Below are positions 1 to 64,000 of a stretch of DNA of 64,000 nt, piece by piece. The DNA is from Clostridium sp. AM58-1XD (GTDB lineage Bacteria; Bacillota; Clostridia; Lachnospirales; Lachnospiraceae), in NCBI RefSeq assembly GCF_003464085.1, contig NZ_QSDR01000016.1, forward strand, positions 44,727 to 108,726, written 5' to 3'. Positions within the stretch are counted from its first letter, which is position 1. Each line of letters opens with the position of its first letter. The notes under the pieces were generated by a model. The model did no database searches, had not been told where the DNA came from, and worked only from the letters and a program-made list of their open reading frames with translations. The position numbers were made by a program, and so were the translations under genes.

Positions 1-898
1 CACCGCTGTAGAAATATTTTAATATGTCTTCTGCCGTCCATCCCTCTTCTGCCTTTACTTTGGCGCCGTACTGGCTCATGCCGTAGCCATGGCCGATTCC
101 TTTTGCCACTGCCCGGATGTTTCCTTCATAGTCTTCCAGCACAAAACTGGGGGACGACAATCCCAGAGCATATTCAACTTCCTCTCCCGTATAGCTTTTT
201 GTACCGATCTGAATTTCTTCCACATAATCGGATTCATCCCTGGATATCATTTGAATCTGAGAGATTATGTTTTCTGCCGCCAGTTCTCCCGAATCCGGTA
301 TCTCACGAATCCGCGCGGCAAACTCGTCTGCAGAAAATGTTTTTACCTGAAGGAAACCGTCTGCTCCCACATCTTCAGCGCTTTCTGCAGCTTTTATGTA
401 AGGCGTTTCTTCACCAGCCGCCCTTGTTCTTCCGGTACTCGCCCTGTGAAACAGCGGTGTAATCAGTTCGCCTTCATATGTAATTACCATCCCATTCGTA
501 TCTTCTACGGCATCTTTTATATTTTTATAATACTCTGCCATCTTTTCCTTTCCCCACATCTTTTTCAGCTGTTTTTCTTCCGGATAATCAATATCAAGAG
601 AGGATTCCGGTATTTCATTTTGATCTCCCATGATACCGTAAATATACGTACGGGCGATTATCGCCTGCGCTTTCAGTGCCTCCTTTCCATAGTCTGCCGG
701 AATCTGCTTTGCGACTACTCCCCACAGATATTCCTCTGCATCCATGTAGGAAACGCTGGATCCCCGGTCCAAAATAATTCTCTTTCCGCTCAAAAGAGCG
801 GCGTGTTTTTCTCTTCCCCCTACACTGCCCGTCCAAGCCAGTGTCACGATGGAAGGAAACAGCACTGCCAGAAACAGTGTCAGCATAATTCTGCGCAT
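1..898 (-). CDS. SpoIID/LytB-family protein, 3' end beyond window
   Basis: Reading the minus strand from ATG at 898 gives an open frame to the window edge (about 299 codons). The N-terminus is a hydrophobic signal/anchor starting MRRIMLTLFLAVLF. The middle reads LWGVVAKQIPADYGKEALKA, and near the edge is GIGHGYGMSQYGA, the hallmark of the SpoIID/LytB family. SpoIID is the lytic transglycosylase that degrades denuded peptidoglycan strands during engulfment. A GGAGGGG ribosome site lies just upstream. It is 136 bases downstream of glgP on the same strand. It could be spoIID itself or a SpoIID-domain paralogue; the missing C-terminus and the lack of spoIIQ or spoIIID neighbours in view leave this open. 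Confidence 0.85.
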   Translation of the reverse strand, partial: MRRIMLTLFLAVLFPSIVTLAWTGSVGGREKHAALLSGKRIILDRGSSVSYMDAEEYLWGVVAKQIPADYGKEALKAQAIIARTYIYGIMGDQNEIPESSLDIDYPEEKQLKKMWGKEKMAEYYKNIKDAVEDTNGMVITYEGELITPLFHRASTGRTRAAGEETPYIKAAESAEDVGADGFLQVKTFSADEFAARIREIPDSGELAAENIISQIQMISRDESDYVEEIQIGTKSYTGEEVEYALGLSSPSFVLEDYEGNIRAVAKGIGHGYGMSQYGAKVKAEEGWTAEDILKYFYSG

Positions 899-1034
899 CA
901 AAAAAATCCCCTCCTTTCATAAACGTTTCTGGTTTCCCATACTATTTTATGAAAGAAAGGGGTTTTTCATACTTATTAACTGTTCAGGCAGTGTTATCTT
1001 CTAATAGATGACCTGCGTCATTAAAAAGCCTTTA

Positions 1035-3494
1035 TTATAATTCCATATCAACTTTTACTTTGTCCAGATGCCAGATATCCTTTACATACTCTTCAATCGT
1101 TCTGTCAGAAGTAAATTTGCCGGAGTGAGCCGTATTCAGCATGGCTGCCTTCGCCCACCACTTTTCGTCGCGGTAAGCCTGGTCGATCTTCTTATGAGCC
1201 TCTGCATAGGAACGGAAGTCTTTCAGGATGAAATACGTATCCGGCCTGTCGCTGTTCTTCGTATTCAGAAGAGAGTTGTAAATATCGCGGAACAGCTCGG
1301 AATCTTCCGGAGAATAATAACCGTTGATCAGCTGCATAAGCACGCGGCGGATATCCTGATCCGTATTAAAGATAATCATCGGATCATAATCACGTTTCTG
1401 CTCGTGGCTGATTACTTCGTCAGAAGACATTCCAAAGATAAATGCGTAATCCTGGCCTACTTCTTCCACGATTTCCACATTTGCTCCGTCCATAGTTCCA
1501 AGCGTGAGCGCACCGTTCAGCATAAATTTCATATTTCCAGTACCGGAAGCTTCCTTACTGGCCGTGGAAATCTGTTCACTGACATCAGCAGCAGCAAAAA
1601 TAATTTCTGCGTTGGAAACACGGTAATCTTCAATAAACACAACTTTAATCTTGCCGCCGATGCTCTTATCATTATTGATGACATCTGCAACCGCATTGAT
1701 TAATTTAATCGTCTTCTTTGCAATGCGGTAGCCTGCCGCCGCCTTTGCACCGAAAATAAATGTCCTCGGAACCATATCCATATTTGGATTGTCCTTGAGC
1801 TGATTATACAGATGCATTACATGAAGAATGTTCATCAGCTGACGCTTATATTCGTGAAGTCGCTTGACCTGTACGTCAAAAATGGACCGGGGATCTACAT
1901 CGATTCCGTTATGCTCTTTGATGTACTGTGCAAGACGTACCTTGTTCTGGTACTTAATGTTCATAAATTCCTGCTGGCATTTCAAATCGTCCGCATATAC
2001 GGCAAGCTTTTCGATGTGTGCCAAATTGGTGATCCAGTCGCTGCCGATCTTATCGGTTACCCAGTCAGCAAGAAGCGGGTTGCCGTGGAGAAGGAAACGT
2101 CTCTGTGTAATGCCGTTCGTTTTATTATTAAATTTATCCGGCATCATTTCATAGAAATCTTTCAATTCCTGATTCTTAAGAATCTCTGTGTGAAGTCTTG
2201 CAACACCGTTTACGGAAAAACTTCCTACGATAGCCATATGAGCCATTTTTACCTGGCCGTCATAGATGATTGCCATCTTTTTTATTTTTTCCATGTTTCC
2301 AGGATATTGTTTCTGTACGTCTTCCAGGAAACGGCGGTTGATCTCTTCAACAATCTGGTAAATACGCGGAAGAAGTCTTGAGAACAGCTCAATCGGCCAT
2401 TTTTCCAAAGCTTCTGCCATGATCGTATGGTTCGTATATGCACATGTCTTTGTAGTAACAGCCCATGCTTCATTCCACTCCAATCCCTGCTCGTCAACGA
2501 GGATTCTCATGAGCTCTGCCACTGCCACCGTCGGATGCGTATCATTTAACTGGAAAACGACCTTCTCATGGAAATTGCGGATATCGTCGTGTTTTTCCAG
2601 GTATTTCTTCACCGCACGCTGCACGCTGGCGGAAATGAAGAAATACTGCTGTTTCAGACGCAGCTCTTTTCCGGCATAGTGATTATCATTCGGGTAAAGA
2701 ACCTCTACCAGGTTTTTTGCAAGATTCTCCTGTTCTACCGCCTTCTGATAATCTCCCTTATCAAATGCTTCCAGGCTGAACGTGTTAATTGGCTGGGCGT
2801 CCCAGATACGCAGTGTATTTACAACGTTGTTGCCGTAGCCCACGATCGGAAGATCGTAAGGGACTGCCATAACGGACTGGTAACCCTTCTGAACGTAACG
2901 GTTTCTGTGTCCGTCCCATTCGCTTTCTACATAGCCGCCGAATTTAACTTCTGTCGCATACTCGGAACGGCGGACTTCAAATGGATTGCCGTCTTTCAGC
3001 CAGTCGTCCGGCACTTCCATCTGATATCCGTTTTCGATTTTCTGCTTGAACATACCGTAGCGGTAGCGGATACCACAGCCATATGCCGGATAGCCCAATG
3101 TTGCCAGAGAATCCAGGAAACACGCTGCAAGACGGCCAAGGCCGCCGTTTCCGAGAGCCGCATCCGGCTCCTGATCCTCAATCGCATTCAGGTCAAATCC
3201 CAACTCATCCAGGACTTCTTTGATCTCCTTCTGAGCACAGATATTGATAATATTGTTTCCAAGAGCCCTTCCCATCAGGAATTCCATAGAAAGGTAATAA
3301 ACAGTTTTTGCGTCCTGTCTTTCATATTCCTTATGAGTCGCAATCCATTCGTCAATGATGACGTCTTTTACCGCATAAGATACGGCCTGAAATGCCTGTG
3401 CCGGCGTAGCCTCATCGATCGTCTTACGGAATAAATTCTTCGTGTTGTATATAACACTCTTTTTAAATGTTTCTTTATCAAATCCCCGGTTCAT
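1035..3494 (-). CDS. glgP: Glycogen/starch phosphorylase
   Basis: An 819-aa protein of standard length for glycogen/maltodextrin phosphorylase (GT35). It releases glucose-1-phosphate from alpha-1,4-glucans in the cytoplasm. The PLP-binding region EASGTGNMKFMLNGALTLGT is intact, as is the N-terminal YYLSMEFLMGRALGNN signature and the glycine-rich GNGGLGRLAACFLDSLATL stretch. The start has AGGAGG at good spacing. Only 9 bases separate it from the ileS stop, so it probably lies on the ileS transcript under the Ile T-box, an unusual pairing. Identity is clear; whether it acts on glycogen or maltodextrin cannot be told from sequence alone. Confidence 0.96.
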   Translation of the reverse strand: MNRGFDKETFKKSVIYNTKNLFRKTIDEATPAQAFQAVSYAVKDVIIDEWIATHKEYERQDAKTVYYLSMEFLMGRALGNNIINICAQKEIKEVLDELGFDLNAIEDQEPDAALGNGGLGRLAACFLDSLATLGYPAYGCGIRYRYGMFKQKIENGYQMEVPDDWLKDGNPFEVRRSEYATEVKFGGYVESEWDGHRNRYVQKGYQSVMAVPYDLPIVGYGNNVVNTLRIWDAQPINTFSLEAFDKGDYQKAVEQENLAKNLVEVLYPNDNHYAGKELRLKQQYFFISASVQRAVKKYLEKHDDIRNFHEKVVFQLNDTHPTVAVAELMRILVDEQGLEWNEAWAVTTKTCAYTNHTIMAEALEKWPIELFSRLLPRIYQIVEEINRRFLEDVQKQYPGNMEKIKKMAIIYDGQVKMAHMAIVGSFSVNGVARLHTEILKNQELKDFYEMMPDKFNNKTNGITQRRFLLHGNPLLADWVTDKIGSDWITNLAHIEKLAVYADDLKCQQEFMNIKYQNKVRLAQYIKEHNGIDVDPRSIFDVQVKRLHEYKRQLMNILHVMHLYNQLKDNPNMDMVPRTFIFGAKAAAGYRIAKKTIKLINAVADVINNDKSIGGKIKVVFIEDYRVSNAEIIFAAADVSEQISTASKEASGTGNMKFMLNGALTLGTMDGANVEIVEEVGQDYAFIFGMSSDEVISHEQKRDYDPMIIFNTDQDIRRVLMQLINGYYSPEDSELFRDIYNSLLNTKNSDRPDTYFILKDFRSYAEAHKKIDQAYRDEKWWAKAAMLNTAHSGKFTSDRTIEEYVKDIWHLDKVKVDMEL

Positions 3495-3503
3495 CTTTTC
3501 CTC

Positions 3504-6500
3504 CTATTTGTCGGTCGTCTTCTCAACGCCCAGCATTACTTTCTCGCCGTTGATATTCCATTCTTTTGCATATCCGCCCATCTGGCCAAGCATGATGTGC
3601 TCTGCCAGGACTTCATCTTTGATTTCGTCCGCATGGGCTTTCAGGATCTCTGCAATTTTGTCACTGTTATCCTGGTATACGTTAATATGGTCTGTCACTT
3701 CAAAGTCTGCTTCTTTACGCATAGTCTGGATTTTGCTGATGATTTCGCGGACAAATCCTTCTTCCACCAGTTCAGGCGTCAGATTTGTGTCCAGAACGAC
3801 TGTAACCGTATTGTCGCTCTCTGTTACAAAACCTTCTGTCTGGGCCATATCGATCAGTAAATCATCTTTCGTAAGTTCTACCTTTACGCCGTCAAAATCG
3901 AGGTCAAAAGCCCAGTTTCATTTAAGGTATCCATTGCTTTATTGCCGTCTGCCTCAGCAAGGGCCTTTTTAATATTGCCAAGCTGTTTTCCGTATTTCGG
4001 TCCTACTGTCTTCAGCTGTGGTTTAAAGGTATAAGAGGTAAATGCTCTGACATCGTCAGTAAATTCAACCGCTTTTACATTCAGTTCATCCCTGATGATA
4101 TCCTGATAAAATTCGGGGAGATCGGCAGGAGCCTTAACGAACATCTTGCCGATCGGCTGACGGTTCTTGATATTGGCTGCATTTCTCGCCGCGCGTCCCA
4201 TAACAACGATTTTCAGTACTTCATCCATCTTCTCTTCCAGATCGCTGTCAATCATTTCCTCATGTACAGCCGGGAATTCACATAAATGAATGCTCTCCGG
4301 TGCGGTTTTATCGATGTTTCTTACGAGGTTTTGGTAAATATCTTCCGTCATAAACGGAATCATCGGGGCTGCAGCCTTGCTGATGGTCACAAGAGCTGTA
4401 TAAAGCGTCATGTATGCATTGATCTTATCCTGCTCCATGCCCTTAGCCCAGAAGCGTTCACGGCTTCTTCTTACATACCAGTTACTCATATCGTCTACAA
4501 ATTCCTGAAGAGCTCTTGCTGCCTCCGGAATTCTGTATCCGGCCAGGTTTTCATCCACCGTCTTTACAACGGTATTCAGTTTGGACAACAGCCATTTGTC
4601 CATAACCGGAAGTTTCTCATATTCCAATGCGTATTTTGTTGCATCAAAATTATCAATATTCGCATACAACACAAAAAATGCATACGTATTCCACAGAGTT
4701 CCCATGAACTTACGCTGGCCTTCCATAACGGCTTTGCCATGGAACCTGTTCGGCAGCCATGGCGCGCTGTTAACATAGAAGTACCATCTGATCGCATCTG
4801 CGCCGTACTGGTCAAGAGCTTCAAACGGATCGACGGCATTTCCCTTGGACTTGCTCATCTTCTGTCCGTTTTCATCCTGGACATGTCCCAGAACGATAAC
4901 GTTCTTGTACGGAGCCTGATTGAAAATCAGTGTAGAAATCGCCAGAAGAGAATAGAACCAGCCTCTCGTCTGATCCACAGCCTCGGAAATGAAATCGGCC
5001 GGGAACTGTGCCTTGAACGTTTCTTCGTTCTCAAATGGATAATGATGCTGTGCAAACGGCATCGCACCCGAGTCAAACCAGCAGTCGATTACCTCCGGTA
5101 CACGGTGCATCTGCTTTCCGCACTCCGGACATGTGATCGTCACGCCATCGATATATGGGCGGTGCAGTTCGATATCATCCGGGCAGTTTGGAGACATTTT
5201 CTTCAGTTCTTCAATGCTTCCAACGGAATGCTGATGGCCGCACTCACACTCCCAGATATTGAGAGGCGTTCCCCAGTAACGGTTACGGCTGATTCCCCAG
5301 TCCTGAACATTTTCCAGCCAGTCGCCGAAACGTCCTTTTCCGATGCTTTCCGGTATCCAGTTAATTGTGTTGTTATTGCGGATCAGATCGTCTTTTACAG
5401 CCGTCATTTTGATAAACCAGGATTCTCTTGCATAATAGATCAGTGGAGTATCGCATCTCCAGCAATGAGGATAGCTGTGTTCAAAATTAGGAGCTGCAAA
5501 AAGAAGGCCTTTTTCTTCCAGCGCCTTTAACACAAGCGGATCGGCCTTCTTACAGAAGGTTCCCGCCCATGACGTTTCTTTCGTCATCTCGCCCTTGGCG
5601 TCTACCAGCTGAACGAACGGCAGGTTATAATTTCTTCCTACCTTTGAGTCGTCTTCACCGAATGCCGGCGCAATGTGTACGACGCCTGTACCGTCCGTCA
5701 GTGTTACATAGGAATCACATGTAATATAAAATGCCTTTTTATGCTGTTTTTCACATATGTCCACAGCAAAGTCAAAGAGCGGCTCATATTCTTTATATTC
5801 CAGATCCTTTCCTACATAACGCTCGTTGATCTCATAAGTGTCCGCGCCAAGAACCGTGTCCAGAAGAGCTTCTGCCATATAATAAACGGTTCCGTCGTCC
5901 TTCATCGTCACCTTTGCATAAGCTTCGTCCGGATTCACGCAGAGAGCCACGTTAGACGGCAGCGTCCATGGAGTGGTCGTCCATGCGAGGATATACGCGT
6001 CTTCATCCTTGCATTTAAATCTTGCGATTGCAGAACGTTCTTTTACATCCTTATATCCCTGGGCAACTTCATGAGAAGAAAGAGGAGTTCCGCAGCGTGG
6101 GCAGTATGGAACAATCTTAAATCCCTTGTAGAGAAGTCCCTTTTCCCAAATCTGCTTGAGAGCCCACCATTCTGATTCGATATAGTCATTGTGATACGTA
6201 ACATATGGATCGTCCATGTCTGCCCAGAAACCTACGGTTGATGAGAAATCTTCCCACATTCCCTTGTATTTCCAGACGCTTTCCTTGCAGTGGGCGATAA
6301 AAGGCTCCAGACCGTATTCTTCGATCTGCTCCTTACCATCCAGCCCAAGCATCTTTTCCACTTCCAGCTCTACCGGAAGTCCATGAGTATCCCATCCTGC
6401 CTTTCTCGGAACCATATAGCCTTTCATCGTGCGGTATCTCGGAATCATATCCTTGATTACACGTGTGAGAACATGGCCGATATGCGGCTTTCCGTTAGCA

Positions 6501-6646
6501 GTGGGCGGTCCGTCATAAAACATATAGGTTTCGCCCTGTTTCCTGCTGTCGATACTCTTTTCAAAAATCTGCTCGTCTTTCCAGAACTTTTCAATTTTCT
6601 TTTCCCTGTCCACAAAATTCAGGTTTGTAGATACTTTGTCGTACAT
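3504..6646 (-). CDS. ileS: Isoleucyl-tRNA synthetase, frameshifted
   Basis: Class I synthetase charging tRNA-Ile. HIGH appears in GKPHIGHVL, the KMSKSKGN loop is intact, and the zinc-finger cysteine pairs of the tandem CP1 region (CPRCG, CPECG) are present. The start is MYDKVSTNLNF at 6646 after AGGAGGAAG, not the earlier in-frame ATG. The frame breaks at 3911-3913, where three C (G on the coding strand) stand in for an expected four. Upstream reads TLNETG, and after restoring one base it continues AFDLDFDGVKVELTKDD into the 114-aa downstream frame. The restored protein is 1047 aa, normal for the family. Because the gene is essential, a consensus error is more likely than a real mutation. A T-box leader precedes it. 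Confidence 0.95.
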
Positions 6647-6796
6647 TTTCTTCCTCCTTACTTGCTTGCAGCCGGCAGAATACAAATTCCCCTATCATCT
6701 CTCCGTAAAATCTCTTTGCACGCAGTTCCCATTTCCCGAAAAGAATTTTATTACATCTGGAAATTCAAAGAGTTTTCTGATTTAATCCGATGTAAT

Positions 6797-7040
6797 AAAA
6801 AGAGCTCCGCCCTGTAAAAGGACGAAGCTTCCTGGAGACTTCGTTAGACCACCTGTTACTGCATACCGTCATATGAGTTCCCTGTAACGTGGGACATTCG
6901 TCAAAGCTTACCACGGCAGTCCGCATTCAGCCCGCAACTCCAGAGTGATTTTCAGTATTGCTTTACTTGCGTCGGGCTCACACCATCCCCGATTCGCTGC
7001 TGCTTTCCGGCAATCCTACTGTCTCCTTCATAGTCTTTAC
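6797..7040 (-). ncRNA. Ile T-box riboswitch leader of ileS
   Basis: The leader reads (minus strand) a stem I 5' side with AGTAG bulge, the distal GGTGTGAGCCC element and a 3' side specifier loop with ATC (6949-6947) followed by A, an isoleucine codon. Downstream, ACAGGTGGTCTAACG carries the TGGT bulge that would pair with an uncharged ACCA end, matching an A discriminator. The terminator is GCTTCGTCC / GGGCGGAGC (6804-6828, two G-U pairs) followed by a U run at 6797-6803. The competing pairing ACGAAG/CTTCGT shares the 5' arm. The T-box core is degenerate compared with the usual AGGGTGGNACCGCG. Stem I and the specifier make the call firm; exact ends are approximate. Confidence 0.85.
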
Positions 7041-7081
7041 ACTTATTCATCTATTCTAGTTTTGATATTATCAGCTATTCT

Positions 7082-7110
7082 AGTATAAATTTACCACTTG
7101 TAAATGTCAA
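7082..7110 (-). promoter_or_regulatory. Sigma-A promoter for the ileS T-box transcript
   Basis: Consensus TTGACA (7110-7105), a 17-base spacer and TATACT (7087-7082) on the minus strand, about 40 bases before the start of the T-box stem I. Confidence 0.8.
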
Positions 7111-7151
7111 GGAATTCTTTCTTATTTTCCCTGTAAACCCGCCTTTTTCCG

Positions 7152-8411
7152 TCATTTCAGCAGTGGAAGCAGGTTCCCGATCTCTCCCTGGGCGGCCGCT
7201 TCTCTAAAACTTCTGTATGCATAGAAACAATAACCGGAAACAGCTCCGTTTTCCCGTCCCTCTTCTACCTGGCGCTTTATGATATCATTTCTTCTCAGCC
7301 ATTCGGATGAATCGTTATTATCTTTTACATTTGTTCCTGCACGGTAAAGCCCAAGACCCAGATAAAGCCTGACGCCTCCTTTTTTCTTCAGTTCTGCCCA
7401 TGACTTCAGATTCGCTGAAAATGCATACGGGGCCTCACTGCCGTCTGACGTCCTGGCTTCAAAGCCCCAGTAAATCTGCGGCATGATATAGTCCACATAT
7501 CCGTCTGATGTCATCCAGCGGTCTACGTCCACGAACAGTTTATTGTCACTTCTCAGATTTTTCAAATACCCCTGAGGGCTTATGCCGAAAAGGACTCCCG
7601 GCTTTTTTTGCTTAATAGAGTCGTAGACACGCTTAACAAGATCGCTCACCTGATCCCGCCTCCACTGTGCGATAGGCTGTGCGGAACCGGAAGCCAGATA
7701 TTCCGGTTTGTCAAACCACAGTGCCTCTTTCGTATCATCTACCTGCGGATAGAAATAATCGTCAAAGTGTACACCGTCCACATCATAGCCGTTCACCACC
7801 TCCATAACGCCATTTACAACCAGGTTCTTTACGTCCTCGGAGGCCGGATTGTAGTAATACTCTCCCTGGTGGCACAATACATTTCTGTCATTTGCCGCAT
7901 TGTTGTCAGAAAGCCATTTCTTAGCAGGACTCTTATCCGAAACCTCTTCCCATTTCATCTGATAACCTGTAATCCTGTAAGGATTAAACCATGCATGGAA
8001 CTGCATCCCTCTCTCATGGGCAGCTGCAATCATGTATGCAAGAGGATCATAAGGAAGCGGATTGCCCTGCTGCCCTGATGCGAATTTTGACCATGGATAA
8101 CAGGAGGAAGGATACATGGAATCCCCATGGGAACGGACGTGGACAAACACGGCATTCATCCCCCAAAGCGCACATTCATCCATGACCTTATCCACTGTTT
8201 TCTGAAAGTTTTCCTCATCCTTGGGCCATTCATTCCAATCCAGATATGAAATCCATACGCCATGCAGTTCTTCTTCCGCAGTTGTTCTGCTTTTACTCGT
8301 AACTGCCCCATAGGCAAACTCCTGTCCCGCAGCTGCCTGCCATCCTGGCAGCGTCAATGCCATTGCCGCTGCGATTATAAGGGATACCGCCCCTTTCCAA
8401 TTTTTACCCAC
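7152..8411 (-). CDS. Secreted GH10-like (YngK/DUF187 type) glycosyl hydrolase
   Basis: About 419 aa. The start is placed at GTG 8411, nine bases after AGGAGG; an upstream in-frame ATG at 8438 would put that ribosome site inside the gene. An N-terminal signal peptide (hydrophobic AVSLIIAAAMALTLPGW) precedes the domain that begins ELHGVWISYLDWNEWP. Family features seen are the GMNAVFVHVRSHGDS strand, AHERGMQFHAWFNPYRIT, DGVHFDDYFYP and YVDYIMPQIYWGFE, a TIM-barrel related to GH10 and typical of the glycosyl hydrolase-like 10 (GHL10) family. Known members act on cell-wall or extracellular polysaccharides; the substrate here is unknown. It is a single gene facing away from pncB. Confidence 0.88.
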   Translation of the reverse strand: MGKNWKGAVSLIIAAAMALTLPGWQAAAGQEFAYGAVTSKSRTTAEEELHGVWISYLDWNEWPKDEENFQKTVDKVMDECALWGMNAVFVHVRSHGDSMYPSSCYPWSKFASGQQGNPLPYDPLAYMIAAAHERGMQFHAWFNPYRITGYQMKWEEVSDKSPAKKWLSDNNAANDRNVLCHQGEYYYNPASEDVKNLVVNGVMEVVNGYDVDGVHFDDYFYPQVDDTKEALWFDKPEYLASGSAQPIAQWRRDQVSDLVKRVYDSIKQKKPGVLFGISPQGYLKNLRSDNKLFVDVDRWMTSDGYVDYIMPQIYWGFEARTSDGSEAPYAFSANLKSWAELKKKGGVRLYLGLGLYRAGTNVKDNNDSSEWLRRNDIIKRQVEEGRENGAVSGYCFYAYRSFREAAAQGEIGNLLPLLK

Positions 8412-8449
8412 CCGATTTTTCCTCCTGATTATGTACAATATTTTTTTCT

Positions 8450-8660
8450 GTGCTGGTAGCGCACCCTACGCTTCTCTGTGGCGCGTCCGCTTCGCCAGAC
8501 TGGCCTTTTTTCGCCCTCACGGGCTTTTTTCGCCGGGCTGTGACCTCAATTCCGCTTCGCTCCATTTCGGTCACGGGCTTCGCCCCATGTAATAAGCCAG
8601 AGATAAATTTCTTTACGTGCAAGCACGACATAAATTTTTCTCTAACTTATTTCGCCCGGC
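8450..8660 (+). repeat. GC-rich palindromic intergenic repeat
   Basis: This gap between the hydrolase and pncB holds several short inverted motifs (GGGCTTCGCCCC, CGCTTCGC, CCCTCACGGG) and a long imperfect hairpin with arms near 8591-8620 and 8623-8651 around GTGCAAGCAC. The base composition is sharply richer in CG dinucleotides than its surroundings. A frame of about 75 codons on the minus strand crosses it but reads as low-information repeat sequence. It is likely a dispersed REP/BIME-like element; copy number elsewhere cannot be seen here. Confidence 0.55.
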
Positions 8661-8805
8661 TCATTGCCTACGTGGACATTATACCAGAATTTTCCATTGT
8701 TTGGGGGGGATTTATTGTTATGTTTTTGACAATGTTCTTGTTATTTCTTGTAATTGTGATATACTACCTAAAATGCTTTCACAAAATACACAAGGAGAAG
8801 TTATT

Positions 8806-10266
8806 ATGAATCAAAGAAACCTGACCTTACTCACTGATTTTTATGAACTGACCATGATGCAGGGATATTTCAAAGAGCAGAATGCCAATGAGACCGTAAT
8901 TTTCGATGCGTTTTACCGCGTCAATCCAAACGGCAACGGCTATGCGATCTGTGCAGGGCTGGAACAGGTAATCGAATATGTTGAAAATCTTCATTTTGAT
9001 AAAGAAGATGTGGACTATCTCCGATCTACCGGAATGTTCGAAGAGGATTTTCTGGAATATCTGGCAAACTTTAAGTTTTCCGGCGACATCTATGCAATTC
9101 CGGAGGGAACCGTCGTATTTCCCCGGGAACCTCTTATAAAGGTAGTTGCACCGATTATGGAAGCGCAGCTGGTGGAAACCGCTATTTTAAACATTATCAA
9201 CCATCAGAGCCTCATTGCCACAAAGACGGCCCGCGTCGTACATGCCGCTCAGGGTGATGGTATTATGGAATTCGGCCTGCGCCGTGCCCAGGGACCGGAT
9301 GCCGGGATCTACGGCGCCAGAGCTGCAATGATTGCCGGCTGCATTGGAACATCCAACGTCCTGGCCGGCCAGATGTTTGACGTTCCGATCAAAGGCACTC
9401 ATGCGCATAGCTGGATCATGAGCTTCCCTGATGAGCTTTCTGCATTCCGCGCTTATGCGAAGCTTTATCCATCCGCCTGCATTCTGCTTGTCGATACTTA
9501 TGACACATTAAAATCCGGCGTTCCGAACGCGATTAAGGTTTTTCAGGAGATGAAAGACGCTGGAATCCCTCTCACCTTTTACGGTATCCGCCTCGACAGC
9601 GGCGACCTGGCATACCTGTCCAAAAAAGCAAAAGAAATGCTGGATGAGGCCGGTTTCTCTGATGCGGTCATATCGGCTTCCAACGATCTGGACGAATATT
9701 TGATCGACAGCCTGAAAATACAGGGAGCCACGATCAATTCCTGGGGCGTCGGTACCAACATGATTACTTCAAAAGACTGCCCTTCTTTCGGCGGTGTTTA
9801 TAAACTGGCTGCCGTAATGGACAAGCAGACCGGAAAATTCATACCCAAAATCAAGTTATCTGAAAATGCCGAGAAGATTACGAATCCCGGCAACAAGACG
9901 ATCTATCGAATCTATCAGAAGGACACTGGTAAAATTATTGCTGATCTGATTTGTCTCGCAGAAGAACAGTTTGACAGCAAAAATTCCCTGCTCCTCTTTG
10001 ATCCAATCGAAACCTGGAAAAAAACTCATCTGGCGCCAAACAGCTATACGCTTCGCGAGCTTTTAATACCTGTTTTCAAGGGAGGAACCTGTATTTATCA
10101 TTCACCGAAAGTCATGGATATTCAGGCATACTGCAGAAAAGAGCTGGATACCCTGTGGGATGAGTCACGCCGCCTGATCAATCCTCATGAAGTTCATGTG
10201 GATCTTTCCAATGAGCTTTGGCACGTAAAGAATCAGCTTCTTGACTCCTATCATTACGGTGAATAA
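8806..10266 (+). CDS. pncB: Nicotinate phosphoribosyltransferase
   Basis: A 486-aa protein starting MNQRNLTLLTDFYELTMMQ at 8806, after AAGGAGAAG; an upstream ATG at 8617 in the same frame has no ribosome site and falls in the repeat. It converts nicotinate and PRPP to nicotinate mononucleotide in NAD salvage. Family landmarks are the TDFYELTM start, EFGLRRAQGPDAG, GTHAHSWIMSFP and the C-terminal FYGIRLDSGDLAYLSK phosphate-binding region. Length fits the long clostridial/bacilli form. It stands alone, with an inverted repeat terminator about 150 bases downstream. Confidence 0.95.
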   Translation: MNQRNLTLLTDFYELTMMQGYFKEQNANETVIFDAFYRVNPNGNGYAICAGLEQVIEYVENLHFDKEDVDYLRSTGMFEEDFLEYLANFKFSGDIYAIPEGTVVFPREPLIKVVAPIMEAQLVETAILNIINHQSLIATKTARVVHAAQGDGIMEFGLRRAQGPDAGIYGARAAMIAGCIGTSNVLAGQMFDVPIKGTHAHSWIMSFPDELSAFRAYAKLYPSACILLVDTYDTLKSGVPNAIKVFQEMKDAGIPLTFYGIRLDSGDLAYLSKKAKEMLDEAGFSDAVISASNDLDEYLIDSLKIQGATINSWGVGTNMITSKDCPSFGGVYKLAAVMDKQTGKFIPKIKLSENAEKITNPGNKTIYRIYQKDTGKIIADLICLAEEQFDSKNSLLLFDPIETWKKTHLAPNSYTLRELLIPVFKGGTCIYHSPKVMDIQAYCRKELDTLWDESRRLINPHEVHVDLSNELWHVKNQLLDSYHYGE

Positions 10267-10412
10267 GTTGTTCATTTTATATTCACAATCTTTTTACATC
10301 TGTGCTTAAATTTATTCATATTTGTCTTTTATACTGATTACAGTAGCAAAGCAAATAAAGCAAATACCAATGCTAGCCAAGCACACTATTAGATTAAATT
10401 TTTTTCATAATT

Positions 10413-10452
10413 GCCGGCTTTCCCACAAGGGAAGCCGGCTCCTCCCTTTTTA
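10413..10452 (+). terminator. Rho-independent terminator after pncB
   Basis: GCCGGCTTTCCC and GGGAAGCCGGC form a near-perfect 11-12 bp stem with a short loop, followed by a pyrimidine-rich tract ending CTTTTT. Confidence 0.65.
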
Positions 10453-10539
10453 TGGGGTGTTTTACACACATTTCTTTCTTCTTTCACCTGTTATCCCCAG
10501 ATTCATATAATAATATAACTGAATTTCCAGGAGGTTCTC

Positions 10540-11040
10540 ATGGATTCCTCTTACTTATCGGTAACAGGTACGGTAACCGCCATTGAAATGATGAATACAT
10601 CTTCCAATGACTGGTGCGGCTGTTCCATGCTCATAACCATAATCTCTCCATCCCATGGCACAGCCAATCTTGTGATCGCACCTTACACTTATATTCTGGA
10701 GCAGGAACCGATCGCCGTCGGTGATACCATTACTGCCTTTTATTCTGCAACTGCTCCCATGCCTCTGATCTATCCGCCGCAGTATCGCGTCATGGCCGCT
10801 GCGAAAGATATTGCCGGCAGAAACGTCGTTCTGGATACATTTGATGCATCTCTTGTCAGCGGCAACGGTCTTTTAAAACTCACTCCTGACGCCTCGACAC
10901 GTGTGATTCTCCCAAACGGACAGCCATATTCCGGTTCTTTAGAAGGCAGAACCATGCTTGCCGTTTACGGCGCTTCCACAAGAAGCATACCGGCGATTGC
11001 CACACCTTCTATCCTTGTTGTCTTCTGCTGCCAGAAGTAA
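10540..11040 (+). CDS. Hypothetical 166-aa protein
   Basis: Starts MDSSYLSVTGTVTAIE after an AGGAGG site (CAGGAGGTTCTC). No signal peptide or clear membrane span. The N-terminal part (residues about 5-95) is rich in beta-type sequence: a NDWCGCSMLITI strand, VIAPYTYILEQEPIAVGDTI and then PLIYPPQYRVMAAAK, resembling a small OB-like or beta-barrel domain. The second half (LKLTPDASTRVILPNGQPYSG) is a separate beta-rich segment, ending in a hydrophobic VVFCCQK tail. I do not recognise a characterised family. It stands alone between two terminators, and its style resembles the DUF4397 proteins in this window only in being cysteine-containing and beta-rich. Confidence 0.75.
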   Translation: MDSSYLSVTGTVTAIEMMNTSSNDWCGCSMLITIISPSHGTANLVIAPYTYILEQEPIAVGDTITAFYSATAPMPLIYPPQYRVMAAAKDIAGRNVVLDTFDASLVSGNGLLKLTPDASTRVILPNGQPYSGSLEGRTMLAVYGASTRSIPAIATPSILVVFCCQK

Positions 11041-11150
11041 CAGGAGGCTCAATCTTTTCCCCTGATAAATACGCTCATTTTGCAGGGCTCTGCTGCCATC
11101 TCAAAGCAGCTTCCGCCCACACATAAGCACCACAGAACAGAATACAATAA

Positions 11151-11203
11151 AAAAGAAAGAAATCTTATCGTGCCATCTGGCCGGCTGTAGATTTCTTTCT
11201 TTT
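11151..11203. terminator. Bidirectional terminator
   Basis: AAAGAAAGAAATCT and AGATTTCTTTCTTT are 14-base perfect inverted arms around a GC-containing loop. A-rich on one side and T-rich on the other, it can serve both the plus-strand unknown gene and the minus-strand GGDEF gene. Confidence 0.75.
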
Positions 11204-11216
11204 CAGTTATTCAATA

Positions 11217-11750
11217 TTATTCATACCAGCAAAATTCTCTGCTGGATTTTTTTGCTGTGTACATGGCTGTGTCACTTCTCTGATAAACGGTTCTGAACTC
11301 TTCGTGACCATGTATCTGCGTGATTCCAATCGAACAGTTCGTCACACATTCCGGACAGATTTCTTCGGCTGTCTGCCTGAATCCTGCAGTCATTTTTCCA
11401 ATCATCGCTTCTATTGCTGCCATCCCGATAGTCTCTGAAATAAGAACGGCAAACTCATCCCCTCCCATGCGCCCAATCACTGCCGTTGCAGGAAATACTT
11501 CCTTTAACAGACCCGCGGTCCGCTCCAGAACAATATCACCTGTCAAATGTCCATACAGATCATTAATTCCTTTAAAGTTGTCCACATCTATCATCAAAAA
11601 ATATCCATCCTCTGTTTTTTCCAGCTTCTGACTCACATAAGACTCAAAACTCATTCTGTTGTAAAGTCCAGTCAGTAAGTCCAGCTCAGATCTTTCCTTA
11701 AAATACAGAAGCTTTTGCTGTAATTCCTTTACCTTCTCTTCCTCTGTCAT
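11217..11750 (-). CDS. Stand-alone GGDEF diguanylate cyclase
   Basis: A 177-aa protein with a short N-terminal helix (EEKVKELQQKLLYFKERS, probably coiled coil) and a complete GGDEF domain. DLLTGLYNRMSFE, the metal aspartate region LMIDVDNFKGINDLYGH and the active loop GRMGGDEFAVL are all intact, so cyclic-di-GMP synthesis is expected. The usual RxxD inhibitory site about five residues ahead of GGDEF is not seen (the segment is EVFPATAVIG), so product inhibition may be absent. There is no sensory or membrane domain. The start follows GGAGG. It is a single gene, convergent with the 166-aa unknown. Confidence 0.9.
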   Translation of the reverse strand: MTEEEKVKELQQKLLYFKERSELDLLTGLYNRMSFESYVSQKLEKTEDGYFLMIDVDNFKGINDLYGHLTGDIVLERTAGLLKEVFPATAVIGRMGGDEFAVLISETIGMAAIEAMIGKMTAGFRQTAEEICPECVTNCSIGITQIHGHEEFRTVYQRSDTAMYTAKKSSREFCWYE

Positions 11751-11881
11751 TCTTCTTCCTCCGAGCGGCAGTATCTTAATCTTTCACGGCGCATATTTGC
11801 TCTAATTATAGAGCAATTCTACCTTATTTTTATCATAAAATCAATAGTAAGTTCCCATAATAACGAACAGAGGAGAATCTT

Positions 11882-12132
11882 ATGGAACAAAAAATAAGGC
11901 ATGATGTCTATCTTGGCCATAATATCAGACGCCTGCGGCTCTCCCGTGGTCTTACCCAGGAACAGACTACTGCGCGGATGCAGATTCTGGCTGCAGCCTC
12001 AGCAGAGGAACTTATGCAAAAATCGAAGCCGGCATACAAAATATCAGCGTTGAGGAACTTCTTGCTTTAAAAGAAGTATTTCACGCTGAATTTGAGGACT
12101 TTTTTTCATCCTATCTGCCCTCCGGCTTCTGA
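11882..12132 (+). CDS. Small XRE-family HTH regulator, frameshifted
   Basis: The first frame reads MEQKIRHDVYLGHNIRRLR and LSRGLTQEQTTARMQIL, a Cro/CI helix-turn-helix. The frame breaks at GG 11989-11990. Adding one G gives GCSLSRGTYAKIEAGIQNIS and then VEELLALKEVFHAEFEDFFS, the expected third and fourth helices and tail, total 83 aa. RGTYAKIE is the recognition-helix region. Such stand-alone HTH proteins are common regulators of unknown targets. As in other genes here, the lesion is a base missing from a short G run. The start has GAGGAGAATCTT upstream. Confidence 0.8.
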
Positions 12133-12207
12133 TCCTGTTCTTTTTTACTTTTTCTGGAATTCTTTTCCTTCCCGGAGTATAATCATATTCTGTCAGGAGG
12201 ATTGATC

Positions 12208-12975
12208 ATGGAAAATTTCTTTCAATTCACAGCATGGCCGATGGTGCCGCCGCTTCCCTATTCTGCTTTTCACATGATTTTGAGCCTTTCAGGAATTATT
12301 CTGGCCATATGTTCTGCCCGTCTGCTTGCCGGATGTGCCGGAGCCGGAAAACATCCAGGCCGCGTGCTATTTATATCCGGCCTGTTCCTCTCAATTTGTG
12401 AACTGTACAAACAGGGATTTTTGTATACAATTGTCAACTCCGGCAGCTATGACTGGTGGTATTTCCCCTTCCAGCTCTGCAGCATACCGATGTATCTCTG
12501 CCTCCTTTATCCTTTTGTATCATCTGGCTCCCGTTATTCGATGATGAGTCAAAAAGTCTGCGCAACTTTTATACAGGATTTTGGACTTCTTGGCGGTTTT
12601 ATGGCTCTGGCCGACCCATCCGGCCTTATGCACCCATACTGGACTCTGACTATGCACGGCTTCCTGTGGCATTTTATTCTTATTTTTATTGGCTTCTACT
12701 GTTGCTTCAGCAAGATCAGCGACCTTTCCTCAGGAAGCTTTTCCCGTGTGCTTCCTCTCTTTTTTCTGTGCTGTATCATCGCTACCGTGATCAATGTAGC
12801 TGCAGGACCTGACGGCAATGCCGATATGTTTTATATTACGCCCTATTATCCTTCGCTTCAGAGAGTATTTCATACAATTGCTCTATTCGCAGGAATTATT
12901 CCTGGAAATATCGTTTATCTGTTCTGCGTATGCCTTGGGGCCGGCCTGATCCACGAGGCTGCAGGCGTCTCATAA
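12208..12975 (+). CDS. YwaF/TMEM164-family integral membrane protein
   Basis: About 255 aa with seven predicted hydrophobic spans, matching the TIGR02206/YwaF family. The signature WYFPFQLCSIPMYLCLLYPF lies near residues 85-105, and HGFLWHFILI and the FYITPYYPSLQRVFHT segment follow. The start is ATG at 12208 seven bases after AGGAGG; a TTG two codons earlier is less likely. Function is not established in bacteria (eukaryotic TMEM164 homologues are acyltransferase-like). It stands alone ahead of tRNA-Val. Confidence 0.75.
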   Translation: MENFFQFTAWPMVPPLPYSAFHMILSLSGIILAICSARLLAGCAGAGKHPGRVLFISGLFLSICELYKQGFLYTIVNSGSYDWWYFPFQLCSIPMYLCLLYPFVSSGSRYSMMSQKVCATFIQDFGLLGGFMALADPSGLMHPYWTLTMHGFLWHFILIFIGFYCCFSKISDLSSGSFSRVLPLFFLCCIIATVINVAAGPDGNADMFYITPYYPSLQRVFHTIALFAGIIPGNIVYLFCVCLGAGLIHEAAGVS

Positions 12976-13013
12976 CCCTATCAGAAAATAATTAGAATGC
13001 TGCTATTTATTTG

Positions 13014-13042
13014 TTGTAAATATGCCGCTCATCATTTATAAT
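13014..13042 (+). promoter_or_regulatory. Promoter of tRNA-Val(GAC)
   Basis: TTGTAA, a 17-base spacer and TATAAT end 8 bases before the tRNA begins. Confidence 0.6.
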
Positions 13043-13050
13043 AATCTTAT

Positions 13051-13123
13051 GGAGACATAGCTCAGCTGGGAGAGCATCTGCTTGACGTGTAGAGGGTCGC
13101 AGGTTCGAGTCCTGTTGTCTCCA
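13051..13123 (+). tRNA. tRNA-Val (anticodon GAC)
   Basis: Folds as a canonical cloverleaf: acceptor GGAGACA/TGTCTCC, D arm GCTCAGCTGGGAGAGC, anticodon stem TCTGC/GTAGA with loop TTGACGT, and T arm GCAGG TTCGAGT CCTGT. The discriminator is A and CCA is not encoded. A T run follows directly. Confidence 0.95.
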
Positions 13124-13184
13124 TTTTTTTATACTATCCAGCCACTATGTATGGAAAAAAGTCAAAAGAAGAGAGGTAATGGGC

Positions 13185-13940
13185 ATGATCAGCTACAAGA
13201 ATTTGTATGACAACGGCAACATGAAATTAATTTCAGAACGGGGATGTGTGAAGGTCTTTGAACACCAGAGGGATTTAAGTGTTACTCCAGCTTCCGCTGT
13301 GACCGCTTACTATGCAGCTGAAATGAACGTTCGGAAACGTCAGGTTTTAATCGAATTGGACGGAAATGCTTTTACTGTTCAGGCAGGTGCTATGCAGTGG
13401 ATGGCAGGTGCCGTAAAGATGACTTCAGGCATCAAGGGTGTAGGCGACTTTTTTGGAAAGGCCATCGCCTCTAAGGTTACAAAAGAATCGTCTGCAAAGC
13501 CGGAGTATACAGGAAACGGCCTTGTGATGCTGGAGCCTACATATAAGCATATTATTTTGGAAGATGTTTCAGAATGGGGAAGCATGGTTCTGGAAGATGG
13601 CCTGTTTCTGGCATGTGATTCCAAAATCAAGCAAAACGTTGTTGCCAGATCGTCCCTTTCCTCTGCAGTTGCCGGTAAAGAAGGTCTCTTTAATCTCTGT
13701 CTTACAGGCAGCGGCATCGCTGTTTTGGAAAGCCCGGTTCCGTACGACGAATTAATTGAATTTACTTTAAAAGATGACGAAGTAAAGATCGACGGAAATA
13801 TGGCAATCGCATGGTCCAATACCCTGAAATTTACGGTGGAGCGCTCTTCCAAATCCCTGGTTGGCTCCGCTGTATCCGGTGAAGGACTTGTAAACGTATA
13901 CCGCGGCTCCGGTAAGATCCTTATGGCTCCGACTGAATAA
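13185..13940 (+). CDS. AIM24-family protein
   Basis: About 251 aa. The domain is the AIM24/TIM-beta-helix-like jelly roll: AEMNVRKRQVLIELDGNAFT, the GAMQWMAGAVKM strand, then GNGLVMLEPTYKHIILEDV and a C-terminal GEGLVNVYRGSGKILMAPT repeat of the pseudo-repeat fold. The start at 13185 gives better spacing from AGAGG than the ATG six bases earlier. Family function is not established; bacterial members are cytosolic. No operon partners. Confidence 0.85.
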   Translation: MISYKNLYDNGNMKLISERGCVKVFEHQRDLSVTPASAVTAYYAAEMNVRKRQVLIELDGNAFTVQAGAMQWMAGAVKMTSGIKGVGDFFGKAIASKVTKESSAKPEYTGNGLVMLEPTYKHIILEDVSEWGSMVLEDGLFLACDSKIKQNVVARSSLSSAVAGKEGLFNLCLTGSGIAVLESPVPYDELIEFTLKDDEVKIDGNMAIAWSNTLKFTVERSSKSLVGSAVSGEGLVNVYRGSGKILMAPTE

Positions 13941-14000
13941 AAAGCTGCATTCCTCACGGGAAAATGATTCTGCAAAGAAGCACGTGAGAACCCATGAAAG

Positions 14001-14126
14001 TAAGAGTACTGCAAAAGCACAAAAGCAATGCCCCCAATACCGGATCCGGCACCAGGCAGCAGCCTTGGAACACAATCCGGCATTGAGAGCATATGTGATT
14101 TTGTCTTTGCAGTACTCTTATTTTTT
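14001..14126 (+). repeat. Long-loop inverted repeat with U tract
   Basis: TAAGAGTACTGCAAA (14001-14015) is exactly repeated as its complement (14106-14120) around about 90 bases, then TTTTTT follows. It might terminate the AIM24 gene or be a small structured RNA; the loop shows no clear gene. Confidence 0.5.
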
Positions 14127-14195
14127 ACATAATCTTATTTTTACGTAATCTCATCTTTTAGTGAACAGCAGGCCCGGCACAGACAAGCAGCCGGA

Positions 14196-17100
14196 TCATT
14201 GAATCCATGACCCGTCCTCCCCTGTCATATAGCCGTCCGGCGTCCGTTCCCCCGCATACATTTTTCCTTTCTCACCATCGGAAACGGTATGAAAATAATA
14301 CCACTTTCCATCGATCTGCCTCCAGCCGGAAGCCATGGCGCCGCCTTCATCTAAGTAAAACCATTTCTGATAGGATGGATCATAGAGCCAGCCCGTTTCC
14401 ATTTTTCCATATGTTCCTGTATCCTGGCTCAGATAATACCAGACTTCTCCCTGGTTAAACCAGCCGGATTCCACAAAGGTATCTTCTTTGAAATAATACC
14501 ATACCCCGCCTATTTTCTCCCAGGAAGACCGGGCATATGTTCCGTCATTTTTCATAAAGCGCCATCCGCTGTCTCTCTGTTCCCAAGAACCGTGAACCGT
14601 GTCTTCTCTCATCATCTGGTTCGTAACTTTCCCGGACTCTCTGTCGTCATCTCCTGAGCCAGTTCTTCCTCTTACCGTTATCCGGCAGACCGCCTGTCCG
14701 TCTCCTGCTTTCGCCGTTACATCAGCCTTACCTGGTTTTAATGCGAGTACCCGACCGCTTTTATCAACTGAAACGATGTCCGGCCTGTCTGAAGAATACA
14801 TGATGGTCAGTTCTTCCTCTGCCTCCACCGTCGCTTCCAGTCTCTGCATCTCTCCCACATTCATGGTCAGACTTTCCGGTCTGATCTGTACCTTTGCCGG
14901 GACAGACTCGGTAATTTCGATCCGGCAGGAAGCCTTCAGACCAACATCGGCCATGCTGACTGCCGTTACCGTCACTTCTCCGGGTGCTTTTGCCGCAAGT
15001 ACAGTAAATTCTTCTCCGCTTTCAGAAAGCTTCCTTTCCTCCTCCACACTGCCGATATCTCCTGTAATCTCCCAATAAATCTGCGGGCTCCCCGGGTTAA
15101 AATAATCGCTGTCCGAATACAGTGCGGCAGAAAGATTTAGTGGTATCTTCTGTCCTTTTTTGAGTTTTAAGGAAATCGTCCCGCCAGTAATCACATCTTC
15201 CTGCGAAATGAGATTTACTCCCCTTGGATAATTAATCAGCTGATTGCCATACCGTAAATAACTGGCTTCCAGCGCGCCTGCCGCCGCAAATGCCCAACAC
15301 AGATAACTATTTCCCTGATGCTTCGCCTTTGTGATCAGGTTGTAATCCCTGGAATTATATTTCTCGGGGAAGTTCAGGTTGAGGGAAGCCGTATCAATCT
15401 CATCGGCATTTTCAAAACTCACGATACCCTCGTCCTCAGTTCGTATTCTCAACATGTTCAAAGAAGCTTTCATCTCTGCTTCTTCTTTTTCGGCCAGCCT
15501 CGTTTCTTCCCTGTCATCCTCCAGAATCATTTCATCCGAACCAATCTTATCCCCCGCCTCAGAGGCAGTGCCTTTGCGATTGGACCATCGTCACTTTCAT
15601 ATTCTGCTTCTGAATCCGTACTCGTTTTCATTTTCTCCGGTTCCGGTCGCTGATGTTCCATTTTTATTCCGGTTTCCGACGGTGTAGCCTTTGTCTCATT
15701 AACTGCACTGCTGTTTCCGGTACCGGAAGCAGCCCCTGCTTCCGACGGTGTAGACGTATTAGCTTTTTCAACATACTCTGATTTTGTAGCTGTGTCCGGC
15801 TGCGCCTCCGGATGAGGTACGGTAGAAGTGTCATATCCTTCCGCCTTTTCTTTATTATCCAATATCGTAATCTCACTTTTTAGCGGAGAATATGTATAGG
15901 CATAAATGCAGGGGTATTCTCCCACAGCCGACGCATCCCATCCTTGCTCCTCTTCGTCCCAGCTGTCATAATAAAACGATTTTCCAGGAATTGCTTTCGT
16001 TCCATTAATCCACCCCTCCCGGTCGTGGCATGAATAAAAGATTAAATCTCTGCTATCATCGGAAGAGATGGCTACATGAACTTCAAAATCAGTGTCCGCC
16101 GGAATCATAATTCCGTCCTCCAGCCTCATCGTATAAAATCCCGGATATTTCAGATAACCTGACTTGATCTTCTGAACCGCCCCGTCTCCTATACGAACTC
16201 CAATCTCATAAGATACATCATTGTGCGGTTCAGCAAAGCCTACCGCCCTTAGGACTTCACCCGTTCCTTCGTTACGAAAAACCTGAACTCCTCTCAGAAA
16301 ACCGCTGTTTTGATATGCTCCATTGTCAATTCCTCCTGCCGAATTGCTGTACAGATGGTTATAATTATCCCTGCTCTCGCTTGGTGCGAACGCTGACGGC
16401 ACCTTATCCGCACCGCCAAAATCAGCCGATTCATAGGAAACGTAATAGTATTCCGGGTACATTTCAGCGTCGGCTCCCTCACCTTCAGCTCCATAGGAGT
16501 CACGGCAAATCCATGCGCCGTCGTGTTCCGGCATGGTTTCATCAATCAGACTGATGACCGGTTCATCCATTCCGGAATCGATATCCCAGTCCCGCTTTGT
16601 AACACGGAAGTTTTCCCTCTTTACCGTGTCGTCCCAGCCTACAATCAGCACTGCATGGCCGCCCATTTTATCATATTCCCAGTCCTCCGGCGCATAGAAG
16701 TATCTGTAATCCCATTGTGGATATCCATCGCCTGGATTCTTATCTCTATAATTATAGCTGGTGGTCATCCCTGTATCAATGGCGCCATATGTCATAATCG
16801 CATTCTTCCAGTGCTCCATATAGCTGCCTGTACTGTTATGGCTCGGCACCATAATTACATTCTGTTCATGAAATTCCGGCTCCGCCTTTTTGTAATGAAT
16901 ATATTCACTGGGCGTTTCCTTAAAATCACCTTTCTGATAATAAGGCATGACTGATTCATTCACTGGTCCCTGCCAGTGGGCAAGATAGTGAATGATATGA
17001 ACGGGGGAACCACCTTTATTCTTCTCCTCTGCATTTTGGACATTGTAAAACCGGAACGGTGATTCCGGATCAAATATGGCCCCTGCAATATGCGCCTCTG

Positions 17101-17653
17101 AATAATCCGGCGCCTTTTTTCTGTCAGCCTGTCTGGATATCCTCAAGGTGTAAGAAGACGCTTCGATCCCTTCCTGAGGGACAATGCGCAGCGTGTAGGT
17201 TCCCGCTTCCAGGCCAGCCGGTTCCAGTAACTGGCTGTCTGGCCTTCTGGAGGCTCCAATTACACTGCCCTTTGAGATCAGTTCCAGACCGCAGGGATAC
17301 TCCGACTGCAGCAGTACCGTTAAATCCGTCTCTTCCTCCAGGTGGAAGGAATAACTGTCCACATCATCCGGCGAAGAGATTGCGGCCTCAATCTGGCTTG
17401 GAAATGATAGGATAACTTCCCCATCGCCCTCCAGTTCTTCCCATCGATCCCTCGTATCAGACTTAACTTCTGGAATATCTCCGTCTATATCCCCTTCCAT
17501 TTTTTCTGCAAAGCTGGGATAAGCATAAGCCGGAATCGGCTCAAATACCAAAATTCCGTTCAGACTCAGCATAACCGTTACGAGAATTCCCGCCGTATAC
17601 GCTCTGCACTTTTTCCTGATCATTCCTGATCGGTCTCTCAATCTCTCTTTCAT
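14196..17653 (-). CDS. Large secreted papain-like (C1) protease with permuted halves and cell-wall repeats, frameshifted
   Basis: Two frames, 17653-15527 and 15530-14196, overlap only as ATGA. Restoring one A in the run at 15573-15575 fuses them as IAKGTASEAGDK and gives 1152 aa. Order: signal peptide (residues about 18-43); PPC-like beta domain (75-175); the His half of a C1 peptidase with GGHAVLIVGW (His about 333) and WICRDSYG, where Asp about 385 stands at the usual Asn; a lectin-like beta domain (about 430-620); a Thr/Ser/Pro/Glu linker (TPSE repeats); then KYNSRDYNLITKAKHQG and LCWAFAAAGALEAS (Cys about 786), the half that is normally N-terminal; a Big2-like Ig domain; and cell-wall-binding repeats (GWFNQGEVWYYLSQD type). 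The catalytic parts are thus inverted in order. The ATGA overlap leaves a split two-protein version possible. Confidence 0.8.
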
Positions 17654-17810
17654 CTCTCCGACTCCCTGCTTCTATGAATCTGTATACATCCATATCTGTT
17701 TCAAAACACATTAAAATGACCTTATCACCAATTATATCACAGAAACGGATTCTAATGAAATAAAAAGCAGAAACTACGCAGGGGTAAGAACAAGGTTTTT
17801 CCTATGGAAC

Positions 17811-17850
17811 AAAAAATCACGTAAACTCAATAGTTTACGTGATTTTTAAT
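17811..17850. terminator. Bidirectional terminator
   Basis: AAAAATCACGTAAAC and GTTTACGTGATTTTT form a 15-bp perfect stem with loop TCAATA, downstream of tRNA-Thr on the minus strand. Confidence 0.85.
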
Positions 17851-17863
17851 ACTTATCTGTTAA

Positions 17864-17936
17864 AGCTGCTGACGGGAATCGGACCCGTGACCTCCGCACT
17901 ACCAATGCGACGCTCTACCGACTGAGCCACAGCAGC
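17864..17936 (-). tRNA. tRNA-Thr (anticodon GGT)
   Basis: Minus-strand cloverleaf: acceptor GCTGCTG/CAGCAGC, D arm GCTCAGTCGGTAGAGC, anticodon stem TCGCA/TGCGG with loop TTGGTAG, T arm ACGGG TCCGATT CCCGT. Discriminator T, CCA not encoded. The rest of the 17654-18123 gap holds its promoter and terminator and no protein gene. Confidence 0.95.
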
Positions 17937-17966
17937 TTGTTTGCTTGTGTTCCACAAACCTTGGAT

Positions 17967-17995
17967 ATATTATCATGAAAAGCTGTGTTTGTCAA
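17967..17995 (-). promoter_or_regulatory. Promoter of tRNA-Thr
   Basis: TTGACA (17995-17990), a 17-base spacer and TAATAT (17972-17967) on the minus strand, about 30 bases before the tRNA. Confidence 0.65.
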
Positions 17996-18123
17996 CTGGA
18001 AATACAATTTTCCACTGGTTTTTACAGAGGGGTCTACAACGAAAAGACGGGAACCGGCTTGACCTTACGGCCAAGCCGCAGATAACGTTCCACACCTATT
18101 CCCGTCACATTATTATTTTTAAT

Positions 18124-19239
18124 TTACAGCAGATTTTCAGGGTTTAATGCCTGAAGGCTGTCCGGTACAAACCGTCCGTCTTTGCGGATCAGTACGCCGT
18201 CAAACCAGATTTCTCCGCCGCCCCACTCTGGTGTCTGAATGGAAATCAGATCCCAGTGTACGGATGAATGATTCCCATTCGTCGTATTATCATAGGAATT
18301 ACCAGGTGTCAGATGGAAACTTCCCGCTATTTTCTCATCGAAGAGAATGTCCAGAATCGGTTCTTTAATGACCGGATTGACTCCGAGAGCGAACTCTCCT
18401 ATGTAGCGGGCTCCTTCATCGATATCGAAAATCTGGTTCATCCTGTCCGTATGGTCAGAAACAGCATCTACAATCTTACCGTCCCTAAATGTCAATGTCA
18501 CATCATGGAATGTCACCCCATCACAGATGGACGGCACATTATAATAAATCACTCCATTAACCGAATCCTTCACAGGAGCCGTATAGATTTCTCCGTCCGG
18601 AATATTGCGGTTTCCGCTCATGGGACTCGAACCGATTCCTTTTATGGAAAATGTGATATCTGTTTTCGGTCCTGTAATATGAACCATATCCGTCCGGTTC
18701 ATCAGCTCGGCAAGAGGCTCCATCGCTTTTGCCATCTGATCATAGTCCAGAAGACATGCCGCAAAATAGAAATCTTCATATTCTTCCGTACTCATGCCGG
18801 CCAGCTGTGCCATAGCGTCATTTGGATAGCGCATAACAGACCACTTTGTGTGATTGCAGCGCTGGCTCAGATGAATCGGTCCCCAGTACTCTTTCCTGTA
18901 AATTCCCATCTTATCATCGGGAACCTTATTCCAAACACTGATATTTTCCGTCGCACGGATATCAATATAAGCATCCATGTCTTTCATTCTGGCAAGCTCG
19001 TAAGAGGCTACGTCTCTCATATGCTGTTCGCTTGCCCCCGCAATCATGGCCCCTTCCAGCACATAATCAAACTCGTGAAAAAACGGCTCGCCTCCGGCTT
19101 TATACGCTTCTTCAATCAAAGCTTTAGCCAATGGCCGTTCATGGCCGTGAAGTTCAATCAGAATTTTCTCGCCCTTCTGAAGGTATACGGCGTGCTGAAT
19201 CAAAAACCTGGCAAACTTTCGGATTCTGGGATCTTCCAT
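18124..19239 (-). CDS. M29-family aminopeptidase
   Basis: A 371-aa metallopeptidase of the thermophilic aminopeptidase (AmpS/M29) family, which removes N-terminal residues from peptides. Seen features: IRATENISVWNKVPDDKM, then FRDGKIVDAVSD, the HFGLG-type EFALGVNPVIKEPILDILFDEKIAGSFH region and NHSSVHWDLI, where the metal ligands His and Asp lie. It starts after AAGGAGG. It follows the symporter gene by 19 bases and is probably cotranscribed with it, suggesting peptide or amino-acid uptake and breakdown, with the divergent M24 peptidase across the intergenic region. Confidence 0.9.
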   Translation of the reverse strand: MEDPRIRKFARFLIQHAVYLQKGEKILIELHGHERPLAKALIEEAYKAGGEPFFHEFDYVLEGAMIAGASEQHMRDVASYELARMKDMDAYIDIRATENISVWNKVPDDKMGIYRKEYWGPIHLSQRCNHTKWSVMRYPNDAMAQLAGMSTEEYEDFYFAACLLDYDQMAKAMEPLAELMNRTDMVHITGPKTDITFSIKGIGSSPMSGNRNIPDGEIYTAPVKDSVNGVIYYNVPSICDGVTFHDVTLTFRDGKIVDAVSDHTDRMNQIFDIDEGARYIGEFALGVNPVIKEPILDILFDEKIAGSFHLTPGNSYDNTTNGNHSSVHWDLISIQTPEWGGGEIWFDGVLIRKDGRFVPDSLQALNPENLL

Positions 19240-19258
19240 TTCTTTTCCTCCTTAATCC

Positions 19259-20674
19259 TTAGCTCTCCTGCTGGCCGTACAGATCTTCAATCGGCTTACT
19301 GCCTTTTGTAACAGCGCTCACGATAATGATAGCAAGAACTGATACCGGTACGGAAATAATGGCACTCTTGATTCCATATGGAGACTGAAGAACCACGTCC
19401 CATACAATCGTCGTAATTCCTCCGGCCAGGATACCGCAAATACCGCCTGCCGGCGTAACTTTTTTAGAGAACAGTGCACATAACAGTGCAGGTGTAATCG
19501 CTGCTCCATACATGCTGTAGGAGTACATCTGAACGGCCAGAACGCTCGGGAAAAGCATACAGAGTGCACAGCCGATCACGGATACCGCAACGACCATAGC
19601 CCGAAGGAAAACGAGCTTTTCTTTGTCTGTTGCATCCTTTTTGATATATTTTGCCCAGATATCATAGGTGATGTTCGTCGCGGACGACAGCAGATAGGAA
19701 TCGGCCGTAGTAATAACGAATGCCACGCACGCTGCCATCAGAAGACCGCCGACTACAAATGGAAGATATCCGATTGCGATCTGGAAAATGATTGTATCCG
19801 CTGTTTTACCTTCCGGAATCTGCGGAATCAGGAAAATACCTGCTGTTACAACGAGAATTGTCAGCGTTACAACTGTCATCTCTCCGAAGAACATGCCGAT
19901 GTTGGATTTCTTAGCCTCTTTACTGCTCTTTGCAGAGGAAAAACGCTGCATCATATTCTGATCGCCGAGAATCAGGAAAAATGACGGAATCATATATCCC
20001 AGAAGCTGAATCACGTTTAAGGTTGCCGTCGGGCTGCTCTTCGCTGCCGGAAGGCTGGCAAATGCATGGCTGATTCCGCCGATCTGGTTGTAAAGCAGAG
20101 GAACTGCGATCAGGAATCCGCCTACCATCAGCAGGGCGCTCATGGCATCCGTGTAAGCAACCGTCATCATTCCACCGCTGACGGTTAAAACGATAATACC
20201 TACCGCTGCAATTACGGTAGCAAGGCCCTGATCCATGCCTGTCGTTACATTGATAATCTGTCCGGCAGCTTTAAACTGTGTTGCCGCAATACCGATATAC
20301 GCCAGAATAATGCAGACAGCCGATACAAAGCTTCCCACCTTGCCGTATCTGGCCTCAAAAATCTCCGGAATGGTATATTTCGCACACTGACGTACCTTTC
20401 CTGCTACGAAATACAGCGCGATGATTCCGAGAGGCGGTCCCATAAAATGTATGATTCCTACAAAGGGACCATATGTATAAATAACGTTAGGCGAACCGGT
20501 AACACCGCCTCCGCCGCACCAGGAAGCCAGCAGTGTTCCCACCAGTACAACAAGCGGAAGGCTGCGGCCTGCGACAACAAAGTCATCTGAATTCTTCACC
20601 TTGCGGTGTCCGATAAAGATACCGACAACGACCAGAATGACCAGATATGCCAGAATGACATACAAATAACTCAT
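19259..20674 (-). CDS. Sodium:solute symporter (SSS) family transporter
   Basis: About 471 aa with roughly 13 hydrophobic spans. The N-terminus YVILAYLVILVVVGIFIG leads to NSDDFVVAGRSLPLVVLVGT, typical of the sodium/solute symporter family, and WCGGGGVTGSPNVIYTYGP continues the family core. The ATG at 20674 nine bases after GGAGG is preferred; a TTG two codons earlier is possible. The substrate is unknown, though the shared operon with an M29 aminopeptidase and the opposite M24 peptidase suggests amino acid or peptide transport. Confidence 0.9.
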   Translation of the reverse strand: MSYLYVILAYLVILVVVGIFIGHRKVKNSDDFVVAGRSLPLVVLVGTLLASWCGGGGVTGSPNVIYTYGPFVGIIHFMGPPLGIIALYFVAGKVRQCAKYTIPEIFEARYGKVGSFVSAVCIILAYIGIAATQFKAAGQIINVTTGMDQGLATVIAAVGIIVLTVSGGMMTVAYTDAMSALLMVGGFLIAVPLLYNQIGGISHAFASLPAAKSSPTATLNVIQLLGYMIPSFFLILGDQNMMQRFSSAKSSKEAKKSNIGMFFGEMTVVTLTILVVTAGIFLIPQIPEGKTADTIIFQIAIGYLPFVVGGLLMAACVAFVITTADSYLLSSATNITYDIWAKYIKKDATDKEKLVFLRAMVVAVSVIGCALCMLFPSVLAVQMYSYSMYGAAITPALLCALFSKKVTPAGGICGILAGGITTIVWDVVLQSPYGIKSAIISVPVSVLAIIIVSAVTKGSKPIEDLYGQQES

Positions 20675-20771
20675 ACCCAATTACCTCCTATTTTTTCTGA
20701 CAATTTAGAAATACTATTACTTCATTATAGCAGAGCGTGAAAGTTGTGTCAATCAAAAGGCGGAATACTGC

Positions 20772-20800
20772 TTGTTTTTCCATAATTCCTGTATTATAGT
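20772..20800 (+). promoter_or_regulatory. Possible promoter of the M24 peptidase
   Basis: TTGTTT, a 17-base spacer and TATAGT, ending about 80 bases before the start codon. Confidence 0.45.
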
Positions 20801-20882
20801 TATGATAGTTCTAAAATCAGAAGGCGCACTGTCTTTTTTGTCCGCTGAATTTATTAAAAAAATGATACAGGAGGAATCGATC

Positions 20883-21955
20883 ATGAACAAATCAAGGCTC
20901 GAACATGTGCTGAATCACATGAAACAGGAGGGAATTCCCAGATGATCATCAGTGATCCCAGCGCTATTTTCTATTTGACAGGGTACTACCATTTCCCATG
21001 GGAAAGGCTTTACGCACTCTATCTTTCCGAAACCGGCGGCCATAAATTTTTCCTCAATACGCTGTTTACCGTCCCTGACGATCTAGGAGTGGAAAAAGTC
21101 TGGTATGCTGACGGAGAAGATGGGGTGAAACTGATCGCAGATGCTGCCGACCATAACAAACCTCTCGGCATCGATAAAGATTTTCCCGCACGTTTCCTGC
21201 TTCCGCTGATGAACTATAACGCTGCCGCTTCTTATCACGTCGCTTCACAATGCGTGGACCGCGCCCGTGCATTAAAGGATGAAGAGGAACGTGAATGTAT
21301 GAGAAAAGCTTCTCTTTTAAACGATGCATGCATGAAGCGCCTTCCTTCCATGATTAAAGAAGGCATGACGGAATTGGAGGCTGCTGATATCGTCATCTCT
21401 TTATACAAGGAACTGGGAGCCGACGGCACGAGCTTCACTCCTCTTATTGCATTCGGCGCCAATGCCGCCGTCGGCCATCACGATCCGGACAATACCCGGC
21501 TGAAAAGAGGGGACTGTATTCTGGTGGATATCGGATGTAAAAAAGACAATTTCTGCTCAGATATGACGCGTACCTTCTTCCTTGGAGAAGCCACGGAACA
21601 TCAGCAAGAAATTTACAATCTCGTACTCAAAGCCAATTTGGCAGCGGAAGCTATGATTAAACCAGGCGTTCGTTTCTGTGACATCGATAAAACTGCCCGC
21701 GATATCATAACAGCCGGCGGATACGGACCGAATTTCACTCACCGCCTTGGCCATTCCATCGGCATGCAGGATCATGAATCCGGGGATGTTTCCAGTGCAA
21801 ATACGGATTGTGTACAGGAGGGAATGTGTTTTTCCATTGAACCTGGCATCTACGTAGAAGGAGATACCGGAGTTAGAATTGAAGATCTGGTTATTGTAAC
21901 AAAAGACGGCTGCGAGATCTTAAATCATGAGCCGAAGGATCTGATGATTCTGTAA
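20883..21955 (+). CDS. M24-family Xaa-Pro peptidase, frameshifted near start
   Basis: Starts MNKSRLEHVLNHMKQEGIP at 20883 after AGGAGG, then runs to a TGA in the sequence as given. Restoring one C in CCC at 20937-20939 gives QMIISDPSAIFYLTGYY and a 357-aa protein, normal for creatinase/prolidase-type M24 enzymes. The five metal ligands can be seen: D in LVDIG, D in SDMTRTFF, H in THRLGHSIGM, E in FSIEPGIY and E in VRIEDLV. It removes residues next to proline (or cleaves Xaa-Pro dipeptides). It faces away from the symporter/M29 pair and probably belongs with them functionally. Confidence 0.92.
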
Positions 21956-22007
21956 CACTTCTTTTTTTCAGACATAAAGTAAAGTAAAAAGTACCAGAGG
22001 TATGTTT

Positions 22008-22901
22008 ATGGCTGAAAACAATTCTTCCGCCACCGCGGCAGGCTGCCTTTCCAATATGGAACTGCAGACTGCTTCAGACGGCGGTTACAGCTGTGGCTGC
22101 ACTGCGGATTCCCGCTCTTTTAACAACGTTTCTTCGCAGTCACAGGAAAATATTCTTGCCCCGCTTCCAAAATCTCCCGAAGAAACAGGCGTCACCCTGT
22201 TAGACACAGCTGATACCCCATCCAACTGGACTTCTTATCCGGAGGATGCCTTTACTTATGGGGAGGTACGATTTCTAATTGCCGCCTCCACCCCATTTCC
22301 GCTGACAATTTCTATCGATAATACAGTGTATGCACAGAATGCCCGTTTTGGGACAATCGGAGATTACAACTTCGTTCCGGACGGGTTCCATAATGTAACA
22401 ATTACGCGCGCTTCCGGTCCGCGGACCGTGCTCTTTGAGAAAATGTTCCCTTTCCGCGCCGGAGAAAAGAGTACAATGGTCGTTATGGATTCAGAGACCA
22501 CCGGCCTGGGAATTTCCCAGCTGTCGGATACTCCCTGCAATAACCTTACAGGAAATTACGGCTGTTACCGCGTTGCCAACATGTCATTTGTAGGCTCGTT
22601 CTACGACATTCTGCTTCAGACAGGAGAAACCGTATTTCACGATGTTTCCTATAACACGGTGACCCCATATAAACAGGCGCAGGAAGGCAGCTGGAAGTTC
22701 CAGGTTGCCGGCCTTTCCTGCTCTGACACATATCGTGAAATACCGGTCATTTCATCTGGAATATACCGTTCTTCCTGCACCTGGTCCTCTCCGGTTCTTA
22801 CTATTTCTGCTGATATTGCAGCCGGAAAAAGCTATACGACCTATCTGATCGGCAATAACTGGTCTGACTACAGCCTGCGCGCAATTACCGTAGAGGACTA
22901 G
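22008..22901 (+). CDS. DUF4397-domain protein
   Basis: About 297 aa, start ATG at 22008, seven bases after AGAGG. The first 80 residues are polar and unstructured. DUF4397-like strands begin GEVRFLIAASTPFPLTISID, followed by a TVYAQN segment, a GIGDYNFV-like turn and FHNVTITRASGP; a second copy follows from about residue 190 (YGCYRVANMSFVGSFYDILL). It ends SLRAITVED, close to the RTLIVEDRN end of the 48788 protein. There is no signal peptide. Function is unknown; the two proteins form a family pair in this window. Confidence 0.75.
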   Translation: MAENNSSATAAGCLSNMELQTASDGGYSCGCTADSRSFNNVSSQSQENILAPLPKSPEETGVTLLDTADTPSNWTSYPEDAFTYGEVRFLIAASTPFPLTISIDNTVYAQNARFGTIGDYNFVPDGFHNVTITRASGPRTVLFEKMFPFRAGEKSTMVVMDSETTGLGISQLSDTPCNNLTGNYGCYRVANMSFVGSFYDILLQTGETVFHDVSYNTVTPYKQAQEGSWKFQVAGLSCSDTYREIPVISSGIYRSSCTWSSPVLTISADIAAGKSYTTYLIGNNWSDYSLRAITVED

Positions 22902-22941
22902 ACTTCTCTATCCGGAACAGACCACATAGTTCATGACGTAT

Positions 22942-23892
22942 TTACTCAAGAACACCTTCATAGTTTTGTCTCAGTATTTCACAGGATGACTGAAAACGCT
23001 CCATCTCTTCTTTTGAAAGGTTAAGCGTAAGGACCCTCTGAACGCCGTCCTGAGTTATGATGCACGGTACGCCGGCAAACACATCTCTCTGGCCGTATTC
23101 CCCCTTTAAATTGGCTGATACGGTCAGAACACTGTGTTCGTCTCCCAGCAAAGCCTTTGTAATCCTGGTCATTGCCATTCCGATTCCATAATAGGTCGCC
23201 TTCTTCGCTTCAACAATTCTGTATCCTGCGTCCCGCACTTCCGACGCAATCTCATCCAGCTTGTCGCTGCAGATCTCGCCGTCGCTCTCCTCACACAGAT
23301 CCAGAATTGGCCTTGTGGCAAGCATCGCCTGACTCCATGGCACGAATTCACTGTCTCCATGTTCGCCCATAACGTATGCATGAACGTTTCTGGGATCCGC
23401 TTTCAGATAATCCCCCAGCAGATAACGAAGCCTTGCCGTATCAAGGGTAGTTCCCGTACCAATGACTCTTCTTGGATTAAATCCAGACAGATCGCAGGTA
23501 ATCCGCGTCATGATATCAACCGGATTCGTTGCGACGAGAAAAATCCCGTTAAAGCCGGATTCTGTCACCGGTTCTATAATCGAGCGGAATACCTGTGCAT
23601 TTCTCTTCAGCAGATCCAGCCTTGTCTCACCTGGTTTCTGAGCCACACCTGCGCTGATTGCTACGATATCGGCATCTCGGCAGTCCTTGTAATCGCCTGC
23701 ATAGATATTCATATTGGCGCCTGAAAATGCCAAACCATGGCTTAAATCCATGGCTTCTCCTTCTGCTCTCGTACGATTGACGTCAATTAAAACGAGCTCA
23801 TCGCACACATTCTGGTTCAGCATGGCATACGCATAGCTCATGCCTACCATACCTGTTCCCACCAGTGCAACTTTCTTTTTCCCTATTCTCAT
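22942..23892 (-). CDS. ldh: L-lactate dehydrogenase
   Basis: A 316-aa NAD-dependent L-lactate dehydrogenase, reducing pyruvate to lactate in fermentation. The Rossmann start KVALVGTGMVGMSYAYAM, the substrate Arg loop AGVAQKPGETRLDLLKRN, NPVDIMT and the active-site His in GEHGDSEF are all present. The length is normal. It lies alone, convergent with the DUF4397 gene. Confidence 0.95.
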   Translation of the reverse strand: MRIGKKKVALVGTGMVGMSYAYAMLNQNVCDELVLIDVNRTRAEGEAMDLSHGLAFSGANMNIYAGDYKDCRDADIVAISAGVAQKPGETRLDLLKRNAQVFRSIIEPVTESGFNGIFLVATNPVDIMTRITCDLSGFNPRRVIGTGTTLDTARLRYLLGDYLKADPRNVHAYVMGEHGDSEFVPWSQAMLATRPILDLCEESDGEICSDKLDEIASEVRDAGYRIVEAKKATYYGIGMAMTRITKALLGDEHSVLTVSANLKGEYGQRDVFAGVPCIITQDGVQRVLTLNLSKEEMERFQSSCEILRQNYEGVLE

Positions 23893-24276
23893 AATGAAAA
23901 CCTCTTTTCTGTCAGATTAGCTGTTCCTATATCTATTATATTTTGTTTCTGATTTGCTTTAATTATACCATCCGGCTATATTATATGCAATATAATTGAT
24001 AATAGTTATCATTATTTATTCTAAACAATCCACCTCTAATTATTACTGACCAGGTATCTTCAACAGACAGACCGGCCGCAGGCCGGACAGGATATTCTGT
24101 TTCCTTTGCAATATCGGTTTCCTCTCTGATTCCGCAGCGGCCTGGTTTCTTATGACTGAACCTCCATTCTGCAGAAAGGTTCAAAGCTGCCGCAAAAAAG
24201 ATACCATCTCCGCCCTCAGTATTTATATTGGGTGGAAATGATATCCGGATAATCATATTGAAATTATATGGAGAAA
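23893..24276. other. Intergenic stretch without a gene
   Basis: About 380 bases between ldh and the PilT-like gene. A minus-strand open frame of about 90 codons has no ribosome site and does not look like a protein. The AT-rich part just upstream of ldh should hold its promoter. ACCGGCCGCAGGCCGGAC near 24070 is an inverted repeat. Nothing else is supported. Confidence 0.4.
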
Positions 24277-25347
24277 CTATCCCCTGTTCAGCTTTTTCTC
24301 CATCAATTCGCCGTTGGAACTATATGCCACAGCATTTTCCCTGCTGATAATCCCATTGCGGTACAGTGTAATCAGGCTGCTGTCCATAGAAAGCATTCCC
24401 TCTCCCTGGGAAGCTGCGATCACACCATCTATCTGATGAATTTTAGCCTCACGGATCATATTTCTGAGCGCATTATTTAAAAACATGATCTCAAAAGCCG
24501 GATAAAGACCGCCGGTTTCCGAAGGGATCAGTTGCTGAGACACGACCGCCTGGAGTACCATGGCAATCTGTGCCCTGATCTGCTGCTGCTGATTCGGCGG
24601 AAAGGCATCGATAATCCTGTCAATCGTATTGGCCGCCCCGACCGTATGCAGCGTCGAAATAACGAGATGGCCCGTCTCTGCCGCCGTCATGGCCGTGCGA
24701 ATTGTTTCATAATCACGCATTTCTCCCAGCAGAATAACGTCAGGAGCCTGTCTGAGCGCCGCCCGAAGTCCTGACACATAACTCTCCGTATCCGTAACGA
24801 TTTCTCTCTGTGTTACGACGCTGAGCTTATGGCGGTGAAGGTATTCGATGGGGTCCTCCAATGTTATAACATGGGCATTTCTTGTATTGTTGATCTCGTC
24901 AATAATGCACGCCAGAGTCGTACTTTTTCCGCTTCCGGCCGGCCCAGTCACCAGTACAAGCCCCTTGTTCATCTTAGCGATATCGATTACTGTTTTCGGG
25001 AGATGAAGCGCCTCAAAATCAGGCAGTTCAAATGTTACTACGCGGATTACAGCAGCCAGGGAACCTCTCTGCCTCAGCACGCTGGCGCGGAATCTGGAAA
25101 CGCCCCGGATTGCAAACGAAAAATCGTCATCTCCCGTTTCCAGAACTTTCTTCAGATCCCTTCCTCCGGCAAGCTCGTAAATCTGCCGGATAATTTCATT
25201 CATCTCGTCAGGATAAATTTTTCTGTCGTCCTGGCATACTATTCTGCCGCCGATCTTATATGAAAACGGCATGCCTGGAATCAGAAAGATATCACCTGCT
25301 TCCCGTTCTACTGCCTTTGTCAGCAATTCCTGTGCCGTATATTCCAT
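24277..25347 (-). CDS. PilT-like type IV pilus ATPase
   Basis: About 356 aa. The start is MEYTAQELLTKAVEREAGDI at 25347; an upstream in-frame ATG overlaps the previous gene without a ribosome site. It is a secretion ATPase of the PilT class: N-terminal PAS-like half, Walker A GPAGSGKST, Asp box IDEINNTRNAHVITLEDPIE, Walker B region PDVILLGEMRD, and the His box TAAETGHLVISTLHT. PilT proteins pull pili back by ATP hydrolysis at the inner membrane. It closes an operon of GspF and pilin-like genes. No PilB/GspE assembly ATPase is visible, so this one may power the whole machine. Confidence 0.9.
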   Translation of the reverse strand: MEYTAQELLTKAVEREAGDIFLIPGMPFSYKIGGRIVCQDDRKIYPDEMNEIIRQIYELAGGRDLKKVLETGDDDFSFAIRGVSRFRASVLRQRGSLAAVIRVVTFELPDFEALHLPKTVIDIAKMNKGLVLVTGPAGSGKSTTLACIIDEINNTRNAHVITLEDPIEYLHRHKLSVVTQREIVTDTESYVSGLRAALRQAPDVILLGEMRDYETIRTAMTAAETGHLVISTLHTVGAANTIDRIIDAFPPNQQQQIRAQIAMVLQAVVSQQLIPSETGGLYPAFEIMFLNNALRNMIREAKIHQIDGVIAASQGEGMLSMDSSLITLYRNGIISRENAVAYSSNGELMEKKLNRG

Positions 25348-25367
25348 AACTCCTTCGTTCCTCCCTT

Positions 25368-25835
25368 TTACTGTCCGGTCCATACAGGTATGGACTGGTC
25401 AATTTCATAGTCTTCCTGATTATATACGTAAAATGACCGGACACTGCAGAAGGTTCCTCTCCTGCTGTCTTTTTCAAGGTCAAGCTCTACATGAAGCGCC
25501 TGCCCCCGTTCCATGGAGATGTCCGTACGGATGGTGCGCTCGTTTTCATTATAATAATCTCCCATTATTTGTTTCAGCTTTTCAGAAGAAACAGAAGGAA
25601 AATTATTCATGCCGGAATCAGCTGCGAGTTTCTTTAGCCTGCTGTCCGCCATCGCTATAAAACGCTCTCCTTCAGTATCTGCCCTGTAGTATTCCTGAAC
25701 AGCTTCCGCGTTGCGCTCCGCCAGGACAAGGTCATTTCTTGCACTGCTCAGCGACAACAGTCCAAAGGTAACGAGACACAGGACGATAAAAATCAAAATA
25801 AGGGACGATATTCCTATATTCATCTTCGTTTTCAT
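25368..25835 (-). CDS. Membrane-anchored pilus-operon protein
   Basis: A 155-aa protein with one N-terminal membrane span (IGISSLILIFIVLCLVTFGL) and an extracytoplasmic domain with YNENERTIRTDISME and LDLEKDSRRGTFCSVRSF. I do not recognise a named family. It overlaps the gene upstream by four bases and sits between pilin-like genes and the PilT-like ATPase, so it is likely a minor pilin-like or pilus-assembly component. Confidence 0.75.
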   Translation of the reverse strand: MKTKMNIGISSLILIFIVLCLVTFGLLSLSSARNDLVLAERNAEAVQEYYRADTEGERFIAMADSRLKKLAADSGMNNFPSVSSEKLKQIMGDYYNENERTIRTDISMERGQALHVELDLEKDSRRGTFCSVRSFYVYNQEDYEIDQSIPVWTGQ

Positions 25836-26356
25836 CGTCGTCCTCCCGCTTCTGAACCTATATAAGAAGAAACGGTCAGCTCATATAATACCTTCCTGTC
25901 TCTGCTTCGGATCATCTGAATCGTCGCCGTTTCCATGGTTCCATTTTCCTCATCTTCCCGACTGACAGTCACATCTCCGTAAAAATCCGCAGTCCTGCTT
26001 CTTTCTTCCGTCTGAAATGCCTGTTCTGATTCCCACAAACTGTTCCAGGCAAAATGATAAGAATCCCCGTTTCTGTCAGCTCCTTTTGCAGTCTCCGGAT
26101 AATTCTTATAATTCTCCAGCTCATCGGCCTTGAATATTTCCGCTATGCTCTCCGCCCTGGTAACCGCCTGATTTGTATCGGCAGCCAGTCGGCTCATGTT
26201 ATCTGCTTTCACGAATAACAGAATACAAACAGCTGCACAGAGACTGAAAAAGAAGACCACTACGATCATCTCCATCATAAAAACAGAAGTCCCAAGACCA
26301 CTTTTTTTAATATGTTCTTTCTCTTTCTCATTTTTTCCCGGCTTTCGGCTGATCAT
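25832..26356 (-). CDS. Pilin-like membrane protein
   Basis: A 174-aa protein: a basic cytoplasmic stretch, a span MEMIVVVFFFSLCAAVCILL, then a soluble region with Glu-rich and Arg/Asp-rich segments (NQAVTRAESIAEIF, AWNSLWESEQAF). A glutamate a few residues into the hydrophobic span (FMMEMIVVVF) recalls the Glu5 of type IV pilins. It overlaps both neighbours by four bases, a tight operon. Probable pseudopilin; no motif fixes the exact role. Confidence 0.7.
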   Translation of the reverse strand: MISRKPGKNEKEKEHIKKSGLGTSVFMMEMIVVVFFFSLCAAVCILLFVKADNMSRLAADTNQAVTRAESIAEIFKADELENYKNYPETAKGADRNGDSYHFAWNSLWESEQAFQTEERSRTADFYGDVTVSREDEENGTMETATIQMIRSRDRKVLYELTVSSYIGSEAGGRR

Positions 26357-26841
26357 TGCCTATCACCTCCGCTCCTGACAGACAGCATAATCCTGCTGCC
26401 GGCTTCTCCTTCTGTGGTGATCGTAACGAGGCTGCCGTCTTTTTCCACATCCAGGCCGCTGCATTCCGTAATAGGGAGACCGTCCGAGAGTCCCAGACCG
26501 CTGTCTTCAAAGGTAAACAGCTCCCTGATCCAGCCATCCTGACTGTATATCCACGTTATATATGTTTCATCTTCTGTTTCCTGCCGGATTTCCAGTACAG
26601 GCGTTCCGTCAACTTCAGTCACGTCAATCAATCCCATCCTGTCCCCCTGGCGCACCTTATTCGCTACATAATGGAGCGCCGTGCAGCCTGAAAAGTTCTC
26701 CTCTGTTCTCCTGTTGATATTTTCATAGACCTTTCCGCCGATTAAAACAGTAAACAACGCGCAAAGTACAAATACGAGGAAGAGAATCATGGTGAACAAA
26801 ACATTGACCGCCTGACCCTTACGGGCACTGAATTTCTTCAT
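26353..26841 (-). CDS. DUF4860-like pilus-operon protein
   Basis: About 162 aa starting MKKFSARKGQAVNVLFTMIL; this ATG is six bases after GGAGG, while ATG two codons earlier directly abuts it. A single membrane span near residues 12-35 is followed by a mixed beta domain ending in TITTEGEAGSRIMLSVRSGG. The sequence resembles DUF4860 proteins from clostridial type IV pilus clusters. Likely a pilin-like subunit. It starts just after the stop of the gene upstream. Confidence 0.75.
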   Translation of the reverse strand: MKKFSARKGQAVNVLFTMILFLVFVLCALFTVLIGGKVYENINRRTEENFSGCTALHYVANKVRQGDRMGLIDVTEVDGTPVLEIRQETEDETYITWIYSQDGWIRELFTFEDSGLGLSDGLPITECSGLDVEKDGSLVTITTEGEAGSRIMLSVRSGGDRQ

Positions 26842-26843
26842 TA

Positions 26844-27185
26844 TCATCCTCCCTGTTCCTCGCCCTGAATCTCCACAACCGTAATATCCGGCATAACATT
26901 CGAGGCGAAGCCGCTGTAGAAAACACTGTATTTTTTCCTGTCAATCTGAATGTTGTAGTTTTCTTCCAGATACTCCACACTTGGAGGATATCTTCCCTCA
27001 ATGGCATAGCACTGGACAGAGGCCCTTCCAATGCTGGACCGCAGCGTTTCTGCCCCATTTTCATTTGCTTTCCTTGCAAATGCGATGGTTCCTGCTCCAA
27101 ACAGGAGAAGGACCAATACAAAAATGAGCGCCGACATCAAATATCCGCCTGCGGCTTTCCAGCCTTCTTTCCCATTTTTTATCAT
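26844..27185 (-). CDS. Pseudopilin-like protein
   Basis: A 113-aa protein starting MIKNGKEGWKAAGG at 27185, 14 bases after the GspF gene; the longer in-frame extension lies inside GspF. A membrane span (SALIFVLVLLLFGAGTIAFA) leads into VQCYAIEGRYPPSVEYLEEN, the YPxSLxYLxxNY pattern common in clostridial minor pilins. Short and lipid-anchored or pilin-like in build. No clear prepilin cleavage site is seen. Confidence 0.75.
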   Translation of the reverse strand: MIKNGKEGWKAAGGYLMSALIFVLVLLLFGAGTIAFARKANENGAETLRSSIGRASVQCYAIEGRYPPSVEYLEENYNIQIDRKKYSVFYSGFASNVMPDITVVEIQGEEQGG

Positions 27186-27198
27186 ATGCTCCGTCCTT

Positions 27199-28251
27199 TC
27201 ATCCGATTGCAGAGAGGATCCCCACCAGCGGAAGCATAACCGACAGCAAGATAAATCCAACAGCTACAGCCAGTACTGCAACAAGCGTCGGTTCAAAGCG
27301 GGCAAGGATTCCGTCTATGGCTTCGTCTGCCTGTTCTTTATAGCTGTCGGAAATTTCCTCCATAACCTGATCGAGATGGCCGCTTCTCTGCCCCACCTGA
27401 ATCATCTGAATGTGAAAACCACTGAATAATTCCGTTTTTTTCATGGACTGGTAGCAGTCGCTTCCGTCCTCCATCATGTCGCGGCAGGCCATAATCCTGT
27501 CCCTGATTCTGTCGTTTTCCACCAGGTCGGAAGCCAGCTCAAGCCCTTTTTCCATATCCATCCCACAGCGTATGGAAAGGGACATCACAGAAGCCAGACG
27601 CCGCTTTGCCACAGCTGCAGCGATCCTGCTTCTGCCTTTCACCGCATATATGCATTTTTCTGCCAGAGATACCTTCATGCCCATTGAAGACATGATATAC
27701 GCACCGGACGCAGCAATCACCAGTACGGCTCCAATAAAAAGAGCCGTTCCGCTGAAAATTCCTCCCAAGCGGATTGCCGACTGAGCTGCAGGGGACATTT
27801 GCGCACCAAGCTGACTATATACGTTTTCAAATATGGGCATAACCTTTACAAATAAAACGAACAGAACTGCAAACAGCATAAATATCATCACGATCGGATA
27901 TGTCACTGCATTTTTAATGTTTCTTAGAAGCTGGTATTCCTTTTCATAGTAATCTGACAAGGATGACATCATCTCATCGAGAGTACCTGTTTCCTGCCCC
28001 AGTCTGGCCATACGGACCACATAGGATGGAAATGCCCCTGTCTCTTCCAGTACCTGAAAAAAGGGCAGCCCCAGCTCCGATCCTTCCGCCATCGACAGCA
28101 GCATTTTCTTTTCAGCCTCATCTTTTGCATCCTGAGACATAATGGAAAGTCCCTCATCAAGAGGGACCGCTGCATTAAGGAGCATGGAGATCTGAAGGCA
28201 GAAAGCTGCCAGTTCCTGATATGTATATTTTTTATTTTTAATCTCTGACAT
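27199..28251 (-). CDS. Type II secretion / pilus inner-membrane protein GspF (PilC)
   Basis: About 350 aa. Start MSEIKNKKYTYQELAAFCLQ at 28251, after GGAG; a GTG four codons earlier is less likely. Two GspF domains are seen: GLSIMSQDAKDEAEKKML through the first membrane span (PIVMIFMLFAVLFVLFVKVM), then SIRCGMDMEKGLELASDLVE through DGILARFEPTLVAVLAVAVG. It forms the inner-membrane platform on which the pilus is built. It is the first gene of the operon that ends with the PilT-like ATPase. Confidence 0.9.
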   Translation of the reverse strand: MSEIKNKKYTYQELAAFCLQISMLLNAAVPLDEGLSIMSQDAKDEAEKKMLLSMAEGSELGLPFFQVLEETGAFPSYVVRMARLGQETGTLDEMMSSLSDYYEKEYQLLRNIKNAVTYPIVMIFMLFAVLFVLFVKVMPIFENVYSQLGAQMSPAAQSAIRLGGIFSGTALFIGAVLVIAASGAYIMSSMGMKVSLAEKCIYAVKGRSRIAAAVAKRRLASVMSLSIRCGMDMEKGLELASDLVENDRIRDRIMACRDMMEDGSDCYQSMKKTELFSGFHIQMIQVGQRSGHLDQVMEEISDSYKEQADEAIDGILARFEPTLVAVLAVAVGFILLSVMLPLVGILSAIG

Positions 28252-28332
28252 ATTCTTCTCCACACAAGGCTGCCGGCAGATCGTTCATGCCTGGCAGCCT
28301 TTTCATCTAAATCCTTTTTAACTGTAATAATA

Positions 28333-29256
28333 CTAATAGGAATATTTTGCCTTATAATTCGAACTGTTCCCGATGTAATCCATGATTTCCTGACTCTTCT
28401 TTCCAGAAGATGCAAAGGTTGGATCCATCAGTTTCCAGTCCTGTCCGTCAAAATAAATTACGTTGTCCACCCAGCCAATGTTGTCCAGGTATACGCTGAC
28501 CCATGCATGATAGATACTTCCCGTATAGCCTACCACCAGCTTAGTGGGTATATTCTGGGATCTCAGCATAGACGTCATCACCGCCGCATAATCAAAACAA
28601 ATGCCCTTCTTCTGTGCCAGCACCTGGTCTACATTCGGCAGATATCCCGACTGGACCGACGAAGCTTTCGCATTGTCGTATACGATGTTATCTGTCACGT
28701 AATCATAGACATTCTTTACAATTCCGATCTGGTCCTGGGCGGAAGTCGCCAGACTTTTGGCGACAGTCACTACCTGGCTGGAGTCCGAGAAATTGACGTA
28801 CTGGTTCGGGTACAGAAACGGCTTGAACTGGCTGGACAGCGTTACGTTCAGATCATTGCTGGAAGCCTGCATATACTGATTGCCTGAAATATTTTCGAAT
28901 ACCTTTACCGTATATGTACCGTTTCCCTCTGTAAACGGAAACACTTCATACGCATCCCTGGCATTCAGATCATACGTATATGTCTCCCCGCCAGACTTGA
29001 TCACCTGGACCTTTATCTTTCCGCCGCTTCCGTTATATTTTACCATTACATAACCTTCGCTTATATTTGAAGCATCGACGGTCACTTTTTTATTTTCATA
29101 TTTGGTCGTTCCCGGCGCAGACGGTATCAGGCTGCTCATCCTGCCAGGCACGCCTCCTTTTACAGAGGCGGCTGCCTCAAATCCTCCATAAGCCAGTCCG
29201 GATGCCATGACGACTGAGCACAGACCTGCTGCCAGAAATTTCTTCCATCGATTCAC
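28333..29256 (-). CDS. Secreted transglutaminase-like protein
   Basis: A 307-aa protein with a GTG start after GAGGG and an N-terminal signal peptide (FLAAGLCSVVMASGLAYGG). The C-terminal half is a transglutaminase-like papain fold: KKGICFDYAAVMTSMLRSQN (Cys), YHAWVSVYLDN (His) and WKLMDPTFA (Asp). The N-terminal half is a beta domain. These proteins cleave or cross-link cell-surface peptides. The gap to the GspF gene is about 80 bases, so it might be the lead gene of the pilus operon. Confidence 0.85.
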   Translation of the reverse strand: MNRWKKFLAAGLCSVVMASGLAYGGFEAAASVKGGVPGRMSSLIPSAPGTTKYENKKVTVDASNISEGYVMVKYNGSGGKIKVQVIKSGGETYTYDLNARDAYEVFPFTEGNGTYTVKVFENISGNQYMQASSNDLNVTLSSQFKPFLYPNQYVNFSDSSQVVTVAKSLATSAQDQIGIVKNVYDYVTDNIVYDNAKASSVQSGYLPNVDQVLAQKKGICFDYAAVMTSMLRSQNIPTKLVVGYTGSIYHAWVSVYLDNIGWVDNVIYFDGQDWKLMDPTFASSGKKSQEIMDYIGNSSNYKAKYSY

Positions 29257-29284
29257 GATAATCCCTCTTTTCTTACAACCTCGC

Positions 29285-30030
29285 TTATTTCATCTGAAGA
29301 CGCTGTCTTACGATTTCATAAGCAAGAACACCGGCTGCAACCGACGCATTCAGGGAATCAATATCACCTTTCATCGGTATGGATGCGGCCATATCGCACT
29401 TTTCTTTCACAAGACGGCCCACCCCTTCGCCTTCATTTCCGATCACAAGGCCGATCGGTCCTGTCAGATTCTGGCGATACATGACTTCTCCGCCCATATC
29501 TGCACAGACGAACCACAATCCTTTTTTCTTCAGTTCATCGATTGCGGCCCCAAGGTTGGTTACCTTGCAACCGGAGTATAATTCAAAGCTCCTGCCGATG
29601 TTCTGGCTACGGTAGCCGTAAGCCCTGCCGCTCTGTTTTTTGGAATAATGACGCCGTGAGCTCCTGCCAGGTTTGCCGTACGTATAATCGCCCCCAAATT
29701 ATGAGGGTCTTCAATCCCATCCAGCAGAAAGATAAACGGCGGTTCGCCCTTCTCCTCTGCCAGTTTCAGGATATCGTCCACCTCTGCATATTCGTATGCC
29801 GCAGCATAAGCGATTACCCCCTGATGATGTCCCGTCGAAGACATCTGATCCAGACGCTCTTTCGCTGTAAAACGTACAATGGAAGACTGTTTTTTCGCTT
29901 CTCGCAGAATCGTCTGGACAGGGCCGTCCTTACAGCCTTCCAGAACAAACAGCTTATCGATTGTCTTACCGGAACGGTAGGCCTCAAGTACGGCATTCCT
30001 TCCTTCTATCGTCAGTTCCTCATATCTCAT
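29285..30030 (-). CDS. rlmB: 23S rRNA 2'-O-methyltransferase RlmB, frameshifted
   Basis: SpoU/TrmH-family methyltransferase. The first frame reads MRYEELTIEGRNAVLEAYRS to LNYTPVAR and stops; restoring one A at 29565-29566 gives VAKVTNLGAAIDELKKKG and joins the second frame, which carries the knot motif NLTGPIGLVIGNEGEGV and SLNASVAAGVLAYE. Restored length 248 aa is normal. Family motifs in the first half include DGIEDPHNLGAIIRTANLAG and IIPKNRAAG. It overlaps mrnC by ATGA. Confidence 0.93.
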
Positions 30031-30503
30031 GTCGTTTCTCCTGCCTCCGTCTTCTCTTTATCCTCTGTATCCCCAAGCTCTCCGATTTTGGAAAGACCGG
30101 AGGCGATAATTTCCACCATACGTTCCATACGCCCTTTCAGATAGAGCCATCCAATCAGCGCTTCAAAGCCCGTGGCCATACGGTAGTCTTTCATCGTCGC
30201 GTTCTTCGCCATAGTCCCCGACTTGGCGTTGCGGCCGCGCCTGTAAACAGCTTTCTCTTCTTCCGTCAGCTCATCCTCCAGTAGTTTGTAAAGATTTGCC
30301 TGCGTCTCTGCCTTCACAAGGCCTGCTGTCCTCTTGTGCATCTTATTAACCTGCATGCTTCCGTGATTCATGACCTTGGTACGGATGATGATCTCATATG
30401 CTGCATCCCCGATATAGGCAAGGGCCAGAGGGGAATAGGAATCCGCATCCACATCATGAAGCTTTAATGCCTCACTGCAGCGTGCGGTTAAGCTCTTTTC
30501 CAT
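30027..30503 (-). CDS. mrnC: Mini-ribonuclease III
   Basis: A 158-aa RNase III-like protein lacking a dsRNA-binding domain. It processes 23S rRNA ends. The catalytic helix is LALAYIGDAAYEIIIRTKVM; the second conserved region MATGFEALIGWLYLKGRMER matches MrnC. It overlaps cysS by 16 bases and rlmB by 4, a standard cysS-mrnC-rlmB arrangement in Firmicutes. Confidence 0.95.
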   Translation of the reverse strand: MEKSLTARCSEALKLHDVDADSYSPLALAYIGDAAYEIIIRTKVMNHGSMQVNKMHKRTAGLVKAETQANLYKLLEDELTEEEKAVYRRGRNAKSGTMAKNATMKDYRMATGFEALIGWLYLKGRMERMVEIIASGLSKIGELGDTEDKEKTEAGETT

Positions 30504-31897
30504 TTAACGCCCTCTCTCGTATCCTCCAGAACGATTCCCTTTTCCAGAAGCTTTCCGCGGATTTCGTCTGCAAGGGCAAAGTTCTTATCCTTCCTGGCCT
30601 GCTGTCTTGCGGCGATCATCTCTTCGATTTCGCTGTCCAGCATCTCTTCCTTTTTCTCCGCAATGATTCCCATTACATCACAAAGCTTCACAACAGTATC
30701 CTTCATAAGGGAAATATATGCCTTTGTACTGTTTTCATCACCTGTGGAATTAGCCAGTTTTACGATCTCAAATACAGCAGCTATCGCGTCCGCCGTATTG
30801 AAGTCATCATCCATGGCAGCCTCATATTTTTCAACGAGGGACTTTAATTCCTTTTCATTTTCCTGTTCTGCATCCGTCAGAGCTTCGCCTGCTGCGCTCT
30901 TTAAAAGGTCGTTCATCTTATCCACGCAGTTCAGAATGCGGACAAGGCCGTTCTTGGAGGCTTCCATAAGGTCTGCACTGAAGTTCAACGGACTTCTGTA
31001 GTGGGCGCTCAGCATGAAGAATCTGAGCACCTGAAGGTCATATTTCTCGCTGATCTCTCTGACCGTAAAGAAATTGCCGAGAGATTTGGACATCTTCCTA
31101 TTATCAATGTTCAGAAATGCGTTATGCATCCAGTATCTTGCAAATTCCTTTCCGTTTGCCGCCTCACTCTGGGCGATCTCATTTTCATGGTGTGGAAAGA
31201 CGAGGTCTTCGCCGCCTGCATGAATATCGATCTGGTCTCCCAGGTATTTCTTAGACATGACGGAACACTCAATGTGCCAGCCGGGACGGCCGTTGCACCA
31301 CGGGGACTCCCAGAAAGGCTCTCCGTCTTTCTTCGGCTTCCAGAGTACAAAATCCGTAGGATCTTCCTTTCCATCTTCTCCTGTTACCTTAATTTCACGG
31401 AAACCTGACTGCAGATCATCCAAATTCTTATGGGACAATTTCCCATATTCTTTAAAAGATTTCGTGCGGAAATAGACGGTGCCGTCTTCTGCCGCATATG
31501 CATGCCCCTTTTCAATCAGCTCTCCGATCATGTCCAGCATGCCGCAGATTTCTTCTGTAGCCAGCGGATGCCTCGTTGCCGGCTTAACATTCATACCTTC
31601 CATGTCTTTCTTGCATTCGGCAATATAGCGTTTGGAAATGGTATCCGCATCGACGCCTTCTTCGATGGCTTTTTTAATAATCTTATCGTCTACGTCAGTA
31701 AAATTCGACACATAGTTTACTTCATAACCTTTATATTCAAAATAGCGGCGTACGGTGTCGAATACGATCATCGGCCTGGCATTGCCGATATGGATGAAAT
31801 TATACACGGTTGGACCGCAGACATACATTTTCACCTTTCCCGGTTCAAGCGGGACGAACTCGTCTTTTCTCCTCGTCAGCGTATTATAAATTTTCAT
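30488..31897 (-). CDS. cysS: Cysteinyl-tRNA synthetase
   Basis: A 469-aa class I synthetase. HIGH equivalent FIHIGNARP follows the zinc Cys in YVCGPTVYN; further zinc ligands lie in [20 protein letters not shown] and [25 protein letters not shown] is intact. Starts after GAGGAG. First of the cysS-mrnC-rlmB set and overlapped by the ispF frame. Confidence 0.97.
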
Positions 31898-32492
31898 GAC
31901 TTTTCTCCTCTTTTCTTATACTGCTTCCGGCCGAACTCCTATCAGCCTTCTCTTTTACAGCCTCCGCAGCCGGAACACTTACCAGTATCTGCCTGCATTC
32001 TATCATAATAGCAATAATCACCACTGTCGTCAACAGGGTAATTGCAGAAGACGAGATTCCCTCGCCGGAGCCTGTAAATCCCAGCCCCTCCTCTGTGGTG
32101 GCCTTGATGCTGATCTGAGATATGTCAATATGAAGCGCTTCTGATATATGCATTCTCATCTCATCCCTATATGGTGCAAGCTTTGGCCTCTGGGCGATAA
32201 CCGTAGCATCGATATTCTCAATCACAAAGCCCTTTTTGTCCAGCAGCTCTCCTACATTTTTTAAAAGTTGTATGCTGGAGACTCCTTCATATACAGGGTC
32301 CGTATCCGGAAATAGTTTTCCGATATCCCCCAGAGCTGCCGCTCCGAGCAGAGCATCCATTATTGCATGAACCAGCACGTCTGCATCCGAATGGCCCAGA
32401 AGTCCCTTTTCATAAGGAATCTCCACGCCGCCAAGAATCAGCTTTCTGTCTTCAACCAGCCTGTGTACATCATATCCCTGTCCTATTCTCAT
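31884..32492 (-). CDS. ispF: 2-C-methyl-D-erythritol 2,4-cyclodiphosphate synthase, tail probably frameshifted
   Basis: MEP isoprenoid pathway enzyme. Start ATG 32492, seven bases after AGGAG. Metal site [27 protein letters not shown], and the C-terminal [20 protein letters not shown] are intact. After ITLLTTV the frame goes on as a hydrophobic and then basic tail that runs through the cysS ribosome site and overlaps cysS by 14 bases. Adding one base near GTGGTG gives instead a short tail with [11 protein letters not shown] and a stop at 31942, clear of cysS. The second reading looks more natural, so another single-base loss is suspected. The catalytic part is unaffected. Confidence 0.9.
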
Positions 32493-32517
32493 CGTCATAC
32501 TCCTGTAGTTTTCATTT

Positions 32518-33432
32518 TTAAACCATCATCCTCAGTTTTTTCTGAATACAGCGCATCTGAATGTCTGTCTGCATAAGGCAGCTTTCTCCGTCCGCATGCA
32601 CTGCCATCGGTCTGTCCATATGAATACTCACTTCACGGCAGTCAAAGTTCCGCACGCCGCGGTATTTTCGCTGTTTCCTCGTCAATGCATTTACGAGAAA
32701 GCTTAAAAGCTTCCATTTTCCGGAATGATGGGCAACACAAATCGTCAGCTTTCCATCCATGCAATTCGCCTGAGGCGCAAAACGGAAACCGCCGCCCTCA
32801 TACGGATGAATATGAGCTGATATAAAATAAATATGATTAAATTCCACCTTCTGTACCCCGTCCAGGAGGATATATCCCTTTACGGGCCTTGCCAAAAGGA
32901 ACTGCTTCATTCCTGTCAGGATATAATTCAGCTTACCCAAATAAAGCCTTTTTACACCTTGGTGAAGAAGGCTGTGGCAAACCGACGCATCCAGTCCGAT
33001 ACCGGCGCTCACGGCAAATCTTCTGTGAAGAATCTCATCTTCGCCATAGGATATGACCCCGTAGTCCAGCATCTTATGATATTTCGGATATAAAATCTTT
33101 TTCAGGCACCGGCTGCTGCTGGACGGCATCTTCAAGCTTCTTGCAAGATCATTTCCCCTTCCAGAAGGAATATAGCCCATTGTAACCGTTCCGCAGAAAC
33201 ATATTCCATCCAAGACCTCATTGACCGTACCGTCCCCTCCAACGGCCACAATGATTCTGGGATCTTTACAGCCTTCTGTCAGCTTTCTGGCAATTTCTCT
33301 TGCCTCTCCCGGCTCTCTGACTAGAAACAATTCATACTCAACACAGGCGTTCCCTAATTGTCTTTCCACTTGTCTGCATATTTTATACCCTCGACCATTC
33401 CCCGAATGTGGATTCGCAATAAAATAATACAT
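32518..33432 (-). CDS. Diacylglycerol/lipid kinase (DagK/YegS family)
   Basis: A 304-aa DAGK-catalytic-domain protein. N-terminal [20 protein letters not shown], the nucleotide loop [17 protein letters not shown] and [15 protein letters not shown] are all family hallmarks. It phosphorylates diacylglycerol or a similar lipid at the membrane. Ends in the usual C-terminal beta domain (VHADGESCL). Upstream is the tRNA-Val promoter region on the other strand. Confidence 0.92.
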
Positions 33433-33521
33433 GGAAAACCTCCTGTCACTTACTACCCATAGTATACCATAAAACAGGTAAATGAAAAAGAAAATTTCTA
33501 TAAAATATTGTCAAAAAAGTA

Positions 33522-33550
33522 TTGACAATTTAGACAATACCATTTATACT
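33522..33550 (+). promoter_or_regulatory. Promoter of tRNA-Val(TAC)
   Basis: Consensus TTGACA, a 17-base spacer and TATACT, about 50 bases before the tRNA. Confidence 0.8.
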
Positions 33551-33599
33551 AATTTACGCAGTTACAATTGCAAAAGCAAGGTAACAGGCACGTCATTAT

Positions 33600-33672
33600 G
33601 GGATCTTAGCTCAGCTGGGAGAGCATCTGCCTTACAAGCAGAGGGTCATAGGTTCGAGCCCTATAGGTCCCA
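33600..33672 (+). tRNA. tRNA-Val (anticodon TAC)
   Basis: Cloverleaf: acceptor GGGATCT/AGGTCCC (one T-G pair), D arm GCTCAGCTGGGAGAGC, anticodon stem TCTGC/GCAGA with loop CTTACAA, T arm ATAGG TTCGAGC CCTAT. Discriminator A, CCA not encoded. It is the only gene in the 33433-33763 gap. Confidence 0.95.
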
Positions 33673-33713
33673 TTTTTTATTTTGAAATACCAACAGGAAT
33701 AATTAAATTTTTT

Positions 33714-33741
33714 AAGCCCCTTCTGTGAAGGGGCTTTTTTA
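33714..33741. terminator. Rho-independent terminator
   Basis: AGCCCCTTC TGT GAAGGGGCT followed by TTTTTT, downstream of tRNA-Val. Confidence 0.85.
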
Positions 33742-33763
33742 CTTTCTAGGAAAGACCTTGTTC

Positions 33764-35572
33764 TTAATTTCTTCCGCCGTCAGGTCTGTAAAATGTCAGT
33801 GCTGTCATTACCGGAACGCACAGGATCACGCCAAACATATAGCGGACGATAATACATGGACCAGGTATAAGAGAAATCATATACCCCCACAGCACTGCTG
33901 AAAGGATTAAGTATGGATACCGTCTCCATGCCGCCAAAACAACGGTGCAGATCAAAACCATCCACGAATAAAAAGACGTATAAAAAACGATCGATAACAT
34001 GGGCAGCGACTCCTGGATATTGCTGTCTGTAAACCAGCTGTATCCTCTTCTTAAAGCAGGAAAAAAGCTATGAGTCTCCACCACATGTTCCTCGTCAAAA
34101 GGCGGGCTCATGACAAACTCCACATAACAGCTCGAATCGCCTCCCATATACCATATCCCCATCGTGTTATAAACAGGCGCCAAAATAAACTCTCCCGTAT
34201 ATCTGCCGCCTAATCTCAGCCATAGATTCAGAAAATCCCTTTTGTGATCTTTCAGATAATCCACGTGAAGTCCGGATTTTACAGGATCGGACACATAATA
34301 TGTATATCCGTTCATGGCATCTGCGGATATGAATTTCTCCATTTCCTCCTTATCATCTGAACTCAGCGAATCATTCTGCAGGACATACGTTCTGGCCAGC
34401 TGCTGACAGGGGATGCTCATCATTTCCCCAATACTTCCCTTACTGGCGCGGAGCGCTTTCTCCATCACGAAGAAGCTGCCGAAAGTACCAATCATACAGG
34501 CAAGAAACAGTACGGCAAACTGCAGCAGAATTTTATCCTTCTGTCCGGAAAAAGCTTTCATCCCCCATGCTCCAAAGCAGCAGAAGCCTGTAACGCCAAG
34601 CCCGTAAACAGCATTATTCCGAAACAGCCCCATGAGGATGGAGGCTGCAAGAAAAAGGATTAGCCTCCTTCCCCTGTAAATAGATTTCATAGTAACCATG
34701 TCGCAGATACACACAAAAAATATCAGAAAAAGGCAGCCAAATACAACATCTTTCGTCGTGCTGAGCCCTGTTATGGGGATAAATGGAAAAAGGATGTAGA
34801 AAGCCATTGCTGCCGTTCTCATTTTTCGGGACAAACGGATTTTCAACATAAATCGAACCGCAAATGCAATACTTCCGGAAAGGACCGCCAGCTGAACAAG
34901 TGAATGAATCGCCAAACCTGCTTGATAGGTACCGAAAATATTTTTTCCCATTTCTAATATCCCGCCTGCAAACAATGTGTGAATAAGGGGATGGTGAGTA
35001 TTAAACGCCTTGTTTACGAACATCCCCCACTGCCAGATCATATCGTAACAGTACAAGCCTGGAAAAAACGCAAGAAAACACGGAAGATAGCACAGGAATA
35101 AAGTCAGCCATGTCTTGTAAAAAACCCGCTTTAGAGATCTGCGCCGACGGGCCGTTTCCGGCGGATTTCCGCCTTCATTTATCAGCTTAAAAAAGAACGG
35201 CTGCATCATAGGGCTGAGTATGACCGAACTCCCAACAATCCAGAATATAACCGGAATACTCCATTCCACTCCATCTGCATTAGCAGAAAGGCGAAGTCCC
35301 GTTCCCAGAATCTCAGTAAATATTAGAAGGAAGGAAAGTAGAAACGCAAAAGAAGCCGTTCTCCTGTCCCTTCCCCACTCTTCTCCTGATTTTTTTACCA
35401 TTACCGCCGACAGCAAAAACACTCCAAAGGATATGACGCCTTTATTAAAATAGATTCTGTCATATAACCCATAAATTTTAACCAGTCCGCTGACCGCTGC
35501 AACAGCTCCCATGGCAATTATCATACTGCCTATCACTTGGTATTTCTTATATGTAATCACCCGGTAATCCAT
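33764..35572 (-). CDS. DUF6020-family multi-span membrane protein
   Basis: About 602 aa. Start MDYRVITYKKYQVIG at 35572 after GGAGG; an upstream ATG overlaps the glycosyltransferase. It has around twelve hydrophobic spans and the HHPLIHTLFAGG and GLSTTKDVVFGCLF patterns of DUF6020 proteins, which resemble GT-C type polyprenyl-phosphate sugar transferases or wall-glycosylation membrane proteins. The neighbouring GT2 (35607-36548, short gap) with a dolichol-phosphate-mannose-synthase-like build is a likely partner that supplies the lipid-linked sugar. Confidence 0.75.
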   Translation of the reverse strand: MDYRVITYKKYQVIGSMIIAMGAVAAVSGLVKIYGLYDRIYFNKGVISFGVFLLSAVMVKKSGEEWGRDRRTASFAFLLSFLLIFTEILGTGLRLSANADGVEWSIPVIFWIVGSSVILSPMMQPFFFKLINEGGNPPETARRRRSLKRVFYKTWLTLFLCYLPCFLAFFPGLYCYDMIWQWGMFVNKAFNTHHPLIHTLFAGGILEMGKNIFGTYQAGLAIHSLVQLAVLSGSIAFAVRFMLKIRLSRKMRTAAMAFYILFPFIPITGLSTTKDVVFGCLFLIFFVCICDMVTMKSIYRGRRLILFLAASILMGLFRNNAVYGLGVTGFCCFGAWGMKAFSGQKDKILLQFAVLFLACMIGTFGSFFVMEKALRASKGSIGEMMSIPCQQLARTYVLQNDSLSSDDKEEMEKFISADAMNGYTYYVSDPVKSGLHVDYLKDHKRDFLNLWLRLGGRYTGEFILAPVYNTMGIWYMGGDSSCYVEFVMSPPFDEEHVVETHSFFPALRRGYSWFTDSNIQESLPMLSIVFYTSFYSWMVLICTVVLAAWRRYPYLILSAVLWGYMISLIPGPCIIVRYMFGVILCVPVMTALTFYRPDGGRN

Positions 35573-35606
35573 AAAAATCCTCCATTTGTCAGTAATTCCA
35601 ATTATT

Positions 35607-36548
35607 TTAATCCCCTGTCTTTCTTTTAAAGTCTTCATTTACCTCCAGTAAATGAAATTCAAATTCCTGACGGTTTTTCTGAATAAGGGTCTGTAAAATA
35701 AGTCCTGAAAACAGGGACAGCAGGGCTGCTATTACGCAGAATCCACAGACAATTAATGTGGGGAAATGAGGAACCAGACCGGTTTTAATATACTCAATAA
35801 AAATGGGGACAAAAAAACAGGCTGATAATAGAAACAGGATCAGAGCCGCCATACCGAAAAATCTCACAGGCTTGTAATTCCTGTATAAATTAAATATGGT
35901 TTTTAATACCCGCATTCCGTCCGAAATCGTATTTAATTTTGATTCACTCCCGGCCGGCCTGTCCCGGTATTCAATAACGATACTTTTTATGTACATATTT
36001 TTATCGACTGCATGGACCGACATTTCCGTCTCAATCTCAAAGCCTTTTGAAAGCACCGGAAACGACTTCACAAACTGATAACTGAAAGCCCTGTAGCCAG
36101 TCATGATATCACTGATACTGCTCCTGAACAAATGATTGATGCAGAAACGCACCATGGAATTTCCCATGTTATGAAACGGCCTTTTATTCTCCACAAAATA
36201 AGTGGACGACAGGCGGTCGCCTATCACCATATCCGCCTGCCCCGCTAAGATTTGATCCGCCATGCTTCTGCCCGCGTCCGCAGGATATGTATCGTCACCG
36301 TCAATCATAATATAACAGCGGGCATCGATTTCCCGGAACATCCTTCTGACGACATTCCCTTTTCCCTGCCGGCTCTCGTACCGTACGACCGCGCCGGCCT
36401 CTTTCGCCAATATGTCGGTCCCGTCTGTGGAATTGTTATCATATACGTAAATAACCGCTTCCGGAAGCTCCCGTTTCCAGTCATTTACTACTTTTCCTAT
36501 TGTCTGGCTCTCGTTAAAACAGGGGATTAACACTGCAATTTCATCCAT
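35607..36548 (-). CDS. GT2 polyprenyl-phosphate glycosyltransferase
   Basis: About 313 aa starting MDEIAVLIPCFNESQTIGKV at 36548, after AGGAG. GT-A fold with DNNSTDGTD and the DGDDTYP metal motif, then two C-terminal membrane spans (GMAALILFLLSACFFVPIFI and a second near the end). It probably transfers a sugar from a nucleotide to polyprenyl phosphate. The DUF6020 gene follows on the same strand and may use this donor. Confidence 0.88.
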   Translation of the reverse strand: MDEIAVLIPCFNESQTIGKVVNDWKRELPEAVIYVYDNNSTDGTDILAKEAGAVVRYESRQGKGNVVRRMFREIDARCYIMIDGDDTYPADAGRSMADQILAGQADMVIGDRLSSTYFVENKRPFHNMGNSMVRFCINHLFRSSISDIMTGYRAFSYQFVKSFPVLSKGFEIETEMSVHAVDKNMYIKSIVIEYRDRPAGSESKLNTISDGMRVLKTIFNLYRNYKPVRFFGMAALILFLLSACFFVPIFIEYIKTGLVPHFPTLIVCGFCVIAALLSLFSGLILQTLIQKNRQEFEFHLLEVNEDFKRKTGD

Positions 36549-36565
36549 TTTGTATCTCCTGGTGT

Positions 36566-37297
36566 TCATTCACTCTCTGTCCATGCCCCGTCCGAACCAA
36601 CGGTATAACCGTCCGGCGTTACCGTATCATGAAGCATATAACCGTCCGGTCCAAAATAATATTGTTTTCCATTAATCTCTCTCCACGTATTTACCGGATA
36701 TGAGCCGTCTGTATCTCTATACCACCAGCCATTCTCATCCTGCATCCAATGATCTTCCGTAGAGTCTGAAGGGGCGGAACCATTCGCGTAAATTACATAT
36801 TTTGACAGATATCCTAGTGATTCTTTCGTATATCCCGATGGCATTTTAAACAGATAAATATTCGCATCGATATCGTAATCATCATATTCTTCAATCACAT
36901 ACTGCAAATAATGATATCCCGTCGTATCTGCTAAACCTAAAACAATCGGATCTATTTCAGATGGAGAAATCTCCTTTAGTTCAACGGGCTTCCTTGTATA
37001 TAAATGGTATATAAATTCTCCTATCACGCTCTCCATAGTCTTGCCGGGATCCACCGGTACGAGATCCGAAACATAAATGACATCCGCTCCCTCTACAATC
37101 CCCATATATCTTTTGTTCTGTTCATTCTCTATATAGACCTGTAATTCCTGTCCAAACAGCTTCATTCTGTTCGTGTCCTCGACTGCGAAAGCTGTTATGG
37201 AACCGGCTGCGGATAAACAGGCTGCCATTCCTATTATTGCCAGACTCTTTGCTGCTTTTCGTAAGGATACTGCTTTTTTTAATCCATCGTTCTTCAT
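36566..37297 (-). CDS. Secreted protein with cell-wall-binding repeats
   Basis: About 243 aa, start at ATG 37297 after AGAGG; an in-frame TTG lies upstream. Signal peptide LAIIGMAACLSAAGSITAFA. The middle is a unique beta/alpha region (residues about 40-180, VIYVSDLVPVDPGKTMESV). The C-terminus has two choline-binding-type repeats: HWMQDENGWWYRDTDGSYPV and WREINGKQYYFGPDGYML, plus a terminal TVGSDGAW. The domain function is not known. Confidence 0.8.
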   Translation of the reverse strand: MKNDGLKKAVSLRKAAKSLAIIGMAACLSAAGSITAFAVEDTNRMKLFGQELQVYIENEQNKRYMGIVEGADVIYVSDLVPVDPGKTMESVIGEFIYHLYTRKPVELKEISPSEIDPIVLGLADTTGYHYLQYVIEEYDDYDIDANIYLFKMPSGYTKESLGYLSKYVIYANGSAPSDSTEDHWMQDENGWWYRDTDGSYPVNTWREINGKQYYFGPDGYMLHDTVTPDGYTVGSDGAWTESE

Positions 37298-37343
37298 ATC
37301 TTTTCCTCTCTTCAACCCTTTTCCTTGGTTTTTGTGGTGAGAA

Positions 37344-37902
37344 TCACGGATTCCTCATATCCCGCTCCTGTATAATAACTGTTGTATCGACATTTACAAA
37401 GTTCCACATGTAATCGATGTCAGAATCCCGTATACCAATACATCCTCTGGTTTCATCCGTAATCCCTCTTTTTCCATGTATCATAATTTCACCGCCCAAC
37501 GGAGTATACCAGTCTGGTTATCCTTCCTGTTCGATTGCATGAACAATTTTGCTATAGTGGCCGGCTGATATCAATCCTTGTGACAATCCTCGTTTTGCGT
37601 CCTCGATATTGGGATATGATAATCCCCTTCCATCTCCTTATCACCTGTTAATGCTCCTGCTATCCCCAGGCAATGATAAATCTTTTCTCCATTCAGCCAA
37701 GGCTCCATCTGATGGCTAAATTTATCAAATACAAGTGATCCGTTCACACTTTTTCCTGCCACTCATTTACTGAATATGATCCATCATCATTTAAATAGCG
37801 CCACCCTGTTTCATCTTGCGCCTATTCCCCCGCAAATGAAATCATTGGACTTGATAAACAAAATAGAAAGGTCAATATTGTGCTTTTTATCAAAGTCCTC
37901 AT
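37344..37902 (-). pseudogene. Degenerate L,D-transpeptidase with cell-wall repeat
   Basis: The minus strand starts MRTLIKSTILTFLF with a signal peptide and GGAGG site, then TAG interrupts GE*AQDETGWRYLNDDGSY, a wall-binding repeat in which the usual Trp codon has become TAG. A frameshift follows before SVNGSLVFDKFSHQMEPW; another near GDYHIPI; then a TAA in KIVHAIEQEG*PDWYTPLGG; and finally IMIHGKRGITDETRGCIGIR, the catalytic YkuD motif with its Cys. At least two nonsense codons and two shifts make this a real pseudogene, unlike the single-homopolymer breaks elsewhere. It lies between two intact wall-binding proteins. Confidence 0.85.
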
Positions 37903-37948
37903 AGTATCCTCCGAATTATTGTCTTATAGTTACCGAAACGCCAATTGA

Positions 37949-38821
37949 CTAATTCAACATATCTTCGGTAACTGCGCCTGTGGAGCTTGCTACAGTCACA
38001 TAAACCATGCCATTTTCTACCTTCCATTTATATCTGTATATCCTGTTCGGACTATACATAACGGCGCACTTATTACAAATATCGTGTGCTAATTCCGCAG
38101 AAACTTCGTCGGAGTTCGATACTGTAAAAGTATGTTTTACTACGCCTGTAAGCTTAGGATCTGTTTTTTTAGCTTCTGCGCACACACTGCTATAGCTTGC
38201 TTTCCATTTATTTGCAAAATCCATTTTCCACGCTTCTAACGACTCATTCATTGCAATCTTATGATTCATTGCACGTATTTCTTTAATGATTGCTTCATAA
38301 TTTTCTTCCGATATCATACCCAGCATTAATACTGCATCGTATCGAAGTTCAAATTCATCTGCATAAACTCCATCCATCCAGTTTTTCACAAGTACATCAT
38401 AAATTTCTTTCCCAAATTCGCCATATCTGCCCATACCTGCCACCGGATCGCCTTGTGAGGTTCTTCCGTACCATGTGCCATCATCCTCCACGTCAAAAAC
38501 TTCTACCTGTATCTTTGTTCCGTCTCCTGCGTCAATTTCCATAAATTTTCTTACAGAATCAATCACGACACCGTCCGTACCGACATAATAATTATCTGGT
38601 GTCCACGAACTACGGAGCATATAGCCATCAGCCCCAATGTAGTACCACAGCCCCTCTGAATCCTGATACCAGGAATTTGTTATGTAAGAACCATCGCTAT
38701 TTTTCGCTTTCCATCCCTTAGAATCCTGTACCCATCCGTCCGCAAAGGAGGTAATTGAAGTTGAAACTGATAAGCATAATGCAAGTATTAATACGATTAA
38801 TCTTTTAATTGACTTCCTCAT
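37949..38821 (-). CDS. Secreted protein with cell-wall-binding repeats and unknown domain
   Basis: A 290-aa protein: signal peptide (LIVLILALCLSVSTSITSFA), two N-terminal wall-binding repeats (GWVQDSKGWKAKNSDGSYIT; SWYQDSEGLWYYIGADGYML) and a C-terminal domain from about residue 90 (RKFMEIDAGDGTKIQVEVFD; DEFELRYDAVLMLGMISEEN). I do not recognise the last domain. Repeats at the N-terminus rather than the C-terminus invert the arrangement of the neighbour at 36566. It follows the transpeptidase pseudogene on the same strand. Confidence 0.8.
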   Translation of the reverse strand: MRKSIKRLIVLILALCLSVSTSITSFADGWVQDSKGWKAKNSDGSYITNSWYQDSEGLWYYIGADGYMLRSSWTPDNYYVGTDGVVIDSVRKFMEIDAGDGTKIQVEVFDVEDDGTWYGRTSQGDPVAGMGRYGEFGKEIYDVLVKNWMDGVYADEFELRYDAVLMLGMISEENYEAIIKEIRAMNHKIAMNESLEAWKMDFANKWKASYSSVCAEAKKTDPKLTGVVKHTFTVSNSDEVSAELAHDICNKCAVMYSPNRIYRYKWKVENGMVYVTVASSTGAVTEDMLN

Positions 38822-39205
38822 ACTATAATTCTCCTAATATTTTTCCTATTATTTAAGAGTAATAAAATCGACTGACTTCTTCCGCCTTTTTGCTGTTTTC
38901 GTGTTTAAAGTTGTAACGGATACATTTTCTTCATACCTTCTTTACCTCACTTTTATTTTTTATTCTGCTTGCAAAACTCTTCGGTCTTTCCCTGATTTAC
39001 ATAATGCAAATCATCTTTCACCTCATATCCTTACTATAAACTATTAGTTGTTTATTTTCAACTATAAGTTGTAATTCGATTTTAATTTGCCGCCTTTCAT
39101 TTAAAATAAAGAGTAAAATACGATAACCTGCACGCTCTGCGCACAGGTCGCTATCAGTAATTAATTTGAATAAATATTTTCTTGAAAAAATTGTAAAATA
39201 AAGTG
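38822..39205. other. Intergenic, AT-rich, no gene seen
   Basis: About 380 bases before the tRNA-Met promoter. It is strongly AT-rich. A minus-strand frame near 39018-39212 has no ribosome site and unlikely composition. It should hold the promoter of the minus-strand wall-binding protein, but no single box is convincing. Confidence 0.4.
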
Positions 39206-39234
39206 TTGACAATTAAAACAATTCGTATTATACT
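39206..39234 (+). promoter_or_regulatory. Promoter of tRNA-Met
   Basis: TTGACA (39206-39211), 17-base spacer, TATACT (39229-39234), 45 bases before the tRNA. Confidence 0.85.
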
Positions 39235-39278
39235 ATCTAAGCAGTCGAGAGAAACAAGCACTGCAAACAACAGAATAT

Positions 39279-39352
39279 GGCGGAATAGCTCAGTTGGCTA
39301 GAGCACACGGTTCATACCCGTGGTGTCGAGAGTTCAAATCTCCCTTCCGCTA
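39279..39352 (+). tRNA. tRNA-Met, elongator type (anticodon CAT)
   Basis: Acceptor GGCGGAA/TTCCGCT (G-U at the first pair, as in Bacillus elongator Met), D arm GCTCAGTTGGCTAGAGC, anticodon stem CACGG/CCGTG with loop TTCATAC, T arm GAGAG TTCAAAT CTCCC. Discriminator A. Context and acceptor fit elongator Met rather than initiator; Ile2 with modified C cannot be excluded without modification data. Confidence 0.9.
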
Positions 39353-39357
39353 CTGAA

Positions 39358-39395
39358 AATCCCTCGTAAGTTTATGGCTTACGAGGGATTTTTTG
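39358..39395 (+). terminator. Terminator after tRNA-Met
   Basis: AATCCCTCGTAAG and CTTACGAGGGATT form a 13-bp stem with loop TTTATGG followed by TTTT. Confidence 0.85.
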
Positions 39396-39521
39396 GTGTC
39401 ACAGTAAAAATAAACCATCTGCTCTGCAGGTGGAGAGAATATCTTCAGATAAAAGCAACTCCTGTGCTAAAATAGATGTAGGTCTGCAAACCACAAATAA
39501 AAAAGCACAGAAGGTCCAATA

Positions 39522-39994
39522 ATGGACAATAATAGTTTAGCTCATACAAAATGGGATTGCAAGTATCATCTGGTTTTTGCACCAAAATATCGTAGGCAGG
39601 TAATATATAAAGATATCAAGGCCGATGTAGGCCAAATACTAGGGACCTTATGCCGAAAAAAAGGGATTGAGATAATCGAGGCGCAATGCATGCCAGATCA
39701 TTTCCATATGCTGGTAAGCATTCCGCCCAATATTCAGTGTCAGAGATGGTGGGATATTTCAAAAGAAAAAGTTCACTCATGATATTCGAGAAGCATGCGA
39801 ACCTAAAGTATAAGTACGGAAATCGTCATTTCTGGTGCCGTGGATATTACGTGGACACAGTAGGGAAGAATACGGCGGCCATAAAGGCATACATACAAAA
39901 TCAGATAAAGGAGGACTTTGAATATGACCATATGACGTTAGTAGAGTACATTGACCCGTTTACGGGTGAGCCGGTGAAGAAAAACAAGAAGTAA
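39522..39994 (+). mobile_element. tnpA: IS200/IS605-type TnpA transposase, frameshifted
   Basis: The first frame carries the HUH active motif DHFHMLVSIPP near residue 60 and starts AHTKWDCKYHLVFAPKYRRQ. It breaks at AA 39729-39730: restoring one A gives IPPKYSVSEMVGYFKRKSSL and the second frame, with the catalytic Tyr in AIKAYIQNQIKED. Restored length 157 aa is normal for IS200 TnpA. There is no TnpB. The element stands between tRNA-Met and the glycine-rich protein, whose stop codon is next to the right flank. The ends of the IS are not resolved; a possible right-end hairpin lies near 40035-40060. Confidence 0.9.
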
Positions 39995-40074
39995 GACTCT
40001 TAAGAGTCAGTAGGTAGTCAAAGCAAACCAGCAAGCCCCCCTTAGAGGCTAAGCGGGAGTAAGGAAGTGCTTTA

Positions 40075-41634
40075 TCAATACCCCCAACGTACAATAACAA
40101 TGCCAGAGCCACCAGATGCAGAGCCAGTTGTGCCAACACCCTTTCTGGTTCCTGCACCACCTCCACCGCCTCCGGTATTGGCGTCTCCAGGTGTTGGTTC
40201 TATATTATTAACTTTTTCCCCTCCATGTCCGCCACCACCAACACCGCCATTACCATACCAATACCCTTGGTTTCCGCTTTTATTGTACCATCCGCCGCCT
40301 CCACCGCCTCCAGAATACAAAGTTCCATTTGATTCTTCAAAGGCACGTGTCGTAATTCCCTGTCCATAATTTTTTATATTGTAAACATTTGCTTCATTCT
40401 CCATTGCATCTTGATCTAGAATATATCCATTACTACTGTAAGCGTTTTCACCATCACTACAGCCAATTGTATTTCCTTCTACACTGGCCCCTCCTGCTGA
40501 TCCTCCAGAGCCAGGAGAACCAGCATCATAATACGCAGTACTCGAACTCTGTGCTGTAAAACCTCCACGTGAAAAACAGAGGGAACCTAACGAGGAAGAT
40601 CCTCCTCTTGATACTTGATTCCATGTTTTTTTGCTATTATTCGTATTCGAATTGCCTCCAGCGGCTCCAGCGCCTATAGTAACAGCATATGTCTGCCCCG
40701 AAATAACAGACGCGTGTATTTTTGTCCTTGTATAACCAGCTCCGCCTCCGCAACCACCTTTATCATATGTCGTTGAGGCATTGTTCTGGCCACCGCCTCC
40801 TCCTCCTCCAACGCAAAATATGTCAATACATGTTGTGTTCGCCGGTACAGTAAACGTTCCGGAAGAAGTAAATATCTGCTGTCCTCTTGCTTTAGTTGAT
40901 GCTGCAGCCTGTAAATATCCAGAATACATATTCCCTGCTGAACATGTGCAATACACCCATATTCGAAAATAATATGCAGTTCCGCTGCTCCCTTCCTGAG
41001 CGCCACCGATAATTACGCTGGAACTGCCTCCTAATGCCGCATTGTTTCCTGTTCCCTGATAGAAAAGCTGTCCGTCCGATATGTTGCCTGGATAACCGCC
41101 TAGTTTCCCTCTGATTATGACTCCGGAATATGGTCCATTTGACGGCCATTTCCATGTACATGTAAACTGGGTTGCTGAGTAAGCTGCAACACTAAAAGAA
41201 GCTGCTGGACTTACCGCCATATTTCCCGTCCGTTTGACCCCATCCTTCCAGTATGTTTTTCCATTATAGACATACTTATCCTCTGCTGTTGCACCGCCCG
41301 TCTGGCTCGCCAGACTGTTGGCAGTCACCTTCCCGGCTCCATTGTGATATCCTGTGGGAATCGTATAGCTTCCGCCACTGTTCAGTGCTGCCGTCTTTGC
41401 TCCCTGGTTTGCCATGGTTCCCGTTCTCTTCGTTTTTGCATTCACGTTATAATACGTCTTTCCCGCAAGTACAGTGGAATCCGCCGCGTCTCCGGTCAAT
41501 TCCAGCGTACCGGCAGCTGGCTCATCACTTCCTCTTACTCCAGCGGTCTTTCCTTTCAATACGTCAGCTGCTGCCGCTGTCAATTCATCCGTATCCAGGC
41601 CGCTGCCGCCACCTGCATTTGTATATACCGGCAT
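40075..41634 (-). CDS. Orphan phage-tail-like glycine-rich protein
   Basis: A 519-aa protein starting MPVYTNAGGGSGLDTDEL after AGGAGG. Repeating TGTMAN and KTYWKDGVKRTGNMA modules (residues about 40-165) recall phage tail and tail-fibre tail-spike modules. After a beta segment (SGVIIRGKLGGYPGNI), the C-terminal half is glycine-rich: a TFTVPANTTCIDIFCVGG strand introduces GGGGGGG runs typical of receptor-binding tail proteins, closing in VIVRWGY. No other phage gene is near, so this is a remnant or a recruited fibre. No signal peptide. Confidence 0.8.
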   Translation of the reverse strand: MPVYTNAGGGSGLDTDELTAAAADVLKGKTAGVRGSDEPAAGTLELTGDAADSTVLAGKTYYNVNAKTKRTGTMANQGAKTAALNSGGSYTIPTGYHNGAGKVTANSLASQTGGATAEDKYVYNGKTYWKDGVKRTGNMAVSPAASFSVAAYSATQFTCTWKWPSNGPYSGVIIRGKLGGYPGNISDGQLFYQGTGNNAALGGSSSVIIGGAQEGSSGTAYYFRIWVYCTCSAGNMYSGYLQAAASTKARGQQIFTSSGTFTVPANTTCIDIFCVGGGGGGGQNNASTTYDKGGCGGGAGYTRTKIHASVISGQTYAVTIGAGAAGGNSNTNNSKKTWNQVSRGGSSSLGSLCFSRGGFTAQSSSTAYYDAGSPGSGGSAGGASVEGNTIGCSDGENAYSSNGYILDQDAMENEANVYNIKNYGQGITTRAFEESNGTLYSGGGGGGGWYNKSGNQGYWYGNGGVGGGGHGGEKVNNIEPTPGDANTGGGGGGAGTRKGVGTTGSASGGSGIVIVRWGY

Positions 41635-41836
41635 TCTTTAATCCTCCTTTGTATTTTTCACTGCGCTCGTTCCCCGTTATAAAAAAGCGAGAAACGTCTT
41701 GACCCGACGGTCAAGCTATGCAGCCAATAGTTCCGCGCTTTCCATGCACATCACTATCTTTTGTTATGATCATCATACACCAGTATTCGGGACAATTTGT
41801 CCCCATTTAAATATATTTGTAAACCTCCCATCAACG

Positions 41837-41863
41837 TAAAAAAAGCCTGGAATTCTCCAGACT
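41837..41863 (-). terminator. Terminator of the first TTT/RraA operon
   Basis: GTCTGGA GAAT TCCAGGC followed by TTTTTTT on the minus strand, about 60 bases past the RraA stop. Confidence 0.85.
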
Positions 41864-41920
41864 TTTTCTTTTTATGTATACCTGCTGTTCTGTTGATTTA
41901 CATCCAGTCCGCTATCCGCC

Positions 41921-42643
41921 CTATTGCTTTTCCGCCTGCTTTCTGGCCTCTGTCATATCATTTCTCCAGGAATCCAGTTCCTCTATCGTAGGCTTTCTGC
42001 CCTCTGCAATTGCCTTTCGGCACGGTTCCAGCATAGGCAGTTCTGCTGCCGCTGCCCTCCTGCATGCTTCTGCCAGCACAGGAGCGATCTCGTGAGGAAT
42101 TTTTACTACGCCATGGATGTCCGCATGCAGTAGATCTCCTGGATATATATCAAGCCCAAGTATAGAAACGGGGCAGCCGCATTCCACCACATGCGTATAT
42201 CCGTGAGCCACTTCAACAGATGTGGAGAAGAACTGAAATCCCAGTTCTCCGGCCTCTTTAATATCCCTGACGCCCCCGTCGGTCAGCGTTCCCACACAGC
42301 CGATGGATTTATGTACCGTCGCCTGGACTTCTCCCCAAAATGCCGCCGCAGGCTCTTTGTCAATGTCCTGAACCACGGCGATTGTAGGATCAGCCATTCC
42401 TCTTACATGCCCGTAATATTCCATCAGCTTCTGATGAGCATCCGGCCGTGGAAATCTGCCTCCGGCCTTTGCCGTTGCCGCATATCCCACCATCGGCTTT
42501 CCTGCAGGCGTCCGGAGGATCATGCCCGGCTTCATATAGCCCTCCACCCGGCTTCTGCAATGAAATGTTTCCAGCGCATTACATACAGTAGGTGTGTCGA
42601 ACATCTCCAGTTCTTCAATCTGTTCCTTTGTCAGTTTTTTCAT
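41921..42643 (-). CDS. RraA-family aldolase-like protein (locus 1)
   Basis: A 240-aa protein starting MKKLTKEQIEELEMFDTPTV at 42643, after AGGAG; a much longer in-frame extension overlaps tctA. The RraA fold covers oxaloacetate/4-hydroxy-4-methyl-2-oxoglutarate aldolases and the RNase E regulator. Active-site features seen: GTLTDGGVRDIKEAG (the GGxxRD motif) and YPGDLLHADIHGVVKIP. It is the last gene of the IclR-linked locus. Probably a small carboxylic-acid aldolase or decarboxylase acting on what the transporter brings in; the true substrate is unknown. Confidence 0.88.
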   Translation of the reverse strand: MKKLTKEQIEELEMFDTPTVCNALETFHCRSRVEGYMKPGMILRTPAGKPMVGYAATAKAGGRFPRPDAHQKLMEYYGHVRGMADPTIAVVQDIDKEPAAAFWGEVQATVHKSIGCVGTLTDGGVRDIKEAGELGFQFFSTSVEVAHGYTHVVECGCPVSILGLDIYPGDLLHADIHGVVKIPHEIAPVLAEACRRAAAAELPMLEPCRKAIAEGRKPTIEELDSWRNDMTEARKQAEKQ

Positions 42644-42690
42644 GGCACTTCTCCTTTTGTTCATCTCTATATTGCGCTCCGTCCCTGTAT

Positions 42691-44181
42691 TTACGCCGTC
42701 TGCCTTTGTCTCACGGCCCGTATACAGGCTGCGATTACAATTATTGCCGTTGCTGCTAAGATTGTTCCTGATATGGGAGATGTTAAAAACGGGACAAAGT
42801 TTCCAAGGCTTCTCTGCATGCCCCGGCAGTAATTGAGCTCTATAATCGGTCCCAGTATCATTCCCAAAATCACTGTAGCCAAGGAAAATCCCAATTTTTC
42901 CAAGGCAAATCCCAGTAGCCCAAAACCAATCATACACCACACATCAAATATGCGGTTATTCACAGTATAAGCTCCTACTCCGCAGAGGGCTGCCACAACA
43001 GGAAGCAGAATATAACTTTTTATAGTCAGTATTCTGACGAATATACGTATTCCAAAATACTCCACAACCAACATGAAAAAATGAGCCAGAAGCGCTGCTG
43101 CGAATACACTGTATACAAGTCTTGCCTCTTTTTCAAAAAGCAGCGGTCCCGGCGTAATCCCATGAATCATAAATGCTGCCAGAAGGATAGCGGTTGTGTT
43201 ATCTCCCGGTATTCCCAAGGTCATAAGTGGAATCATTGCACCTCCTACAGTTGCATTGTTGGAAGTCTCTGAAGCTACAATACCATCTATAATACCGGTT
43301 CCGAATTTTTCTGGGTAATGAGATTTCTTCTTTACTGCCGCATAAGCCGCCAGATTTGATACGCTTCCTCCAAGTCCAGGTAGTATCCCTATCCCCACAC
43401 CGATTAGAGCTGACAAAATTGCATTTCCTGTCTGCTCTTTCATTTCTTTCAATGAAAATCCAAACCCTTTCATACGGAATTTCAACACTTTACCCTGATC
43501 GGTCCCTAATTCTCGGTTTCCTGCGTTCAGCAGCTGTGATACTGCATAAAATCCGATCATAACCGTCAAAATATTAAATCCTCCTCGCAGATCCTTTAGG
43601 CCAAAAGTATATCTAGGAAACGGGCTGATCGATCCGACTCCCACGAATGAGATAAAAAATCCAATAACAGCGCCAATAAGGCTTTTGAGCATGGAGCCGC
43701 TGCCCACAGCTGAAATAATCGTCAATGCAAAAATTCCTACTGCAAAATATTCATAATAGCTGAATTGCAGCGTCACTTTTGCCAGCAGCGGTGCCATAAT
43801 CGACAGCAATACTATGCTGATAATGCCTCCGATAAAGGAGAATACAATTCCGATTCCCAAAGCTCTTCCTGCTTCCCCTTTTTCCGCCATCGGAGCTCCG
43901 TCGAATGTGGTAGCCATTGCGGCCGGTGTACCCGGAATTTTAAGCAGCACTGCCGATATCAGTCCGCCTGACATACTGCCTACATATAGAGAAATCATAA
44001 GCGCCAAAGAAGTTACGGAATTGAATCCGAACGACAGAGGAAGAAACAGCGCCAGAGTCATGGCTCCTGATATACCCGGAGTCGCTCCTCCGATTATTCC
44101 AAATACAGTTCCAACCAGCATCATTCCCAGCACATGAGGATTGAGAATATCAGCACATCCCCCGAGCAGCAAATCCCACAT
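42691..44181 (-). CDS. tctA: TTT transporter large membrane subunit (locus 1)
   Basis: About 496 aa starting MWDLLLGGCADILNPHVL at 44181, after GGGGGG; the longer upstream frame is not supported. TctA-family features are ATPGISGAMTLALFLPLSFG near the start, VLLKIPGTPAAMATTFDGAP, LIGVGIGILPGLGGSVSNLA and GIIDGIVASETSNNATVGGA, with about ten hydrophobic spans. With TctB and the TctC binding protein it imports di- or tricarboxylates or related sugar acids. It follows tctB by 14 bases. Confidence 0.93.
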   Translation of the reverse strand: MWDLLLGGCADILNPHVLGMMLVGTVFGIIGGATPGISGAMTLALFLPLSFGFNSVTSLALMISLYVGSMSGGLISAVLLKIPGTPAAMATTFDGAPMAEKGEAGRALGIGIVFSFIGGIISIVLLSIMAPLLAKVTLQFSYYEYFAVGIFALTIISAVGSGSMLKSLIGAVIGFFISFVGVGSISPFPRYTFGLKDLRGGFNILTVMIGFYAVSQLLNAGNRELGTDQGKVLKFRMKGFGFSLKEMKEQTGNAILSALIGVGIGILPGLGGSVSNLAAYAAVKKKSHYPEKFGTGIIDGIVASETSNNATVGGAMIPLMTLGIPGDNTTAILLAAFMIHGITPGPLLFEKEARLVYSVFAAALLAHFFMLVVEYFGIRIFVRILTIKSYILLPVVAALCGVGAYTVNNRIFDVWCMIGFGLLGFALEKLGFSLATVILGMILGPIIELNYCRGMQRSLGNFVPFLTSPISGTILAATAIIVIAACIRAVRQRQTA

Positions 44182-44195
44182 ACCAATTCCCCCCT

Positions 44196-44687
44196 TTATT
44201 TCAGAATGCCGGCCGGCAGCTGAACGTGAAACACAAGTACAAATATTCCATAAACTGCGGCGGTAACAGCGATAGAGATCAAGACGAACACTGCCTTCTT
44301 TCTTTCCTGTTTCGGACATAATATCATGATCAATGAGAAGATAAATATAGGCGTAGAGATCAGATAACCTGCCTTCTTTAAAACTGCAGCATACATAAGA
44401 AATACTGCCAGAATTGATATCGTACGGACAGTAATTCCCATCTTTCTGCCGCCAGACGCTGCCTGTCCCTGGGCCTGTTCTTCTTTCCTGTTCTCCATCA
44501 ATGATGTTCCTGAAAGCAGCGCTCCCAGCACACACAAAATTACAGCACACAGCCGCGGCACTGTTGACGCGCTGACACCTCCTGATGTATCTTTTATGTG
44601 AAAGGAGGAAAGATAGGCGATTCCTCCCATGATCATTACCGACAATCCAATGCACATATCTTTTTGTTTGTCCGTAAAAGTTTTCAT
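44196..44687 (-). CDS. tctB: TTT transporter small membrane subunit (locus 1)
   Basis: A 163-aa TctB protein with about four hydrophobic spans, starting after GGAGG. TctB proteins are poorly conserved; family fit is based on size, KTFTDKQKDMCIGLSVMIMG, the late FVLISIAVTAAVYGIFVLVF span, and its place between tctC and tctA. Confidence 0.85.
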   Translation of the reverse strand: MKTFTDKQKDMCIGLSVMIMGGIAYLSSFHIKDTSGGVSASTVPRLCAVILCVLGALLSGTSLMENRKEEQAQGQAASGGRKMGITVRTISILAVFLMYAAVLKKAGYLISTPIFIFSLIMILCPKQERKKAVFVLISIAVTAAVYGIFVLVFHVQLPAGILK

Positions 44688-44704
44688 CCCATTCCTCCGG
44701 TCTG

Positions 44705-45757
44705 TCAGTCCATCAATTCTGCCAGTTTCTTATATCCCGATTCCGCTTCCAGCAGATATGCCGTCGCATCCGCAGAATTCATGTAAAGAGGCGTCGTATA
44801 ATTTGCTTCTGCTGCCTTTACATACTCCGGATTTTCCACGACTTTTTCCAAAGCTGCCGAAAATTTATCTACAACAGCCTGATCCGTCTCTTTTGGCATA
44901 GCAAAAAAGAAATATTTATCAATACCAATTCCCAGATCATAGCCTTGTTCCTTTAAAGTAGGTATCTCCGGAAGCAGCTCATTTCTTTCATCACTCATCA
45001 GGCATAATGGGATAAAATCTCCATTTTCCACATAATCCCGAATCAAGCCGTACTGATTTCCCATAATGTCAATTTTACCAGCCAGGAGCTGCACTATCTT
45101 CTCTCCGTTGCTTTCGATATCTGTCAGATTAAAATCTACACCGAGCGCTTTCTCCAGAATCAGAGCGTTCGCATAGGAAAAACCGCCCGGCTGCATCGCC
45201 GGCAGTTCAATTGTTCCAGGATTTTCCTTTGCTGCCTGTATGAGCTCATCAACCGTCTGATAAGGCGAATCCTTTCTCGTCGCGAATACCAGCGTTGAGT
45301 CAAATACGCCAATCCCTGCAATCTTGAAATCTGATACTCCAAGGTCTGATACTCCAAACGCCTTTGGAAGAAAGGCTTCCGGATTGAAAAATAATACTGT
45401 ATATCCGTCGGGGTCCGCATCGTAAACCTGTGACGTACCAATCGTTCCGCTGGCACCCGCAACGTTCACGACAACCACAGGGACGCCCAGCTCTTTTTCC
45501 AGATGGCTGACAAACAGCCGTGCAGCCGTGTCCGTATCTCCGCCTGCCTTAGCAGGTACAATAATCTGAATCGCTTTCTGCGGATAATCCGTATCCACTG
45601 CAGATGCCTTTTCTCCATCCGCCCCCTTTTTGCCGCCGTTTTCTTCTGATTTCTGTACACTCTCTGCCACCGATTCCTGCTGACCGTTTCCACGGCAAGC
45701 CGTTAAACTGCCCATCCCCAGTACAAGTGTTAATAACAGTGCTGCTCTCAGCCTCAT
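44705..45757 (-). CDS. tctC: TTT solute-binding lipoprotein (locus 1)
   Basis: A 350-aa extracytoplasmic binding protein (Bug/TctC family). Lipoprotein signal MRLRAALLLTLVLGMGSLTAC with lipobox LTAC. YPQKAIQIIVPAKAGGDTDT is the family N-terminal strand; VAGASGTIGTSQVYDADPDG and ALILEKALGVDFNL fit the Bug fold. Precedes tctB with a short gap. Ligand unknown. Confidence 0.93.
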   Translation of the reverse strand: MRLRAALLLTLVLGMGSLTACRGNGQQESVAESVQKSEENGGKKGADGEKASAVDTDYPQKAIQIIVPAKAGGDTDTAARLFVSHLEKELGVPVVVVNVAGASGTIGTSQVYDADPDGYTVLFFNPEAFLPKAFGVSDLGVSDFKIAGIGVFDSTLVFATRKDSPYQTVDELIQAAKENPGTIELPAMQPGGFSYANALILEKALGVDFNLTDIESNGEKIVQLLAGKIDIMGNQYGLIRDYVENGDFIPLCLMSDERNELLPEIPTLKEQGYDLGIGIDKYFFFAMPKETDQAVVDKFSAALEKVVENPEYVKAAEANYTTPLYMNSADATAYLLEAESGYKKLAELMD

Positions 45758-45780
45758 AACTTTAGTTTCTCCTCTCCAAA

Positions 45781-46722
45781 TTAAAGTATCTCTGCAAACG
45801 GGTTACTCTGATAAAATGTTTTTATAACTTCCCTTATTTCGTCTTCTGTTAGCCTTATGTATGGAAAGCCGGCAATTACCTCATCGTAATTATCTTTATA
45901 AAAAACATCGAATCCGGGAGTTTCGGATATCCAGGCTCTCTGTGCCGGACGAATAGTCACTTCAGGATTAAACAGCCACGCAAAATCAAACATTTTTTCC
46001 GGATGCCCCAGCGTAAAGCAGATCTTACCCATATATCTGTAGGACCGGATAGGGTCATCCTCTGTCAGCTTTTTCTTCCTTATCAGACCTTCTATATCAA
46101 ACACACACGGCACTGCTCGTTCTACTGTCCAGCCGATCTTACGCATAGCTTCGATCGCATATATCTCCAGAATCTTGGGATCAAAACTGATCTCAAAATT
46201 GGGATGGACATGTGTGACGCTGTCGTCTGCAACGTACTGAAGAGCCTTTTTCCAATGCCATGAGTTGAAATACGTACGAATCGCTTCTTCTTCCCGCGGC
46301 CCTACCACTTTAAACGGAATATCATTTGTAAACTGATTCATGCATTCCCTGTCCCAGGAAAGCACATTTTTACCATGTTCTGACTCGGGAGCGCTCTCCG
46401 GCATGGCTTCCAGAACAGCATCCTCATTGAACCGGAAAATCATTTCCCAGTGTGGGCAGCCCGTCGGATGGATTCCATGGATGCAGCCCAGCTGATTTCT
46501 GGGAGACTGTGCATGCATACTCCTGTCCAGCGGACGGTTTACCGCCTCAAAATAGGCCGGTATAATGCTGTACATGGAATCCGGATGGATTGAGGTATCC
46601 ACATACAGATGAGCGTGGTATACCTCTTCGCCGTAATTTCTGATCAAATGATGCTCCATAAAATCGCACCACTGTCTTCCTCTAAAATAATCGCTGACCC
46701 CTTTTACAAGGTGTTCTCTCAT
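45781..46722 (-). CDS. Uncharacterised 313-aa protein of the TTT/RraA locus
   Basis: Starts MREHLVKGVSDYFRGRQW at 46722, ten bases after AGGAGG. No signal peptide or membrane span. Histidine-rich stretches (YHAHLYVDTSIHPDSMYS; GCIHGIHPTGCPHWEMIF) might bind metal. A later region reads NWSHWKKAL-like and HVHPNFEISFDPKILEIYAI. I do not recognise the family. It lies between the IclR regulator and tctC in one direction, so it may be an enzyme of the same pathway; metal-dependent hydrolase or decarboxylase is only a guess. Confidence 0.65.
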   Translation of the reverse strand: MREHLVKGVSDYFRGRQWCDFMEHHLIRNYGEEVYHAHLYVDTSIHPDSMYSIIPAYFEAVNRPLDRSMHAQSPRNQLGCIHGIHPTGCPHWEMIFRFNEDAVLEAMPESAPESEHGKNVLSWDRECMNQFTNDIPFKVVGPREEEAIRTYFNSWHWKKALQYVADDSVTHVHPNFEISFDPKILEIYAIEAMRKIGWTVERAVPCVFDIEGLIRKKKLTEDDPIRSYRYMGKICFTLGHPEKMFDFAWLFNPEVTIRPAQRAWISETPGFDVFYKDNYDEVIAGFPYIRLTEDEIREVIKTFYQSNPFAEIL

Positions 46723-46764
46723 TTTTCTTGTTCCTCCTGCTTCTGCAGGTACACAAATCATACA

Positions 46765-47559
46765 TCAGCCAATCGGCGGCGCAGAATATCCGGCAGCATA
46801 AGAAATGCTGGTCGCTGTATTCGCAAGTTCTGGAATAAGGCTCTTTAGCCCATCCGGATCGACTACGCTGTCAAAACTACCGATCGATACGCTAGCCGCT
46901 ATTTTCCCTGTATAATCGTAAATCGGAGCGGCAACCGCATTCACATGCCTGATGTGTTCTTCTCTGCACCATGCAATTTTAGTGTGTCGGATTTCCTGAA
47001 TTTCCTTCATCAGCTCACCTTTATCCGTAATCGAACGTTCCGTGTAGGCAGCCATTCCATTTTTCTCTAGCAGCCGGTCGATTTCTTCATCCTCTAGGCC
47101 GGCTAAAAGTACTTTTCCTACCGCTGTCGCATGGGCTTTTAATCTCGTCCCCGGATCAAATTCAAAGTGCGCAATCCCGCTTCCATTAAAGCGGTGTATG
47201 GAAAATACTTCTCCTCCTTCGATTACAGCCATATTGATATTCAGTTCCGGATGGCTGCTGTGAAGCGCCTGTAAAATAGGAAGAGCAATCCTTCTGATCT
47301 GCATGGAGTTGATCACGTTGTTGCATAACGGAAGAATCTTCAATGAAATCCTGAATTTTTCGGTTTCCGGATTGTAATGCAGATAACCGCAGTTCTGTAA
47401 GGTAGTGAGCGTACGGAAAGCCATATTGGCACTGATCCCTAATTCTTTCTGAATCATTACAGAAGACAGTTCATTTCCTATTGTTAAAAAGCAATCTAAA
47501 ATGTGACATGCATTTTCGACTGAACTTATGTTGTAAGATGGTGATTTTTCTTTATTCAT
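46765..47559 (-). CDS. IclR-family transcriptional regulator
   Basis: A 264-aa protein: N-terminal winged helix-turn-helix (NACHILDCFLTIGNELSSVM, IQKELGISANMAFRTLTTLQ) and a C-terminal effector domain with FDPGTRLKAHATAVGKVLLAG and VAAPIYDYTGKIAASVSIGS, the GAF-like small-molecule pocket. Starts after AAGGAG. It reads into the 313-aa gene and TTT locus 1 and probably controls them in response to the transported acid. Confidence 0.93.
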   Translation of the reverse strand: MNKEKSPSYNISSVENACHILDCFLTIGNELSSVMIQKELGISANMAFRTLTTLQNCGYLHYNPETEKFRISLKILPLCNNVINSMQIRRIALPILQALHSSHPELNINMAVIEGGEVFSIHRFNGSGIAHFEFDPGTRLKAHATAVGKVLLAGLEDEEIDRLLEKNGMAAYTERSITDKGELMKEIQEIRHTKIAWCREEHIRHVNAVAAPIYDYTGKIAASVSIGSFDSVVDPDGLKSLIPELANTATSISYAAGYSAPPIG

Positions 47560-47792
47560 CTTATTCTCCTTACTCTTTTTTACTAAAGTACCATATTATC
47601 AAAGTAAAATCAATATTTTCAGTCGTTTTCAATCCTTTGTTTTGTTACACCTTCTTAATTGCAATAATTTTAAACTATAGTTTTATTTTATTTGCTATAT
47701 CTAAATAATATCATATTATAATTTTAATATCAACCACTGGCATTCCAAAAAAGCATCCTGTTTTTTGTCTATTTTTCACAAATATACGAGTC

Positions 47793-47822
47793 AAAAGGCA
47801 GCCCTCGACAGGACTGCCCTTC
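47793..47822 (-). terminator. Terminator of the CAP-domain gene
   Basis: AGGGCAGTCCTGTCGAGGGC-type stem (GGCAGTCCT/AGGGCTGCC) with a short T tract on the minus strand. Confidence 0.6.
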
Positions 47823-47857
47823 ATTTTTTTCTTTAATTGTTATTTTCAATCATTCTA

Positions 47858-48580
47858 TCAGTTAATAAACAGCTGTGTCCAGTAATCTACTCCGGCTGCA
47901 CTTCTGTAATGACCTACACCAATCTGTGTAAAGCTGGCATTCAGAATATTCGCTCTATGACCTGAACTGTTCATCCAGCTATTCATTACGTCTTCCGGAG
48001 ACTTCTGACCATATGCAATATTCTCTCCCGATCCTCTGTAATTGACACCCGCCTCTGTAAGGGCAGTCGAAAAGCTCTTTCCATCCGGCCTCGTATGGGA
48101 GAAGGAAGATGTAATTTCCATTGCTCTCGTCTGCGCCGCATTCACCACACTGTTATTGACGGTAAGAGGACTGAGTCCCGCTTTTGCTCTCTCCTGATTG
48201 ACAAGATTCACTACCTGATCTGCAAAAGCATCCTGATTTGTATCCGTATTCGGCCTGTTTATATCTGTATTCGGCCTGTTCTGGTTTGAATCATTCGGCT
48301 TTTCCATATCCGGGAAAATCGGAGAGGTCACATTTCCTCCGCCAATCTGAATTCCCGGAATTCCCTGAAAATTCACATCGCAGTCGGAATTTATGTTTCC
48401 ACTGATCTGCCCGATCATTCCGGATACATCTCCCATGCTGCCGCCTCCTATCACAACAACTTTTCCGTTTCCGCCCGGAAGATCATATGTATTGGTCGCT
48501 GCATATGCTGCTACCGGAGCAATGCCCGGAGCTGCCATCACTGCAACTGCTGTAACTGCATAAATTAATAATTTCCTCAT
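47858..48580 (-). CDS. Secreted CAP-domain (SCP/YkwD) protein
   Basis: A 240-aa protein after AAGGAGG with signal peptide (LLIYAVTAVAVMAAPGIAPV). A unique Gly/Asn segment (residues 30-125, with RPNTDINRPNTDTNQ repeats) precedes a CAP domain: LVNQERAKAGLSPLTVN, SSFSHTRPDGKSFST, GENIAYGQKSPEDVM, and HRANILNASFTQIGVG. CAP proteins of this type are found in clostridial spore or surface layers; function is not settled. It faces away from the 48788 DUF4397 protein across a 200-base gap. Confidence 0.9.
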   Translation of the reverse strand: MRKLLIYAVTAVAVMAAPGIAPVAAYAATNTYDLPGGNGKVVVIGGGSMGDVSGMIGQISGNINSDCDVNFQGIPGIQIGGGNVTSPIFPDMEKPNDSNQNRPNTDINRPNTDTNQDAFADQVVNLVNQERAKAGLSPLTVNNSVVNAAQTRAMEITSSFSHTRPDGKSFSTALTEAGVNYRGSGENIAYGQKSPEDVMNSWMNSSGHRANILNASFTQIGVGHYRSAAGVDYWTQLFIN

Positions 48581-48787
48581 GGTAATTTCCTCCTTATTGT
48601 TACATAATTATTACATTTCTGTTACAAATGTATATTAACATATATTTTTTGGAAAATAACTAGGGAAACATTGGTAATTGCATCATCGCCGGCTGACATT
48701 TTAAAGAAGAATACGCCTGCGTACAGGCACTTGGTCACCAATCTTGAATAAGATACAGTATATTAATCCTGAAACGAGGTTTTATAT

Positions 48788-49696
48788 ATGAATACTGTGT
48801 CCTATATAAACGACCAGAACACCCCGGTCATTCCACTTCCGAATCCGGGCGAGGGCGGTCCTGTCGATGACGGTTTTACTATGCCGGACGACAACTTCCC
48901 GGTCATTCCACTTCCAAATCCCGGAGAAGGCGGTCCTGTGGCAGATCCTTCTGACGGCTCGAACATTCCGGTAATACCGCTTCCAAATCCGGGCGAAGGC
49001 GGTCCTGTGGCAGACGGCAATACTTCCGGTTCCTGGAATCCTCCTGGAATTCTGGGTTCTATTATCACAGTTTTCCCAAGACCGATTATCCCCTGTTTCT
49101 TCTGCAATACTACCCAGTACGGGACGGTTCGTTTCCTAAATGCTGCGGCAGGCTACAATCCATTTTTAATTTATATTAATAATCAGCTTGTCGTTAATTC
49201 TCTCGACAACGCTGATATCAGTCAGTACGGCCGCGTATCTTCAGGATCACAGACTATTACGGTATCAGGCATGAACGGATACGTATACATTCAGAAACAG
49301 ATCAACGTCAGAGCAGGAAGCGCAATGACCGTAGCTATTATCAATACACAAAGCGGGCTGGATTTGATGACAATTAACGATACACAGTGTCAGTCTGGCT
49401 TTGGAACAGGCTGCTTCCGGGTTGCCAATCTCTCCGTTACAAACCAGAATCTGAATGTCTCCCTGAATAATTTCTTCAGTTTCCGCAATGTCACCTATAA
49501 AGAGGTTACAGGGTTCTCTTACATTACAACCGGCAATTATACCGTCCGCGTTTATAATAATCCGTCACTTACCGGGAATGCTCTCGTTACTTCCAGCATG
49601 ACCCTTCGCTCCAATACAGCATATACGCTTTATATCTTTAACTGGAACCAGTCCAGAGATGCCATTCGTACACTGATTGTAGAAGACAGAAACTAA
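48788..49696 (+). CDS. DUF4397 protein with PNPGEGGP repeats
   Basis: A 302-aa protein with a repeated N-terminus: IPLPNPGEGGPV occurs three times in the first 80 residues, separated by short acidic linkers. Then VRFLNAAAGYNPFLIYINNQ begins the DUF4397 strands; a second copy follows near FRVANLSVTNQNLNVSLNNF. It ends RTLIVEDRN, like RAITVED in the 22008 protein, so the two are paralogues. No signal peptide seen. The DNA repeats are near-identical at about 40 bases each. Confidence 0.8.
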   Translation: MNTVSYINDQNTPVIPLPNPGEGGPVDDGFTMPDDNFPVIPLPNPGEGGPVADPSDGSNIPVIPLPNPGEGGPVADGNTSGSWNPPGILGSIITVFPRPIIPCFFCNTTQYGTVRFLNAAAGYNPFLIYINNQLVVNSLDNADISQYGRVSSGSQTITVSGMNGYVYIQKQINVRAGSAMTVAIINTQSGLDLMTINDTQCQSGFGTGCFRVANLSVTNQNLNVSLNNFFSFRNVTYKEVTGFSYITTGNYTVRVYNNPSLTGNALVTSSMTLRSNTAYTLYIFNWNQSRDAIRTLIVEDRN

Positions 49697-49879
49697 AACA
49701 GTGCTTTTTAGGAATATCCAACCTTTCTGTGGGAATAATACTTGTAAAGTTAGTAAAAATGGGCATAGAATTTTTATATTTGCTATAGTATAATAAAAAA
49801 ATCTTAACATTTTATTAACGGTATTGTACTCTTGTTTTCGGTGTGATATAATCCGTAAAACACAGAAAGGTGGGATTCC

Positions 49880-50536
49880 ATGAAACAATTCCTCGCTAAA
49901 TACAAGCACGCCTGGGTTCTGCTGTATGGCTTTATCTATCTTCCATGGTTCTCCTATCTGGAACGGACCGTGACGAAAAATTATCATATCATGCACGTAT
50001 CCATGGATGATTATATCCCATTTAACGAGTATTTTATCATTCCGTACCTGATTTGGTTTTTTTATGTTTCCGGAGCGATTCTGTATTTCTTCTTTCAGGA
50101 AAAAGGCAGTTATTACAGGCTCTGTTTCTTTCTCTTTACGGGAATGACCATCAGCCTTATCATCTGTACCATATTTCCTAACGGAACAGACTTCCGCCCG
50201 ATGATCGATCCTGACAAGAATGTATTTTCATGGATCGTTTCCGCACTTTATCGTACCGATACATGTACGAATGTATTTCCAAGTATTCATGTTTACAATT
50301 CCATCGGCGTTCATATCGCTGTCATGCACAGCGAACGTTTAAAAAACCACCACTGGCTGAGGATTGGTTCTTTCATAGCCATGACCTCTATCTGTCTTTC
50401 AACCGTATTCTTAAAGCAGCATTCTGTGATCGACGGTTTTGCCTCCATCGCAATGGCTTACTGCCTGTACGGTATGACTTATGGAAAGGCTTATGGATAC
50501 AGCCGAAGGAAAGCTGCCGAAAAAGCTCTTGGATAA
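49880..50536 (+). CDS. PAP2-like membrane phosphatase/transferase
   Basis: A 218-aa multi-span protein starting MKQFLAKYKHAWVLLYGF. PSIHVYNSIG and STVFLKQHSVIDGFAS match the phosphate-binding PSxH and H-x(3)-D signatures of the PAP2 superfamily, in the inositolphosphorylceramide-synthase-like branch. It acts on a lipid phosphate at the membrane. Starts after AGGTGGG. A strong terminator follows. Confidence 0.82.
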   Translation: MKQFLAKYKHAWVLLYGFIYLPWFSYLERTVTKNYHIMHVSMDDYIPFNEYFIIPYLIWFFYVSGAILYFFFQEKGSYYRLCFFLFTGMTISLIICTIFPNGTDFRPMIDPDKNVFSWIVSALYRTDTCTNVFPSIHVYNSIGVHIAVMHSERLKNHHWLRIGSFIAMTSICLSTVFLKQHSVIDGFASIAMAYCLYGMTYGKAYGYSRRKAAEKALG

Positions 50537-50555
50537 TTTCCAGTTAACTGAACAG

Positions 50556-50600
50556 ATAAAAAAGAGGCCGTTGCATTCTTGCAGCAGCCTCTTTTTATAA
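50556..50600. terminator. Bidirectional terminator
   Basis: AAAAGAGGC and GCCTCTTTT arms around a partly paired loop, T tract on one side and A tract on the other. Separates the PAP2 and GT genes, which converge. Confidence 0.8.
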
Positions 50601-50610
50601 TATGCCTTGT

Positions 50611-51630
50611 TTAATTAAAACCAAAAAATCTCTGCGTAATCTTATAACCAGCTATAGAGACCTTTCTTCCGCCTTTTCCCGGCAGATTCATGCCCTGTCC
50701 CAAAAAGCCCCATCTCAGGCGCAGATAAAGAGCAATATTCATCTGCTTCAGATACTGCCACAGCTCCTTTTTCTTTTCCAGGTTTTCCTCGGTTCCTGAT
50801 TTAATCGCCAGGATCGAAGACACTGTCATCATAATCTCCAGATATTTGATCATATAGCTGCGCAGCTTCCTGCACGGAATTTTCATCACATCGTAATATC
50901 CCAACATGAGCTTTGTCACGCGAATCTGCTGGTCAATCCGTCCGATCATCACCTGTTCATTGACAGACTGGTCTTCTCTTCCAATAAAATAACGATAGAA
51001 ATTCACATCCAGATAATACAGCGTCTTTACATGAGGGAGCGGCTGATATACGAAGATATTGTCCACATAAAAGGTATGTTTCGGCAGCTCCAGGCCGCAT
51101 TCCTGCAGAAGTTCCGTGCGGTAAATCACAGAATGCATCAGAATATACTGACCCGTCATGAATATCTTCACCTGGTCCCACGTAATCAGCTCTTCTTTTG
51201 GAAGAGCTGTTCTGTAATTCATGACTTTCTTCCGTTTCATGCCCTCTTTTTCATATACAAAATTGCTGACAAGCATATCCAGCGTTTCCTGCCCATACAC
51301 AAATCTGCGGAGGGTGGCCAGAATTTCTCTGTATGCGTCTTCATTTACCCAGTCGTCACTGTCCACAACCTTGAAATAAATCCCTGTCGCATTTCTGAGT
51401 CCAGTATTGACCGCTTCTCCATGACCTCCGTTTTCCTGGTGAATCGCTTTGCATATACTCGGATACTTCTTTGCATACTCGTCTGCAATTTCTCCTGTCC
51501 TGTCCTTCGCCGAACCGTCATCTACAATCAGAATCTCTACCTCGTCGCCTCCCGGCAGAAGGCTTTCGATGCAGTGGCGCATGTAATTCTCCGAGTTGTA
51601 GCATGGAATCGCAACAGATAATAATTTCAT
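50611..51630 (-). CDS. GT2 glycosyltransferase
   Basis: A 339-aa GT-A enzyme starting MKLLSVAIPCYNSENYMRHC at 51630 after AGGAGG; the upstream in-frame ATG is not needed. IEILIVDDGSAKDRTGEIAD and the metal motif KVVDSDDWVNEDAYRE are present; the C-terminus is not membrane-spanning. Sugar and acceptor unknown. Next to a CPBP protease gene but no wider polysaccharide cluster. Confidence 0.88.
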   Translation of the reverse strand: MKLLSVAIPCYNSENYMRHCIESLLPGGDEVEILIVDDGSAKDRTGEIADEYAKKYPSICKAIHQENGGHGEAVNTGLRNATGIYFKVVDSDDWVNEDAYREILATLRRFVYGQETLDMLVSNFVYEKEGMKRKKVMNYRTALPKEELITWDQVKIFMTGQYILMHSVIYRTELLQECGLELPKHTFYVDNIFVYQPLPHVKTLYYLDVNFYRYFIGREDQSVNEQVMIGRIDQQIRVTKLMLGYYDVMKIPCRKLRSYMIKYLEIMMTVSSILAIKSGTEENLEKKKELWQYLKQMNIALYLRLRWGFLGQGMNLPGKGGRKVSIAGYKITQRFFGFN

Positions 51631-51713
51631 GATGGTTCCTCCTGTTTTTATTTTATATCTAAATCCGGATTTTTGCCTCCGGACTGCTGTTTTCTTCACA
51701 TCCATAAATCGTT

Positions 51714-52517
51714 TTAAACGTTTTTACTCCACCTTTTATCCCGCAGAGTGCAGGCAACTGCGCCCGCCAGTACGCAGCCGGAACATAGGCACCACGCAGC
51801 CGCGATGTTCTCCTGCATGCCTGTAATCACCGCACTTCCCATTGCTGCGACAGAAACGCCGTTGGCTGTCATATGCATAAGAAGCGGCGCTTTCATAGTT
51901 CCGTATACTTCTCTGACCAGGCAGAGCAGAAGTCCCAGAAAGAAGCCGTACACCCCCTGGATGATAGTTCCGTGTATATCCCGAACATCAGGGATGAAAG
52001 CACGGCCGAAGCAGCGAATCCCATCTCTCTCCTCAAATGCCCAAACAGAACCGCCCGAAACGCCCATTCTTCTCCGGCAGGCGCGGCCAGACATACAGTA
52101 ATCACCTGCAGAAGAAACGGCCCTGTAAATATGCGTTCCCCCGTCTCTCTGTATGAACCGGCCATCCCAGAAGAAAACGGCAGTATCGATATAAGGGTAT
52201 TAAAAAAATGCAGGCTGAAACAGCCAGCACGCATACACAGCCGGCACTTCCACACGTAAAATGTCTCTCTTCTTTAAAGTCTTCCCTTTTTTTAAGTCTT
52301 TTTCATATAGGCAGAAAAAAACAACGGCAGCGCCTGCTCCTGCCAGAGCTGTAACGAGCAGTCCGCTGTTTAGCTCTGTCCATATCCTGATTCTGCTGCC
52401 GAAAAGCCCGCATTGGACTAATAGAAACCAGATCAGCCAGCCGGACACAAATGCGATGAGTTCATATAAAACAATAGGAATCATACACCAAACCACTGTT
52501 TTTTTCCAACGCTTCAT
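51714..52517 (-). CDS. CPBP-family intramembrane protease, doubly frameshifted
   Basis: Three frames need one base removed from a run of seven A at 52202-52208 (coding T) and one base added near 51974 to become one 267-aa protein. The restored protein has about seven spans and the three CPBP motifs: EEWAFR (EExxxR), FGIYHG (with His) and LLMHMTANG (HxxxN). Known members cleave membrane substrates, modify prenylated proteins or serve bacteriocin immunity. The paired indels are consistent with sequencing error but could be real decay. GGAAAGG precedes the start. Confidence 0.75.
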
Positions 52518-52710
52518 ATAGATCCTTTCCGTCAGGAATTCAAACGTACTTTACTAGCTAAATGCTCTGCAATCCCCTGCCAAGTGTTCTCAGTATACCA
52601 TATTTATTCTTCTCTTTCCAAGTACTTCTTGCTTTTTTTCCAGGGTATCACTATAATTATTATAAATTACTTTTAATACGAACATTAACTTCAGAAGAGA
52701 GGTATTTCCT

Positions 52711-53645
52711 ATGGCAAAGAAACGACTCGTAATGGCTCTCGGCATGATGCGCTTGGCACAAACCTGCCGGAGCAGAAGGCTTCAGTTGCAAAAACCGCAA
52801 AGCTTATTGCTGACTTCATTCAGGACAGCTGGCAGGTTGCCGTTGTACACAGCAACGCACCTCAGGTAGGCATGATTCACGCGGCTATGAATGAATTTGG
52901 AAGAAACCATGAAGGCTATACTCCTGCACCGATGTCTGTCTGTTCAGCCATGAGTCAGGGCTATATTGGATATGACCTTCAGAACGGAATCCGCACGGAG
53001 CTTATCAAACGAGGGATCTACAAACCGGTATCAACCATTCTTACTCAGGTCACCGTCGATCCATACGACGAATCTTCTTATATTCCGGTAAAGAAAATAG
53101 GACGTTTTATGACTGCTGAAGAGGCAAAAGAAGAAGAGGCAAAGGGTAACTATGTTACCGAGGTTCCCGGACAGGGGTTCTGCCGTATTGTCGCCGCTCC
53201 AAAGCCTGTAGCAATCGTTGAAATCGATGCAGTAAAAGCGCTTCTCGATGCGGACCAGATCGTAATCGCCTGCGGCGGAGGCGGAATTCCCGTTATGGAA
53301 CAAGGATCTACGCTGAAAGGAGCCAGCGCCGTCATTGAAAAGGATCTGGCCAGCGGTCTGCTGGCACAGGAGGTCGATGCGGATGTGCTGATGATTCTTA
53401 CTGACGTAGATGAAGTTGCCTTAAATTATGGAGGATCTGATGAGCGCCTTCTGACCGAAATAACTGTAAAGGAAGCTGAAAAATACCTGGAAGACGGCCA
53501 GTTCGGCACCGACACAATGGCGCCAAAAATTCTCGCTGCCATATCTTTTCTGGAATCAGGAAAAGGTCGTTCCGTTCTCATCACTTCACAGGCAAAAGCC
53601 AAAGAAGCCATGGCCGGAAAATGCGGCACACGAATTACAGAATAA
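52711..53645 (+). CDS. arcC: Carbamate kinase, frameshifted near start
   Basis: Starts MAKKRLVMALG at 52711, and restoring one C at 52743 gives HDALGTNLPEQKASVAKTAK and 311 aa, standard for ArcC. Then SNAPQVGMIHAAMNEFGRN, ISQGYIGYDLQN-type text and VIACGGGGIPVMEQGSTLKG follow the family closely. It makes ATP from carbamoyl phosphate and ADP. No arcA, arcB or allantoin/oxamate genes are adjacent, so it is orphan here. The upstream start region carries AAGAGAGG. Confidence 0.92.
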
Positions 53646-53681
53646 TCCCAGGGACTGATCAATCATGCTGTTCTAATTCAG

Positions 53682-53745
53682 ACAAAAACAGGGGCTGTTG
53701 AAAGGCAGATCATTCATCTGCGTTTACAACAGCCCCTGTTTTTGT
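53682..53745. terminator. Strong bidirectional terminator
   Basis: CAAAAACAGGGGCTGTTG and CAACAGCCCCTGTTTTTG form an 18-bp perfect stem with an inner CAGAT/ATCTG hairpin in the loop, between convergent arcC and locus 2. Confidence 0.9.
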
Positions 53746-53806
53746 GATTTATTATGCTCTTTATTTTGTGCTTTATTTTTATCCTTTATTCCTGGACTTA
53801 AATGGA

Positions 53807-54538
53807 TTATCTGTAAAGCCCCTTCATCGCTGCAGCCAGCTTTTCCGGATCTGTCATGGTCCTCATGGCCTTTTGCTTTTCTTCATCGAAATCTCTCATC
53901 TTCTTTGCCCGTTCCAATACTTCTTTCAGATATTTTCTCGGGAATTTCACGGCCCCATTCTCATCCATATGGATAATTTCCATCGGAGCCACGTCCATGC
54001 CGCAGATAGAAACGGGTACATTTACCGCCTGTATGGAAAGTGTTCCATGGCCTGCCACAGTACCCGGGAACAGGCACTGCACCTTCATCGGGCGCATTTC
54101 ATCCGCGTCCCTCGCCGGCGCATCTCCAATAACTCCAACTACCCCCAGCTGTTTAAATGCAGTCATCATGTTTCCACCGATCAGAGCATTACGGTTTTTC
54201 ATTTTCTCAGTAAAATTTTCTTTCAGGAGAAGGATCACCGGCCCTTCCGCCTCTTTGATTTCTACCAGAATATCCTTAAACTCCAGCTCGTTAAAAGCAG
54301 AATCGGGCATACCGTAAACAGCGGTAACTGCGTAGCCGCAGCGCGGCCCCAACTCCGGATACATACATCTCAGCCTGTTATCCGTATACCAATCGATTTC
54401 CTGGGGATTATAAAGTCCCAGGCAAAGTTCATTTGCCGGATACGTAGCTACTACATTCGTAATTGTAGGCGTATCGAATTGTTCCAGTTCCTTCATAACT
54501 GCTATTTCTTCTTCACGAGTCAGCTTGCTGATTCCCAT
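53807..54538 (-). CDS. RraA-family aldolase-like protein (locus 2)
   Basis: A 243-aa protein, ATG at 54538 after GGGTGG. VIGDAPARDADEMRPM and IIHMDENGAVKFPRKYL keep the family architecture, but DAPARD departs from the canonical DGGxRD; the catalytic Arg and Asp are still there. It shares the MFDTPT-like start (QFDTPTITNVVATYP). It ends the LysR-linked locus. Probably acts on a keto-acid intermediate from the transported sugar acid. Confidence 0.85.
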   Translation of the reverse strand: MGISKLTREEEIAVMKELEQFDTPTITNVVATYPANELCLGLYNPQEIDWYTDNRLRCMYPELGPRCGYAVTAVYGMPDSAFNELEFKDILVEIKEAEGPVILLLKENFTEKMKNRNALIGGNMMTAFKQLGVVGVIGDAPARDADEMRPMKVQCLFPGTVAGHGTLSIQAVNVPVSICGMDVAPMEIIHMDENGAVKFPRKYLKEVLERAKKMRDFDEEKQKAMRTMTDPEKLAAAMKGLYR

Positions 54539-54565
54539 ATTGTCCACCCTTCCATTTACCTGTTA

Positions 54566-55576
54566 TTACAGCGCTTTAATTTCATTCCAAATAACATCTT
54601 CTACGAAAATACCCTTTTCATCGTGTTCTTTACGGAAATTGACATAGTCATCTCCAGGAGCAAAAATTCCGGTAGAATTTTCTGACAGCTTTGCACTCTT
54701 TAAATGATGAACAGCCTTCTCAATTTCCCTGTCCATCCGATCTCCATCCACCGTCTTCTTGGGATCGATCAGAATCATCACCTGAGACGCGCCCCCACAG
54801 CTTCCCTTGCCTACATGATCGATGTCTGAAGCGCCGATACCGTCTGTCAGAAGGGTTGCCAGCAGGTCCAGCATAAAGGAAAAGCTGGAGCCTTTCCAGT
54901 AGCCGATCGGAATCATACGGCGTGTCTTTTCAATCGTACCCGGATCATCCGTAATCGTTCCGTTCTCATCAAAGCCCCCCGGAAACGGAAGTTTTTTTCC
55001 GGCCAGTCTGAGCATGGCCAGTTTACCATATGCATACTGGGAAATCGCCATGTCGAGCATCATCGGCGCTTTTCCCTCTCTGCCTGGAACAGCCATAACA
55101 AATGGGTTGTTGCCTAGGCGGCACTCCTTTGCCCCCCACGGCGGCATGACGGATTCCGTATTCGTCCACATGATCGCAATATAACCACGGTTTGCTGCGT
55201 ACAATCCATAGCTTCCCCCACGCATCCAGTGAGTCGTATTCTTTAATCCGACCATTCCGATCCCGTACTGATCTGCCAGCTTCATTCCTTCCTCTACTCC
55301 GAACATCGCGTTCAGCACGCCCGGGCCCATATTGCCGTTATATATACGGATGGCGCCACAGTCCTTTTCCAGAACGGGTTCCGCATTGATGTCTACCCAT
55401 CCTTTTTTAATGTAATCGACAAACCGTGCTACTCGGCCTGTGCCATGGGAATAAATTCCGTCATATGTGGATTCCGTATGTACTCTTGCACAGATTTCCG
55501 CCTTTTCTTCACTCATGCCGTATTTCATGAAAACGCGCTTAATCTCATCCTTTATCTCATCAAATGATAATCTCAT
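54566..55576 (-). CDS. YiaK-like 2,3-diketo-L-gulonate reductase
   Basis: A 336-aa protein of the Ldh2/MDH2 family, starting after GGAGAG. Long stretches match E. coli YiaK, including NTTHWMRGGSYG, then VMPPWGAKECRLGNNPF, KKLPFPGGFDENG and RRMIPIGYWKGSSFS, so it probably reduces a 2,3-diketo or 3-keto sugar acid with NADH. The family also holds malate, ureidoglycolate and lactate dehydrogenases, but these motifs favour YiaK. Its place with an aldolase and a TTT transporter fits sugar-acid use. Confidence 0.85.
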   Translation of the reverse strand: MRLSFDEIKDEIKRVFMKYGMSEEKAEICARVHTESTYDGIYSHGTGRVARFVDYIKKGWVDINAEPVLEKDCGAIRIYNGNMGPGVLNAMFGVEEGMKLADQYGIGMVGLKNTTHWMRGGSYGLYAANRGYIAIMWTNTESVMPPWGAKECRLGNNPFVMAVPGREGKAPMMLDMAISQYAYGKLAMLRLAGKKLPFPGGFDENGTITDDPGTIEKTRRMIPIGYWKGSSFSFMLDLLATLLTDGIGASDIDHVGKGSCGGASQVMILIDPKKTVDGDRMDREIEKAVHHLKSAKLSENSTGIFAPGDDYVNFRKEHDEKGIFVEDVIWNEIKAL

Positions 55577-55602
55577 AATTCTCTCCTTCTTGCCTGTTCC
55601 TC

Positions 55603-56409
55603 TTACTTCACCAGGCCATTCTGAGCCATCAGATCAATCAGTTCATCTCCTTCTTTTGTAAGGAAGTTCTGCAAAATCCTGAGCTCCAGCCCGAGACTGA
55701 AATCTCTGACTCCCAGGTCCAGATAATATCGTGCCTCTTCTGCACTGTTCAGCTCACATCTTGGACGAATTCCATGACGGATAGCCGTTTCGATCACCTT
55801 TTTCTCTGCCTCCTGTACCCGTTTTTTGTCATCCTTCATATTGAATCCGGAGCTCAGTGCGAAATCATTCGGTCCAAACTGGATCATGTCAATTCCCGGT
55901 ATGGAGCAGAACTCTTCGATGCAGTCAACCGTTTCCTTCTTTTCTACCATAAATGCCTTTACGGTTGCTGCTGCCATATCCGCATATTCATCCTGGGATG
56001 AGACGCTCTGGTACCCGATCCATCTCCTTGCAGCATAGCCCATCTTTCCTCCGTAGGCCGGACATTTTGGAAGAATCATCTTAATTGTTTCTTCCACCTC
56101 TTCCGGTGCGGTGTGATCTGTAAAAAGAATGGACTGAAATCCGGAAGCAACGGCTTTCTGCGCTGCAAATCCTCTGTCCTGGTAGTCAACCTTCATCATA
56201 CTGCCCATGTTATGGAGCTCTGCTGCCCGCACCATATTTTCCATGTCATACTGGTCATAAGGCGCGTACTCGGCAACAAATTCGATGTAATCATATCGTC
56301 CTACCGCTCCTACGGCCTCTGTTACGAGAGGCCACGTAGAATGGAGCCTTGTGCTCAATGTAGGTCTGCCGCTGTCCAAAAGCATGCGGAATTTATTTTC
56401 TTTTACCAT
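55603..56409 (-). CDS. HpcH/HpaI-family aldolase-like protein with altered active site
   Basis: A 268-aa protein with ATG at 56409 after GGAGG. The HpaI metal pair is present: Glu in VEKKET (about residue 156) and Asp in FGPNDFALSSG (about 182). The catalytic His of the EHG motif is replaced (FVAEYAPYDQYD, Tyr about 48), and the usual Arg near 70 is Lys (MMKVDYQDRG). It may be a lyase with a different mechanism or a binding protein. The neighbouring YiaK-like, RraA and tct genes point to 2-keto-3-deoxy sugar-acid work. Confidence 0.82.
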   Translation of the reverse strand: MVKENKFRMLLDSGRPTLSTRLHSTWPLVTEAVGAVGRYDYIEFVAEYAPYDQYDMENMVRAAELHNMGSMMKVDYQDRGFAAQKAVASGFQSILFTDHTAPEEVEETIKMILPKCPAYGGKMGYAARRWIGYQSVSSQDEYADMAAATVKAFMVEKKETVDCIEEFCSIPGIDMIQFGPNDFALSSGFNMKDDKKRVQEAEKKVIETAIRHGIRPRCELNSAEEARYYLDLGVRDFSLGLELRILQNFLTKEGDELIDLMAQNGLVK

Positions 56410-56422
56410 GATGTCCTCCAAA

Positions 56423-57931
56423 TTAAGCTGCTGCTTTTGCAGCCTTCAGCTTTTTAATTTCTCCGTATGCTGTATAAGCTACCGTAATAACCGTACAGAT
56501 CAGGAATAAAGCAGCGATTGGTGACTGGACGATCGGAAGGAACCTGCCGTCTGTCTTCATCAGCGACCGCCTCAAATACAGCTCCAGCAGCGGAGCCAGA
56601 ATAAATCCGACTACCAGCGGGGCCAGCGGATATTTATGCTTCTTCAGCACATACCCCAGAACACCAAATAATACCATGATCAGAATGTCAAGCGTATTAT
56701 TGTTTGCGCAGTATGATCCTACGAAACAGCAAACAATTACAACCGGAAGAAGCAGGGTTGACGGCACCGACAGCATTTTGGTAAATATGGGCAGTCCAAA
56801 ATATTCGATAACAAAGAACAGGATGTTCGCAACAATAAAGGCTGCCAGAATGGCATATACCAGCGCTCCGCTTGTCTTAAAGAGCAGCGGTCCCGGAGCG
56901 ATATCATGCATTTGGAATCCGGCTAATATGATGGAAGTGGCATTATCACCTGGAATACCGAGTGTCAGAAGGATAATAACCGCTCCGCCGACCGTCGCAT
57001 TATTGGCTGTTTCAGAAGCAACGACACCATCGATAATACCCGTTCCGAATTTTTCCGGATATTTGGAAGTCTTTTTTGCATAAGAGTAAGCCATCAGATT
57101 GCTGACATTTCCTCCGAGTCCTGGAAGAATACCGATAACAAGTCCAATGATTGCACACGGAATTGCCGTTTTCAGCTGATAGAGAAATTCTGATACGCTT
57201 AACCCAAAGCCTTTCGTCGCCTTCTGCGGAATCTCAGAAATGTCAAAGACCTTGGAACTGTCCGCCTTGCTTCTGGCTGTCATCATAATCTGGGATACGG
57301 CAAAGAGGCCGATCAGTACGGGTACAAGGCTGAAGCCGTTTGACAGCTTTGTTACGCCGAATGTATAACGGTAAACAGAACTCAAACCATCTGTTCCGAC
57401 AAATGCCAGCGCGATACCAAGGCAACAGGAAATCAGTCCCTTCACCATACTTCCCTCTGACAGGGCGGAAACCGTCGTTAATGCGAATAAGATAATTGCA
57501 AAATAGTCATAAGAACTGAATTTTAATGCAACTCTTGCAATGTGAGGCCCTACAAAGGACAGGACCAGCGCGCCGAAAATACCACCGATAAACGAAAAGA
57601 GAATCGCAGTTCCCAAAGCTCTTTTTGCCTCGCCTTTTTTAGCCATTGGAAATCCGTCGAAGCACGTTGCGATCGAAGACGGCGTACCCGGTATTCCTAA
57701 AAGGATTGCTGAAATAAGTCCGCCGGAGCAGCCGCCGACATACACAGCCATCAGGAAAGAAAGGCCATTGATCGGCTCCATACCAAAGGTAAACGGGAGC
57801 ATGATCGCAAGTGCGGTAAATGCGGACAGTCCTGGAAGCGCTCCGATAATTAATCCGCCGAAAACACCGACAAACATCAGAAGCAAGGTGGTTACATTCA
57901 TAAGTGATTGAAATCCATGTATTAATTCCAT
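56423..57931 (-). CDS. tctA: TTT transporter large membrane subunit (locus 2)
   Basis: A 502-aa TctA protein: MELIHGFQSLMNVTTLLLMF start, GALPGLSAFTALAIMLPFTF, ILLGIPGTPSSIATCFDGFP, GLVIGILPGLGGNVSNLMAY and GIIDGVVASETANNATVGGA. About ten hydrophobic spans. A paralogue of the 42691 gene. Cotranscribed with tctC, tctB and the enzyme genes. Confidence 0.93.
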   Translation of the reverse strand: MELIHGFQSLMNVTTLLLMFVGVFGGLIIGALPGLSAFTALAIMLPFTFGMEPINGLSFLMAVYVGGCSGGLISAILLGIPGTPSSIATCFDGFPMAKKGEAKRALGTAILFSFIGGIFGALVLSFVGPHIARVALKFSSYDYFAIILFALTTVSALSEGSMVKGLISCCLGIALAFVGTDGLSSVYRYTFGVTKLSNGFSLVPVLIGLFAVSQIMMTARSKADSSKVFDISEIPQKATKGFGLSVSEFLYQLKTAIPCAIIGLVIGILPGLGGNVSNLMAYSYAKKTSKYPEKFGTGIIDGVVASETANNATVGGAVIILLTLGIPGDNATSIILAGFQMHDIAPGPLLFKTSGALVYAILAAFIVANILFFVIEYFGLPIFTKMLSVPSTLLLPVVIVCCFVGSYCANNNTLDILIMVLFGVLGYVLKKHKYPLAPLVVGFILAPLLELYLRRSLMKTDGRFLPIVQSPIAALFLICTVITVAYTAYGEIKKLKAAKAAA

Positions 57932-57951
57932 ATTAAATACCTCTCCTTCTG

Positions 57952-58449
57952 TTAGAATAACTTACCTGCCGGAAGTGCAATCGAGAATACCTTCCAGAAG
58001 ATCGTGTTGATAAAAATAGGAACGAAAACTGCAACCAGAGCTAAAATAACGACTTTCTTTTTATTTTTAAAGTCATCCTTGGACATCAGAATTGCGCTCT
58101 GGCACAGCAGGTATATAATGGACGTAATTGTAAAACCGATCTGAAGGACCAGCACATAGTATGCGAACAGCGCTGCTACGGTCAGGACCAGAGACATGTT
58201 CAGTCTGTTCTTTCCTTCTTTATCGGAAGACTTTTCTTTTTCCACTTCACCCTTTTTTACAAATGATATGGCGCCGATTAATTGAACTACAGCCAGAAAG
58301 GCGATTAAAAAAGCGATCATTCTCGGAAAAAATCTGGAACCGAGAATGTCCGAGGTTGTAGGCGGAATCCAGTAAGAACCTACAAATAGAAATACTGCAA
58401 ATGCGATAAAAGCAATCGCTGAACATATGTCATTGCGTTTTTCTTTCAT
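57952..58449 (-). CDS. tctB: TTT transporter small membrane subunit (locus 2)
   Basis: A 165-aa protein starting MKEKRNDICSAIAFIAFAVF at 58449 after AAAGGAG; the upstream in-frame extension crosses a hairpin. About four spans, WIPPTTSDILGSRFFPRMIA near the start and a late NTIFWKVFSIALPAGKLF end, as in TctB proteins. Confidence 0.88.
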   Translation of the reverse strand: MKEKRNDICSAIAFIAFAVFLFVGSYWIPPTTSDILGSRFFPRMIAFLIAFLAVVQLIGAISFVKKGEVEKEKSSDKEGKNRLNMSLVLTVAALFAYYVLVLQIGFTITSIIYLLCQSAILMSKDDFKNKKKVVILALVAVFVPIFINTIFWKVFSIALPAGKLF

Positions 58450-58473
58450 AATTGATCTCCTTTTGATAAAAGG

Positions 58474-58515
58474 AAAGGAGACGGAACGTATTTTTACGTT
58501 TCCGCCCCCTCCTTT
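58474..58515 (-). terminator. Attenuator-like hairpin between tctC and tctB
   Basis: An imperfect stem with arms AAAGGAG...ACGT and ACGT...CTCCTTT around a short loop lies between tctC and tctB. It lacks a long U tract but resembles hairpins that lower expression of membrane genes relative to the binding protein. Confidence 0.5.
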
Positions 58516-58576
58516 AACTTTTATGTTTTTGTCGTTACACGTGGCCGTGTTTTCGGGAAACCCGAACTCCGCTTCG

Positions 58577-59659
58577 CTACTGCTGCTCGAGGAATGCATC
58601 CTTGTATGGAAGCAGGGTTTCTTCATACATTTTGTTTGCGAACTCCTGAGCTTCTTCTCCCGGCATAAAATCTACTGTCAGATAATAGCCTTCCATTGCA
58701 GATACAAATTCTTCATCCTCAGAGGCCTTCTTAACCAGTTCTGTAAGCGCTGCTACTGTTTCGTCCGGAACTTCAGGACCTGTAGCTACCCAGAAGAACT
58801 TGCTGAAGTCAACGTCTTTTAAGCCATAATCAGAAGCCATCGGTACGTCTGCAAGAAGTTCGTTCTTTTCAGCGCCTAACAGACACATCGGGATGAATTC
58901 TCCTGTTGTAAAGTAATCGGTTGCAAGTGCATAAGAGATATTGATAACGTCTGTCTGCTCGCCTAAAAGTGCCGTCATCTTAGCTGCGTTGTTTCCAACG
59001 TCTACAAACTTCAGTCCAGCTTCCCATTCTTTGTTCATTGCGATACCACAGATCTGGTTGGAAGCGCCGATCTTTCCGCCGTATTCAATGGTATTCGGAG
59101 CTGCTTTTGAAGCCTTTAAAAGGTCTTCCAGTGTATTCCATCCGGAGTTTTTATTAACTGCAAGTACCGTCGTATTGTCGATAACCGGGATAGCGATTGT
59201 CTTAAAGCTGTCAATATTGATCTGGGAAGTTCCCTGCATATATGGAACAAAGAGATCGGTTCCGTTTACAATTAATGTATTGCCGTCCGGCTTTGCGTCC
59301 AGGCATTCCTGCATTCCCATAACGGTTGCACCGCCGTCTACGTTCTTAACCACGACGTTAACGCCTGCGTATTTCTGCATAGCCTGTGCAAGAAGACGTG
59401 TATTTCTGTCTGTATCTCCGCCGGCTTTTACAGGGCAGATAATTGTAATCGTATCTTTGAATTCGTAGCTGCCTTCTGCTGCTTCTCCTTCTTCTGCTTT
59501 CGTATCCTCTGTTTTTGCTTCTTCTGCTTTTGTATCCTCTGCTTTTGCTTCCGTCTTTGCCTCTGAACTTGCAGGTGCTGCCTCTTTTGAGCCGCATCCA
59601 GCCATCATGGATACTGCAAGCGCTGTTCCAAGAATAATGCTAAAAACTTTCCTTCTCAT
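58577..59659 (-). CDS. tctC: TTT solute-binding lipoprotein (locus 2)
   Basis: A 360-aa Bug/TctC protein, ATG at 59659 after GGAGG. Lipoprotein signal ends in MAGC. A low-complexity Glu/Lys/Ala linker (TEAKAEDTKAEEAKTEDTKA) follows, then ITIICPVKAGGDTDRNTRLL and VKNVDGGATVMGMQECLDAK of the Bug fold. First gene of the locus-2 operon. Ligand unknown; the YiaK-like context suggests a sugar acid. Confidence 0.93.
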   Translation of the reverse strand: MRRKVFSIILGTALAVSMMAGCGSKEAAPASSEAKTEAKAEDTKAEEAKTEDTKAEEGEAAEGSYEFKDTITIICPVKAGGDTDRNTRLLAQAMQKYAGVNVVVKNVDGGATVMGMQECLDAKPDGNTLIVNGTDLFVPYMQGTSQINIDSFKTIAIPVIDNTTVLAVNKNSGWNTLEDLLKASKAAPNTIEYGGKIGASNQICGIAMNKEWEAGLKFVDVGNNAAKMTALLGEQTDVINISYALATDYFTTGEFIPMCLLGAEKNELLADVPMASDYGLKDVDFSKFFWVATGPEVPDETVAALTELVKKASEDEEFVSAMEGYYLTVDFMPGEEAQEFANKMYEETLLPYKDAFLEQQ

Positions 59660-59921
59660 AATTTCCTCCATACTCTTTGAATTTTCACTTTACATATGCT
59701 ATAATAGTGCATAATTGTAATCTGATTTGCGTGTTCGTTTATGGCATGTTTTCAATACCGTCTCACTTTTACACGATAGAGCCGTTCTGCAGAAGCTGTC
59801 TATTTTGTACATCAGCCATGTTCTATTTATACCACGAATTATAAATTTTTACCAATACATAAGATTGATACCCTCAATAGAATTTTTCGATTGGCACAAA
59901 CATTGCTAAGGAGATGACATC

Positions 59922-60818
59922 TTGGATACAAAATACCTAACTTACATTATTACCATTGCAGAAGAAAAAAACATGACGAAAGCGGCGGAAAAGCTCTTTG
60001 TCTCTCAGTCCTCTCTAAGCTACTATCTCTCCAAACTGGAGCACGAAATAGGTACTCCTCTCTTTCTGCGGGTAAAGAACGAGTTTCTTCTCACTCCTGC
60101 CGGACAAATGTACATCGAGTCAGCGCGCGAGGTTGTTGCCATCAAAGAACGTCTCTATCAAAATATTTCAAATCTGGATAACCGGGCCCATATCATCATT
60201 TCCACCACTTCCGTCTGGGGAAACCGTATGCTGGCAGATATCATACCTCAGATTCAAGAGGTCTTTCCCGATGTCACTTTTGAATTATCACAGAAGGAAA
60301 TTAGCATCCTGGCAAAAGAAATTTCTGATGGAGCCATTGATTTTGCATTATTGTCCGTAGCTTCTAAAAGCGAGCTGGACGATATGACAGAAGTCCTCAG
60401 GGAAGAAGAGCTTCTGTTTGCCGTACCTACCAATCATCCATATGTACGCTCCCATCCCGGAAATACCATATTCAGAAGGGAACTTGTCTCTAGTTTCCGC
60501 GGCGAAACTTTTTACCTGTCTAAAAAAGGCACTGCTAATCGCTACGTAGCCGACCGGCTCTTCATGGAATACACTAATTCCATAGTTTCACATATCTGTG
60601 AAATAACCGGCCTTCCTCTAACATGCGATATGGTTGCCCAGGGAACCGGCGTAGCTTTTATCCCAATTTCCGGCCGTTCACGGGAAAAGCAGATTCACTA
60701 TTACTCCGTACAACCAAAACTCTATCGGTATAATATACTGGTACACCGGAAAAATCTTGTGCTGAACAAGCCGGAGCAGGCTTTTTGTGATCTTGTTAAA
60801 AATTACTTTAAAAAATAA
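59922..60818 (+). CDS. LysR-family regulator
   Basis: A 298-aa protein with a TTG start eight bases after AAGGAG. N-terminal HTH MTKAAEKLFVSQSSLSYYLS and effector domain (HIIISTTSVWGNRMLADIIP; EELLFAVPTNHPYVRS). Divergent from tctC across about 260 bases, the classic LysR layout, so it most likely controls locus 2. Confidence 0.92.
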   Translation: MDTKYLTYIITIAEEKNMTKAAEKLFVSQSSLSYYLSKLEHEIGTPLFLRVKNEFLLTPAGQMYIESAREVVAIKERLYQNISNLDNRAHIIISTTSVWGNRMLADIIPQIQEVFPDVTFELSQKEISILAKEISDGAIDFALLSVASKSELDDMTEVLREEELLFAVPTNHPYVRSHPGNTIFRRELVSSFRGETFYLSKKGTANRYVADRLFMEYTNSIVSHICEITGLPLTCDMVAQGTGVAFIPISGRSREKQIHYYSVQPKLYRYNILVHRKNLVLNKPEQAFCDLVKNYFKK

Positions 60819-60928
60819 AGCTTCTCCAGAATAGCCGGACGCAGAATCCTGGTTTTCGTACTTAAACGTAAAAAAAGGCCTGTACCGCGGCATCATATCT
60901 CCGCAGCACAGACCTGTTTCTGATTCCT

Positions 60929-61387
60929 CTATAAAATTAACTTCATGTAAATCACATCATCCATAGGATTATCATAATATGCAGCTGTCTCATCAAATCC
61001 ATATTTCCTGTACAGCCGTACCGCACTTTCCAGCGGTTTAATCGTATCCAATACCATTTCCCTGAATCCATTCCGTTTTGCAATCTGAATTATCGCCTCG
61101 ATCAGATTTTGACCAGCATTCATTTTTCTGAATTCTGGTTTTACATACAGCCGTTTCATCTCACATCGGCTGTCCGTATGCCTGTGAAAGGCGACGCAGC
61201 CGATGACCTGGCCCTCATCCGTTACTGCAGCCAGAATTTCTCCGTTTGGGCTCGTATATTTCCCTTTCAGATCGCACAGCTCTTCTGTCAAATTCTGAAA
61301 AGCCAGATCCCTGCCAAGTGATTCCGTATACTCTATAATCAGATCCTTAATCTCATCCAGATAAAAATTACCATCTACTATTTTCAT
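60929..61387 (-). CDS. GNAT-family N-acetyltransferase
   Basis: A 152-aa GNAT protein. The acetyl-CoA site KRLYVKPEFRKMNAGQNLIE (R-x-x-G/A-x-G variant) and MVLDTIKPLESAVRLYRKYG are present. Substrate unknown. Single gene with a ribosome site of medium strength. Confidence 0.88.
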   Translation of the reverse strand: MKIVDGNFYLDEIKDLIIEYTESLGRDLAFQNLTEELCDLKGKYTSPNGEILAAVTDEGQVIGCVAFHRHTDSRCEMKRLYVKPEFRKMNAGQNLIEAIIQIAKRNGFREMVLDTIKPLESAVRLYRKYGFDETAAYYDNPMDDVIYMKLIL

Positions 61388-61442
61388 ATTTCACGATTCC
61401 TATGCCATTTTTCCCGACTCTAAGCTGATGATAAGCGCTCCC

Positions 61443-62543
61443 TTATCGGGCTTTGCGGTACATTTCCACAACATCTTCTCTCGTCACATCAAACGCTGAA
61501 CTTTTGATATTTTTTGCCTTCATGGCAATATCCGCAAATTTCTGAATCTCCTCATCCGTCATAGCCGTCTTTTCCTGGAGCAGTTCGTCCATCATCCGTG
61601 ACAGTTCTGCAGAGTCCTTCATTCCCATCGCCTCAAGAATCTGTGCAGCTGTTTCCGGTATCCTCTCTTCAGCAAATTTCAGGAAGCTGCCCAAAAGCAG
61701 ACCATTTGCTCTTCCATGGTCATCTCCCTTGAAATATGTCAGTTCATATCCCAGAGAATGAACGGCTGTCGTACCTGTATGGGCAATTACCATGCCTCCG
61801 AGAGTAGAGCCGTACAGTAGTTTTTCTCTCACATCTAAAGAAATCTCATTTTCAGACAGAAGATCATCAAAGCAGCTGCATATGTACCGGATGCTCTCTT
61901 TTGCCAAAATGTTCGTAATACTGGTGGCCTTTTTTGAAATCATCCCTTCCATAGAATGGGATAAGGCATCCACCGCCGTATTAATGGTAGTTCTTCTTCC
62001 CATCTGTTCCATATATCTGGCATCCAAAAATGAAACCTTCGGGAAGATCAACGGTGAAGTTACGCTCGTCTTCGTCTGGAGCCTGTCGTTCATCAGCACA
62101 GCTGCCTTTGTAACTTCTGATCCTGTTCCGGCAGTAGTCGGAATCATAACCATCGGAGGAAGGCAGTCTTCATAATTTCCCGAGAATAGGTCTTCTTCTC
62201 TAATATCCTGGCTGTAAAGCAGCCCGATTACTTTAGCCGCATCCATCGGCGAACCGCCGCCGATCCCGATTACGAAATCAGCACCGCATGCTTTCATTTT
62301 TTCCGCACCCCTGTAGACAACCTCAACCGTGGGATTGCTCATAACTTCGTCAAACACTTCATAACTGATTCCGCACTCATCCAGCGCCGCTGTTACATCG
62401 TCCTGGGAGCCATTCTTCTTGGCAGAGGATTTTCCTGTCACAATAAATGCCTTTTTCCCCATAGATTTCCACACTTCCGGATGATTTCGCACACAGCCTT
62501 TTCCCTGTATCACTCTCGTCGGCATATAAAATTCAAAATTCAT
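61443..62543 (-). CDS. Iron-containing alcohol dehydrogenase
   Basis: About 366 aa starting MNFEFYMPTRVIQGKGCVRN at 62543 after AGGAGG; a longer frame from 62639 overlaps CorA. NAD motif DFVIGIGGGSPMDAAKVIGL and TTAGTGSEVTKAAVL; metal site DALSHSMEGM, HSLGYELTYFKGDDHGRANG. Family III ADH; alcohol or aldehyde specificity unknown. It follows corA by 13 bases. Confidence 0.92.
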   Translation of the reverse strand: MNFEFYMPTRVIQGKGCVRNHPEVWKSMGKKAFIVTGKSSAKKNGSQDDVTAALDECGISYEVFDEVMSNPTVEVVYRGAEKMKACGADFVIGIGGGSPMDAAKVIGLLYSQDIREEDLFSGNYEDCLPPMVMIPTTAGTGSEVTKAAVLMNDRLQTKTSVTSPLIFPKVSFLDARYMEQMGRRTTINTAVDALSHSMEGMISKKATSITNILAKESIRYICSCFDDLLSENEISLDVREKLLYGSTLGGMVIAHTGTTAVHSLGYELTYFKGDDHGRANGLLLGSFLKFAEERIPETAAQILEAMGMKDSAELSRMMDELLQEKTAMTDEEIQKFADIAMKAKNIKSSAFDVTREDVVEMYRKAR

Positions 62544-62556
62544 TTCTGGCAACCTC

Positions 62557-63444
62557 CTACAGCATCTTTTTCTTTTTAAATATAATGATTTCCAGTACGA
62601 TAATACAAATACTGACCACCACGATAACCGTGTATCCATAGGGCCATTTTAGCTCCGGCATATTGGTAAAATTCATTCCGTACCATCCCACCAGAATGCT
62701 CAACGGCAGAAACAGCGTCGTGACGATCGTGAGCATGTTCATATTTTTATTCTGTTCCAGATCAATTTTGTTCTGGTACATTTCCCTCAGCTGGTTTAAA
62801 TATTCCCGTAGAAAATCTACATGGTCGTGCAGACGTCCAGCGCGGGAGGCAAATGTTCCGAATACGTTCTGTTCCTCGGGCTGAAAAATACCGCCGGTAT
62901 CGGCCTGAAGATTTTCTCCAACATCGATCAGCTGCTCATAATAGGAATGCAGCGTCATCAGTTCCTTCCGGTATTTTAAAATCTTCTCAAAGAACCGATC
63001 AGGCACACGGTTTGCTTTTAAAAGAGAATCCTCAATTCCCATGAGCCTCTCTTCCATCTTTTCCAGGGAAATGCCGTCGTAAGCAGTCAGCTCCATCAGC
63101 AGAACTGCCAGAAACGCGCCTACGGTCCTGTCTTTCCCTTCGTCAGCTTCTCTTCCCTTCATCTGGGTGAGTATTTCCGCCTCGCCGACGAACATGACCT
63201 TTTCTTTTGTCAGACAGCAGCCGAATTTCTGTTTTTTTCCTAAAATATCTCTTTTATCCGGAATCGAAAACGTGCCGATCATGCATTTGCCGAACGTCTC
63301 CATTTTACAGTAATGCACATGACCCATGGACTTTTTCAGAGCTTCGCCATGAGGATAAGAATCCGCTGCTTTTTCAAAATCCTTCAGGCTGATAAACTCT
63401 ATTTTTCCATCTTTATCAAAAACATCTTCCGGTTTACTGCCCAT
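62557..63444 (-). CDS. CorA-family divalent-cation transporter
   Basis: A 295-aa protein with long helical cytoplasmic domain (LHDHVDFLREYLNQLREMYQ) and two C-terminal spans with the pore motif WYGMNFTNMPELKWPYGY. CorA takes up Mg2+ or similar ions. Basic tail after the last span. Upstream is the 5' half of the region at the window end, with no shared operon in view. Confidence 0.9.
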   Translation of the reverse strand: MGSKPEDVFDKDGKIEFISLKDFEKAADSYPHGEALKKSMGHVHYCKMETFGKCMIGTFSIPDKRDILGKKQKFGCCLTKEKVMFVGEAEILTQMKGREADEGKDRTVGAFLAVLLMELTAYDGISLEKMEERLMGIEDSLLKANRVPDRFFEKILKYRKELMTLHSYYEQLIDVGENLQADTGGIFQPEEQNVFGTFASRAGRLHDHVDFLREYLNQLREMYQNKIDLEQNKNMNMLTIVTTLFLPLSILVGWYGMNFTNMPELKWPYGYTVIVVVSICIIVLEIIIFKKKKML

Positions 63445-63983
63445 TTCTCATTTTTCTCCTGCCTGGCATATTTCATCATAACTAAAATAACTCATATTAT
63501 GATGCTGGGGGCAAAAGGTCTTTGCCTCTGGTATTATATTATCATATTATTTTCTCTATTACATCCTTAATCTCAGGTTATGATGAACTTGATTAAGGAA
63601 ATCAACGATAAGGCAGACTACCGAACAGTCCATACGTCCGGAGAAATCTCCTTGATCTATAGGAATTTAATAAATTTTGCAGCAGCACATATTAGCGGAT
63701 TCGTCCGTACAATAAGTAAAATTAACGTCAATATATGCTGTTTTCATTTCACGCTCCTCCCCCCTGTATCCTTTAAATCGAAATATTTACTACATAATAG
63801 TATAGATCAAAGAACAGACACATTCAAGCAGTTTCATGTCTCTGTCAAGAACTCCTAAAATGAAATTTTAAATTCCGCTCCCATATTCCCCAGTGGAATT
63901 TACTTTCGCACAGTTGATATTTACTCTTTCATATATTAGTGATACGGTTATGTCTCCTTCTGACAGCAGTAGAAGGACATTTT
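63445..63983. other. Gap with at most a small Cys-rich ORF
   Basis: About 540 bases. A plus-strand frame at 63580-63858 has no ribosome site and poor composition. A minus-strand 26-codon frame at 63667-63747 does have GGGAGGAG just upstream and reads MKTAYIDVNFTYCTDESANM then CCCKIY; it might be a leader or a gene fragment. Nothing else is supported. Confidence 0.35.
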
Positions 63984-64000
63984 ATGAGCAACTATATTCC
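63984..64000 (+). CDS. Start of a gene cut by the window edge
   Basis: AGAAGGA at about 63970-63976 precedes ATG at 63984 in the plus direction; only MSNYI is visible. Too short to name. Confidence 0.35.

What the first reader, a model, noticed from the sequence alone, without database searches (positions are those of the whole stretch)
14196..17653. Papain-like protease with its His half before its Cys half (apparent circular permutation)
Seen: WGGHAV-type His motif (GGHAVLIVGW) and the lectin-like domain that usually follows come first, and SRDYNLITKAKHQG plus LCWAFAAAGALEAS, normally at the N-terminus of C1 peptidases, come about 450 residues later beyond a TPSE-rich linker. Both Cys and His are present; the Asn-equivalent is Asp (RDSYG). 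Family knowledge: C1 peptidases read Cys then His then Asn. Inference: the gene encodes a circularly permuted or two-part papain fold anchored to the cell wall by C-terminal repeats. The two frames join only after adding one A, and the ATGA overlap also allows two coupled proteins.
Basis: partly seen in the sequence, partly recalled or inferred. Interest (0 to 1): 0.78.

Follow-up and report, generated by a model that had tools for sequence, protein, structure and literature searches.

The report
Papain-type protease with rearranged gene order
A family of surface proteins in Clostridia carries the two halves of a papain-type protease in swapped order along the chain, a rearrangement I found no report of for this well-studied enzyme family.

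The parts
15527..17653 (-). ORF1, 708 aa: signal sequence, PPC-like domain, His half of papain domain, lectin-like domain, TPSE-rich linker
   Evidence: Pfam; homologs
17522..17653 (-). N-terminal signal sequence (about residues 1-44, by eye)
   Evidence: sequence; inference
17126..17443 (-). PPC-like beta domain (residues 71-176)
   Evidence: HMM built from alignment A1 (which includes this ORF), 149.7 bits; PPC / collagen-binding-domain structural matches to relative P0002; PF04151 reaches its cut-off in 1 of 6 relatives scanned (L152)
16397..17122 (-). His half of papain fold, beginning at DYSEAH (counterpart of papain's SEQ motif, recalled) and running past the Asn/Asp motif
16655..16657 (-). 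catalytic His (residue 333 of ORF1, GGHAV)
   Evidence: 29 of 29 rows with this half
16499..16501 (-). third-residue position, Asp (RDSYG, residue 385)
   Evidence: Asp 25, Asn 4 of 29 rows
15965..16306 (-). Lectin-like domain PF18560 (residues 450-563)
   Evidence: E 3.4e-9
15530..15856 (-). TPSE-rich, acidic linker (counterpart has pLDDT under 50 in relative P0002, residues 577-637)
15527..15530 (.). ATGA overlap of the two ORFs; the frame change lies just upstream
14196..15530 (-). ORF2, 444 aa: Cys segment, Ig-like domain, BIG2, choline-binding repeats
15234..15368 (-). Permuted Cys segment (residues 55-99), aligns to residues 2-46 of a cathepsin S chain
15297..15299 (-). catalytic Cys (residue 78 of ORF2, LCWAF); oxyanion Gln is residue 72
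   Evidence: 29 of 29 rows with this segment; invariant in A2
14901..15224 (-). Ig-like domain following the Cys segment (residues 103-210)
   Evidence: HMM built from A1 (which includes this ORF), 166.7 bits
14679..14894 (-). BIG2 domain PF02368 (residues 213-284)
14202..14588 (-). Choline-binding / cell-wall-binding repeats PF01473, PF19127 (about residues 315-443)

Best explanation
This is one member of a natural, inherited family of circularly permuted C1A (papain) peptidases with a lectin-like domain, found in Clostridia. The ancestral enzyme read propeptide, Cys segment, His half, lectin-like domain, wall anchor, as in C. difficile Cwp84. In the permuted family the first ~46 residues of the mature protease (oxyanion Gln, catalytic Cys and its helix) lie behind the lectin-like domain. 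The cut is in the loop between the Cys helix and the SEQ motif. The usual order is now: signal sequence, PPC-like domain, His half, lectin-like domain, flexible linker, Cys segment, Ig-like domain, wall or membrane anchor. Shown here: the order, its conservation, the conserved catalytic residues and the homology of each half. Supported by prediction: that the far Cys segment folds back onto the His half of the same chain. Inferred: that the result is an active surface protease held in the wall by its choline-binding repeats and cutting surface or nearby proteins, as Cwp84 cuts its S-layer precursor. The linker sits where the propeptide used to sit, just before the mature start, so its cleavage could yield a two-chain enzyme. 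The window copy carries a frameshift, or an assembly error, between the halves and probably makes no active enzyme as written.
Against: No coordinates or PAE were available, so the Cys-His distance was not measured. The pLDDT contrast is indirect and compares two related sequences with different alignments. The five P0002 models had mean pLDDT 70-76 and pTM 0.62 for the best. No activity data were found for any permuted member. ORF1's PF00112 match alone is below the cut-off, and L154's Cys segment matches Cwp84 itself only weakly (12.5 bits). In Cwp84 the Asn is reported not to lie in the active site (PMC4089489, passages), so the third residue says little. The window copy is split. L073 lacks both companion domains, so a second, independent permutation is possible: the 131-row tree needed three label changes, and the AU test neither shows nor rejects one origin (p 0.516). 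The Cys, His, PPC and Ig HMMs were built partly from the rows they then scored, and several of the 44 rows are near copies of each other (for example P0005 and L001).
Confidence: 0.88

Rival explanations
1. Domain-swapped or trans-acting version: the Cys segment of one molecule completes the His half of a neighbour on the wall, so the enzyme works only as a dimer or lattice.
For: 234-393 residues lie between the His-half and Cys-segment HMM hits; part of this is a low-confidence linker in the P0002 model; AF2 was run on one chain only.
Against: A single chain models with a confident Cys segment. Nothing in the sequence calls for a dimer.
Confidence: 0.1
2. The window encodes a genuine two-part protease: two coupled proteins made from overlapping ORFs that assemble afterwards.
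For: ATGA overlap of the stop and start.
Against: The 31 relatives with this order carry both halves in one protein. The stretch just upstream of ORF2's start reads, by eye, like relatives' linker in ORF2's frame, as expected of a frameshift. ORF2 has no N-terminal signal sequence by eye, so its product would stay inside while ORF1's product is exported. The ten bases before its ATG (TTCGGATGAA) hold no strong ribosome-binding site by eye.
Confidence: 0.04
3. Degenerate, non-catalytic adhesin: the papain halves survive only as a scaffold on a surface protein.
For: Many adhesion-type modules (lectin-like, BIG2, choline-binding repeats; PPC-like). Asn is replaced by Asp in 25 of 29 rows. The window copy is split.
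Against: Gln, Cys, Trp and His are identical in 29 of 29 rows of otherwise diverged sequences, which is not expected without catalysis.
Confidence: 0.08
4. Assembly artefact or local inversion in the window.
For: The window's ORF1 is known from a single contig with one member sequence; its own genome is not held.
Against: Same order in named records such as NZ_PKUU01000015.1 (Clostridium sp. chh4-2) and in several sampled genomes. Both halves lie on the same strand here.
Confidence: 0.01

Closest known systems
Cwp84 of Clostridioides difficile (C1A peptidase with lectin-like domain; PDB 4ci7, 4d59)
   Different: Cwp84 reads propeptide, Cys116, His262, lectin-like, wall-binding domains (PMC4089489, passages). 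Here the Cys segment follows the lectin-like domain, a PPC-like domain precedes the His half, and the anchor is choline-binding repeats or, by eye in L096 and L152-L154, a C-terminal membrane helix
Canonical C1A peptidases (papain, cathepsins)
   Same: Cys segment aligns to residues 1-47 of papain (L154) and 2-46 of a cathepsin S chain (window); oxyanion Gln, Cys-Trp and His conserved
   Different: Order swapped; Asn usually replaced by Asp in the window's clade
Circularly permuted NlpC/P60 enzymes (LRAT-like, YaeF/YiiX-like), PPPDE, LupA
   Same: Works by the same trick: Cys helix permuted to the C-terminal side of a papain-like core (PMC3142127, passages; PMC10318531, passages and sections 8 and 16)
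   Different: Different families. No NlpC/P60-type Pfam family matched either window ORF at E up to 1. The Cys segment here is followed by further domains, and a whole lectin-like domain lies between the halves
Tandem C1A-lectin protein L042 (Candidatus Aveggerthella), Cys-His-Cys-His
   Same: Shows that C1A-lectin genes do occur as tandem duplicates, a usual route to circular permutation (the route is general knowledge)
   Different: Both copies keep conventional order; it is not a proven intermediate

Membership tests
C1A / PF00112 papain family | Sequence match to PF00112 above the gathering score | tested here: met
   ORF2 21.2 bits vs 20.7; P0002 28.9, P0032 53.0, L154 51.2, L152 62.2. 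ORF1 alone 12.7, below cut-off
C1A / PF00112 papain family | Oxyanion Gln, Cys in CW[AST]F helix, His before the GW motif | tested here: met
   29 of 29 rows for each
C1A / PF00112 papain family | Third residue Asn | tested here: inconclusive
   Asp 25, Asn 4 of 29 rows; 33 Asp, 12 Asn over 45 ORFs including duplicates
C1A / PF00112 papain family | Linear order Cys, His, Asn | tested here: not met
   His then Asp/Asn then Cys in all 45 permuted ORFs; in the window across two ORFs
C1A / PF00112 papain family | Papain fold with assembled active site | tested here: inconclusive
   His half matches Cwp84; docking of the Cys segment only indirect
C1A / PF00112 papain family | Peptidase activity | not testable with these tools
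   needs bench work
Cwp84-like C1A with lectin-like domain | PF18560 lectin-like domain directly after the His/Asn part | tested here: met
   E 3.4e-9 in ORF1, 4.9e-10 in P0002
Cwp84-like C1A with lectin-like domain | Cys segment (after an N-terminal propeptide) before the His half | tested here: not met
   No Cys segment before the His half in the window or in the permuted ORFs; a PPC-like domain is there in 43 of 44
Permuted NlpC/P60 (PPNE) | Sequence match to an NlpC/P60-superfamily model | tested here: not met
   No such family at E up to 1 in Pfam for either ORF; structural relation not tested

The most novel reading that the evidence does not exclude
First natural circular permutant within the papain family proper, in which the former propeptide position has become an internal linker. 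Cutting that linker would turn one chain into a two-chain enzyme whose catalytic-Cys chain is tethered to the wall while the His-lectin chain is held non-covalently, so that protease activity depends on assembly at the cell surface.
Probability: 0.3. Interest if true: 0.78.

Novelty: new variant of a known kind. Interest (0 to 1): 0.64.

Why it matters
C1A is a textbook enzyme family. PMC10318531 (sections 8 and 16 read) describes its cluster as keeping all core elements in canonical structures, and reports permuted helices in other clusters. A conserved permuted clade would show that the Cys helix and the rest of this fold can be separated by hundreds of residues and reordered while the catalytic residues stay conserved. 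It offers a natural experiment on propeptide function, folding and regulation. Where sources name such proteins at all, they call them hypothetical, Ig-like or lectin like domain-containing, so order-dependent annotation may be missing proteases.

Tried and rejected
Hidden normal-order domain: searched the window with both HMMs, none found. Own-genome search: not held. First genome-contig scan with ORF1 alone: no relatives; the alignment query worked, keeping the best 80 of 449 confirmed places. Synteny: with L001, L002 and L073 as queries, no neighbour gene of L001 matches the window; L002 has one short match at 29285-29497, away from the gene. Neighbours gave no clue to function. Propeptide motif in the linker: NPx[FYW] occurs in the L073 linker, but in only 8 of 101 conventional propeptides and in no other permuted lineage, so I put no weight on it. 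Independent origins: the 131-row tree (29 permuted rows) needed three label changes. The AU test on 68 rows (21 permuted) did not reject one origin (p 0.516), nor the main clade plus L096 (p 0.508); a third variant did not finish. With three more lineages added, a 55-row tree put all 18 permuted rows on one side of a branch (support 58, not strong; 17 of 18 at 98). L073 is not settled. VIA-align and Foldseek gave sequential matches to Cwp84, so they could not place the Cys segment. His-only pieces: P0031 (482 aa) carries a PPC-like domain and a His half and ends inside the lectin-like part, so it looks like the front of another permuted gene, cut or broken; P0036 and L017 have no PPC-like hit. 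Papers: six searches listed no permuted C1A enzyme; the library lacks most subscription papers. PMC10380794, on the origin of the papain family, does not contain the word 'permut'.

Rows dropped before counts: locus L078 (C. difficile) was left out of the scripts and so of the later steps built on their output. Eight duplicate loci were left out. Rows above 85% identity were thinned before the tree. Long-branch rows and a sample of others were left out. P0021, P0023, P0024 and the hits P0031, P0034, P0035, P0036 were not put into alignment A1.

Full report
Observation. The window encodes, on the minus strand, ORF1 (15527-17653, 708 aa) and ORF2 (14196-15530, 444 aa), overlapping by ATGA. ORF1 carries the His motif GGHAVLIVGW, the RDSYG motif and a PF18560 lectin-like domain. 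ORF2 carries KHQGNSYLCWAF, a BIG2 domain and choline-binding repeats. PF00112 is matched in two complementary pieces in reversed order: positions 66-196 in ORF1 (12.7 bits, below cut-off) and 2-48 in ORF2 (21.2 bits, cut-off 20.7). Scanning the window's stop-to-stop frames of 40 residues or more with HMMs built here gives one Cys segment and one His half, and nothing else above 4 bits.

Relatives. A search with ORF1 gave 36 proteins. By HMM order scan, 31 of 36 are His-then-Cys within one protein, 2 are conventional (P0034, P0035), and 3 have only a His half: the window's own ORF1, P0031 and P0036. Identity to ORF1 over the permuted set ranges from 72% (P0002) to 28% (P0033). In the same scan the fetched loci gave 14 further His-then-Cys ORFs, some duplicates, 104 conventional ORFs, one tandem Cys-His-Cys-His ORF (L042) and one His-only ORF (L017). 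Clostridium sp. chh4-2 (G001) holds three permuted paralogs and one conventional gene. In 397 genomes sampled from its family, 137 had some match. Thirty loci were returned and, among these, the permuted order was in six genomes (G001, G049, G231, G204, G220, G120); the other matches were not examined for order. In 391 genomes sampled from the class, 4 matched at 1e-15 and all 4 carry permuted genes (G001, G857, G927, G1156). In 398 genomes sampled from the phylum, 9 matched the L073 domain at 1e-35; by order scan only the G204 match was permuted.

Conservation. In alignment A1 (28 relatives plus the two window ORFs as separate rows), Gln, Cys, Trp, His and the SE motif are each identical in 29 of 29 rows that carry the relevant half. 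The third position is Asp in 25 and Asn in 4.

Where the cut lies. The Cys segment of L154 (880-925) aligns to papain residues 1-47, while its residues 478-806 align to the later part of the Cwp84 construct; its Cys segment also matches Cwp84's own, but weakly (12.5 bits). Window ORF2 residues 55-99 align to residues 2-46 of a cathepsin S chain. The permutation therefore moved about the first 46 residues of the mature enzyme, with the break between the Cys helix and the SEQ motif.

Origin. HMMs of the PPC-like and Ig-like neighbours were run on ORFs that have both halves. Forty-three of 44 permuted ORFs have the PPC-like domain before the His half and 42 of 44 have the Ig-like domain right after the Cys segment, against 0 of 133 other ORFs for either (eight duplicate loci removed, some near-copies remain). 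Twenty-eight of the 44 rows were among those used to build these HMMs; of the other 16, 15 and 14 are hit. The exceptions are L073 (neither) and L153 (no Ig-like hit; its sister L154 has one). A tree of 55 rows puts all 18 permuted rows on one side of a branch (support 58), 17 of them at 98. An earlier 131-row tree with 29 permuted rows needed three changes, but one origin was not rejected on a 68-row set (p 0.516). L073 has leucine-rich repeats and BIG2 before the His half and ends its chain right after the Cys helix. It may be an early branch or a second event.

The window copy. It is split where relatives are continuous. ORF2's frame just upstream of its ATG reads, by eye, like the linker of relatives, and ORF1's last residues do not. 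A frameshift or an assembly error is the simplest reading; intact copies exist in relatives. P0031 may be a second cut or broken member.

Mechanism. Shown: order, homology, catalytic conservation, domain companions. Predicted: docking of the Cys segment on the His half. Inferred: a secreted, wall-held cysteine protease. [quoted passage not shown] In the permuted proteins the linker occupies the position just before the mature start, so it may take the propeptide's place, and its cleavage may give a two-chain enzyme. This last step is speculation, with no direct evidence.

Relation to the literature. Permuted papain-like folds are known in NlpC/P60 (LRAT-like, YaeF/YiiX-like; PMC3142127, passages), PPPDE and LupA (PMC10318531, passages; sections 8 and 16 read). 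The latter paper says cluster I, which holds C1, retains all core elements in canonical structures. PMC12667903, on finding circular permutants, mentions papain only in its reference list. Six searches listed no report of a permuted C1A enzyme; the library lacks most subscription papers. I therefore file this as a new variant of a known kind.

Noticed in passing
window 13050-13124(+) and 17863-17937(-): The protease gene is flanked by tRNA-Val(gac) and tRNA-Thr(ggt) genes, with AIM24-family and M29 aminopeptidase genes beyond; no neighbour shared with L001. Could hint at an inserted block.
   Followed up: partly
L042 7326-12074(+): One ORF with two full C1A domains in tandem (Cys-His-Cys-His) in Candidatus Aveggerthella, the kind of duplication from which permutants can arise.
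   Followed up: partly
L073 5376-9533(+): Permuted C1A-lectin protein whose chain ends right after the Cys helix, preceded by leucine-rich repeats and BIG2; lacks the companion domains of the other permuted proteins.
   Followed up: partly
L152, L153, L154: Permuted members with a C-terminal hydrophobic helix (by eye) instead of choline-binding repeats, so the anchor seems to have been exchanged within the family.
   Followed up: partly
P0031 (protein hit, 482 aa): Carries the PPC-like domain and His half of the permuted family but ends inside the lectin-like part; contig edge or broken gene.
   Followed up: partly
window 12202-12975(+): Membrane protein matching PF14808 (TMEM164 family), 257 aa.
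   Followed up: no
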